This document shows positions 1 to 64,000 of a DNA stretch of 64,000 nt, piece after piece (within the stretch, counting starts at the first letter, position 1; each line of letters starts with the position of its first letter). A program made the position numbers and the translations under genes. The DNA is from Cyanobacteria bacterium GSL.Bin1 (GTDB lineage: Bacteria; Cyanobacteriota; Cyanobacteriia; Cyanobacteriales; Rubidibacteraceae). The notes under the pieces were generated by a model. The model was given only the letters and a program-made list of their open reading frames with translations, made no database searches and had not been told where the DNA came from. The stretch lies in assembly GCA_009909085.1 (NCBI GenBank), contig JAAANX010000093.1:1-64000 (forward strand). The letters are read 5' to 3'.

Positions 1-17
1 CTAGTTTCAATCAGCAA

Positions 18-473
18 TTACAGCCAAGATTGAGCCAGTAGCGCGATCGCGACCCCCAAAATGACGCCAACAATGACTTGTAAGGGGGTATGTCCAAGAA
101 GTTCTTTCAGTTTTTCCTCATTAAAATCCTTGTGTTCTTGAAATAATTCATCAACAATTTGATTCAGCAACCGCGCTTGCTTTCCCGCTGCTTGTCGCAC
201 CCCAGCAGCATCAAACATGACAATAATCGCAAACAGAAGCGCGATCGCGAAATCGGTACTTTCCCAGCCTTCGCGAATCCCAACCCCTGTCGCAAGAGAA
301 GCGACCAAAGCCGAATGAGCACTGGGCATTCCTCCAGTTGTGAAGAGCGATCGCAGATTAAATTTGCCCTCCCGAAAGAATTCAATCACTAATTTCAATC
401 CCTGAGCAACCAAACACGCAATCAGGGACACCCAAAGCAGATGATTCTCCACAATACTGGCAAAATTATCCAT
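18..473 (-). CDS. Divergent PAP2 family (DUF212) membrane protein
   Basis: A 151-residue protein of the DUF212 / divergent PAP2 (acid phosphatase / haloperoxidase-related) family. It shows the family hallmarks: an N-terminal membrane segment (LLWVSLIACLVAQGLK), the motif GGMPSAHSA near residues 48-56, and two further hydrophobic stretches, the last at the C-terminus. A longer frame reaches position 557 but overlaps crtE heavily. I chose the ATG at 473 because it gives the normal family length and begins 2 bases after the crtE stop. It is probably co-transcribed with folD and crtE. The GGMPSAHSA histidine is shared with PAP2 phosphatases, but the substrate is unknown. Confidence 0.85.
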   Translation of the reverse strand: MDNFASIVENHLLWVSLIACLVAQGLKLVIEFFREGKFNLRSLFTTGGMPSAHSALVASLATGVGIREGWESTDFAIALLFAIIVMFDAAGVRQAAGKQARLLNQIVDELFQEHKDFNEEKLKELLGHTPLQVIVGVILGVAIALLAQSWL

Positions 474-475
474 AA

Positions 476-1399
476 TTAATTCTTGCGAGTAGCAATTAAC
501 TGCGCGATCGCCTGTAACGGAAGAGCGGCATCTCCATAACCGGAGAGTTCTGCACACGCAGCTTGCGTTAACTCATCGGCTTTCGTTTTCGACGCTTCTA
601 ACCCTAATAATCGAGGATAAGTGGCTTTATTGGCTTCGACATCCTTACCGGCGGTTTTCCCCAGTTCTTCTTGGGTTGCTGTAATATCAAGAATATCGTC
701 AACAATCTGGAACGCCAAACCAATGTCATAAGCATAGCGAGACAAGCGACCTAAGTCTTCTGCACTCGCTTCCCCTAACATGGCTCCAGTTACAACACAG
801 GCTTCCAATAAGGCTCCTGTTTTATGCGTATGAATGTAGTTGAGGGTTTCTAAACCAATATCGGGATTGCCCTCTGATGCCAAATCCACCACTTGACCCC
901 CCACTAAACCAGTTGCACCGACGGCATGACCTAATTTGGCAATTACTTGTAACACCGCTGAGGGATTAACCCCTTGCGTCTGGGCAGCAATATACTCAAA
1001 CGCATAAGCTAACAAACCATCTCCCGCTAAAATTGCAATATCCTCACCAAACTTCTTATGATTCGTGAGTTGTCCTCGCCGATAGTCATCATTGTCCATC
1101 GCGGGTAAATCATCATGAATCAATGACATGGTGTGAATCATCTCTAATGCACAAGCGGTCGGCATTGCCATTTCAATGGTTCCTCCTACCAACTCGCAAG
1201 TGGCTAAACACAAAATCGGGCGTAAGCGTTTTCCACCGGCTAACAGCGAGTAGCGCATCGCATCGTAAATAACAGGGGGCTCGCCCATGGTCAAGGATTG
1301 ATCCAACGCTTTTTCCACCACTGCTTTTCGGGCTTGGAGGTAGCTATCGAGATCGAAGGCTAGGGGTTGCTTACAAATCGATTGATCACTCATGCTCAT
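476..1399 (-). CDS. crtE: Geranylgeranyl diphosphate synthase
   Basis: A 307-residue trans-prenyltransferase that condenses isopentenyl diphosphate with allylic diphosphates to give GGPP, the precursor of carotenoids, the chlorophyll phytyl tail and quinones. The first Asp-rich motif (DDLPAMDND) and second (DDILD) are both intact, as are the GGKRLRP substrate-binding motif and the Q-V-V-D segment. The length is normal for CrtE/IspA. It lies 59 bases after folD and 2 bases before the PAP2-like gene on the same strand, so an operon is likely. The dxs gene at 6.7 kb supplies the same pathway. Confidence 0.95.
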
Positions 1400-1458
1400 G
1401 TTTTGGGTTTCGGTGAAGGATATTTCTGGGGTTGCAACTCGATTTTATATTTTACGGG

Positions 1459-2364
1459 TCAATGAGGAACCATTGACAAAAAACGCTGTTCAAAACTTTT
1501 AACGGTGTTTTCTAAAAGCATGGTTACCGTCATCGGTCCAATCCCACCCGGAACCGGGGTGAGGTAGCTGGCGACTGTTGCGACTTGTTCGTGGTTAACA
1601 TCCCCAATCAGCCGGTTTTTTCCCGTTTCATCTTGAATGCGATTAATCCCCACATCCACGACAATTGCTCCTGGTTTAACCATATCAGCAGTAATCAAAT
1701 TCGGTTGACCCACCGCGACAGATAAAATATCAGCTTGTTGGGCTAAAGCTCGTAACTGATCGGGAGGGGTTTCCCCATGGGCAATGGTCACGGTAGCATT
1801 GGCTGCCAATAGCATTAAGGCTAAGGGTTTTCCCACCAAGATACTCCGTCCAATGACCAGTGCGTTTTTGCTCGCGATCGGGAGGTGATAGGTATCTAAC
1901 AAACGCATTACCCCAGCCGGCGTACAACTCCTTAATCCCGGTTCGCCCCGAATTAAACGCCCGAGATTAGTGGGATGTAAACCATCAACATCTTTTTCCG
2001 GTGCAATTTTGTACAGGGCTTGAATGGCATCTAAATGTTCCGGAAGCGGCAGTTGCACTAAAATTCCATCGACTCGTGGGTCTTCATTGAGTTCAATAAT
2101 TTTTGCTTCCAACTCCACTTGGGTTGTGGTACTCGGAAAATGTTCTCCAAAGGAAGTAATCCCCAATTTTTCACAGGCCCGTTCTTTATTGCGGACATAA
2201 ACCCCACTCGCCGGATCATCTCCCACCATAATGACAGCTAAGCCGGGTGGACGTCCGACTTGAGCTTGGAGTTGTTCAACACGTTGTTTGAGTTCCCCTT
2301 GAATCTGTTGAGCAAGGGCTTTTCCGTCTAATCGCTTCGCCATTTGAGAGGTCATTGCAAACAA
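1459..2364 (-). CDS. folD: Bifunctional methylenetetrahydrofolate dehydrogenase / methenyl-THF cyclohydrolase
   Basis: About 295-301 residues, normal for FolD, which interconverts 5,10-methylene-THF, 5,10-methenyl-THF and 10-formyl-THF in the cytosol. Visible features are the catalytic region [14 protein letters not shown], the segment [10 protein letters not shown], the NADP-binding stretch [13 protein letters not shown], and the C-terminal signature [11 protein letters not shown]. Three in-frame ATGs (2364, 2355, 2343) are possible. None has a clear ribosome-binding site; the third (MAKRLDG) best fits family starts. It is first in the folD-crtE-PAP2-like cluster. Confidence 0.95.
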
Positions 2365-2584
2365 AATTAATCAAAATGGTGGACACTCTATGATAGTTTC
2401 TCAGATTTGGTGCCATGTCAACGACCCACAATTAATCCCTCAATATAATGTGATTGAGGTTGGATTCTGTTGCCTGCCTCAATTCGTTGAAAACCATCTC
2501 CATGAAGAAGTAAGGACTGTATGCTGGTTTGTAGGATGAAATTAGTAACATCATTTCCGGATTTCCGGTGTAGGGAGGCTGAGA

Positions 2585-5305
2585 TTGGAGATTGAGAGAC
2601 AAGCCCGTCAAGCCAGTGCCCAATCCATAGCTGAGGTTTTGGCAAGCCTCTCTGTTGATCCCAAGCAGGGGTTGACGATCGCGCAAGTCCAAAAACGGCA
2701 ACAAACCTACGGTCTCAATCAACTGCAAAAAGTGAAAGGGCGTTCCCCGTGGCAAATCTTTGTCGATCAGTTTAAAAGTCCGATTATTGGACTCTTGGGC
2801 ATCGCAGCCGTTCTTTCCTTTGCCTTTCGAGAATGGATCGAAGGGATTGCCATTTTAATCGCGATCGCGCTCAATGCCGGAATTGGTTTTGTCACCGAAA
2901 TCAAGGCGGTGCGCTCAATGGAAGCTCTGCAAAAGCTGAGTCAAACGTATGCGACACTGCGCCGCGAGGGTCGAGTGGTGTCAGTTAATACAGAAGAACT
3001 GGTCCCCGGAGATATTGTTCTCCTGGAAGGAGGAGATCTGGTTCCGGCAGATTTGCGGGTCCTGGAATGCTCGAAACTGCAAGCGGATGAATCAGCATTG
3101 ACCGGGGAATCGGTTCCGGTGAGTAAGGGAGTCGCCTCTCTCGAAGCCAATTTACCCTTAGCCGAACAAAAAAATCTCTTGTTCAAAGGCACAGCGGTTA
3201 CTCGCGGCAGCGGAACTGGGGTAGTGATTGCCACTGGCATGCGGACCGAATTGGGGAAAATTTCCAAGTTGATGGCAGAAGCGGAAGCGGAGGTGACGCC
3301 CCTCGAAAAACGATTGGAACAACTCAGTCGTCGGTTAATTTGGTTTACGCTGGTGCTAGCCGTTTTTGTGGCTGTTTCTGGCATTTTAGGGGGACAAGAC
3401 CTCTTACTGATGGTGGAAACCGCGATCGCGCTGGCAGTAGCAGTGATTCCAGAAGGTCTCCCGATTGTTGCGACTGTTGCTTTGGCCCGGGGAATGTGGC
3501 GCATGGCGAAGCGGAATGCGTTAATGAATCGCCTCTCTGCAGTAGAAACTCTGGGCGCGACAAATATTATCTGTACCGATAAAACCGGTACGCTCACAGA
3601 AAACCGAATGACCTTAACCCAAATTGCTCTGGCAGACGGAGATTTTGCGGTGACCGGTCAAGGACTTGCCCAGCAAGGAGATTTTATTCTCAATCAGGAA
3701 CGGATCGACCCGAGTCAACATAATCCCCTCCAAGCTTTACTGACTGTTGCTGTCCTTTGTAACAATGCGACGCTGCCAAATGCGAATGACCAAAATTTAA
3801 TTGGCGATCCCACTGAAGTTGCCCTTTTGGTGGCAGGGGCAAAAGCAGGTCTCGATCGTCATCAATTATTAGAAAAGTTGCCAGAAGTTCAGGAAGTTGC
3901 CTTCGATTCGGAGAGTAAGCGCATGGCAACGATTCATGAAGCCGACAATTGGCACCATCCATTCTTCGGAGGAATCGAAAGTACTGAAGCCTCTTATCTA
4001 GTAGCCGTCAAAGGCGCATTAGAATCAGTGCTTCCCCTGTGTTCCCATCAACTGATTGATCGCGAAGAACGATCCCTAACCAATAAAGTCCGCAAACAGT
4101 GGCGCGATCGCGCAATTGAGATGGCAGCGGAGGGACTACGCGTTCTCAGTATGGCTTACAAAGTGGTGGATGACCCGGAAAAGGATCCGTATGAAAATCT
4201 GGTTTGGTTAGGGGTTGTCGGTTTGCTCGATCCACCGCGATTATCAGTGAAGGAAGCGATTCAAGATTGTCATCAAGCTGGCATTCGCGTCATCATGCTC
4301 ACCGGAGATCAATCCGTAACGGCGCGTAAGATCGGTATAGCGGTCGGGTTGATTGCAGACGAAAGTAGCCAAGTTAGACAAGGAGACGCCTTAGAGCATC
4401 TCGACCAACTTTCAGTATCAGAGCAACAACAGTTATTACAAGTGCCGATCTTTGCCCGAGTGACCCCAGAACAAAAGCTGAATCTGATTACCCTTCATCA
4501 GCGTCACCAAGCCATTATTGCGATGACGGGTGATGGCATTAACGATGCGCCAGCTTTGAAGAAAGCAGATATTGGAATTGCTATGGGCGAGCGCGGCACA
4601 CAAGTAGCGAAGGATTCCGCAGACATGGTCTTGCAAGATGATGCCTTCTCGACAATTGTTTTTGCCATTGCCCAAGGACGCACTATTTTTAATAATATTC
4701 GTCAATTTACCCTCTATTTACTCTCAGGGAATGTCGGTGAAATTATTGCTGTTGCCATTACCTCTTTCCTGGGTGCGCCTCTCCCGATTCTCCCGTTACA
4801 AATTCTCTTTCTCAACGCAGTCAACGATGTCTTTCCCGCTCTTGCTTTAGGAGCAGGTGAAGGGAATGATGCTGTTATGCAACGTCCCCCTCGCGATCCC
4901 CAGGAAGCCTTGTTAACCCGTTACTATTGGCTCATGATTAGTCTGTATGGGGTGATTATTGCTGTTACGATCCTGGGCATCTTTGCGATTGCTCTGCAAG
5001 TCTTTGCCTTCCCCCTAGAACAAGCAGTGACAATCTCTTTTCTCACCTTAGCATTTGGTCGCTTGTGGCACGTTTTCAATATGCGCGATACTGGCTCTGG
5101 CTTATTCCGTAACGAGATCAGCGTTAATCCTTATATTTGGGGAGCCTTAGGAATTTGTACGGGCTTACTGTTGCTAGCTACTTATACCCCTGGTGTCTCA
5201 ACAGTCTTATCACTGGTTCATCCCGGCTTAGAAGGCTGGGGATTAATTCTGGTGGCGAGTTTTGTCCCTCTGCTGTTGGGTCAGCTTCTGAAACGCTGGT
5301 TTTGA
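2585..5305 (+). CDS. P2-type cation-transporting ATPase (Ca2+ or Na+ type)
   Basis: A 906-residue P-type ATPase. In order: the actuator TGES loop (ALTGESVPVSKG), PEGLP in the fourth membrane helix, the phosphorylation site DKTGTLTENRM, the KGALESVLP nucleotide-binding motif, the hinge MLTGDQS and TGDGINDAPALKKADIGIAMG, then a C-terminal membrane block. GNVGE in helix 5 and NAVND in helix 6 keep acidic and amide ligands as in SERCA-like P2 pumps, so Ca2+ or Na+ is more likely than a heavy metal. The start is a TTG, supported by AGGGAGG at 2572-2578 with a 6-base gap. In a salt-tolerant organism Na+ export is plausible but unproven. Confidence 0.9.
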   Translation: MEIERQARQASAQSIAEVLASLSVDPKQGLTIAQVQKRQQTYGLNQLQKVKGRSPWQIFVDQFKSPIIGLLGIAAVLSFAFREWIEGIAILIAIALNAGIGFVTEIKAVRSMEALQKLSQTYATLRREGRVVSVNTEELVPGDIVLLEGGDLVPADLRVLECSKLQADESALTGESVPVSKGVASLEANLPLAEQKNLLFKGTAVTRGSGTGVVIATGMRTELGKISKLMAEAEAEVTPLEKRLEQLSRRLIWFTLVLAVFVAVSGILGGQDLLLMVETAIALAVAVIPEGLPIVATVALARGMWRMAKRNALMNRLSAVETLGATNIICTDKTGTLTENRMTLTQIALADGDFAVTGQGLAQQGDFILNQERIDPSQHNPLQALLTVAVLCNNATLPNANDQNLIGDPTEVALLVAGAKAGLDRHQLLEKLPEVQEVAFDSESKRMATIHEADNWHHPFFGGIESTEASYLVAVKGALESVLPLCSHQLIDREERSLTNKVRKQWRDRAIEMAAEGLRVLSMAYKVVDDPEKDPYENLVWLGVVGLLDPPRLSVKEAIQDCHQAGIRVIMLTGDQSVTARKIGIAVGLIADESSQVRQGDALEHLDQLSVSEQQQLLQVPIFARVTPEQKLNLITLHQRHQAIIAMTGDGINDAPALKKADIGIAMGERGTQVAKDSADMVLQDDAFSTIVFAIAQGRTIFNNIRQFTLYLLSGNVGEIIAVAITSFLGAPLPILPLQILFLNAVNDVFPALALGAGEGNDAVMQRPPRDPQEALLTRYYWLMISLYGVIIAVTILGIFAIALQVFAFPLEQAVTISFLTLAFGRLWHVFNMRDTGSGLFRNEISVNPYIWGALGICTGLLLLATYTPGVSTVLSLVHPGLEGWGLILVASFVPLLLGQLLKRWF

Positions 5306-5467
5306 AACAGAGAGGGAGAGGAAAATTCATCTTGCCGAGTGTCTGCCTCACTCTTGAGTTAGTGGGGGATCAATTTTGGATTGAAGGATGAGTGTGCTGA
5401 TCTTGTCCCCCTTGTCTGGCGTATCCCACCGCGACCCATCCTTTCAACACTAACGGACGGTTAGAGC

Positions 5468-6457
5468 TTAGCGGGAAAGTTTCAATCCTTTCTTGCGCAG
5501 TTCTTGTAGGAAAAATTCTTCTAAAGAGATTCGCGCTCGTTTCAACTCCAAAATTTCAGCATCGAGATCAACCAGTTGACTTAAAAAAGCTTTCGGATCA
5601 TGGCGAGTGGCAAGTTGACCCGACCAACGATTGTCTTCAAAGTCGAGATGAGTGACCCACTGTTTTAAGTGCTCAGGATTGCCGCCTCTGCCAACAACAT
5701 GATAAGTGTTTTGGTTACCTAATAATTCATCGAGAGAACCCGAACCAATAATTTCTCCTTGCGCTAAAATCGCAACGCGATCGCAGATTTGTTCCACATC
5801 GCCTAAGACATGAGAATTAAAAAAGATCGTTTTCCCTTGTGCTTTCAGGTCTAAGATAATCTGACGCATTTGATAACGTCCAATGGGATCCAAACCCGAC
5901 ATGGGTTCGTCTAAGAAAACCACTTCTGGGTCATTGATCAGCGCTTGTGCCATGCCAACCCGTTGTAACATCCCTTTAGAATACTGACGCAGTTGTTTCT
6001 TCTGCGCCGTGTTGCGGTCTAGTCCAACCATATCAAGCAGTTGGGGAATGCGTTGCTTTTGGACCGCCCGAGGAAGTTGAAAGAGTCCTGCGGTAAACTC
6101 AAGAAATTCCCAAGCGGTTAGATAGTCATAGAGATAAGGATTTTCTGGAAGATAGCCGACCCGTTCTTTGATAGCGCGATCGCCGATGGGTCTTCCTAAC
6201 AAAACCGCCCGTCCTGAACTGGCTCGAACAATGCCAAGTAAAATTTTGAGTAGCGTTGTTTTTCCGGCACCATTGGGTCCGAGTAAACCAAATGTTTCTC
6301 CTTCATACACGGTCAGACTACACCCTTTGAGCGATTCAACCGTCTGATTTAACCAGAATCCGGTTCGATAGACTTTTTTCAGTTCCCAAGTTTGAACGAC
6401 ACAAGTCGCTTCTTCTACGGCAAAGGTTATGTTCGGCTGAGAGATGACTGAACCCAT
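5468..6457 (-). CDS. ABC transporter ATP-binding protein (ABC-2 / multidrug type)
   Basis: A 329-residue ATPase of the CcmA/NatA-like class. The Walker A is GPNGAGKTT, the Q-loop region is YLPENPYLYDYLT, the signature is YSKGMLQRVGMAQAL, the Walker B is VVFLDEPMSGLDP, and the switch histidine lies in FFNSHVLGDVEQICDR. About 100 C-terminal residues after the ABC domain resemble the accessory tail common in ABC-2 exporters. No permease lies next to it, so its partner must be encoded elsewhere and the substrate is unknown. Confidence 0.88.
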   Translation of the reverse strand: MGSVISQPNITFAVEEATCVVQTWELKKVYRTGFWLNQTVESLKGCSLTVYEGETFGLLGPNGAGKTTLLKILLGIVRASSGRAVLLGRPIGDRAIKERVGYLPENPYLYDYLTAWEFLEFTAGLFQLPRAVQKQRIPQLLDMVGLDRNTAQKKQLRQYSKGMLQRVGMAQALINDPEVVFLDEPMSGLDPIGRYQMRQIILDLKAQGKTIFFNSHVLGDVEQICDRVAILAQGEIIGSGSLDELLGNQNTYHVVGRGGNPEHLKQWVTHLDFEDNRWSGQLATRHDPKAFLSQLVDLDAEILELKRARISLEEFFLQELRKKGLKLSR

Positions 6458-6711
6458 TTTAAATCTTACCTAGAACACTATCTTCTTTTAGTGTTCCCAA
6501 TTTTGGTTCTCGATCATCATCACGCACTAAAGGAAAATCTTAGTATCCGCCAAAAGGCCAAAAAATAGTATTTTCTTCGTTGAATTCAAGTACTTGACCC
6601 AATCGCGATATTGCATTTTGCAACAAAGTAGCAGAATGAATTGGTTTAAATCCTTTACAGTAGAGAAAATAGGCAAAACCAAACGGTAGCACTTGTAAAG
6701 TAACGCAACCT

Positions 6712-8628
6712 ATGCACATTAGCGAAATTACCCATCCCAACCAGTTGCACGGGCTATCTATTCGTCAATTGGAAACCCTTGCCCGACAAATTCGAGAAAA
6801 ACATCTCGAAACAGTTTCCACTAGCGGCGGACACCTTGGACCCGGTTTAGGAGTAGTTGAACTTACTCTCGGCTTGTATCAAACCTTAGATTTAGACCGT
6901 GATAAAGTAATTTGGGATGTAGGACACCAAGCTTATCCCCATAAGATGATTACTGGACGGTATCATCGCTTCCATACCCTACGTCAAAAAGATGGTATTG
7001 CTGGCTACCTCAAACGCTGTGAAAGCCCATTTGACCATTTTGGGGCAGGACACGCCTCCACAAGTATTTCTGCTGGCTTAGGAATGGCGTTGGCGCGAGA
7101 TGCCAAAGGAGAAGACTTTAAAGTTGTTTCTGTCATTGGTGATGGTGCTTTAACAGGCGGTATGGCCTTAGAAGCAATTAACCATGCCGGACATTTACCC
7201 AATACCAATTTAATGGTGGTTCTCAATGATAATGAGATGTCAATTTCCCCCAATGTGGGCGCGATTTCTCGCTATCTGAATAAGGTGCGTTTATCGCCAC
7301 CGATGCAGTTTTTAAGTGACAATTTAGAAGAACAATTTAAACATTTACCCTTCTTTGGCGAATCTTTAACCCCAGAAATGGAACGGGTGAAAGAAGGCAT
7401 GAAGCGACTAGCAGTACCCAAGGTTGGGGCTGTGATTGAAGAATTAGGCTTTAAGTATTTTGGTCCCATTGATGGCCATAACTTAAGTGAATTGATTCAT
7501 ACCTTTAGACAAGCTGAGCAAGTAACCGGTCCCGTTTTAGTCCATGTCGCAACGACAAAAGGCAAAGGTTATGAGATCGCAGAACAAGACCAGGTCGGCT
7601 ATCATGCTCAAAGTGCCTTCAACATCGCCACGGGAAAAGCGAAACCCTCTAGCAAACCGAAACCCCCGAAATACTGCAAAGTTTTTGCCCACACCCTAAC
7701 GAAACTTGCTGAAGACAATCCGAAAATTATTGGGATTACTGCTGCGATGGCAACGGGAACCGGTTTAGATAAACTGCAGCAAAAACTCCCCGATCAGTAT
7801 GTGGATGTCGGTATTGCCGAACAACATGCGGTTACCCTTGCTGCGGGCTTAGCCTGCGAAGGAATGCGCCCTGTCGCTGCGATCTACTCTACGTTCTTAC
7901 AACGGGCATATGACCAAATCATTCACGATGTCTGCATTCAAAACTTACCCGTCTTCTTCTGTTTAGATCGCGCAGGAATTGTCGGTGCAGATGGTCCCAC
8001 TCACCAAGGCATGTATGATATTGCCTATCTACGGTGTCTCCCCAATATGGTGATTATGGCGCCGAAAGATGAAGCCGAATTACAACGGATGACCGTCACT
8101 GGCATTAATTATACTGATGGCCCGATCGCGATGCGCTATCCCCGTGGCAATGGTATCGGTGTTCCCCTGATGGAAGAAGGTTGGGAACCTGTGGAAATTG
8201 GCAAAGGCGAAATCCTTCGTAATGGGGATGATATTCTGTTGTTAGGCTATGGGGCAATGGTTCCCACTGCAATGCAAGCGGCGGAAATTCTCAGTGAACA
8301 TGGCATTGAAGCGACTGTGATTAATACCCGTTTCGTCAAGCCATTAGATACTGAGTTAATCTTCCCTCTGGCGCAGAAAATTGGACGTGTCGCTACCCTC
8401 GAAGAAGGGTGTTTAATGGGTGGCTTTGGTTCTGCGGTAACAGAAGCCTTTATGGACAATAACATCTTAGTTCCGGTCAAACGCTTTGGCGTTCCGGATC
8501 AGTTAGTTGATCATGCTAAACCAGAAGAAGCACAAGCTCATTTAGGATTAAATAGTTCTCAAATTGCAGAACAAGTTCTATCCGCTTTCTTCCAGCAAGA
8601 AGAACCGGCATCAGCCGTTGCTAAATAA
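6712..8628 (+). CDS. dxs: 1-deoxy-D-xylulose-5-phosphate synthase
   Basis: A 638-residue thiamine-diphosphate enzyme that makes DXP from pyruvate and glyceraldehyde 3-phosphate, the entry step of the MEP isoprenoid pathway. It has the N-terminal catalytic His region (STSGGHLG), the TPP motif [13 protein letters not shown] with the downstream [13 protein letters not shown], the transketolase middle segment with [10 protein letters not shown], and [15 protein letters not shown]. The length is typical. The gene stands alone and is followed by a hairpin terminator at 8652-8686. Confidence 0.97.
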
Positions 8629-8651
8629 GCATCATTGATTCAATGTTAATG

Positions 8652-8686
8652 AGGAGAGGGGAAGAAATGAAAACTTTCTCTCTCCT
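8652..8686 (+). terminator. Hairpin terminator after dxs
   Basis: A 13-base-pair stem (8652-8664 with 8674-8686, two G-T wobbles) and a 9-base loop lie 23 bases after the dxs stop. A short TTTAT follows. The U tract is short, so efficiency is uncertain. Confidence 0.55.
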
Positions 8687-8780
8687 TTATCATGCTACTT
8701 GTAATGCTTTTTATGATTTCAAACCACCAAGAGATAACTACAATTTAATACGATTTCTATACAGAATTGCTAAAAAACTA

Positions 8781-8808
8781 ACCACAGAGTCACAGAGAAG
8801 CACAGAGG
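8781..8808. repeat. CACAGAG short repeat
   Basis: Three copies of CACAGAG (8783, 8791, 8801) lie in the dxs to glycerate-kinase gap. I recall this type of sequence as a widespread noncoding repeat in cyanobacterial genomes. No function can be assigned. Confidence 0.4.
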
Positions 8809-8856
8809 ATCTTTAAAGTAGTTTTCTGTTTTGATTGATTCTCATCTTAAATTATT

Positions 8857-9948
8857 ATGATGCCAAATAATGACCTAAGTCTCACTTTAAATAAGGTTAT
8901 AAATAAGCAAGTCATTACAGAAAATGAGAAAACTCTATTAGCGCGATCACGCTTCCCTTTCCCTAAGCTAGATGACAATTATTCACTGAAAACACAACTT
9001 GATTTCTTTCCGACTGCCTACTCCACGATCCAAAATTACTGTTCTCATGTTGGCTTATCTGAAACAAACAGCTTAGAATTATTATGGCGATTGTGGCTTC
9101 CTTTAGCCTTGCAAATTGTTGGTAAAAAAAATGAGCGATCCTCTGCAATTATCCAAGGCATTTTAGGGCTTCAAGGAACCGGAAAAACAACTTTATCAAC
9201 TCTCTTGAGTCTACTTTTAAATAATTTAGGTTATCATACTATTACCCTGTCCATTGATGATTTATATAAAACGTATACTGACCGTCAACAACTGCAAAGA
9301 GATGACCCCCGCTTGATTTGGCGCGGTCCCCCTGGAACCCATGATGTTAACTTAGGAATTGAATTATTAGACCAAATCCGGAACGGGAAAACCCCCCTTT
9401 CTATTCCGAGATTTGATAAGTCAGCCTTTCACGGAATGGGCGATCGCGCCACCCCAGAAGTGATTAATAATAAAGTTGATATCTTATTATTTGAAGGTTG
9501 GTTTGTTGGCGTTCAACCGATACCGGAAAGTGTTTTTCAGTCTCCACCGCCACCAATTATAACCATAGCTGATCGTCAGTTTGCAAGGGATAACAACCGT
9601 CGTTTAGAGGCTTATCTTCCCTTATGGAATCGGTTAGATGGTTTAATTATTTTATCTCCGGTTGATTATCGATTGAGTCAAATTAGGAAGGTGCCTGCTT
9701 TGACCGTTGTTCAACAGTGGCGTAAAGAAGCAGAGCAAAAAATGGTTGCCCAGGGAAAATCAGGAATGACTGAAACAGAAATTAATCAGTTTGTGGAATA
9801 CTTTTGGCGAGCGCTGCATCCAGAGTTATTTATTACACCGTTAATTGAAAGTCAACAGGGGGTTGATATGGTAATTGAAATTGATGAAAATCATCTTCCA
9901 AACCACATTCACACCCCCACTGTCACATTGTCCATTTTCCCCAACTGA
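8857..9948 (+). CDS. D-glycerate 3-kinase-like P-loop kinase (GLYK type)
   Basis: A 363-residue protein with a P-loop at about residues 104-111 (GLQGTGKTT), followed by SIDDLYKTYTDRQQL and RGPPGTHDVNLG, a pattern typical of plant and cyanobacterial D-glycerate 3-kinase and related uridine-kinase-like proteins. That enzyme phosphorylates glycerate to 3-phosphoglycerate, the last step of photorespiratory salvage. The FEGWFVGV segment also fits the family. Two ATG codons are adjacent at the start and either could be used. AT-rich codon use differs slightly from dxs. Monocistronic by context. Confidence 0.85.
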   Translation: MMPNNDLSLTLNKVINKQVITENEKTLLARSRFPFPKLDDNYSLKTQLDFFPTAYSTIQNYCSHVGLSETNSLELLWRLWLPLALQIVGKKNERSSAIIQGILGLQGTGKTTLSTLLSLLLNNLGYHTITLSIDDLYKTYTDRQQLQRDDPRLIWRGPPGTHDVNLGIELLDQIRNGKTPLSIPRFDKSAFHGMGDRATPEVINNKVDILLFEGWFVGVQPIPESVFQSPPPPIITIADRQFARDNNRRLEAYLPLWNRLDGLIILSPVDYRLSQIRKVPALTVVQQWRKEAEQKMVAQGKSGMTETEINQFVEYFWRALHPELFITPLIESQQGVDMVIEIDENHLPNHIHTPTVTLSIFPN

Positions 9949-9981
9949 AATGAGAAGAATTCAACTGTTGCGATCGAGTCG

Positions 9982-10464
9982 TTAGTTTTCTTCTAAACTT
10001 AGTTCATATGATACTTGAATGACACCCGGAATTTCTTTGATACTATCAACTAGAGAACGAGCCGTTTGACGGTCATTTACTTGACCTGATAGCAAAACAG
10101 AACCATTAGACGATTGAACCACTAACTCGTCATTGAGATCTTTAACGGTGTTGATAATTTCTTGATCCCCTTTGCGGTTTCCAGAATTTGAACCCTGAAC
10201 GTACTCTAACCCAATATATTGACCAGAACTGGTCGTTGCTTGCAGTTCTTGTTCGGGTGCCGGTTTTTCTGAGATTTCAGGAGCACTGAGGGCAGTAGGA
10301 GAGTTCATGAGTCCAAAACTTCCCCAAGTGAATAAGGTAATACTTGCTACGAAAAGAGGAAAGTTTAATCGGCGAGATTCTCTACGAATTAGGCTTTGGG
10401 TTAGGAGCGCTAATGCTAATCCTGCCGTTAGAGTGAGTCCAAACCCGTTTGTGAAATTTGCCAT
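9982..10464 (-). CDS. BON-domain membrane-anchored protein
   Basis: About 160 residues: a membrane segment (GFGLTLTAGLALALL), a second hydrophobic stretch near residues 35-55, a Ser/Pro/Glu-rich linker, and a C-terminal BON domain (about residues 100-155, containing VLLSGQVNDRQTARSLVDSI and IPGVIQV). BON domains are membrane- or lipid-associated and occur in osmotically induced proteins such as OsmY. I chose the ATG at 10464 because AGAGAGG lies 6 bases upstream; a longer frame to 10539 lacks such a site. The role is unknown; the domain suggests envelope stability. Confidence 0.75.
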   Translation of the reverse strand: MANFTNGFGLTLTAGLALALLTQSLIRRESRRLNFPLFVASITLFTWGSFGLMNSPTALSAPEISEKPAPEQELQATTSSGQYIGLEYVQGSNSGNRKGDQEIINTVKDLNDELVVQSSNGSVLLSGQVNDRQTARSLVDSIKEIPGVIQVSYELSLEEN

Positions 10465-10605
10465 AATTAACCTCTCTTTAAGCGAGCGCATCTCATCTCT
10501 TACAGAGTTTAAAAACTCATTTTTTTCACTCACTTCCAACCGAGGAAAGAGAATTTGACAATGACCTGAGGAAAAGGGGACGCATGGGATACGTCCCGAT
10601 AACGA

Positions 10606-11574
10606 TTAGGAATTCACCGTTACTGCATCTGCAGCGGGTGCTAAATCTTGGAAAAGCGGTGTACTGAGATAGCGTTCCCCATAACTGGGTTGTACCATAA
10701 CAATGAGCTTTCCTTTATTTTCAGGACGCTGAGCGACTTGAACGGCAGCGCAAAGCGCAGCCCCCGTAGAAATTCCCGAGAGAATTCCTTCTTCATTGGC
10801 TAAGCGACGACCATAAAAAATGGCTTCTTCATCGGTTACTGTTACGACTTCATCGAGGATTTCTACATTTAAGACTTTGGGAATAAATCCAGCACCTAAC
10901 CCTTGGATTTTGTGGGGACCGGGTTGTCCGCCGGACAAAATGGGGCTACCACTCGGTTCCACTGCAACCACTTGCAATTCTGGCTTGCGTTCTTTAATGA
11001 CTTCCGCAACCCCAGTAATGGTTCCACCCGTGCCAATACCAGCGACAAAAATATCAATTTCTCCATCAGTATCTTCCCAAATTTCTTCGGCAGTGGTTTG
11101 ACGATGGATTTCTGGGTTAGCTGGATTATTAAATTGTTGTAACATATAGGCATTGGGGGTAGTATCAACAATTTCTTGTGCTCGTTGAATACAGCCACCC
11201 ATTCCTTGTATCCCTGGTGTCAGTTCTAATTGCGCGCCATAGGCTCTTAACATGGCTCGACGCTCATTACTCATGGTTTCTGGCATGGTGAGAATCAGTT
11301 TATACCCCTTAGCAGCAGCGGTCATAGCCAGGGCAATTCCTGTATTGCCAGAGGTGGGTTCAACTAAAACGGTTTTCCCTGGTTCAATAATTCCTTTCGC
11401 TTCGGCGCTGTTAATCATGTTAATGCCGATGCGGTCTTTTACAGAGGCAGAAGGATTCATGCCTTCGAGTTTGAGAACAATCTTACCCACACAGCCTTCA
11501 CTTGTTGGAATGCGGTTCAGTTGGACGAGGGGAGTGCGACCAATGAGTTCGGTGATATTACTGGCGATACGCAT
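10606..11574 (-). CDS. cysK: Cysteine synthase A (O-acetylserine sulfhydrylase)
   Basis: A 322-residue PLP enzyme of the fold-type II family that makes L-cysteine from O-acetylserine and sulfide. It has the PLP-lysine motif SASVKDRIG, the substrate loop [10 protein letters not shown], the phosphate-cup motif GTGGTITG, and SGISTGAA near the C-terminus. The length is standard and it is monocistronic by context. The phytochelatin-synthase-like peptidase and MsrP elsewhere in the window also belong to thiol and sulfur handling but are not linked to it. Confidence 0.96.
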
Positions 11575-11732
11575 AGTTAAATGGCAATTAAAGTTTTCAA
11601 CGAAAAAGAGGACTCTTATACCTCGCGTTCACATCAGCATCAATTGAAAAAAAAAGTACTTGTTGCAAGGTATAAACCGATGTTTATCTAAGTCGTTTTA
11701 ATCTATCATATGCCAGTTAGATATCCGTTCTC

Positions 11733-13982
11733 CTAAGCTTCAATCACAACTCGCAAGTTACCTCGTTTACGAACAACCCGACAAGCCGTTGCCCCATCCG
11801 ACTGTTCAAACTCTAAATCGAGGACCGTTTCACCAATTTTCAGGTTATCTAGAGAGAGAGACTGAATGGATGAGGGGAGGGTGGGATGAATAATCCGTAA
11901 ACAATTGTTGGCAGCATCGGGTTGTAAGTTAATCATCAGTTGTAGCAACTGAAAGACGGTTCCGGTTGCCCAAGCTTGCGGAGAACATGCGACCGGATAG
12001 CGAACGGGGGAACGATTGGGGGTGCGTTCATAACCGCAAAAGAGTTCTGGCGGGCGATGATAGGGCTGTTCGCTACACATCTCGATAATCGCTTGACTCA
12101 ATTCTAAGGCTTGTTCGACAAAGCCCAGCGCTCGTAAGCCGGCAGCAATAATGCCGTTATCATGGGGCCAAACTGTTCCTAAATGATAGCCCATGGGGTT
12201 ATAAGCCGGAGAAAGACTACTGAGGGTACGAATGCCCCAACCACTAAATAAATCAGGGGCTTGCAAGCGTTCGGCAACGCTATGGGCTTTATCGGGATCT
12301 AAAATATCTAAGCCAAGACAGTGACCGGGGTTGGAGGTGATACTATCAATGGGTTGTTTCTGTTCATTGATGGCAAGGGCATAATAGCCTTGCTCGGGAA
12401 GCCAAAAGTCTTTGTTGAATTGGGCTTTGAGGGTTTGGGCTTCTTCGTGCCAGCGATCCGCTAGATCGAGGCGTTTTTTGAGACGGGCAAGTTGACTAAG
12501 GCGCATTTTCGCGGCATAGATATACCCTTGCACTTCACACAGCGCGATCGCGCCGGTGGCTAATTTCCCTTTGCGGTCAACAATACAGTCGCCAGAGTCT
12601 TTCCACCCTTGATTCTGTAAGCCCCCGGGCGATTCGCAATGATAATACAAGTAGCCGGTTTTTTCACGGGTGCGGTCAATCCAAGCCATCGCGGCGAGGG
12701 CATTGTCCCACAATTGGTTAAATAAGTATTCATCATGAGTCCAGGTGTAATATTCGGAGTAGAGAATTAACCACAATGGGGTGGCATCGACTGTTCCATA
12801 ATAGGGGGTATGGGGAATTTCTCCACACCGTGCCATTTCCCCAGAGCGCAGTTCATGGAGAATTTTGCCGGGTGCTTCCTCTCGCCAGGAATCATCTACC
12901 TGACCCTGATATTCGGCTAAGGTGAGGAGAGTTTGTCGAGCAATACTGGAATCTAAAATTAAAGTTTGCCAAGCCGAAATAATGGAGTCGCGACCAAACA
13001 AGGTAGCAAACCAAGGAATCCCCGCCGAGAGAATTTTGCCTTCACCGGAGGTTTGACCGAGTAAATAAATATCTTTTTCCGCCCGTTCAATAATTTGATT
13101 TAAGGCTCGGTTATCGGTGCAAATATGAGTAATTTCCTTTTGCCATTGTTGTTGTTCATTGACTTCAGAACCATGGGCTTGTTTCAATGTCATAGGCGCA
13201 CTGACGATTGAGGCGGGTTTATTGCTAAGCATCGGCTGTAAGCGATACCCAATCTTTTGCGTTTCGTGGGCGTTTAAACTCAAATCCCAAAGCGCTGTAT
13301 AGCCTTGGAAGCTACTGGGGAGTTGATGGCTAAATTGAATCCGTGACTCCATTAACGCTTCGTCCAAGCCTTGATACGCCAAGATCAATTCTCCGGTTTC
13401 TTCTACTAAAGATTGAATGTTATGACCGTTGGCTTTTTGCGGTAAAACTTGTCGCATCAAATGTCCGACTTGTGAACGCTTTCGTCCGCGAATTTGAAAT
13501 AGGTCGGCAAAATCAGCATTGAAACTAAGACTGATTTGAAACTGAACAGGATCAGTGTTGTAATTGGTAATGGTGAGTTCTTCAAAGAGTGCCCCCTGAA
13601 GGACAATATCCCGTTGAATGCCAATGGTTTCAGCTTTCAAGTGATCCGGGAAGTAAGGATTTGAGCAGAGGACAGACAGGGCAAACCCTTGTTGAGCGGT
13701 GCTACTGAGGAGAATCGGGGCGTGTCCTTCGATTTGTAGTTCCAGGCGATTGAGAAAACGGGTATCTTTGCAGAAAAATCCCAAGCTCGCATCCACTTGT
13801 TCATTGTGACAGTTAATGTTGCCAATGGTATCCGTAATTAGGAAAAGGTCGTCTTCTTTTAAGGTGAGAGTGGGTTGTAACCGTTCCGTGCGACTACAGT
13901 GCCACTCTGGAATCGGGAGTTGTTCAGCTTCGGCAAAGGTTCTACCATCAAATTCAATGATATCAAGGGTTTCTTGGGACAT
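11733..13982 (-). CDS. Amylo-alpha-1,6-glucosidase / glycogen-debranching-type glycoside hydrolase
   Basis: About 749 residues. The N-terminal third matches the glycogen-debranching N-terminal domain (DTIGNINCHNEQVDASLGFFCKDTRFL region). The C-terminal half is an (alpha/alpha)6-barrel hydrolase with GIPWFATLFGRDS, DATPLWLILYSEY, GWKDSGD and GTVWPHDNGIIAAGL, typical of bacterial amylo-alpha-1,6-glucosidases. The ATG at 13982 is set by AGGAGG 7 bases upstream; the frame extends further but without a better site. It begins 11 bases after the stop of the glycosyltransferase gene, so the two form an operon. Its substrate is unproven: glycogen branches or a product of the partner enzyme. Confidence 0.85.
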   Translation of the reverse strand: MSQETLDIIEFDGRTFAEAEQLPIPEWHCSRTERLQPTLTLKEDDLFLITDTIGNINCHNEQVDASLGFFCKDTRFLNRLELQIEGHAPILLSSTAQQGFALSVLCSNPYFPDHLKAETIGIQRDIVLQGALFEELTITNYNTDPVQFQISLSFNADFADLFQIRGRKRSQVGHLMRQVLPQKANGHNIQSLVEETGELILAYQGLDEALMESRIQFSHQLPSSFQGYTALWDLSLNAHETQKIGYRLQPMLSNKPASIVSAPMTLKQAHGSEVNEQQQWQKEITHICTDNRALNQIIERAEKDIYLLGQTSGEGKILSAGIPWFATLFGRDSIISAWQTLILDSSIARQTLLTLAEYQGQVDDSWREEAPGKILHELRSGEMARCGEIPHTPYYGTVDATPLWLILYSEYYTWTHDEYLFNQLWDNALAAMAWIDRTREKTGYLYYHCESPGGLQNQGWKDSGDCIVDRKGKLATGAIALCEVQGYIYAAKMRLSQLARLKKRLDLADRWHEEAQTLKAQFNKDFWLPEQGYYALAINEQKQPIDSITSNPGHCLGLDILDPDKAHSVAERLQAPDLFSGWGIRTLSSLSPAYNPMGYHLGTVWPHDNGIIAAGLRALGFVEQALELSQAIIEMCSEQPYHRPPELFCGYERTPNRSPVRYPVACSPQAWATGTVFQLLQLMINLQPDAANNCLRIIHPTLPSSIQSLSLDNLKIGETVLDLEFEQSDGATACRVVRKRGNLRVVIEA

Positions 13983-13993
13983 GACGTTTCCTC

Positions 13994-15073
13994 CTACTTC
14001 ATAAGTAATGCCGGGGCTTGCAAACAATCATTACCTTGTCGCTTTTCCTCAAGACTGGTTCGATAAACTGCTTCGTAGCCATCGGTCATGCGTTTGAGGT
14101 TAAAGTTTTCTTCAACGTCGGTGCGACAACGGTGACGGGAGAGATGCTGGATTTGCGAAACGGCTGTTACACATTCTTTAACTGTCTGGCAAATAAAACC
14201 GGTTTCACCGTGAGTCATGATCTCGGGGGTTGATCCCATCGCCATCGCTATCACCGGTGTGCCACAAGCGAGAGATTCAATGATGACTAGTCCAAAGGGT
14301 TCGCGCCAAGTAATGGGGAAGAGGGTCGCGATCGCGCCGCCCATCAGGGCATTTTTCTGTTCGTGGTCGGCTTCTCCCAGAAATTGAATCTGTTTGCCAT
14401 CGAGATGAGGGGCAATTTCTTGGTCAAAGAAGGTTTGATCCACAGCATCGATTTTACCCGCCATTTTGAGGGGATATTGGGTTTGTTTGGCAATCTCAAT
14501 GGCGAGATGCGGTCCTTTTTCTGGTGACATCCGCCCCAGAAACGCGAGATAAGGCGGATCTTGGGGTTGGGGATAAAACTGGAATTGTTGATACGCGATC
14601 GCGTTGTAAACGGTCGCGACATAATTTAATCCTAATTCCGGTCGGCGTTGCGAATTAGAAATGCTGACAAAATGTTGCTGACTATGTTGCTGGAAAATCG
14701 GTGCCATCCAACTGGGAATGATCCCATGTAAGGTGTGGACGACTGGGGTTTTGGTTAGATTCGCATAGGGAAACGCGGTGTAGCCGATATGGGAGTGAAT
14801 CAGATCAAATTTTTGGGCTTGGGAAAATACTTTGCTGAGTTGCATTTGCTCATAAACATGATACTCAGCCAGAGAAAAGCCTAAGGATCGTAGGGGTTTT
14901 TCACAGCAAGGGTCTAATGTGGCGAGAGTTTCTGAGTCACCTGTGGCAAATAGAGTGACCTCGTGACCCCGTCGCACTAATTCATCTGTGAGTAAACTGA
15001 CTACTAATTCTGTTCCGCCGTAAGTGGGAGGAGGCACTTTTTCCCAGAGGGGCGCAATTTGAGCAATTCTCAT
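13994..15073 (-). CDS. Glycosyltransferase family 4 protein
   Basis: A 359-residue GT-B glycosyltransferase. The N-terminal segment IAQIAPLWEKVPPPTYGGTE is typical of one GT4 subgroup. The C-terminal nucleotide-sugar site is visible as FLGRMSPEKGPHLAIEIA and EPFGLVIIESLACGTPVIA, with the E-x7-E motif. AGGAGG precedes the ATG. It is the first gene of a two-gene operon with the debranching-type hydrolase. Coupling a transferase to a hydrolase suggests turnover of a specific glycoside, but donor and acceptor cannot be read from the sequence. Confidence 0.85.
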   Translation of the reverse strand: MRIAQIAPLWEKVPPPTYGGTELVVSLLTDELVRRGHEVTLFATGDSETLATLDPCCEKPLRSLGFSLAEYHVYEQMQLSKVFSQAQKFDLIHSHIGYTAFPYANLTKTPVVHTLHGIIPSWMAPIFQQHSQQHFVSISNSQRRPELGLNYVATVYNAIAYQQFQFYPQPQDPPYLAFLGRMSPEKGPHLAIEIAKQTQYPLKMAGKIDAVDQTFFDQEIAPHLDGKQIQFLGEADHEQKNALMGGAIATLFPITWREPFGLVIIESLACGTPVIAMAMGSTPEIMTHGETGFICQTVKECVTAVSQIQHLSRHRCRTDVEENFNLKRMTDGYEAVYRTSLEEKRQGNDCLQAPALLMK

Positions 15074-15187
15074 TACAAACCTCCTGAAACGAACAATCGA
15101 ATGTTTGCAATTCCTAATCTTCGGAGTTTTTATTTTAATTTAATCTTTCCAACATCGACCTTACTCCAACCTCTGTCTGCTTTCCTA

Positions 15188-15223
15188 GTCGGAACTTCCC
15201 TACCGGTAGTAGGGAAAACCGAC
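15188..15223. terminator. Hairpin between DUF2330 gene and glycosyltransferase
   Basis: TTCCCTAC at 15196-15203 pairs perfectly with GTAGGGAA at 15209-15216 around a 5-base loop. An outer stem GTCGG/CCGAC (15188-15192 with 15219-15223) closes it. It lies 15 bases beyond the end of the minus-strand DUF2330 gene and 115 bases upstream of the glycosyltransferase start. It has no clear U tract, so it is either a terminator or a leader structure. Confidence 0.45.
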
Positions 15224-15237
15224 CGCTACTTACTATG

Positions 15238-16551
15238 TTAATTGAAAACGCGTTGCCACCACGGTTCTGAAGCCTCCTCTCCTGGATCGACAAAATCAAT
15301 GGAACGCTTCACTTGCTCTAAATTCCAGCCCGTTAAATTAGAAAGGGTTTGGGCACTGCGTTCTTGACGATCGCGCACCTGTTGATAATAGTCTCTTGCT
15401 TCGCGACAATCGGCTTCTCCTTCATAAGGATGACGAATCACATATCGTCCTTGAAAAAATTCGCGGTTTGGGGTTTCTTGAAAGCGTAAATCTTGAGGAT
15501 ATAAATTACGGTTATAGCGCACATGCAGACGGGTCATAAACACTGAAGCATCATCCCAAAAAACACCTGCTTTTCTTAACTCTTCTTGATTGAGCGGGCG
15601 GGCTGAACAAGGGTCACAATTTCCCATATCCCAAGCATATTCTAAAAAGATCGCTTTTCCCTGATTTTGCTCCCAACTTTTTTCAAACATCGCTTGGTAA
15701 AAGTCAGGAAATTTTTCTTCTTCTTTGATATAGACGGGAATATCCACATCCGAGGGAATTTTGACGGTGCGATAGTTCGTTACTTCCGTTTGACCTTTGG
15801 GAGAAAGTAAGTAAACCAATAAGTCTTGATTCCCCTGTGCGTTCAATGTTCCTAAACGAATCGGTAACATAAAACGAGAGGATTCAAATGCCATTTGTAA
15901 GGGACGTAGTGCAGAGAATTTGTCTGGATTATAGTTGTCTAAATTGACTTTTGCGACGAAGAATTTTAAGTTTTGACGAATGTAGGGTTGTAACAGTTTG
16001 CTGGCACCATCAGGAATATTGTAGTTGTTTGTTTGTAACCAGGTTTCTAACCCGTTTGATTCGGTTGCACTGAGAATAACGATGGAATATTCTCCCACAT
16101 TAAACTGTTCTTCTACAGTGACACCCAAAGCATCTGCCGATGGACTTCCCATCGCATTCGGAGCACTTGATTGTTGAGATTCTAAAGCAAAGGGACGGAC
16201 CGGGCGACAGGGATTATCATCAAAATACTCTACTAAACGCGGTGCGCTAAAACTATCGATCCGTTCAATAATTTTAGGGTCTTGAACTTGCACTTGTTCC
16301 TCTTTTAAAATAACGGGAACAGGAACAACAAGGGCAAAATTTTCAAGTTCTCCTTGATAATCGTTTGCCATGGTTAAGACCATTCGCTTACCATCGCGGG
16401 CAATAATAACCTGTGAGGCTTGATTATATAAATCGCCGTCAGCTTGGGCAACATAGAAGCCACAAAAAGCAAAAGCAGCATTAACATTAAAAAGAAACGC
16501 TGCGATCGCGCTCATTAAAATCGCCAAAAATTTAAAGCTATACTGTTTCAT
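15238..16551 (-). CDS. DUF2330 family exported protein
   Basis: About 437 residues with an N-terminal signal segment (hydrophobic run ILMSAIAAFLF, ending near NAAFAFCGFYV). The mature N-terminus with the CGFYV motif, NQASQVIIARDGKR and the region around VVPVPVIL match DUF2330, a family of unknown function. Cysteines recur: one in CGFYV, one in DNPCRPV, a CxxC motif in GNCDPCS and one in EADCREA, which suggests disulfides or metal/redox binding outside the membrane. The ATG at 16551 has GGGAGGG upstream. It overlaps the preceding RnfD-like gene by 14 bases, indicating translational coupling. Confidence 0.82.
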   Translation of the reverse strand: MKQYSFKFLAILMSAIAAFLFNVNAAFAFCGFYVAQADGDLYNQASQVIIARDGKRMVLTMANDYQGELENFALVVPVPVILKEEQVQVQDPKIIERIDSFSAPRLVEYFDDNPCRPVRPFALESQQSSAPNAMGSPSADALGVTVEEQFNVGEYSIVILSATESNGLETWLQTNNYNIPDGASKLLQPYIRQNLKFFVAKVNLDNYNPDKFSALRPLQMAFESSRFMLPIRLGTLNAQGNQDLLVYLLSPKGQTEVTNYRTVKIPSDVDIPVYIKEEEKFPDFYQAMFEKSWEQNQGKAIFLEYAWDMGNCDPCSARPLNQEELRKAGVFWDDASVFMTRLHVRYNRNLYPQDLRFQETPNREFFQGRYVIRHPYEGEADCREARDYYQQVRDRQERSAQTLSNLTGWNLEQVKRSIDFVDPGEEASEPWWQRVFN

Positions 16552-17389
16552 TTTTAGTCCCTCCCAATTGATAAATTGTCCAAGCCCAATTAAATCGTTT
16601 TCCTTGCCAAATCGTATCCACAATTGGCGTTAATAAAGAGCAGAAAAATAGGGCAACAAAAGGAGCCGTCGTGAGAAAGAATTGATACTTTAGGATTAGG
16701 GTCAACAGCGCGATCGCGCTTGCCCAAATCACTCGTCCCCATTTTCCATCAGGAATGGAACGGGGATCACTGAGCATGAAAAAGGCAAATAATAATAAAC
16801 TGCCACTATTTAGTTCATGCCAAAAAATATCTGCACCAAACCCCAGCCACATATTACGAATGAGAATTCCCATGCTATAAACCAGCAAAAAAACTGCGGT
16901 AGTTTCCCAACGTCCCAGCCAACTCAAAATCAAACCGCCAATACTAACAAATAATAATGCTAAGACAAAAGACTCACCCCATTGTCCTGGTGAAATCCAT
17001 GCTTGATTGGTCAATCCTAAAACAGCAATAATGCCAAAATTAGCCGGATTAAAGATATGTTTACCGCGATATTTAATCAGGAATTTACTTAGGATGGCGC
17101 AAGTAGCAGCAACCCCCATTACTCCTAGAGAGTTCGTTCTTAGCAACAAACATAATCCTAAGCCAGTAATTAAGGAACTACGAGAAATGACTTCTACATT
17201 TTCCTGCTTTTTAATTAAGAAATTGGCAAGATATTGTACACTCAAACTAACCGTAAGAGCAGTCATTATAATGGGCAAGTTTATGGCGAAGTCAAAGCTA
17301 TAGCTGATTAGTCCTAAACTTAAGAATCCAGTTAATGCTAAAACTTGTAAATCTCGCAAATCAATTTTTAATTGCGGTATTTGCTTCAT
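16538..17389 (-). CDS. RnfD/NqrB-like integral membrane protein
   Basis: About 283 residues with roughly eight to ten hydrophobic segments. Two stretches recall RnfD/NqrB: KHIFNPANFGIIAVLG and LLLFAFFMLSDPRSIPDG. I see no obvious (S/D)GA(T/S)xT flavinylation motif, so covalent FMN is doubtful, and no other Rnf or Nqr subunits are present. The ATG at 17389 gives a natural start; a frame to 17485 reads through a non-membrane, less typical leader. The 14-base overlap with the DUF2330 gene indicates a two-gene unit with a membrane part and an exported Cys-containing part. Confidence 0.75.
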   Translation of the reverse strand: MKQIPQLKIDLRDLQVLALTGFLSLGLISYSFDFAINLPIIMTALTVSLSVQYLANFLIKKQENVEVISRSSLITGLGLCLLLRTNSLGVMGVAATCAILSKFLIKYRGKHIFNPANFGIIAVLGLTNQAWISPGQWGESFVLALLFVSIGGLILSWLGRWETTAVFLLVYSMGILIRNMWLGFGADIFWHELNSGSLLLFAFFMLSDPRSIPDGKWGRVIWASAIALLTLILKYQFFLTTAPFVALFFCSLLTPIVDTIWQGKRFNWAWTIYQLGGTKNETV

Positions 17390-17611
17390 TACTAATCCAC
17401 TCAGTAATTTTAATTGACTTGATTGAATTAATAGAAGCAAATTTTTATCATAGGTTCCCTTTGAAACCAGTACATTTTTAGACAAGCATTTTGATGACTG
17501 TCACGGCATTAGCAGTATTGCTTGCTACCTCAAAAATACATTTTAAGAGTTTTTTAAATTGTAATATTTTTTAATATGATGCTAAATTTTTATAACTTTT
17601 GTGGCTTGAGC

Positions 17612-17646
17612 AAAAAAAGTAGGTTAAGTTTCATGACTTAACCTAC
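17612..17646 (-). terminator. Intrinsic terminator of the DoxX gene
   Basis: A perfect 11-base-pair inverted repeat, GTAGGTTAAGT (17619-17629) and ACTTAACCTAC (17636-17646), has a 6-base loop. Seven A on the plus strand (17612-17618) give a U tract for minus-strand transcripts. It lies 45 bases after the DoxX stop. Confidence 0.85.
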
Positions 17647-17690
17647 AGCATGATTGGTTTCCAGATTGTTTTTCTCATAAACACACTTCT

Positions 17691-18062
17691 TTATTCACTA
17701 TCAAGACTAACGGCACCAGCACCGCTTGCGATGAGTAAGAGTAACCCACCAATTAACCCTAAATTTTTAAAGAAAGCAATGCTCTCTTCTGGATTAACCC
17801 AAAAGTCATGAAAAATCAGGGTTGTGGGAATGAGAAAAATAAGGAGAATAACGGCTCCCCATTGCACCTTAAATCCCAGTAAAAGGGAAATAGCACCCAC
17901 TAATTGGAAAATAATGTTTCCTGCTAGTAAGACAGTTGGAATGGGTAAGCCCATTTCTGCCATTCTGGCTTGGGTTTCACTAAAGGTACTCAGGTTGCCA
18001 ATTGCACCATTAAAGAAAATTAAGCACAGACAAATGCGACCAAAAAGAGGAAGATAACTCAT
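17691..18062 (-). CDS. DoxX family membrane protein
   Basis: A 123-residue protein with four hydrophobic segments, starting MSYLPLFGRICLCLIFF and containing LLAGNIIFQLVGAISLLLG, as in the DoxX/SURF4-like family. Some members take part in thiol or redox homeostasis in the membrane; the role here is unknown. A strong terminator follows. It marks the left edge of the accessory island. Confidence 0.82.
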   Translation of the reverse strand: MSYLPLFGRICLCLIFFNGAIGNLSTFSETQARMAEMGLPIPTVLLAGNIIFQLVGAISLLLGFKVQWGAVILLIFLIPTTLIFHDFWVNPEESIAFFKNLGLIGGLLLLIASGAGAVSLDSE

Positions 18063-18258
18063 TAATCAGCAAGTTTGAGACACTAAACTATATTTTCAGA
18101 TTACCTTAACGTTAAAGACAAAACTGACCCGTGATCAAATCTATTTATCTTAAGTTAGTGACAGACGCGATCGCGCTTTATTGAGCAATACAGAGACTAT
18201 GTAATGCACCCGCTACTTTGAAACCATAACCATTAGATCATATTCTAATCGCGCAGGA

Positions 18259-18537
18259 TTAAACTGACTGGGATAGTTTCCAATATTCAGCATCTTCTGC
18301 ATCTAAATCCGCTTCAATTTTATTACGATTGGCGTGATAATAGGCTAAAGCAGCATACACTTGAGCAAGGGTAAGATGACTCAAACGACGAGCAATTTCT
18401 TCAGCACTTGCACCTTGTTTGTAGAGAACCACTACTCGACGGACAGATGTTTTTGTCCCTGTAATCATCGGGCGACCTTTACCAACATCTGAGGAAGTTG
18501 TAACTAATGTACCAATATCAGTCGTAGCAGACATCAT
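18259..18537 (-). CDS. Orphan DUF433 protein (antitoxin-like)
   Basis: A 92-residue protein with the DUF433 core: GRPMITGTKTSVRRVVVLY, then GASAEEIARRLSHLTLAQVYAALAYY, a helix-turn-helix-like DNA-binding segment. DUF433 proteins are usually antitoxins paired with DUF5615 PIN-like toxins. I looked for a DUF5615 frame downstream (18063-18258, minus strand) and saw none, so this copy appears to be unpaired. The start may be the first or second Met. Confidence 0.78.
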   Translation of the reverse strand: MMSATTDIGTLVTTSSDVGKGRPMITGTKTSVRRVVVLYKQGASAEEIARRLSHLTLAQVYAALAYYHANRNKIEADLDAEDAEYWKLSQSV

Positions 18538-18590
18538 TGAGTTAACAGTAACAGGTTATTTTCTCTAGCCTATCATTGAAGGAAGAAGAG

Positions 18591-18640
18591 GAAGCGCGAT
18601 CGACGCGGAGCGTCGCTGAGCTTTGCTCAATCGCGCCTTC
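18591..18640. repeat. Branched palindromic element
   Basis: An outer stem (GAAGCGCGAT with ATCGCGCCTTC, one bulge) encloses two small hairpins: CGACGC-GGA-GCGTCG and TGAGC-TTT-GCTCA. The whole can fold as a three-way junction. A shorter, degenerate relative is at about 19767-19805, upstream of the second toxin-antitoxin module. Confidence 0.55.
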
Positions 18641-18656
18641 TATTTACTATTCATAA

Positions 18657-18682
18657 CTTTTTCGATCAATTCGTTATAATTT
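18657..18682 (+). promoter_or_regulatory. Promoter of toxin-antitoxin module 1
   Basis: The 26-base segment from CTTTTTCGATCAA to GTTATAATTT contains a consensus -10 box TATAAT at 18675-18680, 33 bases before the module 1 ATG. Nearly the same segment (one mismatch) recurs at 19822-19847 before module 2. The -35 region is not canonical. Confidence 0.55.
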
Positions 18683-18712
18683 AGGAAGGTTAGAATTAAA
18701 TGTTATTTAAAG

Positions 18713-18874
18713 ATGAGTAACAAGCTAAGCAAGAAGCAAAAAACTAAAACAATTGGTGAACGTTTAGCAGAGGAAGAGATTATCTTTGGGGAAGGAGATA
18801 TTAATTTATCAGAACGTGAAACGCGCAAAGCAAATGCTCATAAAGCGGTGAACAAACGTCATCGATCCGATTAA
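18713..18874 (+). CDS. Small antitoxin-like protein, module 1 (53 aa)
   Basis: A 53-residue, highly charged protein read directly from the sequence (begins MSNKLSKKQK, ends KRHRSD). I do not recognise the family. It is placed as the antitoxin of a PIN toxin whose ATG begins 5 bases after this stop. The Lys/Arg-rich ends could bind nucleic acid and the acidic middle (AEEEIIFGEGD) could bind the toxin; that is inference. Confidence 0.7.
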   Translation: MSNKLSKKQKTKTIGERLAEEEIIFGEGDINLSERETRKANAHKAVNKRHRSD

Positions 18875-18879
18875 TGTGA

Positions 18880-19329
18880 ATGGATCAATTAGCATTAATA
18901 GACGCGGGTCCGTTAATTTCTTTTTATAACAAGCGGGACAAATATCACAAGCAGATTATCGAATTTTTTCGAGATACCTCTATTACTCAGCTAGTTACAA
19001 CAGATGCTTGCATTGCTGAAGTAATGTATAGCTTAGGGCAAATTAAGGGACAGTCTCATCAGCTACAAGCTCAATTTTCTCGACATATTAATAAAGAAAT
19101 TTGGCATCGAGAACCTTTAATACAGGAAGATTTTTTAAGAATCGCTGATTTATTCCAAAGATATAATAATGTTCCTGCTGATTTTGCTGATTTATCACTG
19201 GTTGTTATTTCTGAACGGCTTGATATTTATCAGATCGTAACTTTAGATAGCGACTTTGATATTTATAGGAGATTTGATCAATCTACACATTCCTTCGTTC
19301 GGATCTTCTATCCCAATTCTGAAGTATAG
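18880..19329 (+). CDS. PIN-domain ribonuclease toxin (VapC-like), module 1
   Basis: A 149-residue PIN-domain protein. The four acidic active-site positions are visible: Asp8 (LIDAGP), Glu47 (IAEVMY), Asp104 (DFADLSL) and Asp123 (TLDSDFDIY). VapC-type toxins cut tRNA or rRNA in a Mg2+-dependent way. The gene is close-coupled to the 53-residue upstream gene and transcribed from the promoter at 18657-18682. The low GC content compared with the flanking genes fits an accessory island. Confidence 0.85.
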   Translation: MDQLALIDAGPLISFYNKRDKYHKQIIEFFRDTSITQLVTTDACIAEVMYSLGQIKGQSHQLQAQFSRHINKEIWHREPLIQEDFLRIADLFQRYNNVPADFADLSLVVISERLDIYQIVTLDSDFDIYRRFDQSTHSFVRIFYPNSEV

Positions 19330-19367
19330 CAGTTCCTAAGCGGGTGAGGTACAAAATTATCGGTTTC

Positions 19368-19395
19368 GGGAATAGGGAATAGGGAACAGGGAATA
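19368..19395. repeat. Tandem heptamer GGGAAYA, four copies
   Basis: Four consecutive 7-base units: GGGAATA, GGGAATA, GGGAACA, GGGAATA. This is a short tandemly repeated repetitive (STRR) sequence of the kind common between cyanobacterial genes. It lies between module 1 and the DUF2283 gene. Confidence 0.75.
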
Positions 19396-19515
19396 AAGGA
19401 TGTACTTCATGAGAATAAGAATTGCTATATAATTTTTTTTCCATCCATAGCGTTTATTTTGATTTTGTAAAAAAATCTTTTCAAGTAACGCTTTTTCTGA
19501 TCGTAAATTTAAGCC

Positions 19516-19728
19516 ATGAAGATGCAATATTTTGAAGACACAGATACGCTCTACATTGAGTTTCGGAGCAATGATATCGTAGAAACGAAAAACCTTGATG
19601 AAAATACACTTCTCGATCTGGATTCTCAAGGAAATATTTGTGCAATTACTTTTGAACACGCGAGCACGAATACTGATTTGCAACGAGTTACGGTTGAAGG
19701 AATTGATGTATCTTCTAATCTCGGATAA
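19516..19728 (+). CDS. DUF2283 family protein
   Basis: A 70-residue protein with the DUF2283 pattern: MKMQYFEDTDTLYIEF, then ETKNLDENTLLDLDSQGNI, then a final VEGIDVS. The family has no assigned function but is often found beside toxin-antitoxin genes. No partner gene is adjacent here. Being enclosed by two toxin-antitoxin modules supports an accessory role. Confidence 0.75.
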   Translation: MKMQYFEDTDTLYIEFRSNDIVETKNLDENTLLDLDSQGNICAITFEHASTNTDLQRVTVEGIDVSSNLG

Positions 19729-19821
19729 TAATTGTAAACAGGCATTCATAATTACTGAGATTTAAAGAGGAAGGGCGTTGCTGAGTTTCCCTCAATCGCG
19801 CATTTCATTCCCTGTTCAGAC

Positions 19822-19847
19822 CTTTTTCGATCAACTCGTTATAATTT
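19822..19847 (+). promoter_or_regulatory. Promoter of toxin-antitoxin module 2
   Basis: Differs at one position from the segment before module 1 (18657-18682). TATAAT is at 19840-19845, 66 bases before the DUF433 ATG. The similarity extends to both sides, so it is a duplicated upstream cassette and not only a shared consensus. Confidence 0.5.
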
Positions 19848-19910
19848 TAAAAAGTTTAGAATAAAACGCTACTTTCCAGCATCACTGCTTGATCCAAGTG
19901 CATTACTTTT

Positions 19911-20153
19911 ATGACACTAGACCGTATTACTAGCGATCCTAACCGTATGAACGGTCAACCTTGCATTCGTCATCTCCGCCTAACGGTGCGCCGAGTGCTG
20001 GAATTAATTGCAACCTACCCTGACCGTCAAGAACTGTTTCAAGAGTTTCCTGAGTTAGAAGAGGAAGACATCCAACAAGCACTCATTTTTGCCTCTTCCT
20101 ACTTGGATGATTATATTATGGAATTACCTAAAAGTAATGAGACTGCTGCTTGA
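19911..20153 (+). CDS. DUF433 antitoxin, module 2
   Basis: An 80-residue DUF433 protein. The N-terminal ITSDPNRMNGQPCIRHLRLTV is the family signature, followed by the helical stretch VLELIATYPDRQELFQEFP. It overlaps the DUF5615 toxin gene by 17 bases (20137-20153), the usual arrangement for this pair. It is expected to neutralise the toxin and repress the shared promoter. Confidence 0.88.
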   Translation: MTLDRITSDPNRMNGQPCIRHLRLTVRRVLELIATYPDRQELFQEFPELEEEDIQQALIFASSYLDDYIMELPKSNETAA

Positions 20154-20511
20154 TCAGGGCTTACCTCGCTCTGCTGCAACTCAACTCTCTGAAGCTGGAA
20201 TCAATACAATTCATGTTGCTGAAATCGGTTTGTCAGCAGCAGATGATCAAGACATCCTCCAGAAAGCAAAAGATGATAATCGAGTTGTTATTACCCTTGA
20301 TGCAGACTTTCATGCTCTATTAGCTCTCAGTGGCGCCGATTCTCCTTCTGTAATTCGCATCCGAATTGAAAGATTACGTGCTCAAGAATTAACCAATTTG
20401 CTCTTAACGGTGATTAGTGAGTTTGTCGAATATCTAGAACAAGGTGTTGTGATAACAGTGGAACTGAGTCGAGTTCGTATGCGTCACCTCCCACTGGTAA
20501 CAGATAGCTAG
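20137..20511 (+). CDS. DUF5615 PIN-like toxin, module 2
   Basis: A 124-residue protein starting MRLLLDQGLP. DUF5615 is a PIN-like (Mut7-C-related) nuclease family. Acidic positions are visible at Asp6, Asp36/37 (AADDQDI) and Asp55/57 (TLDADFHAL). The ATG at 20137 was chosen because the family always begins near the first Asp motif; a longer frame to 20089 reads through the antitoxin gene. It overlaps and is co-translated with the DUF433 antitoxin. Confidence 0.85.
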   Translation: MRLLLDQGLPRSAATQLSEAGINTIHVAEIGLSAADDQDILQKAKDDNRVVITLDADFHALLALSGADSPSVIRIRIERLRAQELTNLLLTVISEFVEYLEQGVVITVELSRVRMRHLPLVTDS

Positions 20512-20611
20512 AATAATGAACAATCGCGCTCTATTTAGCTAAGCCAACTGATCTGCTCCTTTGCCATAATATATTGTAAGCAGCCATTCATTTATTAATG
20601 AGTCTTTAGGA

Positions 20612-20824
20612 ATGACGTTACAAGAGATTCTTCAATCCCTAGAAACTTTATCTGAAGAAGAGCAAGACATCTTATTGGAAATTTTACGTCAGAGACGAAA
20701 TCCCACTCAGAAATATTCACTCATTCATTCTTTACGGGGAAAATATGCTGATGTAACGACTAGTAGTGATGAGTTTGCTGCTAGAAAAGAACGAGAAATT
20801 GATTGGGAAAATCGCAACAGATGA
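20612..20824 (+). CDS. Antitoxin, module 3
   Basis: A 70-residue, Glu-rich protein with an N-terminal helical segment (LQEILQSLETLSEEEQDILLEIL) and a C-terminus (EFAARKEREIDWENRN) like small antitoxins paired with VapC. No DNA-binding fold is obvious. Its TGA overlaps the toxin ATG by 4 bases (ATGA at 20821-20824), a typical translational coupling. A possible -10 (CATAATAT) lies about 40 bases upstream. Confidence 0.8.
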   Translation: MTLQEILQSLETLSEEEQDILLEILRQRRNPTQKYSLIHSLRGKYADVTTSSDEFAARKEREIDWENRNR

Positions 20825-21225
20825 ATGTTGTTTTAGATGCTTGTGCTGTAATTGCCTTCTTTCGGGATGAAGTTGGTGCTGAAATTGTAGAAGATTCTTT
20901 TCTGGATGAACGATCAACTTGTCTAATTCATAGCATCAATTTATGTGAGGTATATTATGATTTTTTGCGAATGAGTGGAGAAGAGGCAGCACAAAGTATG
21001 GTTCGAGATTTACAAGGACTTGGAGTAATAATTCGTAATGATTTAACAATTGACTTTTGGCAACAAGCTGGTCAATATAAAGCAGTAATTAAAAGGATTT
21101 CTCTTGCTGATTGCTTTGCTCTCACTTTAGCTAATCAAGAAAGTGCAACTCTGCTAACTTCTGACCGCAAAGAGTTTGAACCGATTATTCCCCTCAATAT
21201 CTGTCAGATTCATTTTATTCGTTAA
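20821..21225 (+). CDS. PIN-domain ribonuclease toxin (VapC-like), module 3
   Basis: A 134-residue PIN-domain toxin. Active-site acids are Asp6 (VVLDACAV), Glu43 (NLCEVYY), Asp97 (SLADCFAL) and Asp115 (LTSDRKEFE). It belongs to a different VapC subgroup from the module 1 toxin. The ATG at 20821 overlaps the antitoxin stop; the reading frame extends 18 bases further up but without a coupling signal. Confidence 0.88.
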   Translation: MNVVLDACAVIAFFRDEVGAEIVEDSFLDERSTCLIHSINLCEVYYDFLRMSGEEAAQSMVRDLQGLGVIIRNDLTIDFWQQAGQYKAVIKRISLADCFALTLANQESATLLTSDRKEFEPIIPLNICQIHFIR

Positions 21226-21275
21226 ATTCCAGTAAGTGCAAACTTGAACAATAAAAGAAAAACTTTATCGTCACT

Positions 21276-21521
21276 TTATATTCCAAGATTACATTCGAGT
21301 TGTTCACTTGTCATTGATTGTGTTGCAATATATTTAATAGGACGACGGGAAGACTTTTGAATCTTTCCCAGTTTTTCTGCTTCTTTCAACCAGTCACCCA
21401 CTAACTTTTTCGGTAAGTTAAATTTTTCTGCAACCTCATCTCTTGTATGTTCTAATTTTAGTGCTTCTTCAAAATATGGTAGTAATACTGGTTGACTGAC
21501 ATAACTTCTGAAACTCCTATT
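21276..21521 (-). pseudogene. Gene remnant: C-terminal fragment with helix-turn-helix-like segment
   Basis: An open minus-strand frame of about 81 codons has no start codon near its 5 prime end; a TAG lies just upstream. The translation is protein-like: PYFEEALKLEHTRDEVAEKF, NLPKKLVGDWLKEAEKLGKI and SSRRPIKYIATQ. It looks like a winged-helix-type C-terminal domain such as those on some DprA-like or other DNA-binding proteins, but the family is not certain. Most likely it is the tail of a gene lost by deletion at the island edge. Confidence 0.45.
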
Positions 21522-21527
21522 CTATCC

Positions 21528-21559
21528 TAGGTTGGGTTTCGTTCTCTCAACCCACCCTA
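21528..21559. repeat. GTAGGGTGGGTT-type interspersed palindrome
   Basis: TAGGTTGGGTT (21528-21538) pairs at 10 of 11 positions with AACCCACCCTA (21549-21559). It sits 11 bases after the end of the minus-strand 333-residue gene and may end its transcript. It is related to palindromes at 26225-26253 and 51586-51610. Confidence 0.6.
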
Positions 21560-21570
21560 CTATTAGATCG

Positions 21571-22572
21571 CTAATTGCTTTTGATATGCTGCAAAATATT
21601 ATCTTTAGTTTTTTGATAATACTTGATTAATTTCTGTAAATTTTTAACTTTTTCTTTCGACACTTCAGTATCTGCTTGGTCTTCAAATTCGCGTATGCTT
21701 TGTTTAAGAGAGTTAACGATTTCCTTAGCTTGATTAATCTTTGCTTGCTCTTTTATGAATATGTTTATTGAAATAACTTGTATTTTTGCACATTCATAAA
21801 GAACGACCTCAGGATTTTGAATTAAAGAAGCTATTCCTAATCCACTAGCCCCTCCCAAAATTGCACCGCCTCCTACAATAACTGTAAAGCCACCAGCCAT
21901 TCCAAAACCTCCTGCAGCAAGAGCTCCACCTCCTAGTGCTGCTAAACCAGAGCTTACGGCAGCAGCCCCACTTAAACCCGCTGCTGCAAAGATAGGAGCG
22001 ATAGCAGTAGCAGCAAACCCTCCAGTTACCGCAATAGCAGCAGCACCACCTAAAGCTAACATTAGAGATTTCTGTTTATTGCCAGAAGCATTATATATAT
22101 TCTCGAAAGCGGACTTCAGGCACTTCTTATAATGCAACGTTTTTTCTGCGCCCAAACCTAACATTGTACCTATATCACAGAGTTCACTTTCCCAATCAGA
22201 TTTATTAACTTTTAAGCCTTTCCATCTATCTTTTTGGGCTTGGGTAGAATCTGGAAAAGGTGTATATGGAATAAAACTAATAAGTTCCAAAATCATTATC
22301 CGAGATTTAGTAAAGAATAATTGATTTTCACGGAATTTATCCAGATCTGCTCTAAGTTCTTGAAAAGTTGTTTTAACTGTGTAGCTTGAATGACCTTCAG
22401 AAGATTTAAGCAAATTATTATAGTGACTAACCCATTGATAACGCCAATCCCGCTTTTTACCCTTTTTATCCTCATTAGAAGTCTTTAAGATATCTTCTAG
22501 AAGAAGCTGATATTTAAGACTACCCATTAAAGCAGTTTCAAAAGCATCAAAAGAAAACTCATCAGGAATCAT
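21571..22572 (-). CDS. Unknown protein with Gly/Ala-rich membrane-like core
   Basis: A 333-residue protein I do not recognise. The N-terminal half (about 1-165) is soluble and charged. Residues about 170-250 are a long Gly/Ala-rich hydrophobic run (for example GGAAAIAVTGGFAATAIAPI and GGGALAAGGFGMAGGF) with glycine-zipper spacing, compatible with membrane insertion or pore formation. The C-terminal 70 residues (INQAKEIVNSLKQSIREFED onwards) look like a coiled coil. It is AT-rich and adjoins the toxin-antitoxin island and a gene remnant, so it is probably accessory. A defence or toxin role is only a guess. Confidence 0.7.
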   Translation of the reverse strand: MIPDEFSFDAFETALMGSLKYQLLLEDILKTSNEDKKGKKRDWRYQWVSHYNNLLKSSEGHSSYTVKTTFQELRADLDKFRENQLFFTKSRIMILELISFIPYTPFPDSTQAQKDRWKGLKVNKSDWESELCDIGTMLGLGAEKTLHYKKCLKSAFENIYNASGNKQKSLMLALGGAAAIAVTGGFAATAIAPIFAAAGLSGAAAVSSGLAALGGGALAAGGFGMAGGFTVIVGGGAILGGASGLGIASLIQNPEVVLYECAKIQVISINIFIKEQAKINQAKEIVNSLKQSIREFEDQADTEVSKEKVKNLQKLIKYYQKTKDNILQHIKSN

Positions 22573-22788
22573 TTTTCTAACCCCTTTTCAATTCACAATC
22601 CTAAAATAATCCAATTTTTTACTGAGGAGATATTTGCTTAACAATTTGTTGTGACTTAAAAAATAATTTAAACTGATATTAGTCATTAAAGGCAAGCACA
22701 GTCTCTATATCATCAGATTGCCGTTTCCCAACCTATGACAACCGCGCTATCGTGAAAAATAAAGAACAAGTAAGCAGTCAATAACGGT

Positions 22789-24894
22789 ATGACAACGACA
22801 GCGACAAAACCCAATCCTCTACTGATTGGCGAAGGATTACCCCCCTTCCCCGAAATTGAACCGCAGCATGTGGTGAGTGGGATCCAACAACTGTTAGCGG
22901 AACTCGATACCCAACTGACGGAATTAGAACAAACCGTTCAACCCACTTGGGAAGGCGTAGTTGACCCCCTGACGGAAATTGAAGAACGCTTAACTTGGAG
23001 TTGGGGCATTGTTAGCCACCTCATGGGCGTGAAAAATAGCCAAGACTTGCGGGAAGCCTACGAAACGGTGCAACCTGAGGTGGTGCGCTTTATTAATAAG
23101 CTGAATCAAAGTAAGCCCATTTATGAGGCATTTAAGGCGCTGCGCCATAGTGAAGAGTGGAATCGTCTGGATGATGCTCAAAAACGGATTGTGGAGTCTT
23201 CTTTGCAAGATGCAGAACTCTCTGGTGTGGGCTTAGAAGGGAAAACCAAGGAACGGTTTAATGCGATTCAATTGGAGTTAGCAGACCTTTCTACCCAATT
23301 CTCCAATCATGTGCTGGATGCCACGAAAGCCTTTAAGCTGAAACTGACGACCCCCGAAGAAGTGGCAGGTTTACCCCAAAGTGCGCTTAATTTAGCCGCA
23401 CAAACCGCCCGTCAAGAGGGAGAAGAGAAGGCAACGGCGGAAAAGGGTCCTTGGGTGATTACCCTTGATTTTCCTAGTTTTGTGCCTTTTCTCAAACATA
23501 GCCAACGGCGAGACTTGCGGGAAAAAGTCTATCGGGCGTTTATTACTCGCGCTTCTAGTGGTGACTTAGACAACCAACCGATTATTCAGCGCATTCTGAC
23601 GTTACGGAAAGAGAAAGCCCATATTCTCGGTTTTGAAAACTATGCCCGCTTGAGTTTAGCACGAAAAATGGCACCGAGTGTGGAAGCGGTGGAAAAACTG
23701 CTAGAGGAGTTGCGTCAGGCGAGTTACGATGCAGCGGTTGCTGAACATGAAGAATTGAAAGCCTTTGCTAAAAGTAAGGGTGCAGCCGAAGCCGATGACT
23801 TGAAACATTGGGATATGCAGTATTGGGCGGAACGTCAACGGGAAGAAAAGTTTGCGTTTAACGCGGAAGAGTTACGTCCTTATTTCCCGTTACCGCAAGT
23901 GTTAAATGGCTTGTTTAGCATTACGCAACATCTCTTTGGTGTGACGATTACTGCTGCGGATGGAGAAGCCCCAGTTTGGCATGAGGATGTCCGCTATTTT
24001 CGCATTCAAGATGACAACGGACACCCCATTGCCCATTTCTATCTTGATCCCTTTTCTCGCCCTGCGGAAAAACGCGGTGGCGCGTGGATGGATGAATGTA
24101 TCAACCGTCGGAAAATGAAAGCGAGTAATGGGGATGAAAGCACCCGTCTACCGGTTGCATATCTCACTTGCAACCAAACCCCACCGGTGGATGGTCAACC
24201 CAGTTTAATGACATTTGAAGAAGTGGAAACCCTCTTCCATGAGTTTGGACATGGCTTGCAGCATATGTTGACGCAAGTGGATTATCCGGGCGCTGCTGGG
24301 ATTAATAATGTGGAATGGGATGCAGTGGAGTTACCGAGTCAGTTTATGGAAAACTGGTGTTATCATCGCCCGACATTATTCTCGATGGCGAAACATTACG
24401 AAACGGGCGAACCGTTACCGGAAGAATATTATCAGAAACTGTTGGCAGCGCGGACTTATCGCAGTGGTTCCATGATGTTACGACAACTGCACTTTAGTTT
24501 CCTCGATTTGGAACTGCACGCCCATTATGATCCAGATGGTAACGAAACTGCTTTTGATGTGCGCGATCGCGTTGCCGAGACCACCACTATCATGCGTCCC
24601 CTTCCCGAAGATGCTTTCTTATGTAGCTTTGGTCATATCTTTGCCGGTGGCTATGCAGCCGGGTATTATAGCTATAAATGGGCAGAAGTCCTCAGTGCCG
24701 ATGCTTTTGCTGCCTTTGAAGAAGCTGGTCTCGATGATGATATGGCACTTGCCAAAGTCGGGAAACAATTCCGTGATACCGTTTTAGCCTTAGGCGGATC
24801 CCTTCATCCTATGTCTGTTTTCAAAGAATTCCGTGGTCGCGAACCGCAAACGGAACCCTTATTAAGACACAGTGGTTTAACCCCGGCCACTTAA
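22789..24894 (+). CDS. prlC: Oligopeptidase A (M3 family zinc metallopeptidase)
   Basis: A 701-residue M3 peptidase (also called OpdA) that degrades short peptides in the cytosol, including cleaved signal peptides. The zinc motif HExxH is in LFHEFGHGLQHML, with the third ligand Glu in NNVEWDAVELPSQFMENW. The N-terminal PLLIGEGLPPFPEI is typical of OpdA. Length is normal and there is no sign of damage. Followed by an inverted repeat at 24909-24963. Confidence 0.95.
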   Translation: MTTTATKPNPLLIGEGLPPFPEIEPQHVVSGIQQLLAELDTQLTELEQTVQPTWEGVVDPLTEIEERLTWSWGIVSHLMGVKNSQDLREAYETVQPEVVRFINKLNQSKPIYEAFKALRHSEEWNRLDDAQKRIVESSLQDAELSGVGLEGKTKERFNAIQLELADLSTQFSNHVLDATKAFKLKLTTPEEVAGLPQSALNLAAQTARQEGEEKATAEKGPWVITLDFPSFVPFLKHSQRRDLREKVYRAFITRASSGDLDNQPIIQRILTLRKEKAHILGFENYARLSLARKMAPSVEAVEKLLEELRQASYDAAVAEHEELKAFAKSKGAAEADDLKHWDMQYWAERQREEKFAFNAEELRPYFPLPQVLNGLFSITQHLFGVTITAADGEAPVWHEDVRYFRIQDDNGHPIAHFYLDPFSRPAEKRGGAWMDECINRRKMKASNGDESTRLPVAYLTCNQTPPVDGQPSLMTFEEVETLFHEFGHGLQHMLTQVDYPGAAGINNVEWDAVELPSQFMENWCYHRPTLFSMAKHYETGEPLPEEYYQKLLAARTYRSGSMMLRQLHFSFLDLELHAHYDPDGNETAFDVRDRVAETTTIMRPLPEDAFLCSFGHIFAGGYAAGYYSYKWAEVLSADAFAAFEEAGLDDDMALAKVGKQFRDTVLALGGSLHPMSVFKEFRGREPQTEPLLRHSGLTPAT

Positions 24895-24908
24895 TCTTCT
24901 CTCCCCCT

Positions 24909-24963
24909 TCACCACCAGCTTAAAACGCAATTTTTCTACATAAGAAGAGCACTCTGGTGGTGA
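24909..24963. promoter_or_regulatory. Inverted repeat between prlC and apcD
   Basis: TCACCACCAG (24909-24918) and CTGGTGGTGA (24954-24963) form a perfect 10-base-pair stem enclosing 35 bases, which contain a smaller TTCT/AGAA pairing. It starts 14 bases after the prlC stop and ends 43 bases before the apcD ATG. It could terminate prlC or act as an apcD leader or operator. Confidence 0.5.
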
Positions 24964-25006
24964 TATCCTAGACTTACCCGACATAATTTAATACGATCAT
25001 AAAATC

Positions 25007-25492
25007 ATGAGTGTAATTAGCGAAGTTATCCTCAAAGCTGACGACGAACTGCGTTATCCCACCAGTGGCGAACTGAAAGGAATCGAAGAATTCCTCAAAA
25101 CTGGTGAACAAAGAGTACAAATCGCGCAAACTTTAGCTGAAAACGAAAAGAAAATTGTTGACCAAGCCAGTAAACAACTCTGGAAACTGCATCCCGAATA
25201 TATTGCCCCAGGTGGAAATGCTTTTGGATCTCGGGAACGTTCCCTTTGCATCCGAGATTACGGTTGGTATTTGCGTCTCATCACTTATGGCATTATTGCT
25301 GGGGATAAACAGCCCATCGAAAGTATTGGTTTAGTGGGAGTCCGGGAAATGTATAATGCCCTTGATGTTCCGGTTCCTGGTATGGCAGATGCGATTAAGT
25401 GTCTCAAAGAGGCGTCTCTCGGCTTACTCAGTGACGAAGAAGCACAAGAAGCGGGTCCCTACTTCGACTATATTATCCAAGCGATGTCTTAA
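25007..25492 (+). CDS. apcD: Allophycocyanin alpha-B subunit (terminal emitter)
   Basis: A 161-residue phycobiliprotein. Cys81 ([15 protein letters not shown]) is the phycocyanobilin attachment site. The N-terminus [20 protein letters not shown] and the segment [18 protein letters not shown] fit ApcD better than ApcA, which starts SIVTKSI. ApcD sits in the phycobilisome core and passes energy to photosystem I or II. As usual for apcD, it stands alone, away from the apcABC operon. A strong terminator follows at 25514-25546. Confidence 0.93.
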
Positions 25493-25513
25493 GGAATTAT
25501 CAATCCTGATCAG

Positions 25514-25546
25514 GAGACGCATTCGTCACGAGTGCGTCTCTTTTTT
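25514..25546 (+). terminator. Intrinsic terminator of apcD
   Basis: GAGACGCA (25514-25521) and TGCGTCTC (25533-25540) form an 8-base-pair GC-rich stem, followed at once by TTTTTT. It lies 21 bases after the apcD stop. Confidence 0.92.
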
Positions 25547-25569
25547 GTTCAGAAACTGGCTCGATCAAT

Positions 25570-25989
25570 ATGCGCAAAATTCCTTTGGTTTCTTTTATTT
25601 TACTCCTACTGGCTTGTGCCGTTTTTGGCTGGGTTCTTTCCACTGCCACTGAAGCTTTTTGGGTTTGGCTCATTGCCGGCAGTTTTTTATTACTCATGGA
25701 TGCTGGATTAACCGCTCCTTTAACCTTAATTGAAATCTTTTTTGGCAGTTGGTTAACCTCTGATAAACGAGCATTTGTGACGGTTTTAATCTTTGCCTTT
25801 GGGTTTGTTTTCGCCATTACTTGGATTCATATTTTTGCCCGGGTGCTGGTGTTACTAGCGGCAGGAACCTTATTTCGTTTAGATTTACAACGGGCAAAAT
25901 TTCGGCGTTGGCAAGCCTTAACTATTTTATTATTAACTTGTGTTGTGGGTTACGCGATTGGAATTTTTACTCACGAGCTTTTCGCTTGA
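25570..25989 (+). CDS. Unknown membrane protein (four helices)
   Basis: A 139-residue protein with about four hydrophobic helices: VSFILLLLACAVFGWVL, FWVWLIAGSFLLLMDAG, VLIFAFGFVFAITWIHI with IFARVLVLLAAGTLF, and LTILLLTCVVGYAIGIF. It begins 24 bases after the apcD terminator, so it needs its own promoter or read-through. I do not recognise a named family. Its 3 prime end overlaps the convergent gene at 25967 by 23 bases. Confidence 0.72.
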   Translation: MRKIPLVSFILLLLACAVFGWVLSTATEAFWVWLIAGSFLLLMDAGLTAPLTLIEIFFGSWLTSDKRAFVTVLIFAFGFVFAITWIHIFARVLVLLAAGTLFRLDLQRAKFRRWQALTILLLTCVVGYAIGIFTHELFA

Positions 25990-26194
25990 GATCAACCCAT
26001 TTTTTTGCTTCTCGTATCGCTTGCACTCGGCTTTTAGCCGCTGGTGTTGTCATTGCCCAACCATACTCATATCCCACCCAGGCTGAATACGTAATCAGAT
26101 CTTCTTCTTCATCAATACAAATTTCGATGGTAAAACCATGATAGGCAAACGCAAGCACTTTTTTAGGGTAGTGGGGATCAAGAATAATGGTCAT
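25967..26194 (-). CDS. Small conserved-looking protein of unknown function
   Basis: A 75-residue protein (starts MTIILDPHYPKKVLAFAY, ends VDLKRKARE). It has a beta-rich first half with an acidic EEEDL turn and a basic C-terminal helix. It converges on and overlaps the upstream membrane protein gene by 23 bases. No family was recognised; the composition looks like a real coding sequence. Confidence 0.6.
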   Translation of the reverse strand: MTIILDPHYPKKVLAFAYHGFTIEICIDEEEDLITYSAWVGYEYGWAMTTPAAKSRVQAIREAKKWVDLKRKARE

Positions 26195-26224
26195 TATTTT
26201 ACGAAATATCTAAATTAAATTGAT

Positions 26225-26253
26225 GTAGGGTGTGTGTATTGAGCACACCCTAC
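26225..26253. repeat. GTAGGGTG-type interspersed palindrome
   Basis: GTAGGGTGTG (26225-26234) and CACACCCTAC (26244-26253) form a perfect 10-base-pair stem with a 9-base loop. It lies in the gap between the 75-residue gene and sodB. It belongs to the same class as those at 21528-21559 and 51586-51610. Confidence 0.7.
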
Positions 26254-26389
26254 CTTCACAGGCAGCCATTTCTATTGGAAATGACTAACACTCAATCGCA
26301 AGCCGCTTGAAATTTTTGGTTACCCAATTTCAGCAGCAAGATTCAACCCCATTCCGGAGTTTAAAAAAGTGTAATCTGTTGACTTAAAC

Positions 26390-26992
26390 CTATTTTGCCT
26401 TAGCAAAATTTTCGGCAGCAAATTCCCAATTGACTACCTGGTCTAAAAAGGCGTCAATATAAGTGCCCCGCTGATTTTGATAGTCTAAATAGTAGGCATG
26501 TTCCCAAACATCCATGGTGAGGAGAGGGGTTTGTCCTTTGGTAAGCGGATTATCAGCATTGAGAGTTTTCGTAACTTGGAGTTTACCTTGATCCAGTACC
26601 AGCCAAGCCCAACCACTACCAAATTGACCGGTTCCTGCCGCTTTAAATGCTTCTTTGAATTTTTCAAAGCTACCAAAATCGGCATCAATTTTTTGGGCTA
26701 ATTCCCCAGTTGGTTTACCTCCACCATTGGGTTTCATGGAGTTCCAATAAAACGTATGATTCCAAGCTTGGGCACCGGTATTAAAGATTGGTGTTTTACT
26801 TTCATCACCGGCAACCATTTTAATCACGTCTTCAATGGGTTTATTGTCTAATTCTGTTCCTTCAACCGCAGCATTATATTTACTGACATACCCCGCATGA
26901 TGTTTATCGTGATGAAATTCGAGTGTGGATTTGGAAATTGCCGGTTCTAAAGCAGTGTAATCGTAAGGGAGTGGGGGTAGTTCATATCCCAT
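26390..26992 (-). CDS. sodB: Iron superoxide dismutase
   Basis: A 200-residue Fe/Mn-SOD. Metal ligands are His27 (LEFHHDKHH), His81 (GAQAWNHTFYW), Asp163 and His167 (TMDVWEHAYYLDY). The Gln in GAQAWNH is the position that usually marks the iron form (SodB). It detoxifies superoxide in the cytosol. No signal peptide is seen. Monocistronic with a 420-base upstream gap. Confidence 0.95.
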   Translation of the reverse strand: MGYELPPLPYDYTALEPAISKSTLEFHHDKHHAGYVSKYNAAVEGTELDNKPIEDVIKMVAGDESKTPIFNTGAQAWNHTFYWNSMKPNGGGKPTGELAQKIDADFGSFEKFKEAFKAAGTGQFGSGWAWLVLDQGKLQVTKTLNADNPLTKGQTPLLTMDVWEHAYYLDYQNQRGTYIDAFLDQVVNWEFAAENFAKAK

Positions 26993-27415
26993 GATTGGTT
27001 CGTCCTCAGTTAAGAAAAAATCTGTTCTAGGGACGATGGTAAGTCAAAATTTTTGTTAATGTAATCCCTATCCCCCCCAGGGGATTTTTTGCGCTTTCAT
27101 AGCAAAGGATTGAATAAAATGCATCGTCATTGGTCGAAATTTTTAGGAAGTTATGTCTCAGCAATTGCCTGAAAATCCTAATGGAAAAAATGGCTAGAAA
27201 TTTCTTTTCATCCCTCTAAAGGAAGATTTGGATACAGTTTTTATCTGATTTTTCTGCTTCAAGTGAGGAGTTGAAGTGTGATTTGGTGAAATACTCAATC
27301 AGAGGAGCATCTTGGATTTATGGCTCAGTTGAAGCAAACTGAAATCTCTTACAATTAAAGGTTGGGTCACAAATTTGAAATTAATTCTATCTAATTTTCA
27401 AAAATCCTATTTTTT
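26993..27415. other. Intergenic gap between sodB and the M42 peptidase gene
   Basis: 423 bases hold the divergent promoter regions of sodB (minus) and the M42 peptidase (plus). I see no coding frame, RNA gene or clear repeat. A run CCCCCCC is at about 27072, and the region is otherwise AT-rich. Confidence 0.5.
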
Positions 27416-28480
27416 ATGTCTGAGTTTAGTTCATTATTTAACAGGATTGCAGAGTTAGTGCTCTGTCATTCCCCTAGCGGTGCCGAACAAGAAATTGATC
27501 GCACTCTCCTGGAAAAATTTACGGCAATTGGTGTTGAAAATTGGCAGGATGAAGCCGGAAATGTGATTGCTCGCATCCCTGGTGAAACATCAGATTCTCC
27601 CCTTGCCATTACAGCCCACAAAGACGAAATCGGAACGATTGTGAAACGAATTCGAGAAGATGGCACTTTAGAAGTCCGCCGTCTCGGCGGTTCTTTTCCT
27701 TGGGTTTATGGGGAAGGAGTCATGGATATTCTCGGCGATCGCGCTACTCTTTCCGGGATTCTTTCTTTCGGTTCTCGTCATGTTTCTCATGAATCGCCCC
27801 AAAAATCGCAACAAGAAGACCAACCCTTATTTTGGGAAAATGCTTGGGTGGAAACCAAGTGCAGTATCGAGGAACTAGAAACGGCTGGTGTGCGCCCAGG
27901 CACAAGAGTCGTGATTGGCAAACACCGCAAACAACCCTTTCGCCTCAATGAAAATTATATTGCTAGTTATACCCTAGATAATAAGGCATCTCTGACGATT
28001 CTCCTCGATTTAGCGCAACACATTAAAAATCCGCCCCAAGATGTTTATCTCATTGCTTCGGCTAAAGAAGAAATTGGCGCGATCGGTGCTTTATACTTTA
28101 CTCAAAATCAACGCTTAGGAGCTTTAATTGCCTTAGAAATTATTCCCCTTGCAGCAGAATATACTTTCCAGGCGGGAGTCGCACCCGTGTTACTCTCTCA
28201 AGATAAATATGGTTTATATGATGACGGTTTGAACCAAGAGATCGTGCAAGCGGCGCAAGGCGCACAAGTTCCCCTGCAACGGGCAATTATTGATGGCTTT
28301 GGCAGTGATGGCTCAATCGCGATGAAAATGGGTCATGTCTCTCGTGCTGCCTGTTTGGGCTTTCCTACTGATAATACCCACGGTTATGAAATTGCTCACC
28401 TGAGCGCGATCGCGCACTGTACAGAGATTCTCACTTATTTTGCCAACCATGCTGTCATTTTTGTAGCCGATAAAGATTGA
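27416..28480 (+). CDS. M42 family metallo-aminopeptidase-like protein
   Basis: A 354-residue M42 (FrvX / PepA-like) dinuclear metallopeptidase. Visible ligands are His and Asp in TAHKDEIG, Asp in YTLDNKAS, the Glu pair in SAKEEIGAIGA, and His in DNTHGYE near the C-terminus. An insertion-like segment (VSHESPQKSQQEDQPLF) lies in the central lid domain. Likely cytosolic tetrahedral aminopeptidase degrading peptides. Confidence 0.88.
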   Translation: MSEFSSLFNRIAELVLCHSPSGAEQEIDRTLLEKFTAIGVENWQDEAGNVIARIPGETSDSPLAITAHKDEIGTIVKRIREDGTLEVRRLGGSFPWVYGEGVMDILGDRATLSGILSFGSRHVSHESPQKSQQEDQPLFWENAWVETKCSIEELETAGVRPGTRVVIGKHRKQPFRLNENYIASYTLDNKASLTILLDLAQHIKNPPQDVYLIASAKEEIGAIGALYFTQNQRLGALIALEIIPLAAEYTFQAGVAPVLLSQDKYGLYDDGLNQEIVQAAQGAQVPLQRAIIDGFGSDGSIAMKMGHVSRAACLGFPTDNTHGYEIAHLSAIAHCTEILTYFANHAVIFVADKD

Positions 28481-29047
28481 GAGAAATACGAGCATTGAGC
28501 CAAATTGTAACCACACCTCTTTGATTAGACACAATTGTCATGATCGCGAGTGTCATCCTACATAACTTGTCTTGTTTTGGTAATTCTTCCTATTAACCAC
28601 CAGTAGGGTTTAGCTGCACAATCCCATTGAAAAAATGACGACAGTCTTTTCAATTTCCCACTCGTCATCTCTTTGCTTTTTGAGAAAGGTAAAGATGTGT
28701 TGCCAAATTCATCCAGTTTAATACAAGACTTCATTAGGATTTTGGAGGATTAATTTAAGACTCCGGTTAACTCGTTAATTCTGTCATTAGTATCAAAAAG
28801 TTATTTTTGCGTGATTTGAATTTATAATAATTTTCATTTTAATCATGTGTTTATCATGTAAAAATAAATACTCCCCTGGACCAGGGCAATCGCACTTAAA
28901 TTGGGTTGACATAGTGGGCAAAATCTAAGGCAATTTTTCCGTAAAACTCCTCATTTTTGGCTGCTCAAAGGGTCATTCCAACAACTTTGGAATAATCGGA
29001 TCGTAGGGATGGGTTGAAGTTGATGTCGTTGTGGTTTCCTCCAAGCT
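28481..29047. other. Noncoding region left of the decayed transposon
   Basis: About 570 bases, AT-rich, with no credible coding frame. A 13-base palindrome CCCTGGACCAGGG is at 28874-28886. The sequence starting CAGGGCAATCGCACTTAAATT at 28882 might be the terminal inverted repeat of the ISAs1-type element, but I found no matching partner on the other side. Confidence 0.35.
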
Positions 29048-29165
29048 TGGGGTGACTCGTTCCCCGGAATTGAATTCCGGGTGCGGAAGGCATCTTCACT
29101 GCGTCGCTTCGCTCCTCGCTCCAGGACGCTTTCCAGCTGGGTCGGCAGGCTTGCGAGTCACCCCA
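29048..29165. mobile_element. Small inverted-repeat (MITE-like) element
   Basis: TGGGGTGACTCG (29048-29059) and CGAGTCACCCCA (29154-29165) are perfect 12-base terminal inverted repeats around 94 bases. Just inside the left end is a palindrome CCCGGAATT-G-AATTCCGGG. The inside is GC-rich compared with its surroundings and no protein is evident. It abuts the end of the decayed transposase. It could be a miniature transposon or a piece of the larger element. Confidence 0.45.
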
Positions 29166-29180
29166 TTCTGCGGTCAAATC

Positions 29181-29979
29181 TCACAGTGGAGATGTGGTAG
29201 CCTCATGACCGAGCAACACCTTCACAACAAAGTCATTGTCCATGGCGGCTCGATCCCGTTTCTGGGTCAGACTTTGCTGGGACGGTTCACGTTTGAGTAA
29301 ATTGAGCGACAAGCGGCGCCGCCGTCCTAGATTTTCAGGTCCATGACCGTTGCGAATCCGACTTTAGTCTTCTCTAAAGGTGACGTCTAATATCCAAGGC
29401 AGGCTATTTTCAATGCCCCAATGGGAGCGGATTGCCGGTGCCAACCGGGTAGCGTCAGCCGCTAAACTGGTGATGTAGAAACACACCTCGGTGGTTGTTT
29501 GGTTCCAGAGGCGTCGTTCTCGTTTGACCATCAATGTTGATTAGCTTAATCGCTAGCTCGTCAGCAAGCTGAGCCACCCAACTTAAGAAACACTCATGCA
29601 ACTGCTGCGGGTTGAGCAAGGCTAAGACTCTCGAAAAGGTATCGTGGGACGGTATGCCGTTGGGCAATTCCAAAAAGGTCTCTAACCAGGTTTGCTTCGC
29701 TTTGCCATAAGTTTCAACTGCCACCAGATCGTTGGCACCAGATAGTACGGCTAGGATGGCGATCGCGACAATATTGACCAGTGAATGCTCGGGTTTGCGT
29801 TTCACTCTTGGGTCCTCCAAAGCCTTAAACTGCTCTCTCAGGATCTGTTTCAACTTCTTAGCCGTGGAGGAAGGAGAGGAGGGGGGGAGTGCAGCAAAAC
29901 CGGTTGCCATAAGAGTTAAGTCTCGGTGAACTGATGATGTTATCGCCCTCGCTTCAAGCATACCCAGCTCTTCATCCAT
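29181..29979 (-). pseudogene. ISAs1 family transposase, decayed
   Basis: The N-terminal part reads ILREQFKALEDPRVKRKPEH, GIPSHDTFSRVLALLNP and INIDGQT, which is the ISAs1 / H-repeat transposase with its associated N-terminal domain. Directly after INIDGQT the frame shifts to one coding RERRLWNQTTTEV, SHWGIENSLPWILDVTFRED, then an in-frame TAA at 29364-29366, then SRIRNGHGPENL and SLNLLKREPSQQS. Compared with intact ISAs1 transposases of about 370-380 residues, roughly 130-150 central residues including the second catalytic Asp are deleted. The gene is inactive. Confidence 0.85.
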
Positions 29980-29986
29980 TCTCAGT

Positions 29987-30136
29987 CATTATTACGATGG
30001 AACTTCTCAAATTTATACAGTTGATATGAGAGATGTAAATGCTCAACTTCCTGAATTCGAGAGCCGTTTGTGGGTTATTTACAAGCCCTTGGATGCGTTA
30101 ATAAATGTTTCGGAGGTTTCTGGTAGCAGTTTATAA
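29987..30136 (+). pseudogene. Truncated gene tail beside the transposon
   Basis: A plus-strand frame of 49 codons plus stop reads HYYDGTSQIYTVDMRD, then PEFESRLWVIYKPLDALINV. It has protein-like composition but no start codon, and it begins right where the transposase upstream region ends. The simplest reading is the 3 prime end of a gene cut by the insertion. Its other half is not visible on the far side. The family is not recognised. Confidence 0.4.
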
Positions 30137-30433
30137 TCTCTAACTAATCATCTATATCCCATGCATGAACCAAGCAAACCGACGCTCAACTCTCCATACC
30201 TTGGTTAGATGAATCATTTATGGGTTATTGGTTCAAAACGACCAAAAGACTGAAGTTGAGAAAACTATGGGTCTCAGGTTAAGACAGGGTTTAATTTCAA
30301 ATTTAATACTGGGCGATGCTAAATTTGACTTAATCTGATATTACTAGAAGAAGCGATTTACTTAGACCAATCACTAACGGTTTACCTTAAGCATTTAAGA
30401 TCATCCAACAACTGTTATTCTTCCTCAACTGCA
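30137..30433. other. Region upstream of topA
   Basis: 297 bases with no credible gene or RNA. It holds the topA promoter region; no clear operator or repeat was seen. Confidence 0.4.
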
Positions 30434-33133
30434 ATGTCTACCCTTGTCATCGTTGAATCACCAACCAAAGCTCGTACCATCCGTAAATACCTACCAAACG
30501 ACTATCGTGTTGAGGCATCGATGGGTCATGTGCGGGACTTACCTTCCTCTGCTAAAGAAGTCCCGGCAAAAATTAAAGGCGAAAGCTGGGCGCGCTTAGG
30601 TGTCAATGTTGAAGAAGGATTTAAACCGGTTTATGTGGTTCCTAGCGACAAGAAAAAAGTGGTTAAAGAGCTGAAAGCAGCGCTCAAAGAAGCCGATGAA
30701 CTGATTCTGGCTACAGACGAAGATCGAGAAGGAGAAAGCATTTCTTGGCACTTGAAAGAACTGCTGAATCCGAAAGTACCGACAAAGCGAATGGTATTTC
30801 ATGAAATTACTCGAGAAGCCATTCAAGAAGCCCTACAGCATTGTCGGGAGGTCAACAATGATCTAGTAGAAGCGCAAGAAACCCGACGTATTCTTGACCG
30901 CTTATATGGTTATACCCTCTCCCCCTTACTCTGGAAAAAAGTTGCGCGTGGACTCTCTGCCGGACGCGTCCAATCTGTTGCCGTGCGCCTGATTGTTGAG
31001 AAAGAACGGGAACGTCGTGCCTTCAAAAGTGGAAGCTACTGGGATTTAAAAGCCACTTTAGAAAAAGAAAAGAGCCAGTTCGAAGCCAAACTGACGACTC
31101 TCGGCGGGAAAAAACTGGCAACGGGTAGTGACTTTGACCCAAAAACTGGAAAAATTGCGAAAGGACGGGATGTGGTTTTACTCAACGAGGCGGATGCGAA
31201 TGCTCTCAGAGACCGTCTTAATGATAAGCAATGGACCGTCAAACAAGTTGAAGAACGTCCCACTACGCGGAAACCTTCTCCTCCGTTTACCACTTCTACC
31301 CTACAACAAGAAGCGAACCGGAAGCTAAAAATTTCGGCGCGGGATACCATGCGGACAGCGCAAAGTCTGTATGAAAACGGCTATATTACCTATATGCGGA
31401 CAGACTCGGTACACTTATCAGAACAAGCGATTAGTGCCGCTAGGAATTGTGTCACCGAAAAGTATGGCAAAGAATACTTGAGTCCGAAACCGCGTCAATA
31501 CAGCACCAAAAGTAAAGGGGCTCAAGAAGCCCACGAAGCGATTCGTCCAGCAGGAGAAAGCTTTCGCTCTCCCCAAGAAACAGGGCTGCAAGGACGAGAA
31601 CTTGCCCTTTACGACCTGATTTGGAAGCGCACCGTGGCGTGCCAAATGGCGAATGCCAAGTTAACCCAAATTACGGTTCAGTTGACAGTAGAAGATGCAG
31701 AATTTCGTTCTAGTGGAAAACGGATTGATTTTCCTGGATTCTTTAGGGCTTATGTCGAAGGGTCCGATGATCCCGAAGCGGCTTTAGAAAACCAAGAAGT
31801 CATCCTACCGAATTTGCAAGAAGGGGATCATCCTGACTGTAAAAAACTAGAGTCTCTCGGGCACGAAACCCAACCACCTGCTCGCTATACAGAAGCTTCT
31901 TTAGTGAAAACGCTTGAAAGTGAAGGGATTGGGCGACCCAGTACCTATGCCAGTATTATTAGTACGATTATGGACCGGGGCTATGTGCAAATGCGAGGGA
32001 ATGCCCTGACGCCAACCTTTACCGCATTTGCTGTTACGAGTCTCTTAGAACAGTACTTTGCTGAATTAGTTGATCCTCATTTTACTGCCCGCATGGAAGA
32101 AACCCTTGACCATATTGCAACGGGAGAAACCGATTCCACACCTTATTTAGAACAATTTTATTCCGGAGATAAAGGACTGAATACCCTCGTTCAAGAAAAA
32201 GAAGACGAGATTGATCCCGACAGTGCCAAAGCGGTCAACTTAGATAATATTGACGCCCGCATCAAAATTGGGTATTTCGGTCCTTACTTAGAAACTGAAA
32301 ATGATGATGGGGTAGTGAAAGCGTCAATTCCCCAAGATTTAACCCCTGCCGATCTCAATCCGGAACAGGTGGAAGTCTTACTGCGCCAAAAAACTGAGGG
32401 ACCGGATCAAGTAGGAATTCACCCCGAAACCGGGGATCCGATTTTTATTAAAATTGGTCGCTATGGTCCTTATGTGGAATTGGGAGAAGAAACGGAAGGG
32501 AATAAGAAACCTAAACGGTGTTCTCTCCCGAAAGGAACTAAACCGGAAGATGTCACCCTCGATATGGCAGTGAAATTATTATCTCTGCCGCGGTTGTTGG
32601 GAGAACATCCTAGTACGGGGGCCCCCGTGAAAGCTGCCATTGGTCCCTTTGGTCCTTATGTCGTGCATGACCAAGGGAAAGAAGGGAAAGACTATCGTTC
32701 TTTGAAAAAAGAGGATGATGTGTTAACGATTGGGCTCGATCGCGCGATCGAGCTTCTTTCTCAACCTAAGAAAGGGCGTCGGGGAAGTCAAAAAGAGTTG
32801 ATTAAAGAATTAGGGAATCATCCTGATAACGAGAAGCCTGTTAAATTATATAAGGGACCTCATGGTCCCTACATCAATCATGGTCGGAAAAACGTCGGTC
32901 TTCCCGAAGGAGAATCCCCCAATAATATAACCTTAGAACGAGCTGTAGAACTTCTCGCTGAAAAAAGCAAGAGTAAAACCAAAAGCACAAGTAGCAGTAG
33001 TAAAACGACCCGTAAAACTAAAACAGCAACTAAGAAAACAACAGCAACTAAAAAAAGTACGAGTAGCAAAGCTTCTACTAGCAAAACTTCTAGTCCTTCA
33101 ACTAAAACAACTCGCAAGAAAAAAGCAGAATAG
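30434..33133 (+). CDS. topA: DNA topoisomerase I (type IA)
   Basis: An 899-residue type IA topoisomerase that relaxes negative supercoils. The Toprim domain is at the N-terminus ([12 protein letters not shown] with the acidic [10 protein letters not shown]). The active-site Tyr is in [10 protein letters not shown] (about residue 320). Instead of zinc fingers, the C-terminus carries repeats with GPYV/GPYL cores ([34 protein letters not shown]), as in cyanobacterial enzymes. The last 45 residues are a Lys/Ser/Thr tail that probably binds DNA. The msrP gene starts about 17 bases downstream. Confidence 0.96.
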
Positions 33134-33150
33134 CAATTAACAATTAATTG

Positions 33151-34128
33151 ATGATTATTCGTACTCCGAAGCCTTGGCATAATGAAAAGACCCCAATCAC
33201 CTCAAAACCGTTATATTTTAATCGACGTCATTTTATTAAAAGTTTGATTGGCGTTAGCTTAGGTGCAACCAGCCTTTCTCTAGCAGGTTGTCAAAACTCT
33301 AAATCACAAAAAGGATTGCAAGAAACTTTAAATCAACCGAAGATTTCTCCCTTAACTAAAAATCCCAAGTTTGCTTCGGTAGAACGTCCAATTACTGATG
33401 AAACTCTAGCGGGAAGTTATAACAATTTTTACGAATTTGGTGGGAATAAATCGATTTGGTCAAATGCCCAAAAGTTACCAACAGAAAACTGGAAAGTAGA
33501 AGTAACAGGCTTAGTTAAAAATCCGCAAACCTATGACCTCGATGACATCAAAAAGCGTTTTCCTATTGAAGAACGGATCTATCGCTTTCGCTGTGTTGAA
33601 GCCTGGTCAATGGTACTCCCTTGGGTGGGATTCCCGATGAAAGAATTGATCAAAGCGGTTGAACCAACTTCTCAAGCGAAGTTTGTACGCTTTACATCTT
33701 TTTATGATGAAAATGTAATGCCGGGTCCAACTTTGCATTTTGGCGCGTTACCCTGGCCCTATACTGAGGGATTACGGATAGAAGAAATGGCGAATGAACT
33801 TGCTTTCTTTGCGATTGGGATTTATGGGGAAGAACTCCCCAAACAACATGGCGCACCGATCCGAGCCGTTTTACCCTGGAAGTATGGATTTAAGGGGGCA
33901 AAATCCATTGTAAAAGTTGACTTTCTTGCCGAACAACCAAAAACTTATTGGAATCAACTGGTTCCTGATGAATACGGGTTTATTGCTAATGTGAACCCCA
34001 ATGTTCCTCATCCCCGTTGGTCACAAGCAACTGAGAAGTTTATTAGTGAAGGACCCGATTTATCTTGGGAGATTAAAGAAACCCAACTCTATAACGGCTA
34101 TCAGGAATATGTCGCGAGGCTTTATTAG
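33151..34128 (+). CDS. msrP: Protein-methionine-sulfoxide reductase catalytic subunit (molybdoenzyme)
   Basis: About 325 residues, similar to MsrP/YedY. A twin-arginine signal is visible (FNRRHFIKSLIG, then a hydrophobic run ending LAGC), so it is exported folded; the Cys could make it a lipoprotein. The molybdopterin domain has the Mo-ligand Cys in YRFRCVEAWSMV, and HGAPIRAVLPWKYGFKGAKSIV. It repairs oxidised Met in envelope proteins. A TTG precedes the ATG; I prefer the ATG. The usual heme partner MsrQ is not in this window. Confidence 0.9.
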   Translation: MIIRTPKPWHNEKTPITSKPLYFNRRHFIKSLIGVSLGATSLSLAGCQNSKSQKGLQETLNQPKISPLTKNPKFASVERPITDETLAGSYNNFYEFGGNKSIWSNAQKLPTENWKVEVTGLVKNPQTYDLDDIKKRFPIEERIYRFRCVEAWSMVLPWVGFPMKELIKAVEPTSQAKFVRFTSFYDENVMPGPTLHFGALPWPYTEGLRIEEMANELAFFAIGIYGEELPKQHGAPIRAVLPWKYGFKGAKSIVKVDFLAEQPKTYWNQLVPDEYGFIANVNPNVPHPRWSQATEKFISEGPDLSWEIKETQLYNGYQEYVARLY

Positions 34129-34150
34129 TGGGACTGAAAAAATAAAGTTC

Positions 34151-34909
34151 TTACCGTACTGACTGATGGGAAGGGTTGACTAAAACTAACCCCCGCGTTT
34201 TCCCAGAAACCCGATCTATGGTCTGAGTCGCACGCCAAAGCTCTTCCACCTCAACCCAAACCGGAGGGTATTTATAGCGAGCCACGTCTAAAATGAGCAC
34301 GCGATCGCTGCTTTGATGATAGGCAGCAAGGGGAGAAATATGTCCTCCTCGTTCTTGCTCAATCGTACTTCTTAAATAATTGACCAGAACAAAGTTATTC
34401 TCTTGTTCCAAATTTTCTACAATCAGCCGACGAAACTCTGCTAACGTTAGGTCTTCACCATGATGCACTTGTGCTTGGACCGGATAACTTTCAAGGAGTT
34501 GTGCCAACTGTTTGAGCGTCATGCCCATTCTGGAAACGGTTTCGGCAGTGATGACTGCTTCTGTATTGGGATGATCAAAGAAGTTGTCTTGGGTAAACAG
34601 ACGAAAACTACCATACTCTGGAGCAATGGGAGCAGAAAGCTCCAAAGCATTGAGAACCATCACTATACTCGCCACACCGCAATAGGCGAGATTATCCTGA
34701 GTCACAAAATGCAACATCAGAGGAAGATAATCTGTTCTCGCCTCACTCTTGAAAAGATAAGTTTCCCCCTGCTTGGAGTTTAAATGAATCAAGTTTTCAC
34801 TGAGGGCAAGGGTTTGAGCAAGTTGTTTTCCCGTATGTAAGCAGACCGTAAAAACAAAAGCTTGGAGGAAAATCAGGAAAAAATACTGTGGTGCAAAGCG
34901 TTTTTTCAT
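34151..34909 (-). CDS. Phytochelatin-synthase-like cysteine peptidase
   Basis: 252 residues with an N-terminal signal or anchor (YFFLIFLQAFVFTVCL). The phytochelatin synthase catalytic triad is in place: Cys in NLAYCGVASIVMVLNAL, His in ERGGHISPLAAY, Asp in LILDVARYKYPPVWV. Only the catalytic N-terminal domain is present, as in the bacterial half-size forms, which are known mainly to cleave Gly from glutathione. It probably acts outside the cytoplasmic membrane on glutathione or its conjugates. It converges with msrP. Confidence 0.88.
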   Translation of the reverse strand: MKKRFAPQYFFLIFLQAFVFTVCLHTGKQLAQTLALSENLIHLNSKQGETYLFKSEARTDYLPLMLHFVTQDNLAYCGVASIVMVLNALELSAPIAPEYGSFRLFTQDNFFDHPNTEAVITAETVSRMGMTLKQLAQLLESYPVQAQVHHGEDLTLAEFRRLIVENLEQENNFVLVNYLRSTIEQERGGHISPLAAYHQSSDRVLILDVARYKYPPVWVEVEELWRATQTIDRVSGKTRGLVLVNPSHQSVR

Positions 34910-35080
34910 TGCCTTTGACTCAAAATAGTAGGGGAGCTTAGAAGAGAGTGATTTTCTGCTGTTTTAGTGAAACGGATTATGCCCTTTACCAGAGGTTCCT
35001 TGCCCACTAGGGATATTGATAGATGGCAGTGAGGAACAAACAAGGCAGATTGGTTGATTGGCGATCAACGTTACTTGACT

Positions 35081-35743
35081 TTATAGTAAACCCCGATACC
35101 GAATAAACAGTAAAACAACAGCCCAAGAACCGAGTGCCACTTTCAAGGCAACCAAGATATTGAGTAAAGGAATAACACCCCCACTCAAAAGCATTCCCAC
35201 TTCTCCTTGCGGGAGTTCCCAACCCACTAATGTGAGGACGGCTAATCCAATAAAAATCAGCACTGAGACCTTTTCCAAGGTTGCCGCGCGCCATTGTTGA
35301 TAAATGGCTTCCATCCACTGAGAATTGGAAGTAATTGCAACTAAACCAATTGCCGTTCCGCCAGCCACTCCTGCTGCAAATCCGCCACCCGGGCTGAGAT
35401 GACCGCGAATTGCCAGTTCAATACTCACTAAAGCAGCAATGGTAGCGCCGAGACGGGCTAAGACAACTGAGGGGTGATCGTTAAATTGATCAACGGTTTC
35501 CGTGGGCTGTTCATTGGCGAGGAGAAAACGTGCTCCTAAAATCGCGATGGTGAACACCACAACTTCAAAAATTGTGTCATAAAGCCGATTTCTAAAAATA
35601 ATCCCAGACACGGTATTCGAGACCCCACTTTCGGCAACAATCGATTCGACAATTGCCATTTCTTCCCATTCTGCTGCTGGATTAGGCATCACCAGCATCT
35701 TGATAAAGATCGCGAATCCCGCGACAGCATAAACCCATTTCAT
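35081..35743 (-). CDS. mrpB: Mrp antiporter subunit B (MnhB domain)
   Basis: 220 residues. The C-terminal two thirds is an MnhB domain (HLSPGGGFAAGVAGGTAIGL; LPQGEVGMLLSGGVIPLLNI). The N-terminal part (ISNTVS-like segment, FRNRLYDTIFEVVVFTIAILG) resembles the MbhE/MrpA C-terminal piece usually fused in classical MrpA. It is the last gene of the cluster and shares one base with mrpA. It is part of the Na+/H+ antiporter complex in the membrane. Confidence 0.85.
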   Translation of the reverse strand: MKWVYAVAGFAIFIKMLVMPNPAAEWEEMAIVESIVAESGVSNTVSGIIFRNRLYDTIFEVVVFTIAILGARFLLANEQPTETVDQFNDHPSVVLARLGATIAALVSIELAIRGHLSPGGGFAAGVAGGTAIGLVAITSNSQWMEAIYQQWRAATLEKVSVLIFIGLAVLTLVGWELPQGEVGMLLSGGVIPLLNILVALKVALGSWAVVLLFIRYRGLL

Positions 35744-36324
35744 TAGTGCTTCTCCTCTTCGTTGACAACAGGGATATAGGTGACAGTTGTATCTGGAAAG
35801 ACCAATTCTTCTTGGATGATTTCAAAGAGGCGACGCACACGTACAGCCGTATAATAAGTTTGCTTCATATCGAGAACTGCTGTTCGATTCTGATACCGAC
35901 TTTCTTCCTGTTGACGAGTGGTACAAGTCGCGTGAACTTCTTTTTCTTGTAAGGCGGCTTCTAACGCTTCCAGATGGGGATACTCAAAAATTTCTAAACG
36001 CAAATGATAGCGATGAATGACCTTTCTCATTTTGGCAATGAGTTCTGGGAAATAATCCTCGGTTTCCCCCTCACCTTGCAAGATTCCGAGGCGCATGACC
36101 AAAGAAGAACGAACTGCCACGACATACAATGTAATCGCCAACATTGTCCCCACTAATGCTTCGGTTAACGCCACATCCGCCGCCCCTAACACCGCATAAA
36201 CCAAAGCGGCGACTGCCCCTAAAATTGCGCGTATGACCAAAGCTTGATAAGGATTAACTTGCAAGACTAATGTCAAGGCAGCTAACGGGAGTAACGCGAC
36301 AATGATGTAAATATAATTATCCAT
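35743..36324 (-). CDS. mrpA: Mrp antiporter subunit A-like (DUF4040 / MbhD domain)
   Basis: About 193 residues. The N-terminal half is a DUF4040 domain with three hydrophobic helices (including AVLGAADVALTEALVG), corresponding to the C-terminal part of classical MrpA. The C-terminal half is soluble and charged, with no recognised domain. I prefer the ATG at 36324 (MDNYIY), which has GAGG 9 bases upstream, over the frame start at 36342. It overlaps mrpG and mrpB. A full-length MrpA is absent, which is typical for cyanobacterial Mrp. Confidence 0.8.
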   Translation of the reverse strand: MDNYIYIIVALLPLAALTLVLQVNPYQALVIRAILGAVAALVYAVLGAADVALTEALVGTMLAITLYVVAVRSSLVMRLGILQGEGETEDYFPELIAKMRKVIHRYHLRLEIFEYPHLEALEAALQEKEVHATCTTRQQEESRYQNRTAVLDMKQTYYTAVRVRRLFEIIQEELVFPDTTVTYIPVVNEEEKH

Positions 36325-36598
36325 CTTGATTGCCCTCATCACTAGAACAGTACGCTAAAACATAACCCAGTACTGTATTCCAAATTGCCAAGGAAATAAT
36401 AGCTAGGAGTAACAGAGGCCATTCGCCGGGGATTTTGAGGAGTAAGCCGATGATAATACTCATTGACCCCAAGGTATCGGCAACAGAGAGACTGTGCAGT
36501 TTAAATAAAACGGAACGATTGCCAATCAGGGGGAAGGTTCCCCAAAACCAAAAGACAATACCGACCAAAATTAGGGAATAACTCAAGAAATCTATCAT
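36317..36598 (-). CDS. mrpG: Mrp antiporter subunit G
   Basis: A 93-residue PhaG/MnhG-type protein with three hydrophobic helices; the segment LFKLHSLSVADTLGSMSIIIGLLL contains the family HxxSxADTLG-like core. It overlaps mrpF by 4 bases upstream and mrpA downstream. Confidence 0.86.
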   Translation of the reverse strand: MIDFLSYSLILVGIVFWFWGTFPLIGNRSVLFKLHSLSVADTLGSMSIIIGLLLKIPGEWPLLLLAIISLAIWNTVLGYVLAYCSSDEGNQDG

Positions 36599-36846
36599 AT
36601 TGTGTTTAACCGTTTGATTAAATGGGCAAGTAGCATTAACCCGGCGTTACCAACACTGAGGATAATGACGGCAACAACGCCAATCGACCAGTCATCGCGC
36701 AAAACGGAAACAAATAAAATCATAATGGAGGTTTTGGTGGCAATGCTGGCGAAGGCAAGCATTTTTTGCCAGATATCTTGATCTTGGCAAGCTTCATAAA
36801 TGGGAATTAGTAAAGCTAAGATCATCGCAATTAAAATCGAATCCAT
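36595..36846 (-). CDS. mrpF: Mrp antiporter subunit F
   Basis: An 83-residue, three-helix protein matching MrpF/PhaF by size, position and pattern (MLAFASIATKTSIMILFVSVL). It overlaps mrpG by 4 bases. Its start is separated from mrpE by 65 bases that hold degenerate heptamer repeats. Confidence 0.8.
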   Translation of the reverse strand: MDSILIAMILALLIPIYEACQDQDIWQKMLAFASIATKTSIMILFVSVLRDDWSIGVVAVIILSVGNAGLMLLAHLIKRLNTI

Positions 36847-36853
36847 TTTTGAT

Positions 36854-36895
36854 TAGTCCTTTGTCTTCTGTTATTGGTCATTTGTTATTTATAAT
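36854..36895. repeat. Degenerate heptamer repeat inside the mrp cluster
   Basis: Six 7-base units (TAGTCCT, TTGTCTT, CTGTTAT, TGGTCAT, TTGTTAT, TTATAAT) fill the mrpE-mrpF gap. They belong to the GTCATTA-type family seen at 51.9 and 54.3 kb. Confidence 0.4.
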
Positions 36896-36911
36896 TACCC
36901 TTTGATGGGAG

Positions 36912-37316
36912 TTAACGAAGACGTTTCCGTCGAATTCGGTGAACTTCATACCAGCCTCGTTGATGATATTTCAAAACAATGGTTTTGGGCGTAAAGGTGA
37001 TGAGAAAAATGTCCAGAAAAATTAGTCCGGGGGTGCGTTGGGGTTTGACTCTTTCTCTAACAATTTCTTCTTCGTCATGGGGGAGTAACATGATTTGAAT
37101 GGCTTCAAAATAGGCTTGAGGAATCGCAATTAGAATTTCCCACAATACCCGCAACCATTCTTTGATTGGTTCCGGCGAGGTCCAACGACAGGGTAGTAAC
37201 ACCGCGATCGCGATCCCGATCATAATATTGGCTACACTAAAATCGGCAGTGAGTAAAAACCAAATCGCTAAACGCAGAATTATATTAAGATAGGCGATCG
37301 CGTCCATAAGCTCCAA
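36912..37316 (-). CDS. mrpE: Mrp antiporter subunit E
   Basis: A 134-residue MnhE/PhaE-type subunit: N-terminal membrane helices, then LLPHDEEEIVRERVKPQRTP and the C-terminal TPKTIVLKYHQRGWYEVHRI, which resembles the family DGxxLxVHxL end region. Its first 37 bases overlap the end of mrpD2. Confidence 0.84.
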   Translation of the reverse strand: MELMDAIAYLNIILRLAIWFLLTADFSVANIMIGIAIAVLLPCRWTSPEPIKEWLRVLWEILIAIPQAYFEAIQIMLLPHDEEEIVRERVKPQRTPGLIFLDIFLITFTPKTIVLKYHQRGWYEVHRIRRKRLR

Positions 37317-38740
37317 AATAGTAAAATTAACATCAAAGCCATGATTCCAATTAGATGATCAAATGCCTCAATTTTATGGGACAATTTAATCGTTGATTTT
37401 TTAAAGAGAAAAAGATAGGCTAGCCAACCGAGAACAATGGTCAGGAGGGGTTTAATAATATTTTTGATCGTATACGCTTCGTAATAAAAAACATTGGCTG
37501 CCACTAGCCCACCCAACAAAACCACCATTGCTGACCAAAATCCCCATTTTAAGTTGCTTGTTTCGGATGTCGGTTGATGGGGTAAGAAGATGAATTTGGC
37601 AAAGGAAATGGCAGTGCCTAAAGCAGCAATATTCATCCCAATCACTTGCCAGGGTAAGAAATTTTTACTAGTTAAAACCTTCGCCCCAAAACCCGATAGG
37701 AGAGGAAAGCCAGAGATCGAGAAACTGGCAATCACCAAGGCAATCCAAATCTCAGTGCGAATCGGCTGCTGCTGTAAGGCTTTAAAGTTTCGACTCGGCA
37801 AACGCCCCGCAATTAAAAATAAAGCGGACTTCACTAACCCATGCGTGAGGGCATAAAACCCGCCCACTGCAGGGGCAGCCAGGACAAAACCCAACTGAGA
37901 AATGGTATGGAAGGCAAGCATCCGTTTGCTATCTTTTTCAAAAACGGCATAACCAACCCCGAGAAGGGCAGTGCCAACGCCGAAAAAACGGACAATGGGA
38001 TCGAGTTCCTCAATCATCAGCGCACAGCGCACCAGTGGAAATACCCCCGCTTTGACCACGACTCCTGACAGCATCGCGGAGACGGGCGTTTCCGATTCGG
38101 AATGCGTCAGGGGTAACCATAAGCCGGATACAAAAATGCCGCCTTTGACCAAAAGCCCGAGAAAAATCAGCGCGATCGCGTCGGGCGGCGATCCCTCCAA
38201 ACCGGCAAAACTAAAGGACTGATGGACTTGATAAACCAGTACTGCCCCCACCAAATAAAACAGCATGGCGGTATTACTGACAAAGAGATAGCGTAAGCCC
38301 ACCCAAACGGCGCGATCGCTGCGGGGATAGGCAATCAACAAAAAGGCAGCAATACTAATCACCTCTAAGGCAACATAGAGACTGATAAAATCAGCACAAA
38401 TAAACGTCGCATTGACGCTGCCATGCAGAATCACCAACTGCATAAAAAAGAACGCCGATTTCTCACTGGGCCAACAGTAAAAAATGACGGCAAGGGTAAC
38501 AATGGCATTGGTGAGAATGAAAAAGCTACTCAGTTGATCGGCAATTAAGGTAACGCCGAAACTGTCTAGTAACTGAATAACTAGCGGCGACGGTTCGAGG
38601 AATAAAAATGCTGCATAAACAGTTGATGCTAAAGCAACTCCCGCTGCTAGCCAACGTGATAATCTGGGAACGAGATAAATCACGAACCCAATAAAGAAAG
38701 ATAAAGCAATCCAAGCAATCGTAATTTCAGTCATCAGCAA
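37280..38740 (-). CDS. mrpD2: Mrp antiporter subunit D, second copy
   Basis: A 486-residue proton-conducting NuoM/NuoN-like subunit with about 14 helices. Helix residues typical of proton-translocating antiporter subunits are visible: Glu in LYVALEVISIAAFLLI, Lys in GLLVKGGIFVSGLWLPLTHS and in GVVVKAGVFPLVRCALM, His in ALTHGLVKSALFLIAG. It is a close paralogue of the gene at 38962-40416, which points to tandem duplication. Confidence 0.9.
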   Translation of the reverse strand: MLMTEITIAWIALSFFIGFVIYLVPRLSRWLAAGVALASTVYAAFLFLEPSPLVIQLLDSFGVTLIADQLSSFFILTNAIVTLAVIFYCWPSEKSAFFFMQLVILHGSVNATFICADFISLYVALEVISIAAFLLIAYPRSDRAVWVGLRYLFVSNTAMLFYLVGAVLVYQVHQSFSFAGLEGSPPDAIALIFLGLLVKGGIFVSGLWLPLTHSESETPVSAMLSGVVVKAGVFPLVRCALMIEELDPIVRFFGVGTALLGVGYAVFEKDSKRMLAFHTISQLGFVLAAPAVGGFYALTHGLVKSALFLIAGRLPSRNFKALQQQPIRTEIWIALVIASFSISGFPLLSGFGAKVLTSKNFLPWQVIGMNIAALGTAISFAKFIFLPHQPTSETSNLKWGFWSAMVVLLGGLVAANVFYYEAYTIKNIIKPLLTIVLGWLAYLFLFKKSTIKLSHKIEAFDHLIGIMALMLILLFWSLWTRSPILI

Positions 38741-38961
38741 CGTTTCTTCAAGTTTCCTGCGCTTACTACAGGGTTAGCTAGAGGAAAAAAAGGGACAAAT
38801 TTGCGGGTACGACAGGGAAAAATTAACAGGTACAATACTATAGGCATCACTATACTTTTTTGGGATTGAAAGACAATATTTGCCAATCATTTTTCTAATC
38901 AATCAGAATGAATTCTATACATGTTGTCTCTCATCGGTTGGAGACCAGACCAAGCTGAAAC

Positions 38962-40416
38962 TTATCGCACAAGAGGAGATTTCGTCCAGACACTCCAGAA
39001 AAGTAAAATTAACATCAAAGACATTCCCCCGACTAAATGATCAAATTTTTCAAAAATACGCGGTAGCTTGATCTCTATTTTTTTGAGTAGCAAAAGATAA
39101 GTCAGCCAGCCCAAAATAATAGTTGCCAGAGGTTTGACGATATTGCCAAGGGTGTAAGCTTCGTAGTAAAAGACATTGGCAGCAACTAAACCACCGAGTA
39201 AAAGCGCTATTGCCCCCCAAAAGCCAGGTTGTAATTGGCTTTTTTCTGGGGTGCTTTGATGGGGTAAAAAAATAAATTTGCTAAAGATAATGGCAGTCCC
39301 TAAAGCAGCAATATTCATGGCAATGACTTGCCAAGATAAAAGATTTTTACTCGTTAAAACTTTTGCCCCAAACCCCGATAGGAGAGGAAAGCCAGAGATG
39401 GAGAAACTGGCAATCACCAAAGCAATCCAAACTTGAGTCGGCATGGGCTGCTGCTGTAATTGTTTAAAATCGCGACTCGGTAGTATCCCCGCAATCAAAA
39501 ACAAAGCGGACTTCACTAAACCATGGGTCAAGGCATAAAAACCACTCACCACTGGCGCAGCCACGATAAAGCCCAACTGGGAAATGGTACTAAAGGCGAG
39601 AGTGCGCTTTGTATCTTTCTCAAAGATGGCATATACGACCCCTAGCAGGGCTGTACTCACTCCAAAGAAGCGAACAATGGGGTCGAGTTCCTCAATCATC
39701 AGCGCACAGCGGACGAGGGGAAATACCCCGGCTTTCACCACTACCCCCGATAACATGGCAGAGACGGGCGTTTCCGATTCGGAATGCGTCAGGGGTAACC
39801 ATAAGCCAGAGACGAAAATACCGCCTTTAACCAAAAGTCCTAGGAAAATGAGTGCAACGGCATCCGCCGGAGAACTCCCTAAGCCCTCAAAACTAAAGGA
39901 ATGATTGACTTGATAAACCAGTACTGCCCCGACTAGATAGAATAGCATCGCCGTATTGCTGATAAACAAGTAACGGAGGGCAACCCAAATTGTCTTGTCT
40001 CGGCGAGGGTAACTAATCAATAAAAAGGCAGCAATACTAATTACCTCTAACGCCACATAGAGACTAATAAAATCAGCACAAATAAAGGTGGCATTGACGC
40101 TACCATGCAAAATCACCAGCTGCATGAAAAAGAATGCCGATTTCCCACTTTGCCAACAGTAAAGAATGACAGCAAGAGTGACAATAGCATTAGTAAGGAT
40201 GAAGAAGCTACTCAGTTGATCGGCAATTAACGTTACCCCAAAACTATCCAATAGCTGAATTTTGACGGGTGAGGGTTCGAGTAATAGTAATGCTGCATAA
40301 ACTGCCGATGCACAAGCAACTCCCAGCGCTAGCCAGCGCGATAGTTTGGGGACGAGATAACTCACGAACCCAATAAAAAATGACAAAGCAATTAAAGCAA
40401 TTGTTAATTGTGTCAT
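38962..40416 (-). CDS. mrpD1: Mrp antiporter subunit D, first copy
   Basis: A 484-residue paralogue of the next gene, with the same motifs (LYVALEVISIAAFLLI, LVKGGIFVSGLWLPLTHSES, ALTHGLVKSALFLIAG). It overlaps mrpC by 4 bases (ATGA type), so both are translated together. A 221-base gap separates it from mrpD2, unlike the otherwise tight cluster. The two copies differ most near the N-terminus and in the last 100 residues. Confidence 0.9.
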   Translation of the reverse strand: MTQLTIALIALSFFIGFVSYLVPKLSRWLALGVACASAVYAALLLLEPSPVKIQLLDSFGVTLIADQLSSFFILTNAIVTLAVILYCWQSGKSAFFFMQLVILHGSVNATFICADFISLYVALEVISIAAFLLISYPRRDKTIWVALRYLFISNTAMLFYLVGAVLVYQVNHSFSFEGLGSSPADAVALIFLGLLVKGGIFVSGLWLPLTHSESETPVSAMLSGVVVKAGVFPLVRCALMIEELDPIVRFFGVSTALLGVVYAIFEKDTKRTLAFSTISQLGFIVAAPVVSGFYALTHGLVKSALFLIAGILPSRDFKQLQQQPMPTQVWIALVIASFSISGFPLLSGFGAKVLTSKNLLSWQVIAMNIAALGTAIIFSKFIFLPHQSTPEKSQLQPGFWGAIALLLGGLVAANVFYYEAYTLGNIVKPLATIILGWLTYLLLLKKIEIKLPRIFEKFDHLVGGMSLMLILLFWSVWTKSPLVR

Positions 40417-40748
40417 GGTTGATTATTTTCCTCAATCGCACTAGTTTCTAAAGTGGGGTTATCTTTGGCTAATTTCATCACTCCCACTAGCATCAAGGCT
40501 TGAATAGAAAAACCAATGACAATTGCCGTTAAAATCACTGCCTGGGGAACCGGATCCGCATAAGCCACTTTTTCAGTATTGGTGACAATTGGCGTAAACA
40601 AACCACTGCGGGACGAAACGAGGACATAGTAAGCAATCACTCCCGTACTCATAATGTCCATGGCAATAATCTTCATCACCAGATTTTTCTTAAAAATGAT
40701 GCCGAAAAAGCCACAAAAAACGGTGGCAAATACAAACGTTTCTAACAT
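40413..40748 (-). CDS. mrpC: Mrp antiporter subunit C (NuoK-like)
   Basis: A 111-residue NuoK-like subunit with three helices; DPVPQAVILTAIVIGFSIQAL is the MrpC signature. First gene of the C-D1-D2-E-F-G-A-B cluster, preceded by a 306-base gap that should hold the operon promoter. Confidence 0.9.
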   Translation of the reverse strand: MLETFVFATVFCGFFGIIFKKNLVMKIIAMDIMSTGVIAYYVLVSSRSGLFTPIVTNTEKVAYADPVPQAVILTAIVIGFSIQALMLVGVMKLAKDNPTLETSAIEENNQP

Positions 40749-41054
40749 ATTATTGGATTGTTAACTCGCTTTTTAAAAGGAATGACTGGTAATATAAAAA
40801 CCAATCACAAAAAGTTTTAAATTGACCTTGATCTAAAAACTACTCTTTGATTTAAAGAGTTGACGATCAAGAAGTTATTTTTCTTATTGTATACTAACAG
40901 CTGTCTGACTTATAAAAATCAGAACAGCTATTAGCGCAAAAGGTTGTCAGAACTCCTTTTAAGATGGAATTGCTCAATTTATCCTTAGTGATTTGCCTGT
41001 CAATAACGAATCACCAATGACGAATGACCACGGACAAATGAGTAACCTAATCAC
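40749..41054. other. Gap upstream of the mrp operon
   Basis: Contains the hairpin AGCTGTCTGA / TCAG-A-ACAGCT (40899-40929, one bulge) and six 7-base units at 41004-41045 (TAACGAA, TCACCAA, TGACGAA, TGACCAC, GGACAAA, TGAGTAA). It lies between the antiporter stop and the mrpC start, both minus strand. The hairpin lacks a U tract. No gene was seen. Confidence 0.55.
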
Positions 41055-42473
41055 TTAATTTCCTGCCGGTAAATCGGTTGCTTTGACGTCTTTTTCTTGT
41101 TCCTTAAAGGCCAAACGTAATAACGGTGGGGCAATAAAGGTGGTTAAAATCACCATAATAATAATCGCGGCTTGTAAGGGCTTATCTAAAATGCCGCTCG
41201 CCGCACCAATACCGGCAAACACTAACCCCACTTCACCACGAGGCACCATGCCAATGCCAATCGCCAACCGGTTGACTTTTTCTTGACCAAAAATCGACCA
41301 TCCCGTCATGACTTTGCCGATAATGGCAACGACAATTAAGAAAGCAGCAATAATTAACCCTTCACGATTCGCAGCACTGGTGGGATTAAGAACACTAAGA
41401 TCCACTCTTGCCCCGACCGAAACAAAGAAAATAGGAACTAAGATATCGGCAATGGGGATAATCTGTTGGTCTAATTCTTTCCGTTTATCGGTTTCATCTA
41501 ACACTAATCCGGCTGCGAACGCTCCTAAAATCGCTTCTAAATGAATCGCATTGGCGAGAAATGCCATGAAGAAGGCAAAGATTAAAGCGGGGATAACCAG
41601 ATTTCCTCGGGTTTGAAGTTTTTGCGCGATCGCGACAAAGCTTTTATTAAAAAACTTCCCTAAAAAGATTGACCCCAACAAGAAAGCGGTTGCACTGCCG
41701 ATTAAGTAAACTAAGTTGAGGACATCAACTTCTCCGGTTTTAGCCAGACTGGCAACAACGGCTAAAACAATAATCCCCAGTACATCATCAATTACTGCCG
41801 CACCGACAATAATTTGCCCTTCCGTGGACTTGAGTTGTCCTAACTCGGAAAGAACTTTGGAAGTAATGCCAATACTGGTTGCGGTTAACGCAGCACCCGC
41901 AAACACGGCAGGAATCGTGGGCATCCCGAAAATTAACATGAGTCCGGCGGTTCCGCCAATAAAGGGGGCGACAACCCCAACAACCGCGACAATCGCTGCC
42001 TTTGCCCCCACTTTTTGTAACTCTCGCAAATCCGATTCTAAACCGATTTCAAATAGGAGAATAATCACTCCCAACTCGGCTAAAACAGAAATGACTTCAC
42101 TTTGACTGGCAAATACTTCACTAATACTTTCCGGTTGCAAACCCGCAATTTGCTGCAAAATGCTAATGACTAGAGAATCACTGGCAACGGCACCAGTTTC
42201 GGGAAACACTAAGAGGTGTAGGGCAGAAATGCCGACGACAACCCCAGCGACTAATTCCCCTAAAACAGGTGGTAAATCAACAAGTTTCGATAATTCTCCG
42301 CCCAGTTTACTCGCGAGATAAATAAAGATCAGACTGAGTAAAACGCCGGCTAGAATGAGCGGTGCTGTATCAGGACTAGAGGAAGTTTCCTCAGAGGTTG
42401 TCGCCAACAAGGGCAGACCCGATTCAAAATTGAGGGATAAGCCCTCCTGAAAGATTGCTGGTAAAGATATCAT
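41055..42473 (-). CDS. NapA/CPA2-type cation:proton antiporter
   Basis: 472 residues with 12-13 hydrophobic helices. Typical CPA2 features are LPPVLGELVAGVVVG, LLFEIGLESDLRELQKVG, the acid-pair segment VGAAVIDDVLGIIVLA (the conserved Asp residues), and IFFVSVGARVDLS. It is close in character to cyanobacterial NhaS3/NapA sodium exporters. It lies 78 bases after bicA on the same strand, so the two are probably co-transcribed, and 306 bases before mrpC. Na+ specificity is inferred from family and context. Confidence 0.88.
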   Translation of the reverse strand: MISLPAIFQEGLSLNFESGLPLLATTSEETSSSPDTAPLILAGVLLSLIFIYLASKLGGELSKLVDLPPVLGELVAGVVVGISALHLLVFPETGAVASDSLVISILQQIAGLQPESISEVFASQSEVISVLAELGVIILLFEIGLESDLRELQKVGAKAAIVAVVGVVAPFIGGTAGLMLIFGMPTIPAVFAGAALTATSIGITSKVLSELGQLKSTEGQIIVGAAVIDDVLGIIVLAVVASLAKTGEVDVLNLVYLIGSATAFLLGSIFLGKFFNKSFVAIAQKLQTRGNLVIPALIFAFFMAFLANAIHLEAILGAFAAGLVLDETDKRKELDQQIIPIADILVPIFFVSVGARVDLSVLNPTSAANREGLIIAAFLIVVAIIGKVMTGWSIFGQEKVNRLAIGIGMVPRGEVGLVFAGIGAASGILDKPLQAAIIIMVILTTFIAPPLLRLAFKEQEKDVKATDLPAGN

Positions 42474-42551
42474 TGTTTTTTTTCCAAATAAACTGTTATT
42501 TCAATCAGAAAAGAAGAAAACTATTCGATTGATCCTCGAGGAGATAATGTT

Positions 42552-44246
42552 TTAGCCAATTTCTTGTGGAGGAAGCGTCTCAGTATTAAAATCAATTGTT
42601 CTTTCCTTCACATGATTGAGTGCTTCTCGCAAGGCAGATGTACGATTTGGCATGATGTTTTCAGCCGGAACTTTATCCATAATGCCGAGCTTTCTCAAGC
42701 GTTTTTCCGTTTGTCCACCGATGCCAACTAAGAACACTTCACGACCTTTTTCTAGGGCTTCATTAATCGCATTTTCTAAGGCAAAAGAAGAAGTTACTCC
42801 TAAAATCGGCACTTCTGATAAATCCAAAACCAACGCCTCATAACTGTTAATAAGGTTATGTTCGCGAGAAATGGCTTTTGCTACGCCAAAAATCATTGGA
42901 CCACTGAGATAGAAGAGTAAGACCCGACCATTGGCTTCTTCTAAGAGTCGTTTTTCTTCGGCATTAAGATTAATTTCCTCATCATCGTAAGTGATTGCTT
43001 TGACTTGATCCGCGCGATGATTGGATAAGCGTTCAATGGTGAGAATATTGGCAACAAAAACACCGACACCAACGGCAACAATTAAATCAACAAAAACAGT
43101 CAGGGCAACCACCCCATACATAATAAAAGCCGCTTTCGGGGAAATTTTGTGCGCGCGTTTGAGGAAACCCCAATCAACAATATCAAGCCCCACTTTAAAG
43201 GCGATACCTGCTAAAACTGCCATCGGAATGACAGTTAAATAAGTACTCAGTCCTAAGACAACCAGAAGTAAAAGAAAAGCCCGCGTTAAACCAGAAAGCG
43301 CAGTGCGTCCACCGGTTTGGATATTAGCCACGGTGCCCATGGTTGCCCCAGCACCGGCAATACCGCCGAACAAACCGGAAAATAAGTTACCCAAACCTTG
43401 ACCGATTAACTCTTTATTAGAATCGTGTTCCGTGCGAGTTAAGCTATCCGCCACTAGCGAGGTTAATAAGGCATCAATACAACCCAACATCGCTAATACT
43501 AAGGCATCCACTAACATGGTTTGCAGTTGGGGCGCACTAAAGGTGGGAACTTGCAAACTCGGGAAACCAACGCTAATTTCACCAATGCGACGCAGGTCGC
43601 TATTAGCAAAAAGGGTAATGGAAAGGATGGTTCCGACAATGAGGGCTAAAAGTTGCGGCGGTAAGTATTTCTTTAATTGACGAGGATAGAAGACAAGAAT
43701 GGCGACAGTTAAACCGGCGAGTAAGGTTTCGATGGGATTGATATTGCCAATGAGCAACGGTAGGTTTTGTACCGTACCAACTACCCCTCCTTTCGGACTG
43801 GCTTGTCCTAAGAAAGGGGCAATCTGCAAAATAATTAAGATCACCCCAATCCCTGACATAAAACCAGAAATCACCGTATAGGGCATGAGGGTGACATAGC
43901 GCCCTAACTTCAGTGCCCCAAAAATAATTTGGAACACCCCCGCCATCATGACAACAGTAAATGCCATGGCTAAGCCATTTTCCGGATTGGCAGCCGTCAG
44001 CGTGGCAATAACAGAAGTCATGACCACCGTCATCGGGCCTGTTGGTTCAGAAATTAAGGTCGGAGTTCCCCCAAAAAGGGCAGCAAAAAAGCCGACTAAA
44101 ATTGCCCCCCATAAGCCGGCAGATGCCCCAGCACCGGAAGCGACACCGAAGGTTAGTGCCATGGGTAAGGCAATAATTGCTGCGGTGATTCCCCCGAAGA
44201 TATCACCTTTGATATTTCTAAAGTGAATTCTGTTTGTTATTCTCAT
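42552..44246 (-). CDS. bicA: SulP-family Na+-dependent bicarbonate transporter (BicA-like)
   Basis: A 564-residue SulP transporter. The N-terminal RITNRIHFRNIKGDIFGG and the segments GGTPTLISEPTGPMTVVMT, TVISGFMSGIGVILI and DSLTRTEHDSNKELIGQGLG match the BicA group closely. A C-terminal STAS domain follows (YLSGPMIFGVAKAIS, LVLDLSEVPILGV). BicA imports HCO3- with Na+, a low-affinity, high-flux part of the CO2-concentrating mechanism. A set of half-site repeats about 210-255 bases upstream may be its operator. Confidence 0.93.
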   Translation of the reverse strand: MRITNRIHFRNIKGDIFGGITAAIIALPMALTFGVASGAGASAGLWGAILVGFFAALFGGTPTLISEPTGPMTVVMTSVIATLTAANPENGLAMAFTVVMMAGVFQIIFGALKLGRYVTLMPYTVISGFMSGIGVILIILQIAPFLGQASPKGGVVGTVQNLPLLIGNINPIETLLAGLTVAILVFYPRQLKKYLPPQLLALIVGTILSITLFANSDLRRIGEISVGFPSLQVPTFSAPQLQTMLVDALVLAMLGCIDALLTSLVADSLTRTEHDSNKELIGQGLGNLFSGLFGGIAGAGATMGTVANIQTGGRTALSGLTRAFLLLLVVLGLSTYLTVIPMAVLAGIAFKVGLDIVDWGFLKRAHKISPKAAFIMYGVVALTVFVDLIVAVGVGVFVANILTIERLSNHRADQVKAITYDDEEINLNAEEKRLLEEANGRVLLFYLSGPMIFGVAKAISREHNLINSYEALVLDLSEVPILGVTSSFALENAINEALEKGREVFLVGIGGQTEKRLRKLGIMDKVPAENIMPNRTSALREALNHVKERTIDFNTETLPPQEIG

Positions 44247-44801
44247 TGTTTATCATTCATTGGTCAATAAAGCAAAAAAAATGGTTAGTTTATCGTGTTT
44301 TTCAATCAATCGCACCTTTAAGGCACGAAATAAATAAGATATTAAAGCGGTGACTGAGTTAGAGATTACCTTGAGAAAGAAGCAAATTTTTGATTGGATT
44401 GAGTTTCACTACCCACCTGCCGGAGGATCACGACGTCATTCACCTCGATGATTGTCATAGACAAAAGTTTATGGTTTACTTTAAAATATAGTTTATTGTC
44501 TATAGAAAAGTAGTTTTACATGGTTATTGATAAAAAGCAAGCCGTTTGTACTTAAAAGTTACTAATCACTACTCAAATCTAGCCTTATTACGACTAAAAG
44601 TGCGTTTTAGAATGAAGTGTTGGATGCTACTTAGATCGCGTCAGTCAATGAAATTACCTAGACTAGAGAGGCAAAATGGGGGGATTGGGTGATGATGACG
44701 TTACTGTTGAACTAACAGCAATCAGAGAGTAGTTAAAACAAGCCCTTTCTGTTTTTTCGGATTGGGAATATACTTTCTTAGATAGGAAATCTCAAAACAA
44801 T
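44247..44801. other. Divergent regulatory region between bicA and the ABC permease
   Basis: 555 bases, AT-rich, with no coding frame I can support. It contains the half-site array described at 44452-44503. The rest shows nothing I can name. Confidence 0.5.
44452..44503. promoter_or_regulatory. Candidate LysR-type operator upstream of bicA
   Basis: TTGTC-ATA-GACAA (44452-44464) is a perfect 13-base palindrome. A third half-site is at 44496-44503, where TTGTCTAT is the exact inverse complement of ATAGACAA at 44457-44464. The AT-rich spacer of 31 bases and the half-site geometry resemble operators of LysR regulators of carbon uptake (CcmR/NdhR, CmpR). No regulator gene is in the window. Confidence 0.45.
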
Positions 44802-45827
44802 ATGTCCCGCGCTAGAGCCCTTCGTTATTACATTCTTGTCCGCTTACTGCTTGCCCCACTGATGTTATGGACAATTACTACCCTTGTTTTCCTGTTGTTA
44901 CGGGCAACTCCCGGTGATCCCGCCGATGCCATTTTAGGCGCAAGAGCACCAGAGGCTGCCAAAGAAGCGCTCCGAGAACAGCTTGGACTGAATCAGCCGC
45001 TATTATTGCAATATTTTGACTATTTAGGAGATTTATTACAGTTAGATTTAGGCAATTCTTTAACCAGCCGGGGATTACCGGTTTGGCAAGTGATTCAGGA
45101 TTATTTTCCCGCCACCGTCGAACTCTCCTTGTTTAGTATGACGATCGCGCTGTTGATTGGTTTAGGTGTGGGTATGATTGCTGCGGCTAAATCGGGCACG
45201 ATGATTGATGCCCTGGGACGTTTATTTGGGGTAGTCACTTACTCGCTGCCTTTATTTTGGGTGGGAATGCTTTTACAACTCGTGTTTTCCGTCCAACTGG
45301 GCTGGTTTCCCCTCGGCACTCGCTTTCCGATCAGTGAGCCCACCCCGTTCGATATGACTGGACTGTATACGATTGATAGTTTGCTACAAGGGAATTTAGG
45401 GCAATTTTTCACGGCATTGTATTATTTAGCACTACCGAGTTTTACCTTAGGCTTATTGCTCAGTGGCATTTTCGAGCGCATTGTCCGCGTTAACCTCAAA
45501 CAAACCCTGAAAGCCGATTACGTGGAAGCAGCGAGAGCAAGAGGGTTATCAGAACGACGGATTTTATTCGCTCATGCCTTGCGTAATGCCATGATTCCAG
45601 TGATTACTGTGTTAGGCTTAACCTTTGCGGCGCTTCTCAGCGGAGCAGTATTGACAGAAGTTACCTTTTCTTGGCCCGGATTAGGCAATCGGTTATATGA
45701 GGCAATTTCCTTGCGAGATTACCCGACAGTGCAAGGAATTATGGTCTTTTTCGGCGCGATCGTTGTTTTAGCGAGTATTCTAATTGACATTATTAACGCC
45801 TACATTGATCCTCGAATTCGGTATTGA
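44802..45827 (+). CDS. ABC transporter permease (dipeptide/oligopeptide DppB type)
   Basis: 341 residues with six helices. The N-terminal helix has LLRATPGDPADAILG, typical of DppB/OppB. The EAA loop contacting the ATPase is VEAARARGLSERRILFAHALRNAMIPV. DppC, ATPase and binding-protein genes are not next to it, which is common for cyanobacteria where such genes are scattered. Substrate is unknown, probably peptides or a related ligand. Confidence 0.9.
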   Translation: MSRARALRYYILVRLLLAPLMLWTITTLVFLLLRATPGDPADAILGARAPEAAKEALREQLGLNQPLLLQYFDYLGDLLQLDLGNSLTSRGLPVWQVIQDYFPATVELSLFSMTIALLIGLGVGMIAAAKSGTMIDALGRLFGVVTYSLPLFWVGMLLQLVFSVQLGWFPLGTRFPISEPTPFDMTGLYTIDSLLQGNLGQFFTALYYLALPSFTLGLLLSGIFERIVRVNLKQTLKADYVEAARARGLSERRILFAHALRNAMIPVITVLGLTFAALLSGAVLTEVTFSWPGLGNRLYEAISLRDYPTVQGIMVFFGAIVVLASILIDIINAYIDPRIRY

Positions 45828-45911
45828 GAACTATAACCAGCGATAGTAGGAGATAGAAAAATCAATCTTCTAGTATGTTGTCGATCAGCTGATCGATATT
45901 TATTATTAATT

Positions 45912-45939
45912 ATTCATTGTTAATGATTCATTGTTAAAC
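45912..45939. repeat. 14-base direct repeat before the GH13 gene
   Basis: ATTCATTGTTAATG (45912-45925) is followed directly by ATTCATTGTTAAAC (45926-45939). A possible TTG start (45931) falls within the second copy and a GTG start (45940) follows it. Confidence 0.6.
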
Positions 45940-48420
45940 GTGGTTGTACAAACAGAACAAACAATTCAGTTACTGGAAAAACCAACGCAAGCGCTCTTAG
46001 ATTGGGCGATCGCGCTGGAACACTCTGAACTCAGTTATCTCGAAAAATCAGAAGCCGTGGCGCGCCGTCTCGGTGCCCATTATCGCGAAGATGGGCTGAC
46101 TGAAATCGGCTTTTGGACACCGGAACTCACGGGGGAAGTGATGCGTCCACGGGCAATTTATTTGGAAGTATTAACCCCGCAAGGAGAGGTTGATTTACGA
46201 GCTCAAACTCAAACGGTCAAATTTAAGCGCGATCGCGTGCCGATGCGTCAAGAAGGAGAATATTTCTGGGGCGTTTACTCCGGAATACAGCCGGGAACCC
46301 GCCACCAAATGGGAAGCCTCTACTGGTTACGCTACGTCGATCCTCGCGAAGAATTGCAAACGGTTCGCGATGTCGTTGCCTATTCTCTCCCCTTTGGCGT
46401 ATTTGGTCCAGCAGAAGTTTACGACTTCAATCATTTACAGCAACAGCGATCCGATTTCTCCTATTTCCAACAAACTTCACAACCCGATGCAGATGGTAAT
46501 ATTCCTCGCGTTCCTCCTCCCCAGAATATCTTGCAACTACATGTGGGAACCGCCTCAGCAGAAGGAACATTTGAAGGCTTGACCCGGATTTATCAAACAA
46601 TTTCCCATAAACTGGCTCAAGGGGAACCCCTGACGCCCAGGGAAGAAAACTATATTGGTTACGATGCAGTGCAATTGCTTCCTGTTGAACCCACGATTGA
46701 ATATCGGGATGATTATAGCCCCATTAGCGAATTCTTTGATTTTGACGACAACGAAAGCGAACATCCTGACTCCACGAGCATTCCCCTTACAGATGAAGTT
46801 AACATTCACCTTAAAAAGCCGAGTACGCAAGATTGGGGCTATGATGTGCCGATTTTAGGCTCAAGTGCGACAAATCCAGCGATTTTAGGCAGTTTACGCC
46901 CTGATGAAGTGATTGATTTTGTCGCCACCCTCCATAACTTTGCCACAGGTCCGATTCAAATTATTTACGATTTGGTTTATGGTCATGCGGATAACCAAGC
47001 GGAATTCCTCATTAACCGCCAGTTCCTCAAGGGACCCAATATGTATGGACAAGACTTAAACCACCAACTCCCGACGGTTCGGGCAATTTTCTTAGAAATG
47101 CAACGGCGGAAACTGAATACCGGTGCTGATGGCATTCGGGTTGATGGCGGACAAGATTTTCGCTTCTTTAACCCCTTAACTGGGCGAGTGGAACAGGATG
47201 ATGCTTACCTGTTGGAAATGAGTAATGTGATCCAGGAAATTGGCGAGTATAAACGCCTGATGTTCACGATCTTTGAAGATGGTCGTCCTTGGCCGGCTGA
47301 AGGGTGGGAAGAAATTTCGACCTATCGCGATTTAGTTGAACTTAAACCCGAATCTTACCAATGGGGACCCCTGATTTTTGCCCACAATACGCCAACTTTA
47401 GCCGGATTTTGGGAACGGAAATGGCGACGGGTTTCGGAAGTGATGTATCAAGGTGAGCGCTGGATTACAGGCTGTGCGAATCATGACACCGTTCGCCGAG
47501 GCAATCAAATTGACCCCGAAGAAAAAATTAATTGGAACTTAGGCAATACCCTCTCGGAAGTGCTAAAAAATGCCTACGATAACCCGGCAACAACGCTTTG
47601 GGTATATGGCTTTAGTCCTGGCATTCCCATGGATTTTATTAACTCCCTGATGCACGCCCCTTGGATGTTTTTCCGCAATACCGATGAACGCTATGGTGTG
47701 AAAGTAGTTTCGGAAGAAGTTGGTTTTTTAGATTGGCAAATTACAGAAGATATCTACAATCAGGAACAGTCTTTCCGCCGTCTCAAGTCCCTTGGATTTG
47801 AAACCTTAGAACAATTGCGCGAGTTTGGGAAAGCACTGCAAATAACAATGATTGAACAAGATTATGACTTGAATTTTGTCATCGAAGCTTGTCATTCTTG
47901 TTTAGGAGATAATACAGATCGCTGTGAGTTCCCTTTACTCATGCGTCTTAATCGTCCGGGAATGGTCACGTTTTTACGAGAACTCGATATTCCCAAGTTG
48001 AAGCAGTTTGCGTTGCGGTTTATGGAAGATTGCTATGACGTTTGTAATGTTGCTCATTATGAGAAGGACCTAAATCCAGAAAAAACAGCCTTTAATCTGG
48101 GGTTACGGCGTTTCCGAGAACAACATCGCTGGTTGCATGATAATCTCGTGCCAGGAACCGACCGCTTCAATAAAGTTAGTGAAGAGACGCATACGGTATT
48201 TTACGGACTGCGCACAAACCCAAATCACCACGAGGAACAAATTGCAATGGTGACTCACATGGGTGGTGACCCAATTACAGTTACCCTTGGAGATTGGTTA
48301 CAGTTAGACTTAAGTCAATGGGAGTGCGCGATCGCGTCTCCCGGATTAGACATTGCTGATCTCAGTTGCTTTGAACTTAAAGATGCTCAGGGAGTGTTAC
48401 TCAAATCAAAAGCAGATTAG
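45940..48420 (+). CDS. gghA: GH13 glycosidase, glucosylglycerol-hydrolase-like
   Basis: About 826 residues. The alpha-amylase-type (GH13) catalytic regions are visible: nucleophile Asp in GADGIRVDGGQDFRF, acid/base Glu in TIFEDGRPWP, and the transition-state stabiliser in GCANHDTVRRGNQ. The N-terminal 150 residues and the long C-terminus match cyanobacterial Slr1670-like proteins, one of which (GghA) hydrolyses the osmolyte glucosylglycerol when salt drops. No synthesis genes (ggpS, stpA) are nearby. I chose GTG 45940 because TTG 45931 lies in a direct repeat; neither has a ribosome-binding site. Confidence 0.75.
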   Translation: MVVQTEQTIQLLEKPTQALLDWAIALEHSELSYLEKSEAVARRLGAHYREDGLTEIGFWTPELTGEVMRPRAIYLEVLTPQGEVDLRAQTQTVKFKRDRVPMRQEGEYFWGVYSGIQPGTRHQMGSLYWLRYVDPREELQTVRDVVAYSLPFGVFGPAEVYDFNHLQQQRSDFSYFQQTSQPDADGNIPRVPPPQNILQLHVGTASAEGTFEGLTRIYQTISHKLAQGEPLTPREENYIGYDAVQLLPVEPTIEYRDDYSPISEFFDFDDNESEHPDSTSIPLTDEVNIHLKKPSTQDWGYDVPILGSSATNPAILGSLRPDEVIDFVATLHNFATGPIQIIYDLVYGHADNQAEFLINRQFLKGPNMYGQDLNHQLPTVRAIFLEMQRRKLNTGADGIRVDGGQDFRFFNPLTGRVEQDDAYLLEMSNVIQEIGEYKRLMFTIFEDGRPWPAEGWEEISTYRDLVELKPESYQWGPLIFAHNTPTLAGFWERKWRRVSEVMYQGERWITGCANHDTVRRGNQIDPEEKINWNLGNTLSEVLKNAYDNPATTLWVYGFSPGIPMDFINSLMHAPWMFFRNTDERYGVKVVSEEVGFLDWQITEDIYNQEQSFRRLKSLGFETLEQLREFGKALQITMIEQDYDLNFVIEACHSCLGDNTDRCEFPLLMRLNRPGMVTFLRELDIPKLKQFALRFMEDCYDVCNVAHYEKDLNPEKTAFNLGLRRFREQHRWLHDNLVPGTDRFNKVSEETHTVFYGLRTNPNHHEEQIAMVTHMGGDPITVTLGDWLQLDLSQWECAIASPGLDIADLSCFELKDAQGVLLKSKAD

Positions 48421-48490
48421 TAATTTGTTTTTGGTTGTCATTTCTAGAAAGCTAAAATCAACTCTGGTCAGACGCTTCCCCCCTGATTAA

Positions 48491-48531
48491 CGGGCTGACA
48501 GTATGACCCTTTTTATGGGTTGATCAGCCCG
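48491..48531. terminator. Hairpin between gghA and the Uma2 gene
   Basis: CGGGCTGA (48491-48498) pairs with TCAGCCCG (48524-48531). Inside, ACCC pairs with GGGT around a T-rich loop. It lies between two convergent genes and may end transcripts in both directions, although the U tract is lacking. Confidence 0.55.
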
Positions 48532-48592
48532 CTCAATTTCCACTATTTGTTGTTGAGAACGGAGATTTTGCAGGAAAGTATCTAAAATAAAA

Positions 48593-49222
48593 TCAATCAA
48601 AAATTTCTGTTAGATCGACAACTAATCCAGGCAGAATATCTTCTCCAGATAGAGTTTGAGGATGATCGAGAACTTCTTTTTCCTTACCCTGATGGTAAAT
48701 TTCCACTTGTCGAGCGTCAGGATTAATCAACCAACCCAATTTGACTCCACAATTAATGTATTCTTTCATCTTCTGCTGTAGCTGACTAAAAACATCTGTA
48801 GGAGACATTAATTCAATCACAAAATCGGGCTCAACCGGAAGAAAAGTTTTTCTTTGTTCTTTACCAACGGTTACAGCAGGCGCCTCCCGTTTAGGGAGGC
48901 GTAATCTGTGACTCAGAGTGTTCCATTTAGAAATAGAGATCCAACTGACATCAGGAGAACGAATGGCTTCATTAGAAAGTTTAAAACCTCCTGAAGAGTC
49001 AAAAACTTTGCCAAGCTTGCTTTGTTTATTCCAAGACTGAACTTGAAAGATCAGTTCAGAGTTTTTTTCGCTCGTTTCACCACCGGTAGGAGACATAAAA
49101 ATTAACTGCCCCCTTGAGTTGGTTTCCAATCGAGCATCAGGATTATCGCGGGAAAGATGTTCTAACTGGCGATCGCTAATCTTATCGACCAGAGAGGAAA
49201 GATTTAACGTTAAGGCCGTCAT
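48593..49222 (-). CDS. Uma2 family (DUF820) putative endonuclease
   Basis: 209 residues with the PD-(D/E)xK-like core of Uma2: DARLETNSRGQLIFMSPTGG, then SPDVSWIS, PDFVIELMSPTD and KLGWLINPDARQVEIY. The catalytic acids Asp and Glu plus a Lys-containing strand are in place. Uma2 proteins are highly multiplied in cyanobacteria and have no firm function. A second, distinct copy is at 50920-51492. Confidence 0.85.
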   Translation of the reverse strand: MTALTLNLSSLVDKISDRQLEHLSRDNPDARLETNSRGQLIFMSPTGGETSEKNSELIFQVQSWNKQSKLGKVFDSSGGFKLSNEAIRSPDVSWISISKWNTLSHRLRLPKREAPAVTVGKEQRKTFLPVEPDFVIELMSPTDVFSQLQQKMKEYINCGVKLGWLINPDARQVEIYHQGKEKEVLDHPQTLSGEDILPGLVVDLTEIFD

Positions 49223-49502
49223 AGAAACGGTTACATTAATTGAGATATCTATATATTAGCGTGCTGCTGGATAGAGACAAACGGCGCGATCGCGTTTGCT
49301 AAAGTTGAGAAACATCAAAGTTGACAGAACACTTCTCACTCTAGCCCATCGCAAGCGGTCTGGGTTTAATCTCACTTATCCGCGCTTTCCTAGTTGGTTA
49401 CAATTAAAGCTGAATCTTACAAAAATAGAGTAATTCGCTATTTACGTTCATTCTCAAAGCGTCGTTTCGATCTTTAAAATTTAACGATATTCGTTGTTGC
49501 TA

Positions 49503-50870
49503 ATGACAGCAAATTCTTCTTCTCAACAAACTCATTTGAATCAAGCCCGAGCCAGTCTTTCGCAAGCGCTATCTTGGTATGGTAACGTCCGTCGTCATGG
49601 TTCGTCTCCTCCCAATAGTGAATTGCAAGCTGCGGTGAAAGCAGACTTACAAAGTATCAAAGCCGCCTACGATAAGCTGGATGAAACAGTGATTCGGATT
49701 GCAACTTTTGGCTTAGTGAGTCGCGGGAAGTCAGCCGTCATTAATGCGTTAGTTGGCAAAAAAGTCATGACCACCGGTCCCGTTCATGGTGTGACCCGGT
49801 GGCCCCAAACCATCCGTTGGACACCATCGAGTGGTAAAGTGCAAATTGAGTTAATTGATACGCCCGGTTTAGATGAAGTAGAAGGGGAAGAACGGGCACA
49901 AATGGCGGAAACGATCGCGCAACAAGCGGATTTAATTCTCTTTGTTGTCGCAGGAGATATCACGCGCACTGAATATCAAGCCCTCTGTGAATTGAGACAG
50001 GCGAAAAAACCCATTTTATTGGTGTTCAACAAGGTGGATCTCTATCCGGAAAAAGACCGACAAACCATTTACGAACAACTGCGCCAACTGGGAACCGGCA
50101 AAGAAGAGGAAGCCTTAGAAGAACTCTTATCGCCCCGAGAAATTGTCATGGTTTGCGCAGAACCTGCACCAATGCAGGTGCGTGTCGAACAAGCCGACGG
50201 GGAAATTACCTACGAATGGGAAGAACAACCGCCGCAAATTGAAGCCCTCAAAGAAGGGATTTTAGATATTTTAAATCGGGAAGGACGATCGCTGCTGGCT
50301 TTAAATGCCCTTGTGCAAGCGCAAACGGCAGAGAATCATTTGGCAGAAGAGACCATCCGCTTGCGTCAAGAGGACGCCGAAACTTTAATTTGGGATTACG
50401 CTAAATATAAAGCAATTGCAGTTGCCGTTAATCCCATTGCCATTTTTGACCTGATTGGCGGAACCTTTGCCGATTTGGCTTTAATTCGGGGTTTAGCACG
50501 ACTTTATGGCTTACCCATGACCAGTTATGAAGCGGGGAAACTCTGGCGACGAATATTGATTAGTTCAGGAACACTGTTATTTGGGGAAATTGGCACCAGT
50601 GCCTTATTTGGCTTAGGCAAAAGTACAGCTTTAATTGGCGCAAGTTGGGGCAGTCCCAGCGCAATTTTATCTTATGCGGGGTTAGCTGCTACTCAGGGCG
50701 CGATCGCGGGCTATGGGGCTTATACGGTCGGGCAAGCCGCCCAAGAATACTTGAAACAAGGCTGTAGTTGGGGTCCCTTGGGTCCGAGTACTGTCATTAA
50801 AGATATTCTCGCGCAAGTGGATGGGGATACGATTATTTATCGGTTGAAGCAAGAGTTGAGTAATAGTTAA
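49503..50870 (+). CDS. Era/YihA-like GTPase with C-terminal membrane-associated domain (DUF697-like)
   Basis: About 455 residues. GTPase motifs are G1 ATFGLVSRGKSAVINAL, G3 LIDTPGLDEVEG and G4 LVFNKVDLYP. The C-terminal third has hydrophobic segments (AVAVNPIAIFDLIGGTFADL; AGLAATQGAIAGYGAYTVG) as in DUF697-containing GTPases of cyanobacteria and chloroplasts. I chose the ATG at 49503 over two TTG codons just upstream. It probably works at a membrane; role unknown. Confidence 0.82.
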   Translation: MTANSSSQQTHLNQARASLSQALSWYGNVRRHGSSPPNSELQAAVKADLQSIKAAYDKLDETVIRIATFGLVSRGKSAVINALVGKKVMTTGPVHGVTRWPQTIRWTPSSGKVQIELIDTPGLDEVEGEERAQMAETIAQQADLILFVVAGDITRTEYQALCELRQAKKPILLVFNKVDLYPEKDRQTIYEQLRQLGTGKEEEALEELLSPREIVMVCAEPAPMQVRVEQADGEITYEWEEQPPQIEALKEGILDILNREGRSLLALNALVQAQTAENHLAEETIRLRQEDAETLIWDYAKYKAIAVAVNPIAIFDLIGGTFADLALIRGLARLYGLPMTSYEAGKLWRRILISSGTLLFGEIGTSALFGLGKSTALIGASWGSPSAILSYAGLAATQGAIAGYGAYTVGQAAQEYLKQGCSWGPLGPSTVIKDILAQVDGDTIIYRLKQELSNS

Positions 50871-50919
50871 GTCTTAAAGGGATGTAACCCTTCTCTTCTC
50901 TAGCGCGATCAACACGATG

Positions 50920-51492
50920 CTATCTTGCTAATAGCTCTGATACATTTGCGCTAAAACTTGGTAATAATGGACTGGTTAAGGTGTCTTCTTCTGACAAAGT
51001 TTTCACTGGTTTGAGGATATTTTCTTCTTGTCGATAAATCGTGATTGTTCGATCGCGCCAGTCGCAAATCCAATATTCACGAACTCCGCGATCAGAATAC
51101 AAGTCTAATTTAATTTTGTTATCTCGTTTTTCATTACTTTTCCCTTCAGAAAGAACTTCGATAATTAATTCAGGTGCGGAGACAAGATGACCTTTTTCAT
51201 CGAGATAGTTTTCCAAGGTTTCTGTGCTCGCCCAAACCAGATCAGGAATCACATTATCAGCATCAGAGAAGATAATACCAGGAGTAGTGACAACTTCGCC
51301 TAAGCCAGTTGTGTTAGACCAATTTCCGAGGCAAATGGCAAGATTAGTACAGGTTTTCTGATGTTTCCAATGGGGCGCTCTGGTCACAAATAATTCTCCA
51401 TTAATAATCTCATAGCGATGCCATTCGTCATACTCTAATGCTTCGAGATCGGCAGTGGTCCAGCGTTTAGATTTGTTATGTATCACTTGCAT
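50920..51492 (-). CDS. Uma2 family (DUF820) putative endonuclease
   Basis: A 190-residue Uma2 protein of another subgroup, starting with the WTTADLEALEYDEWHRYEII pattern. The core is NVIPDLVWAS, APELIIEVLSEGKSNEKRDNK and YSDRGVREYWICDWRDRTI, with the usual ExK-type acid and Lys residues. Not linked to an operon. Confidence 0.87.
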   Translation of the reverse strand: MQVIHNKSKRWTTADLEALEYDEWHRYEIINGELFVTRAPHWKHQKTCTNLAICLGNWSNTTGLGEVVTTPGIIFSDADNVIPDLVWASTETLENYLDEKGHLVSAPELIIEVLSEGKSNEKRDNKIKLDLYSDRGVREYWICDWRDRTITIYRQEENILKPVKTLSEEDTLTSPLLPSFSANVSELLAR

Positions 51493-51550
51493 TTTATTCT
51501 TTCGCGATCGCGCTAGCTATGACATTTCATGCTATTGATCATAACATTGG

Positions 51551-51578
51551 GTAGAGACGTTCCATGGAACATCTCTAC
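51551..51578. repeat. GTAGAGACGTTCC-type palindrome
   Basis: GTAGAGA-C-GTTCC (51551-51563) pairs with GGAAC-A-TCTCTAC (51566-51578), one mismatch, 2-base centre. I recall this as a common interspersed palindrome in cyanobacteria. It lies 7 bases before a second palindrome. Confidence 0.7.
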
Positions 51579-51585
51579 ATTAGTC

Positions 51586-51610
51586 GTAGGGTGGGCATTG
51601 CCCACCCTAC
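51586..51610. repeat. GTAGGGTGGGC palindrome
   Basis: GTAGGGTGGGC (51586-51596) and GCCCACCCTAC (51600-51610) are perfect 11-base arms with a 3-base loop. Third member of the GTAGGGTG class in the window. Confidence 0.8.
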
Positions 51611-51651
51611 AAGGTAAGCGCTATTTTTTAAATTCGGAGGAGAAAGAACTA

Positions 51652-51834
51652 ATGGAATGTCCATCTTGTCAAGGAAAAATGCAATGGAAAACGGCTCCCT
51701 TTTCCATTGAGTGCAATGGTTATCATATGACTTGGAATGCCATTCCCGCATGGGTTTGCGAAAACTGTGGAGAAGTGGTTTTTGAAGCTAAAGAAGTTGA
51801 TTTAATTCAAACTGCTTTTTTCCTTAATGATTAA
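51652..51834 (+). CDS. YgiT-type zinc-finger protein (MqsA N-terminal-like)
   Basis: A 60-residue protein starting MECPSCQGKM, with a second CxxC in WVCENCGEVVF, forming a YgiT-type zinc finger. A GGAGG at 51636-51640 lies 11 bases before the ATG, whereas a longer frame from 51529 reads through two palindromes and is rejected. Such fingers are often antitoxin halves; the usual DUF4258 toxin is not adjacent. It lies 71 bases before recQ. Confidence 0.8.
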   Translation: MECPSCQGKMQWKTAPFSIECNGYHMTWNAIPAWVCENCGEVVFEAKEVDLIQTAFFLND

Positions 51835-51862
51835 TAACAAAAAACTTTGTAAAACTGTTTTA

Positions 51863-51883
51863 CATTAGTCATTAGTCATTCGT
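51863..51883. repeat. CATTAGT heptamer repeat upstream of recQ
   Basis: CATTAGT, CATTAGT, CATTCGT in tandem, degrading toward the recQ start. Same family as 54285-54319. Confidence 0.6.
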
Positions 51884-51905
51884 TCTTTGGTCACTGGTAA
51901 CTGTA

Positions 51906-54038
51906 ATGTCTGAATTGGAAACTGCCTTAAAACAATACTTTGGTTATGAAACATTTCGCCCTGGACAAAAGGCGATTATCGAGGCAGTTGATCAACAGCG
52001 AGATGTTTTAGCGGTGATGCCCACAGGTGGCGGAAAATCCTTGTGTTATCAGCTTCCGGCTTTGCTGAAACCGGGGTTAGCAGTGGTGGTTTCGCCGTTG
52101 ATTGCACTGATGCAGGATCAAGTGGAAACCTTACAGAAAAATGGCATTCCTGCCACCTTTTTAAATAGTAGTTTAACTGCAGAGGAAGCGCGATCGCGCC
52201 GTCTTGCCATTCTCGATGGACAAATCAAACTCCTCTATCTTGCCCCGGAAAAACTAGTGAGTTCCGCCAGTAAAACCTTTCTCCAATCGGTTCAAGACAA
52301 GCAAGGATTATCCCTTTTTGCCATTGATGAAGCCCACTGTATTTCCGAGTGGGGACACGACTTTCGCCCTGAATATCGGCAGTTAAAAACCTTACGGTCT
52401 CTTTTTCCAAATGTACCGATGATCGCGCTGACGGCAACCGCAACTGAGCGTGTTCGTAGCGATATTATTCATCAGCTTACTTTAACCCAACCCAAAGTTC
52501 AAATTACCAGCTTTGATCGCCCGAATTTATATTACGAAGTCCAACCCAAACAACGACAACATTATAATCAACTCTTCAAATTTATTCGTCATCAAACCGG
52601 TTCTGGAATTGTCTATTGTCTCAGTCGTCGTCGGGTAGAAGAAGTTGCCTTTCGCCTCAAAAAAGATGGAATTTCGGCACTTCCTTATCATGCCGGAATG
52701 AGTGATGGCAATCGCAGTGATTATCAAACCCGTTTCTTAAGAGATGATGTGCAGGTAATGGTAGCAACCATTGCTTTTGGAATGGGAATTGATAAACCGG
52801 ATATTCGCTTTGTGGTTCATTATGATTTACCCCGGAATTTAGAGAATTACTATCAAGAAGCGGGACGCGCTGGCAGAGATAGTGAACCCGCCCAATGTTT
52901 GCTGTTATTTGGGGCAAAAGATATCCATACCATTGAATATTTAATCTCGCAAAAAGAAGACGAACAATCGCAACGGTTAGCGCGACAACAACTGCGAAAA
53001 GTGGTTGATTATGCGGAAGGAACCGACTGTCGGCGCACTATTCAACTGAGTTATTTTGGGGAACATTTTGCGGGGAATTGTGGCAACTGTGACAACTGTT
53101 TAAATCCGAAGCCCATTGAAGATTGGACCATTGAAGCCCAAAAATTTTTATCTTGTGTTGCCCGTTGTCGAGAACGATTTGGCATGAGTCATATTATTGA
53201 CATTTTGCGGGAATCTAAGAACAAAAAAATTGAGCAAAACGGACACCATTTACTCTCGACTTATGGCATTGGCAAAGACAAACCCGTAGAAGAATGGCGA
53301 AACTTAGCGCGATCGTTACTGCATCAAGGGTTCCTCACGGAAACCACAGATGGCTATCGCGTCTTGAAACTCAATCAGCGCAGTTGGGAAATTTTACGGC
53401 AAAAACGCACGGTTTATATTGCTGTTCTTCCCTCCTCCTCACAAAAAAGAACAAGTCAGAATAATCTTGATATTGAAACGCAACAATTATTGATTCGACT
53501 GCGTAAAAAACGGAAATGGCTGGCAGATGCACAAAGTACAGCCCCTTATATGATCTTTTCCGATCAAACCCTTCGGGAAATGGCACAAGTCAAGCCCAAA
53601 CATCTCGATCAATTGGCTAATTGTTCTGGCGTAACCGATCATAAATTAAATCAATATGGAGAAGCGTTTATTTCAGAAATTCAAGCCTTTTTACATGAAA
53701 AACGATTACCCATTCCCGTTCCTTCCCAAACCAAAATGAAAACCCTCCGTCTTGCTCAACAAGGGTATAGTATTGAAGATATTGCTCAAACCAGAGGGAT
53801 GAGAACCAGAACGATTAATGATCATTTGTGCGAATTAATTGAAATGAATCAACCCGTCAAATTAGAACAATTTGTTCCTGACGCTGAGCAAAAAATCATT
53901 TGGCAAGCGATTAGCCAAGTGGGAGATGATTCCTTAAAAACCATTCGAGAAGCATTAGGACAAGAATATAGTTACGAACAGATTAAATTAGTCCGGGCGT
54001 GGTGGCGACGGGAACAGAATCAATCGGTATCAACATGA
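51906..54038 (+). CDS. recQ: ATP-dependent DNA helicase RecQ
   Basis: A 710-residue 3 prime-5 prime helicase. Walker A is MPTGGGKSLCYQ, the DExH box is IDEAHCISEWGHDFRPEY, and motif VI is QEAGRAGRD. The RQC zinc site is seen as CRRTIQLSYFGE followed by CGNCDNC. An HRDC domain follows (LLIRLRKKRKWLADAQ; FSDQTLREMAQVKP), and a C-terminal helix-turn-helix tail (QQGYSIEDIAQTRGMRTRTI) of HTH_40 type. It acts in recombination and fork repair. The 3 prime end overlaps sipA by 19 bases, tail to tail. Confidence 0.96.
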   Translation: MSELETALKQYFGYETFRPGQKAIIEAVDQQRDVLAVMPTGGGKSLCYQLPALLKPGLAVVVSPLIALMQDQVETLQKNGIPATFLNSSLTAEEARSRRLAILDGQIKLLYLAPEKLVSSASKTFLQSVQDKQGLSLFAIDEAHCISEWGHDFRPEYRQLKTLRSLFPNVPMIALTATATERVRSDIIHQLTLTQPKVQITSFDRPNLYYEVQPKQRQHYNQLFKFIRHQTGSGIVYCLSRRRVEEVAFRLKKDGISALPYHAGMSDGNRSDYQTRFLRDDVQVMVATIAFGMGIDKPDIRFVVHYDLPRNLENYYQEAGRAGRDSEPAQCLLLFGAKDIHTIEYLISQKEDEQSQRLARQQLRKVVDYAEGTDCRRTIQLSYFGEHFAGNCGNCDNCLNPKPIEDWTIEAQKFLSCVARCRERFGMSHIIDILRESKNKKIEQNGHHLLSTYGIGKDKPVEEWRNLARSLLHQGFLTETTDGYRVLKLNQRSWEILRQKRTVYIAVLPSSSQKRTSQNNLDIETQQLLIRLRKKRKWLADAQSTAPYMIFSDQTLREMAQVKPKHLDQLANCSGVTDHKLNQYGEAFISEIQAFLHEKRLPIPVPSQTKMKTLRLAQQGYSIEDIAQTRGMRTRTINDHLCELIEMNQPVKLEQFVPDAEQKIIWQAISQVGDDSLKTIREALGQEYSYEQIKLVRAWWRREQNQSVST

Positions 54039-54289
54039 GACTCCACATGAGATGATCCTTCATCTGCATTGACAGATTGTAAGTAACGACTTTCTAATAA
54101 AAATGCTCCTTTATTAAACCGAACTGCCCAATAATCCCCCGGACGACGGTCTAAAATCGTCCCTTCTTCTCCCACTTTTACCACATTCGGCGGGCGTAAC
54201 ATCGGCATCGGTTCCGCCGTTTTAATATAAGGGGGAGATTCAATGAGTTTTACTTTATCGCCCACAGAAAAGGTTTTGTCAGTTGTCAT
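54020..54289 (-). CDS. sipA: SipA-like regulatory protein (DUF3148)
   Basis: An 89-residue protein with an SH3-like pattern: VGDKVKLIESPPYIKTAEPM, then PMLRPPNVVKVGEEGTI, RRPGDYWAVRFNKGAFLL. This matches DUF3148, the family of SipA, known in Synechococcus as a partner that stimulates the histidine kinase NblS (high-light and nutrient response). The start codon lies within a heptamer-repeat tract. Assignment is from memory of the family pattern. Confidence 0.75.
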   Translation of the reverse strand: MTTDKTFSVGDKVKLIESPPYIKTAEPMPMLRPPNVVKVGEEGTILDRRPGDYWAVRFNKGAFLLESRYLQSVNADEGSSHVESHVDTD

Positions 54290-54319
54290 TGGTCATTTGT
54301 CCTTCGTCATTAGTCACTA
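54285..54319. repeat. GTCATTA heptamer repeat at the sipA start
   Basis: Five tandem 7-base units: GTCATTG, GTCATTT, GTCCTTC, GTCATTA, GTCACTA. The array overlaps the sipA start codon (54287-54289), so it forms most of the sipA leader. Confidence 0.7.
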
Positions 54320-54403
54320 ATAACCTTAACTAAATTTGTAGCAAACAGTAACCAGTGACTAGTAAATACGGGTTACTCATCACTGGTCACTGATTACTAC
54401 TGT

Positions 54404-55402
54404 CTAAGGGGCTTGCCAAATTTTATGATGATATTGTTCGACATCTGCGTAGGGATCAACCGCTTCATGGCTATGGTCATGATGATGGTGATGATGATGT
54501 CCATGATCATGGCTATGTCCATTCCCTGCTGCCAGGCGGAACTTACACATTTCACAGTTCATTTTAACTTCACCGGTTTGGGTTTCAATTTCCCGTTCTC
54601 TCAAGACTTGTAAGAGGTTGGAATGAATTCCCATTTCCGGTAAACAAGTCATGGAAATATCAGGATACTGTTCTTGTTGCTGGGCAGTGATATTAAAGAT
54701 TTTCTTCACTAAAACCCCCGTAAACAAGAAATAAGGCAAGACAATAATCCGTTTCGGTTGATAAAAACGAGCGCGATTAAATCCTTCTTCGAGGCGGGGA
54801 TGGGTAATGCCAATGAAACAGGTTTCGACTGTTTTATAACCACTTCCTTCCCATACCATACGGGCGAGTTTACAAACATCGCCATTGGCATCAGGGTCAC
54901 TCGAACCCCGTCCGACAAACAGTAAAACGGTTTCAGATCGAGGGATATTGTGAGGATTGTTTTCCGGTGAATCGAGTTCCGCAAGCCGATCGCGCCACAG
55001 ATCTAAAATGCTGGGGGTAATGCCAAAGTGTCGCCCATAATTAAAGGTAATGCCAGGATGATTTTCTCGGGCGCGGTCTAATTCATTGGTGACATCAAAT
55101 TTGTTATGCCTTGCTGCGAATAACAAAATCGGTAATGCGGAAAAGTCAGTGTAGCCTTGTTGGACAGCCTTTTCCACACCTTCGGCAATGGTTGGCGTGG
55201 TTAATTCCAAGAAACAAGGAATCACAGGACGAGAATGATCAAGCTGCTGATAAGCGTCAGCGAAATCAATAAAAGTTTGTCGCCCTTGTTCGTCTTTCGT
55301 GCCATGACCAATTAACAGCAAGGGACGCTGTTTCAGTAAAGGGGGTAGTTCAATCTTCGTTTTTTGGGTTGATGGTGAATAAACGATTTGGGTCAAAATC
55401 AA
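54404..55402 (-). CDS. cbiX: Sirohydrochlorin chelatase, long form (CbiX-L) with His-rich tail
   Basis: 332 residues. Two CbiX-type chelatase halves are seen: [13 protein letters not shown] with FAARHNKFD, and [17 protein letters not shown] with [11 protein letters not shown]. Near the C-terminus is MNCEMC, the MxCxxC motif of CbiX-L iron-sulfur sites, then a His-rich stretch ([18 protein letters not shown]) that could bind cobalt, nickel or iron. It inserts Fe2+ or Co2+ into sirohydrochlorin for siroheme or cobalamin. cobA at 62 kb makes its precursor. Confidence 0.9.
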
Positions 55403-55484
55403 AACTCCTTGCTCGCTAGTTCGATTGTAGGCGAGTTGTAAGCGCCTTGCTATCTTAACGGATTTTCCAATAAGTAGAAATGCT

Positions 55485-55525
55485 GGGGAGGGGGGTTAGT
55501 GGTGAAGGGGAGATGGGGAGAGGGG
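55485..55525 (+). repeat. G-tract region (possible G-quadruplex)
   Basis: Five G runs of 4-6 bases (from 55485, 55490, 55507, 55515, 55522) within 41 bases of purine-rich sequence, between the mltA stop and the cbiX start. On the transcribed minus strand this is a C-rich RNA, so any G-quadruplex would form in DNA of the plus strand. Confidence 0.5.
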
Positions 55526-55563
55526 AGAGACAAGGAAGACAAGGAGAAGATTTAATTCCCGAC

Positions 55564-55591
55564 TCACGAATGACGAATGACGAATGACAAA
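55564..55591. repeat. TGACGAA heptamer repeat
   Basis: Four tandem units: TCACGAA, TGACGAA, TGACGAA, TGACAAA. The array ends 2 bases from the mltA stop codon. Confidence 0.75.
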
Positions 55592-55593
55592 TT

Positions 55594-56730
55594 TCACTCT
55601 TTCAAGAATAGATAATACAGTTGCCCTGTCCAATCCACGATGCCTGCTTTCCGTCCGGCATTTTCGCCCGTGCCCATAAAGATATCCACTCGTCCTGCCC
55701 CTTGAATCGCGCTCCCCGTATCTTGATCTAAAACGTAATGACTGACCAGTGGCGTTTGAATTTCATTGTTAGCAGTAATCTCAGGAAATTGGGTATGCAG
55801 TAGCGCTAATGCCCCTGGTGGCATCAAAGATTTATCAGTGGCAATGCTGCGTTGTGCTGTGACAGGAACGCCTAAACTGCCCGTTGCCGGTGCGCCTTGG
55901 GTTTCTCGAAAGAAGACAAAACTTTTATTGCGCGGTAGGTAAGTGCTGAGTTGTTCGGGGTGTTGCTCAAAATATTGCATTAAACGGGGAAGAGAGAGTT
56001 CATCCCGCTCAAAAATCCCAGCTTTAACTAATTCACCGCCAATGCTGGTGTAAGGATGCTCAGTTTTTCCCGCATAGCCAATTGCTAAAATGCTGCCATC
56101 TCCTAACTGCAGCCGTGCTGAGCCTTGAACGTGGATTAAAAAGGCTTCTAGGCGATCGCGCAACCAAGCAATTTCTAAACCCGCTAGGGGACTATTTTTC
56201 CCTTCTCCGTGCCTCCCTTCAAGTTCGCTGCGGGTGGGATGGGGAGAAGACCACTGTTCAAAGTTCGTCGGTCGTTGATAAATCGGATAACGATATTCAG
56301 CAGTGGGAACGCGACTTGCGGCATAAACCGGTTCAAAATAGCCGGTAAAGTGAACCGTTCCCTGTTGATCCTGTCCCACGGCTTGATACAACGCAAATTC
56401 TTGTTTAACGGCATGGGCAAAGGCTTCTGGGCTGGGAGACGTGCGCAGGAGTTGCCGAAAGCGAATTAAAGAGCGATAAGCGCGATCGCGCGTAATGCCA
56501 GCAACAGGATACTCGGCATAAGCTTCGGCGGCACTGGGCTGCTCCAGATACTGCAAACTGTGGTTAATGGCTCTTAAAAGACCCGCTTTATCTTCCCATT
56601 TTGCCTCTAGGTTCAATTCTGACGGCAGTTGTTGGGATGAGACTTTTTCTAAGGGGAAACTCATGGCGGGTAATGCCGAGAATGCAACCCCCAACCCGAC
56701 AGACAGACTCACCAGTAAAGATTTCATCAT
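55594..56730 (-). CDS. mltA: Membrane-bound lytic murein transglycosylase A
   Basis: 378 residues with a signal peptide (SLLVSLSVGLGVAFSALPAMS). The MltA and 3D domains are evident: VHFTGYFEPVYAAS, EIAWLRDRLEAFLIHVQGSA, and the C-terminal 3D domain with YVLDQDTGSAIQGAGRVDIFMGTG, containing the catalytic Asp residues. It cleaves peptidoglycan with 1,6-anhydromuramic acid formation. Its ATG overlaps the stop of the 83-residue gene by one base. Confidence 0.93.
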   Translation of the reverse strand: MMKSLLVSLSVGLGVAFSALPAMSFPLEKVSSQQLPSELNLEAKWEDKAGLLRAINHSLQYLEQPSAAEAYAEYPVAGITRDRAYRSLIRFRQLLRTSPSPEAFAHAVKQEFALYQAVGQDQQGTVHFTGYFEPVYAASRVPTAEYRYPIYQRPTNFEQWSSPHPTRSELEGRHGEGKNSPLAGLEIAWLRDRLEAFLIHVQGSARLQLGDGSILAIGYAGKTEHPYTSIGGELVKAGIFERDELSLPRLMQYFEQHPEQLSTYLPRNKSFVFFRETQGAPATGSLGVPVTAQRSIATDKSLMPPGALALLHTQFPEITANNEIQTPLVSHYVLDQDTGSAIQGAGRVDIFMGTGENAGRKAGIVDWTGQLYYLFLKE

Positions 56731-56981
56731 TAAAACCGTTCTACACTACCCGCAAATAAGGGTTCCACTCGAATTGCCAACACACTCGATGGGCGCAGCA
56801 CCATATATTCCCCCTGAATATTTTTAATCGGAACACTGATAAAGTCATTTGACTCTCCCTTAGGCTTCAGTTCTCCGGTGTACCATTTTTGGAAATCTTG
56901 AATCGTGGGAAAACGGACTTCTTCGCGATGACCACCCGTTAAAAATAAATAGACGGCATACTCATCTGGGGTGCGTGGCAT
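56730..56981 (-). CDS. Small conserved-looking protein upstream of mltA
   Basis: An 83-residue protein starting MPRTPDEYAVYLFLTGG and containing VRFPTIQDFQKWYTGEL and NIQGEYMVLRPSSVLAIRVE. No family recognised. The ATG at 56981 has AGGAG 8 bases upstream; a longer frame to 57074 reads out of the neighbouring IS element and is not credible. Coupled to mltA by a one-base stop-start overlap, so the two are expressed together. The IS element ends about 30 bases upstream. Confidence 0.72.
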   Translation of the reverse strand: MPRTPDEYAVYLFLTGGHREEVRFPTIQDFQKWYTGELKPKGESNDFISVPIKNIQGEYMVLRPSSVLAIRVEPLFAGSVERF

Positions 56982-57009
56982 AAAATTAACTCCTGATCCG
57001 TGAGGTTGA

Positions 57010-57160
57010 TATTGAAGTGACTTCCTCCCGACTCTCATCCTAGCGGATAGAGAGCGGGCTTCCACTGTCGCCAATGGAATCTTGCTCTCCTACCCTACCC
57101 GAAGATAGATTGCGCCACTTATCTACAACAAAGTTGCCCGACAGTACGACTTGAGAGCCA
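57010..57160 (-). ncRNA. Candidate omegaRNA (reRNA) at the tnpB 3 prime end
   Basis: In characterised TnpB elements the guide RNA comes from the tnpB 3 prime end and right end, with the guide copied from the flanking DNA. Here the right-end hairpin (57027-57058) contains the tnpB stop codon in its loop region. The guide would start just beyond the right end, below about 57013, reading into the leader of the 83-residue gene. The 5 prime limit is arbitrary. Confidence 0.35.
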
Positions 57161-58320
57161 ATTTCTTGCTTTTCGCGAGTCCCGCGATACGTTTCTTCGC
57201 CTCTATTACATATTTCTTGACCAGAGGCTATATCTCTATCTACAACATACCCACACTCATGACATTCGCTCAGCCGAACGCTCAAATCTTTTCTAACTTC
57301 AGCACGGCAATTAGGACATACTTGACTCGTCCCACGATGGTCAACGCGCCCAACAAAGACATCTCTTCTCTTGGCTACATACTCTAAGATGTCTCGTTGC
57401 TTTCCAAAAGCAGCATCAACTGTATGTTTACCCAGCATCCCTTTTGCCATAATACGGAAGTCGCAGTCTTCTATATAGATTGTGTCTGCCATGTCACAAA
57501 GCTTATGAGCGAGTTTGAATTGATAATCAGTGCGCTTGAATGCTATGTGGTTATGTTGTTTAGCTACTTTGATTCGAGCTTTCTCGTAATTTTTCCCCCG
57601 TTTCATCTTTCTCGACAGACGCTTTTGTAGCACTTTCAGCCGACTGTAGGCTGTCTTGAAAAATTTAGGTCTTTTTTCGGTATACCCGTCGCTCGTCGCT
57701 ATATACGAAAGCAACCCAACATCTACACCAATTGCATGACCATGAGGTACTGGATTAGAAAGCTCGAAATCTGATTCTATCGCTACCACCGCAAACCAAC
57801 CTATTGCTTTTTTGACTACCCGTACTTGCTTGATCATGAAACCTTTGGGTATCGGTCTATGCAAATTGATTTGTACTTTTCCTAGTTTCGGCAATTGGAT
57901 TTGCCACCCAGTTAGTGGGTTAGTTTTGAACTGAGGGAACAACATTGACTTCATCTGCCCAAATTTCTTGAATCTAGGGAAGCCATAACCTCTAGCTCTG
58001 AATGAATCCCAACTATCATGTAACCGTCTGATATTGGTTTGTAGCACCTGAGACGGGACTGCTTTTAGTCGTGGGAACTTTTTCTTTGCTTTTGGTAGAT
58101 TGTTTTGTTGCTGGTGGTAACTAGGAAACGGATAATCCGCAGCCATGATATATTCTGATTCTAAGCTGCACCTATCAATCGGACACTTCCTAGAAGCAAT
58201 CCAGTCTTTTAGTTCTCGCAGTGCATAGTTATAAGACAGGCGCAAAGTTTCCAACCACTCATTGAGCAGTTGGATTTGCTGTAAATCTGGGTATATGCGA
58301 TAGCGATAATTTAGAATCAT
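57040..58320 (-). CDS. tnpB: TnpB RNA-guided nuclease
   Basis: 426 residues with the full TnpB layout: N-terminal helix-turn-helix domain (YRYRIYPDLQQIQLLNEWLE), OrfB core, and a split RuvC domain with Asp200 (AIGVDVGLLSY), Glu284 (DTIYIEDCDFR) and Asp363 (YVVDRDIASG). The zinc finger is CPNC (335-338) and CHEC (353-356). All catalytic residues remain, and there is no frameshift. It is likely an active omegaRNA-guided DNA nuclease that helps keep the element in place. The 3 prime end overlaps the right-end hairpin. Confidence 0.93.
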   Translation of the reverse strand: MILNYRYRIYPDLQQIQLLNEWLETLRLSYNYALRELKDWIASRKCPIDRCSLESEYIMAADYPFPSYHQQQNNLPKAKKKFPRLKAVPSQVLQTNIRRLHDSWDSFRARGYGFPRFKKFGQMKSMLFPQFKTNPLTGWQIQLPKLGKVQINLHRPIPKGFMIKQVRVVKKAIGWFAVVAIESDFELSNPVPHGHAIGVDVGLLSYIATSDGYTEKRPKFFKTAYSRLKVLQKRLSRKMKRGKNYEKARIKVAKQHNHIAFKRTDYQFKLAHKLCDMADTIYIEDCDFRIMAKGMLGKHTVDAAFGKQRDILEYVAKRRDVFVGRVDHRGTSQVCPNCRAEVRKDLSVRLSECHECGYVVDRDIASGQEICNRGEETYRGTREKQEIGSQVVLSGNFVVDKWRNLSSGRVGEQDSIGDSGSPLSIR

Positions 58321-58326
58321 AGAACT

Positions 58327-58358
58327 ATTCTACCACAAGCAAAGGTTTACGGTAGAAT
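58327..58358. promoter_or_regulatory. Inverted repeat at the tnpB leader
   Basis: ATTCTACC (58327-58334) and GGTAGAAT (58351-58358) are perfect 8-base arms 16 bases apart, just 7 bases upstream of the tnpB ATG (minus strand). It could limit tnpB translation by hiding the start region. Confidence 0.5.
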
Positions 58359-58408
58359 GTATATCTGCGAGGCATCGAACCTCTTGATATACTTGAGGGA
58401 TGTGTGTA

Positions 58409-58441
58409 TCCCGACGCTGATTCAAAGAATACAGCGCGGGA
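58409..58441. repeat. Left-end hairpin of the IS element
   Basis: Plus-strand arms TCCCG-a-CGCTG-ATTC and GAAT-a-CAGCG-CGGGA enclose an AAA loop. The stem has 14 base pairs with one bulged A on each side. It mirrors the right-end hairpin at 57027-57058. Confidence 0.8.
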
Positions 58442-58518
58442 CTTACAGCCCCTCAAACTCCCCGACAGTTAAGGCAATAGGAAACAGTGTTATCAGTATG
58501 CCCGAATCGACAAGATTC

Positions 58519-58977
58519 TCATTCACTCGCCATGGTTCTAACAATATCACCGCGTGTAATAATACCGACCACTTTTCCCGCTTCATCCACAACAGGTAAG
58601 CGACGAACTTCCCGCTTGTGCATGAGATGAGCTGCTTCTTTCAGGGGGCGATCGCCGGTAATGGAAATAGCACGATCCGTCATTACTTCCTCAACGGTTT
58701 GTCCCAGTGCCTTATGGAGTTCTTTTTCATACCGCGCAGGGTTTTCTAAGTAAATGACACTATCCAAAAACATGAAATAGGGCGGCGGATCAACCCCGGT
58801 TTCTTGCCACATCAAATCTGCTTCTGATAACACCCCGACTAATTTCCCTTCTTTATTTACCACGGGTAAACCACTAATTTTGTTTTCCACCAATACTTTA
58901 ATTGCTTCTTTGAGTGGGGTGTCAGGTTGAACAACAGCCGGGTTGGCTGTCATTACATCGGCAACAGTTTTCGACAT
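58519..58977 (-). CDS. CBS-domain-pair protein
   Basis: A 152-residue protein made of two CBS domains: TVADVMTANPAVVQPDTPLK with KISGLPVVNKEGKLVGVLSE, then TVEEVMTDRAISITGDRPLK with REVRRLPVVDEAGKVVGIIT. Such stand-alone pairs bind adenine nucleotides and regulate partner enzymes; in plants and cyanobacteria some affect thioredoxin systems. The target here is unknown. The IS element lies directly downstream. Confidence 0.9.
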   Translation of the reverse strand: MSKTVADVMTANPAVVQPDTPLKEAIKVLVENKISGLPVVNKEGKLVGVLSEADLMWQETGVDPPPYFMFLDSVIYLENPARYEKELHKALGQTVEEVMTDRAISITGDRPLKEAAHLMHKREVRRLPVVDEAGKVVGIITRGDIVRTMASE

Positions 58978-59062
58978 GAGCGGATTAGCCTTTCAATAAC
59001 GAATGAGGAGCAACCTTTATTTTCCCATTAAACGACCGGGAGTGACAACGGATTAGCTGAGC

Positions 59063-60331
59063 TTACAATAGTTTAGTCGTTTCACCAGCGCGAACATCGC
59101 GCTTCAACATCAAACTAGCAATAATAATCCCCACAATGGCTAATAGTCCCATCGGATAAAAGGCATAGGTATAACTGCCAAACCAGTCCCGAATTTGCCC
59201 CGCGACAAGGGTACCGATCAAAGCCCCTACCCCATAAGCGGTAAAGACGATCCCATAATTTTGGGCATAGTCATCGGGGTTAAATAAGCGCAAGGTAGCA
59301 GTCGGCGCCAGCGCCAGCCATCCTCCTAAACAAAACCAGAATAAACAGAAGGCAACCAAATAAGTGCTCACTTGTCCGGGTTGGGCATTTGCCATCATGA
59401 TACAAGCGATTAAAATGAGTGTGTAAGAACCAATCGCGACCAACCGTGGGGGAAAACGATCACTGAGCCAGCCAAACAGCGGACGACTGAATCCATTAAA
59501 CAAGGCAAATAAAGAGACACTGGTGGCAGCTACCCCCGCATCAATTTCAATCATTTCTTCACCCACTGGGCTCGAAATGCCGATCGCGCTTAACCCGACA
59601 AAAGTGCCGATGGTATAGCAAATCCATAAGCCGTAAAAAGAGGGACTTTTCAGTAAGTGGGGTGGATAAGTGACTGGGGGAGGAACCGCAGTGGCTTCGG
59701 CAACGGATCTCGGCTGTTGCCAATCTTTCGGAGGTAATTTTAACGTCAGCGCGATCGCGAGAATAATTAAGGTAAAGACGATCCCTAAAATCAGCAAGGT
59801 CGGTCGTGCCTGATAGCGATCAATGAGACTCTTTGCTAAAGGGGCGGTAATCAAAGGTGATAAACCAAAGCCAACAATGGTTAACCCCACCGCTAACCCT
59901 TTTCGATCGGGAAACCAACGGGCAGCGACAACCATGGGAACTCCATAAGTAATCCCGACCCCCATCCCTACAATTACTCCATACGTCAAGGTTAAGACCA
60001 CAATATTCTGAGCAAAACTAGCGAGAATATAGCCTAAGCCCACCGTTAGCCCGCCAATCGCTGTCATGCGGGCTGTACCCACTCTTGGAATTAAAAAGCC
60101 GGCAATGGGCATAAACGTCGCATAAAAGACTAAGGCAATGGTATAAGGGAGCAGACTTTCGGTTGCATTGAGTCCCAATTCAGTTTCGAGGGGGTTTCTA
60201 AAAATACTCCAAGAATAAACAGTTCCTAAACAGAGAAGAACAATCATTCCTAACGGAATCAGCAACCACCGCCCCTGAGTTGCCGGTAGCCCTAATACTT
60301 TCAAATCTTGGTTACTCTTAGGACTTGCCAT
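59063..60331 (-). CDS. MFS transporter (oxalate/formate antiporter-like)
   Basis: About 422 residues with 12 helices. The first helix LLIPLGMIVLLCLGTVYSWSIFRNPLE and segments GVGITYGVPMVVAARWFPDRKGLAVGL, GLWICYTIGTFVGLSAIG and the C-terminal AYGVGALIGTLVAGQIRD fit the OFA subgroup of MFS. The substrate is probably a small carboxylate, unproven. I prefer the ATG at 60331 (MASPKS). The frame continues to 60463 with a basic, plausible-looking extension (SPIEQRQWIKKKYRSLARE), so a longer form cannot be excluded. Confidence 0.85.
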   Translation of the reverse strand: MASPKSNQDLKVLGLPATQGRWLLIPLGMIVLLCLGTVYSWSIFRNPLETELGLNATESLLPYTIALVFYATFMPIAGFLIPRVGTARMTAIGGLTVGLGYILASFAQNIVVLTLTYGVIVGMGVGITYGVPMVVAARWFPDRKGLAVGLTIVGFGLSPLITAPLAKSLIDRYQARPTLLILGIVFTLIILAIALTLKLPPKDWQQPRSVAEATAVPPPVTYPPHLLKSPSFYGLWICYTIGTFVGLSAIGISSPVGEEMIEIDAGVAATSVSLFALFNGFSRPLFGWLSDRFPPRLVAIGSYTLILIACIMMANAQPGQVSTYLVAFCLFWFCLGGWLALAPTATLRLFNPDDYAQNYGIVFTAYGVGALIGTLVAGQIRDWFGSYTYAFYPMGLLAIVGIIIASLMLKRDVRAGETTKLL

Positions 60332-60534
60332 AACTGACTTGCTTGTCTCCCTAGCTAATGATCTATATTTTTTTTTGATCCATTGTCTTTGCTCAATCGG
60401 AGAAAGCTCCGGAGGCGGATCGCAAATTTTCCCAATTTTACGCAAATTCCCCAAATTCGTCAAAATTTTACCGGGACACTTAGAGGGGACTATCCTGCCC
60501 AGCAGGCAGAGTCAGCACTGGCTACTGAGCGCTG

Positions 60535-61749
60535 CTATTCCAGGGCAAATTGAGACCCCCAACGATCTTGAGGAAGAAAGGCGCGATCCATCGGTAACGG
60601 GGCAACCGGTTCGGCGAGGAGAAAAGTTCCTTCGAGAATTTGTTGTTTCAAGAGATCTGCGACTTCGCGCGATCGCGCAATACTGGCTAAAGGAGCGGTG
60701 CGCACAGTTTCCCCTTCGATTTTAATGGTACCGCTTTTCAGTTGCTGGTAATTGACTAAACCAAAAGTGGGACGCACCCGCCGCGGAATGGAAAAATCCA
60801 CAACCGGTGCAACAATCTCTTCATCTTTAATCGCACAATGGGCAACCGCTTCTTCAGTGAGCATGGGGAGGGGAATGCCAACGCCTAACATCAGAGAAGG
60901 ACCATAATTGCGGAAATAACACCCCCTTACCCATCGCGAACTCATGGCTTTAGCATCACCGACTAAGGTTAACGTGGCGGCTGGACCAATGGGGGTTTGA
61001 TTCTCGAGTCGCCGTTGTTTGGGGAAATGTTGGGTGCCTTCAGCGGCAATATAGCCCACCCCCCCGCCGAGAAAAATGCGAGTACCAATGCCAATTAACT
61101 GGAGCTTTGGATCATTGAATAAGGGCGCGATCGCGCCCGGAGAAGAATAAACAGCATTCCCTAAATTGGGATGTAAGGGACCTAAATAAGTGTAGAGGAC
61201 TCGTTCCCCGGCATTCACCCCAACGATGAAATTTTGATAAACGTTGCGGGGGTTATAGAGATAAAACTGATTAATGGTTTCACGAGTGACGGTTGTTTGA
61301 AACGAGGCGCGCGGATAACAATCACTCACTTGTCCAATTGCTTTTAGTTGTACGGGTTGACCGGCAATTAAATCTTGGATCACATGACCGCCACCGCGTT
61401 CCCGATAGGAAACCCCAAGACGCGTTTCTAACTCGCTGGTTTCGCCAGAGCTACTATAATCTGGACTCGCCGTTGCACCAATGTAGAGATCAACTGCTCC
61501 TAATCCGGTGTAAACGGGGACACTATCCAGCCAGCATTGTCGAATATTAATCGGCGGATCCGTATGTCCCAGATTAATCATTGCTCCCGATGACTCCATC
61601 GGCTCAAAGGTTCCCGTAGTTACCACATCCACTTCTTTCGCGACTTGGCTGACCCCTTTTTCTGCAACTTGGGCTTTTAACTCTTCTACCGTCCAGACAA
61701 CGGCTTTTTGATCTTTGATCTTTTCGTTAATCTCCGCGATCGTCCGCAT
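60535..61749 (-). CDS. Homocysteine biosynthesis protein (DUF39)
   Basis: About 404 residues. The N-terminal MRTIAEINEKIKDQKAVVWT and the segments VVTTGTFEPMESSGAMINLG, GGGVGYIAAEGTQHFPKQ and AKAMSSRWVRGCYFRNYG match DUF39, which makes homocysteine from aspartate semialdehyde and sulfide in anaerobes and some phototrophs. The Cys in RGCYFRNYG is the likely active site. No ferredoxin or CBS partner domain is fused. The ATG at 61749 fits the family; a longer frame to 61785 adds 12 unlikely residues. Same strand as the MFS gene. Confidence 0.88.
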   Translation of the reverse strand: MRTIAEINEKIKDQKAVVWTVEELKAQVAEKGVSQVAKEVDVVTTGTFEPMESSGAMINLGHTDPPINIRQCWLDSVPVYTGLGAVDLYIGATASPDYSSSGETSELETRLGVSYRERGGGHVIQDLIAGQPVQLKAIGQVSDCYPRASFQTTVTRETINQFYLYNPRNVYQNFIVGVNAGERVLYTYLGPLHPNLGNAVYSSPGAIAPLFNDPKLQLIGIGTRIFLGGGVGYIAAEGTQHFPKQRRLENQTPIGPAATLTLVGDAKAMSSRWVRGCYFRNYGPSLMLGVGIPLPMLTEEAVAHCAIKDEEIVAPVVDFSIPRRVRPTFGLVNYQQLKSGTIKIEGETVRTAPLASIARSREVADLLKQQILEGTFLLAEPVAPLPMDRAFLPQDRWGSQFALE

Positions 61750-62045
61750 CGTGATTCTTAGAATGTGGGTTGAACTCGAATCCATTTAACCATATCAGAT
61801 CCCAGGAATAGAGGACGATCATTCTTCGTTTCATGAAGTTACTATTTGGGAAGAGTGCGCTATCAGTAAGATTTAATTGCCAATTTTAAGGATTTTTCGT
61901 TTTTGGAAATAAAAAAGGCGTGATCATGACTATCCCTTGCGATATAATAAACCAAAGCAATTAAGCAACCATTAACGCTTCTAAAATAGAGCATAAATAT
62001 AATTTTTTTGCTGTTCTTTTAGCGTTCTTCCAATCCAATTAAAAA

Positions 62046-62753
62046 TTGAAAGTTTATCTGATCGGTGCCGGCTTAGGTCGCCCTCAATATTTAACCCAAC
62101 AAGCGCGACAACACTTAGAAAAAGCAGATATTTTAATTTATGATGCATTAGTTGATGAAGCAATTTTAGATCTTGTTTCTTCCTATTGCCGAAAAATTTA
62201 TGTCGGAAAACGAGGGGGAAAACCCAGTACCCCTCAGAGTGAAATTAATCGTCTTTTAGTGGAGTCTGCCCAACAAAATCAACACGTTGTTCGTCTCAAA
62301 AATGGCGATCCGTTTATTTTTGGTCGCGCCCGAGAAGAAGTAGAGGCTCTAAAAACCATTGGCTGCGATGTAGAAGTTATTCCCGGTTTATCCTCAGCAA
62401 TGACGGCTCCTCTCCTTGCCGGAATCCCCCTCACCGATAAAGTTTTAAGTCGCAGTTTTAGTGTCATTACCGCTCATGAACCAGCCCAATTAGAGTGGGA
62501 GGCTTTAGCAAGAATTGATACGCTGGTGATTTTAATGGGCGGTCGAAACTTAGCCCTGATTACTGAGCAATTAATGCTAGCAGGAAAAGCCAGTTCTTGT
62601 CCCATTGCCATTATTCGGAAAGCAGGAACTGATGAGCAACAAGTATGGGTAGGAACTTTAGAAACGATTGTTGAAATCACCCAAGGCAATCAACTTTCTC
62701 CCACGGTCATGGTTGTGGGAGAAGTGGTTAGTTTAAGGTCTCTGTTTTCATAA
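62046..62753 (+). CDS. cobA: Uroporphyrinogen-III C-methyltransferase
   Basis: 235 residues of the SUMT class, using SAM to methylate uroporphyrinogen III at C2 and C7 to precorrin-2. Motifs are VYLIGAGLGRPQYLT (GxGxG-like), YDALVD, VYVGKRGGKPSTPQSEIN and VRLKNGDPFIFGRAREEV. The start is TTG (62046) because no ATG lies upstream at suitable distance. Its last 6 bases overlap surE, tail to tail. No cobalamin riboswitch was seen. Confidence 0.92.
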   Translation: MKVYLIGAGLGRPQYLTQQARQHLEKADILIYDALVDEAILDLVSSYCRKIYVGKRGGKPSTPQSEINRLLVESAQQNQHVVRLKNGDPFIFGRAREEVEALKTIGCDVEVIPGLSSAMTAPLLAGIPLTDKVLSRSFSVITAHEPAQLEWEALARIDTLVILMGGRNLALITEQLMLAGKASSCPIAIIRKAGTDEQQVWVGTLETIVEITQGNQLSPTVMVVGEVVSLRSLFS

Positions 62754-63419
62754 CTTGAATTGGGAAACGGCAATATTTCCGGAAAAACAAATATCAACAT
62801 CGCTTCCTTTTTGACGCTGACGCTTACCGTATTCTCCTTGATAATGATACCGTTCGCCATCAAAATGATAGACAACCGGTAAGGGTTGTTTGCCTCCCTC
62901 ACAAAAGATAATTTCCGGATCGTTTGATCCAGGTTCTAAATGAGGTAAATTGACATTCCAATAACATCCTTCCGGCAAAGACAAGGGTAGTAATGTCTCT
63001 AAAACTTTGCCACTCCAACGGGCGGCAAGTGTCCAATCAATTTCTAAGGGTCGTTTGCGCCAATGGGAAATGGCAATCCCTTTTTTACCCAAAAAAACCG
63101 CTTCTCGCACAGCAGCCACGGTTCCTGAAATGTAAATGTCTGCCCCTAAATTGCCACCGGCATTAATCCCAGAAATAACCCATTCCGCATCCGGAAACAG
63201 TTGGGTAACACCAATGCGAACACAATCGGCTGGAGTACCATCAACACTATAGGTTTGCTCGGAATGCTTTTGCAACTTTAAGCCCCGTTTCGTCGTCACT
63301 TGATGTCCACAACCAGAAAGTTCCGTTTCGGGAGCGATGATAATTCCTTGTTCTTGAATTGCCGTTTGCAGGGCTTTAATTCCAGGGGCTTGAAACCCAT
63401 CGTCGTTCGTTAAAATCAT
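62748..63419 (-). CDS. surE: 5 prime/3 prime-nucleotidase SurE
   Basis: 223 residues. The SurE signature is the N-terminal ILTNDDGFQAPGIKAL with metal-binding Asp-Asp, plus SGINAGGNLGADIYISGTVAA. It dephosphorylates nucleoside monophosphates, especially under stress or in stationary phase. Slightly shorter than E. coli SurE (253 residues), as in other cyanobacteria. Confidence 0.93.
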   Translation of the reverse strand: MILTNDDGFQAPGIKALQTAIQEQGIIIAPETELSGCGHQVTTKRGLKLQKHSEQTYSVDGTPADCVRIGVTQLFPDAEWVISGINAGGNLGADIYISGTVAAVREAVFLGKKGIAISHWRKRPLEIDWTLAARWSGKVLETLLPLSLPEGCYWNVNLPHLEPGSNDPEIIFCEGGKQPLPVVYHFDGERYHYQGEYGKRQRQKGSDVDICFSGNIAVSQFKL

Positions 63420-63457
63420 GCTATTTTTAGGCTTGTTTCATAGAGAGATATTACAAA

Positions 63458-64000
63458 ATGAATCGTTTATTGCAACAATTTCGGTCAAGAGGATTGAGTT
63501 TAATCCTCCTCAGTAGTTTAATTTTAATTGTCGGTTGGAGTTTACGAGAGCGTGTTTCCCTTGCCCCCGCTATGGCTCAAGATGCCCCCCTACAAACCAT
63601 AACGGTGACCGGAGAAGGCACCCAGTCTATCCCCACAACTCTAACAGAAGTGCAGCTGGGAGTGGAAGTGGAAGGGAAAACGGCTGCTCAAGTGCAGGAA
63701 GATGCAGCGCGCCGTTCAACAGCAGTGGTGGAATTGCTGCGATCGCGCGATGTGGAAAAATTAAAAACCACTGGTATTCGTTTAGAACCGCAGTATAACT
63801 ACAATGAGGGCAAACGCACCTTAAGAGGTTATCAAGCTCTCAATTTAGTTAGTTTTCGGATGCCCACTGACGAAGTCGGCAATTTACTCGATGAAGCCGT
63901 CCAAGCGGGCGCAACCCGCATTGATTCGGTGAGCTTTACGGCGACCGACAGCGCGATCGCGCAAGCGCAAAAAGAAGCGCTGCAAGCAGCAACTCTCGAT
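63458..64000 (+). CDS. SIMPL-domain (DUF541) exported protein, truncated at the window edge
   Basis: 181 residues are visible and the gene runs off the window. The N-terminus has a signal or anchor (SLILLSSLILIVGWSL). The SIMPL domain starts at about residue 45 (LQTITVTGEGTQSIPTTLTE) and continues with VEVEGKTAAQVQEDAARRS and GYQALNLVSFRMPTDEVG. Such periplasmic proteins of unknown function are conserved in cyanobacteria. It is 38 bases from the divergent surE start. Confidence 0.85.
   Translation, partial: MNRLLQQFRSRGLSLILLSSLILIVGWSLRERVSLAPAMAQDAPLQTITVTGEGTQSIPTTLTEVQLGVEVEGKTAAQVQEDAARRSTAVVELLRSRDVEKLKTTGIRLEPQYNYNEGKRTLRGYQALNLVSFRMPTDEVGNLLDEAVQAGATRIDSVSFTATDSAIAQAQKEALQAATLD

Follow-up and report, generated by a model that had tools for sequence, protein, structure and literature searches.

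Type II toxin-antitoxin pairs are usually viewed as two-gene units that regulate a promoter of their own. The locus described here raises the question of how two such pairs, unrelated in their coding parts, came to stand behind the same upstream block, and what this block does for them. It lies in the first 64,000 nucleotides of contig JAAANX010000093.1 of Cyanobacteria bacterium GSL.Bin1, which together form the window of this report (the genome as a whole is referred to as G000).

Homologous leaders upstream of two modules

The two blocks, called leader 1 (18587-18708) and leader 2 (19767-19874) here, show homology to each other. When positions 18540-18712 were searched against the whole 4.8 Mb genome, 18610-18708 matched 19775-19874 with 79% identity over 100 bp (E = 7e-17), and the local alignment of the two leaders scored 93, where 1000 dinucleotide shuffles reached 32 at most, which confirms the original prediction that some 100 bases upstream of both modules can be aligned. 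The alignment also bears out the 26-base block with one mismatch and a TATAAT inside it, called the core in the following (CTTTTTCGATCAAYTCGTTATAATTT; 18657-18682 and 19822-19847). Upstream of the core, leader 1 (18587-18656) consists of GAGGAAG, a palindromic element at about 18593-18636 and a tail, and is homologous to the degenerate palindrome and tail of leader 2 (19767-19821); downstream of it the leaders continue at 18683-18708 and 19848-19874, all on the plus strand. On the module 1 side the homology stops at 18708, directly 5' of the start codon (18713), and on the module 2 side at 19874, 36 bases before the start codon (19911). As single-stranded DNA the leader 1 palindrome is predicted to form a branched hairpin (z = -4.5), and the fold of the leader 2 palindrome is no better than that of shuffles (z = -0.4). 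Speaking against a promoter function, a scan for sigma-70 promoters gave no site at either leader, and 9 sites in the whole stretch compared with 10.4 expected from shuffles.

The surroundings of the leaders show some further features. A six-codon ORF (18701-18721) that follows AGGAAGG overlaps the start codon of the module 1 antitoxin, possibly for translational coupling. Module 2 is followed by another pair, the third, whose toxin is of the PIN type (20612-21225), and at 21571-22572 on the minus strand there is a 333-aa ORF with weak, sub-threshold Pfam matches. A 37-base piece of the third-pair leader (20566-20602) is repeated on the plus strand at 19725-19759, just 5' of leader 2 (score 40, maximum 26 in 1000 shuffles), so that a second leader piece is duplicated in the same island. 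Leader 3 has a short match to leader 1, equalled by one of 1000 shuffles.

Unrelated coding parts and a headless antitoxin

The coding parts behind the leaders are unrelated, as had been anticipated: a 53-aa ORF and a VapC-type PIN protein in module 1 as against DUF433 and DUF5615 proteins in module 2. The gene order of module 2 is that of PIN-COG2442 systems, the antitoxin gene DUF433-2 (19911-20153, plus strand; Pfam DUF433, E = 4e-19) being followed and overlapped by the gene of a PIN-like DUF5615 toxin (20137-20511, plus strand; Pfam DUF5615, E = 2.5e-28), both above the Pfam cut-offs.

The toxin of module 1, PIN1 (149 aa; 18880-19329, plus strand), gave no Pfam match as a single protein; Pfam PIN was matched by 11 of 13 aligned members of its family, and the family profile matched VapC26 (E = 1.6e-10), so that the PIN-domain toxin of a VapBC pair is recognised through homologues and profile. 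The adjacent antitoxin with a DNA-binding domain that belongs to such a pair is not seen in module 1, where the antitoxin AT1 (53 aa; 18713-18874, plus strand) is without the N-terminal part. Its alignment with homologous antitoxins is confined to their C-terminal part, its frame is closed upstream by a stop codon, and it has no match in Pfam or NCBIfam, the NCBIfam scan giving nothing useful.

For comparison, the 29 best-scoring other loci were fetched with PIN1 as query, 28 of which have a PIN ORF of sufficient length. The antitoxin ORF 5' of the PIN ORF has about 84 residues or more in 28/28, with an extra N-terminal part of about 44 residues (39-63; one start is ambiguous) before the conserved segment, for which a loose motif fits 25 of the 28. 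The 29th locus, a copy in the genome G002, is headless like that of the window, and headless forms could exist among lower-scoring loci. When five of these homologous antitoxins were scanned, the N-terminal part of one matched DUF2281 (E = 1.4e-4) and that of another, weakly, RHH_1 (E = 0.009), both below the Pfam cut-offs; of the remaining three, one gave no match and the others matched further families weakly. Module 1 is best read as a VapB/VapC pair with a headless VapB, whose leader is also used by a DUF433/DUF5615 pair.

Opposite AT1 and divergent from module 1 lies a further antitoxin-family gene without an adjoining toxin gene, DUF433-1 (18259-18537, minus strand; Pfam DUF433, E = 1e-15), whose product is little like DUF433-2. 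At 29 other loci with homologues, a toxin-like ORF lies directly 3' in 22 (calls mostly made by eye, one ORF being truncated), another DUF433 gene in 3, and none is listed in 4; no toxin remnant was recognised by eye in the three frames 3' of DUF433-1. That a DUF433 gene lacks a toxin is nothing out of the ordinary, since stand-alone DUF433 genes exist in Synechocystis according to the accessible part of PMC4963859. The predicted structure is helical and of low confidence (mean pLDDT 68), and a fold search gave no significant match (best E 0.7), with DNA-binding proteins frequent among the first matches. Leader 1 was also considered as the own leader of DUF433-1 and rejected as such, there being one 17-base match only, which is not 5' of the homologue's gene; the core was not seen in the nine upstream stretches inspected. 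DUF433-1 adjoins module 1 in the window and on contig C85, is absent beside the copy on contig C156, and does not occur next to the G002 copy within the 3.2 kb of that locus.

Separate histories of leader and genes

G002 has a broken copy of module 1, situated within the gene of an acetyltransferase. From the start codon its antitoxin DNA is 77% identical to that of the window over 155 bp, and the DNA upstream is unrelated to leader 1 (score 17, against a mean of 15.5 and a maximum of 24 in 300 shuffles). For module 2 the 30 best-scoring loci of a search in 388 genomes were compared, and among these leader 2 is common to G000 and the genome G001 only, the two copies being orthologous with both situated 5' of the same oligopeptidase gene. 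Leader 2 was found in 0 of the 28 homologues of other genera (best score 23, which is the 99th percentile, with a shuffle maximum of 31), and two of these leader-2-less homologues are 79-80% identical to module 2 over the whole module. For 16 of the 28 the leader has a match among the other leaders compared, some of these matches being between near relatives. Ahead of the start codon of module 2 there is a short ATTAC-like stretch, which by eye resembles other genera and may be the end of an old leader. The leader was tried as an old leader of PIN1-type pairs too, and this was discarded, as nothing in L083-L110 matched it at E 0.01.

Because the same coding units stand behind other leaders in relatives, separate histories of leader and coding parts are well supported by these sequence comparisons, and a recombined history of leader and genes is highly probable. 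The original prediction had a promoter block that moves or recombines separately from the genes. Separate recombination agrees with the G002 copy of module 1 and with 28/28 module-2 homologues; movement of the block itself does not follow, as genes may have been swapped behind a fixed leader. That new pairs are repeatedly plugged in under one regulator goes beyond the evidence, the leader being carried by two known module types only. Between G000 and G001 leader 2 is 92% identical over 131 bp, compared with 79% between leaders 1 and 2, and this larger divergence suggests that the sharing is probably older than the split of the two genomes, unless DNA was exchanged later.

Origin of the arrangement

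In the explanation that we prefer, both leaders descend from one leader, as their homology shows, and within the genus this leader is joined to two unrelated toxin-antitoxin units at or shortly before the start codon. The joint lies in the last bases before the ATG in module 1, and between 19875 and 19910 in module 2. We infer joining by recombination from the relatives that have the same units behind other leaders, and both a moving leader and a swap of the genes behind it would fit. AT1 keeps the half that is next to the toxin gene in its homologues, presumably the toxin-binding one, and is without the N-terminal half that looks DNA-binding in homologues, so it probably cannot regulate itself and self-regulation would have been lost. 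The leader would then supply the expression of module 1, either constitutively or via a regulator in trans. Taken as a whole, with the role of HIP1-type palindromes but without the DUF433 step (both discussed below), we give this explanation a probability of roughly 65%. What can be held against it is the G002 copy of module 1, which is broken and lies inside another gene, so that its leader may be the derived one. As this copy is headless too, the N-terminal loss is not tied to the leader considered here. Also counting against the preferred explanation are the lack of sigma-70 sites in the leaders, the small number of independent cases, the weakness of the matches between homologous N-terminal halves and DNA-binding families, the low likeness of DUF433-1 and DUF433-2, the palindrome fold that leader 2 has not kept, and the changes in the core and the antitoxin end of two module 1 copies (see below).

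The strongest alternative differs mainly in the role given to the leader. A pair would have been duplicated together with its leader, other genes would later have come to lie behind one copy by deletion or insertion, and the leader would be a passive remnant with the pairs expressed separately, a course of events whose chances we put rather short of even. It would be in line with the other duplicated pieces of the island, namely part of leader 3 before leader 2 and module 1 in three copies, and with the decay and rearrangement that are common for such genes, called mobile and prone to recombination in the portion of PMC2701414 at hand. The two other copies of module 1, on C85 and C156, are 91-95% identical to that of the window. 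Both have TATGCT instead of TATAAT and frameshifted AT1 ends, and judged from these changes they look like decaying copies. They have the left flank in common, and what sets them apart is a segment containing DUF433-1 and the palindrome, the joint being in GCGATCGCGC (loci L005 on C85 and L006 on C156).

A function of the leader, as opposed to a passive remnant, is suggested by its conservation in G001, where 74 of 74 bases at 19823-19896 are identical, though recent exchange would fit as well. The stretch before is identical at 22 of 26 bases, the neighbouring oligopeptidase region is 91% identical over 3263 bp, and DUF433-2 shows a dS of 0.10 and a dN/dS of 0.05, the latter from six changes. 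In the G001 copy (L013, 1843-2107) a frameshift and a deletion have disrupted the toxin of module 2, with the DUF433 antitoxin intact and the leader conserved.

Occurrence of the leader

With at most three mismatches the core occurs at five places in the genome, two in the window and one each on C85, C156 and C48. Those on C85 and C156 each precede a copy of module 1, and the one on C48, with 3 mismatches, is inside another gene. At no more than two mismatches there are four copies in this genome and one in G001, every one before module 1 or module 2, and with fewer than two mismatches the core was found beyond its own genome in G001 only, before its module 2, among the 388 genomes of the order. 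Outside the genus it was found at 15 places in these 388 genomes, all with two mismatches, compared with 32 for a reversed-pattern control; 14 of the 15 were inspected. At 9 of them the match falls within an ORF longer than 150 codons, and at the other 5 no toxin-antitoxin pair was recognised by eye. In six genomes of the genus the tail pattern was found at four G000 sites and at the right edge of the G001 module-2 block. The hairpin pattern occurred in the genus in the leader 1 copies of the window and C85, at the same G001 edge, and in one G003 match with three mismatches.

When 87 bases of leader 1 were compared with 60 genomes, there was one clear match outside its own genome, again G001; the next-best matches were short (E from 1.5e-4 upward) and are read as chance. 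The exact 19-base core was present at 6 places of unrelated bacteria in genome_contigs, which is roughly chance level, and the search for wider occurrence gave 1 place in viral contigs, with no match of leader 1 in plasmids or phages. The cassette occurs rarely and goes with these toxin-antitoxin pairs, though the independent cases are few, module 1 being represented by three duplicated copies in one genome and module 2 by two orthologous copies.

In leader 1 the palindrome stands beside the core, as it does in a different form in G001, where palindrome and tail are present once more, lacking the core, at the right edge of the module-2 block. Both observations would suit a small mobile, MITE-like element made up of palindrome and core, which carried a promoter and was inserted ahead of both modules. 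Such an origin is nevertheless quite improbable, as the copies are very few and, except for the C48 core and the G003 hairpin, all at toxin-antitoxin sites of the genus, and as C156 has the core and is without the palindrome. An ordinary interspersed repeat standing by chance before both modules, for which only short pieces resembling palindrome ends speak (e.g. 24 bp at C48:48671), has next to no probability and is refuted at the sensitivity of the core, tail and hairpin searches, which found hardly any other site in the six genus genomes. The genome-wide search, by which the original prediction was to be tested against a common repeat, thus showed no spread over many unrelated sites.

Junctions and HIP1-type palindromes

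Seven rearrangement junctions, selected by ourselves, were examined, and an exact GCGATCGC is present at four of these. They are the start of the homology between the window and C85 at 18166, where the HIP1-type palindrome CGCGATCGCGC is situated (18166-18176), the junction between C85 and C156, the right end of the acetyltransferase insertion in G002, and the left G001 edge, where a palindrome contains GCGATCGC. At the right G001 edge the junction is at a palindromic element without an exact GCGATCGC, and two junctions, the left acetyltransferase end and the end of PIN1 on C85, are at neither palindrome nor GCGATCGC. With 42 GCGATCGC sites in the 64 kb window, four of seven in a self-chosen set looks like more than chance. 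The junctions between leader and genes are not at HIP1 sites.

In G002 (L082, 602-2087) two toxin-antitoxin pairs, the broken module 1 among them, have taken the place of the central part of an acetyltransferase gene which is intact or longer in five relatives. At the right junction the homology resumes exactly at GCGATCGC in 4/5 relatives for the DNA and in 5/5 for the reading frame, with two of the five giving weak matches a few bases further on in other frames. Some of the rearrangements near the modules probably took place with HIP1-type palindromes as joints.

Possible control by a DUF433 protein

If the leader is controlled in trans, the most likely regulator would be a DUF433 protein, either DUF433-2 or the divergent, toxin-less DUF433-1. 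The DUF433 family structure 2GA1 is a 3-helical DNA/RNA-binding bundle according to Makarova and co-workers (in the available text of PMC2701414), and the excerpts at hand of PMC3834315 describe that the DUF433 antitoxin VapB10 of Synechocystis binds an inverted repeat 5' of its own promoter and activates it. The PaaR2-PaaA2-ParE2 system, as presented in the accessible sections of PMC8630535, combines a short antitoxin that has no DNA-binding domain with a separate regulator. Since DUF433 antitoxins can activate and PaaR2-PaaA2-ParE2 has a separate regulator, control of leader 1 by DUF433-2 or DUF433-1 may tentatively be suggested by analogy, although we consider it unlikely on balance. More doubtful still is the full picture, in which a headless VapB/VapC pair would be driven via a leader that answers to a foreign or toxin-less DUF433 protein, leaders would be exchangeable, and one antitoxin would serve two toxins.

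At this locus the histories of leader, antitoxin half and toxin are separate inside one small island, and an antitoxin that is without its usual DNA-binding half stands behind a leader common to an unrelated pair. Should a DUF433 protein indeed act on both leaders, an antitoxin could control a foreign pair, and such cross-control would bear on the persistence of the many toxin-less antitoxin genes.

Comparison with known systems

Among the titles and abstract openings covered, mostly of non-subscription journals, no description of a leader common to unrelated toxin-antitoxin pairs was found. Module 2 has the same gene order and families as the PIN-COG2442 type of VapBC, for instance vapBC10 of Synechocystis PCC 6803, and pairs of this type are abundant in cyanobacteria according to the accessible text of PMC3834315 and PMC2701414. 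It differs from these systems in that its leader is common to an unrelated pair, and in that DUF433-1 is without a toxin.

It is tempting to compare module 1 with paaR2-paaA2-parE2, as in both a short antitoxin without a recognisable DNA-binding domain lies by the toxin with a helix-turn-helix-like protein nearby. The paaR2-paaA2-parE2 regulator is part of the operon and was shown to act, as stated in the sections of PMC8630535 at hand. Here, in contrast, the candidate regulator is divergent and of another family, and the toxin is VapC-like. The junctions recall HIP1 recombination places in cyanobacteria, as several are at GCGATCGC; hints of site-specific recombination at HIP1 are cited in PMC4390886, where the CGCGATCGCG form is given for Halothece. 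Unlike the HIP1 cases in the accessible part of that paper, the rearranged segments described here are toxin-antitoxin units. Set beside these systems, the locus is a real and unusual local arrangement within known toxin-antitoxin families.
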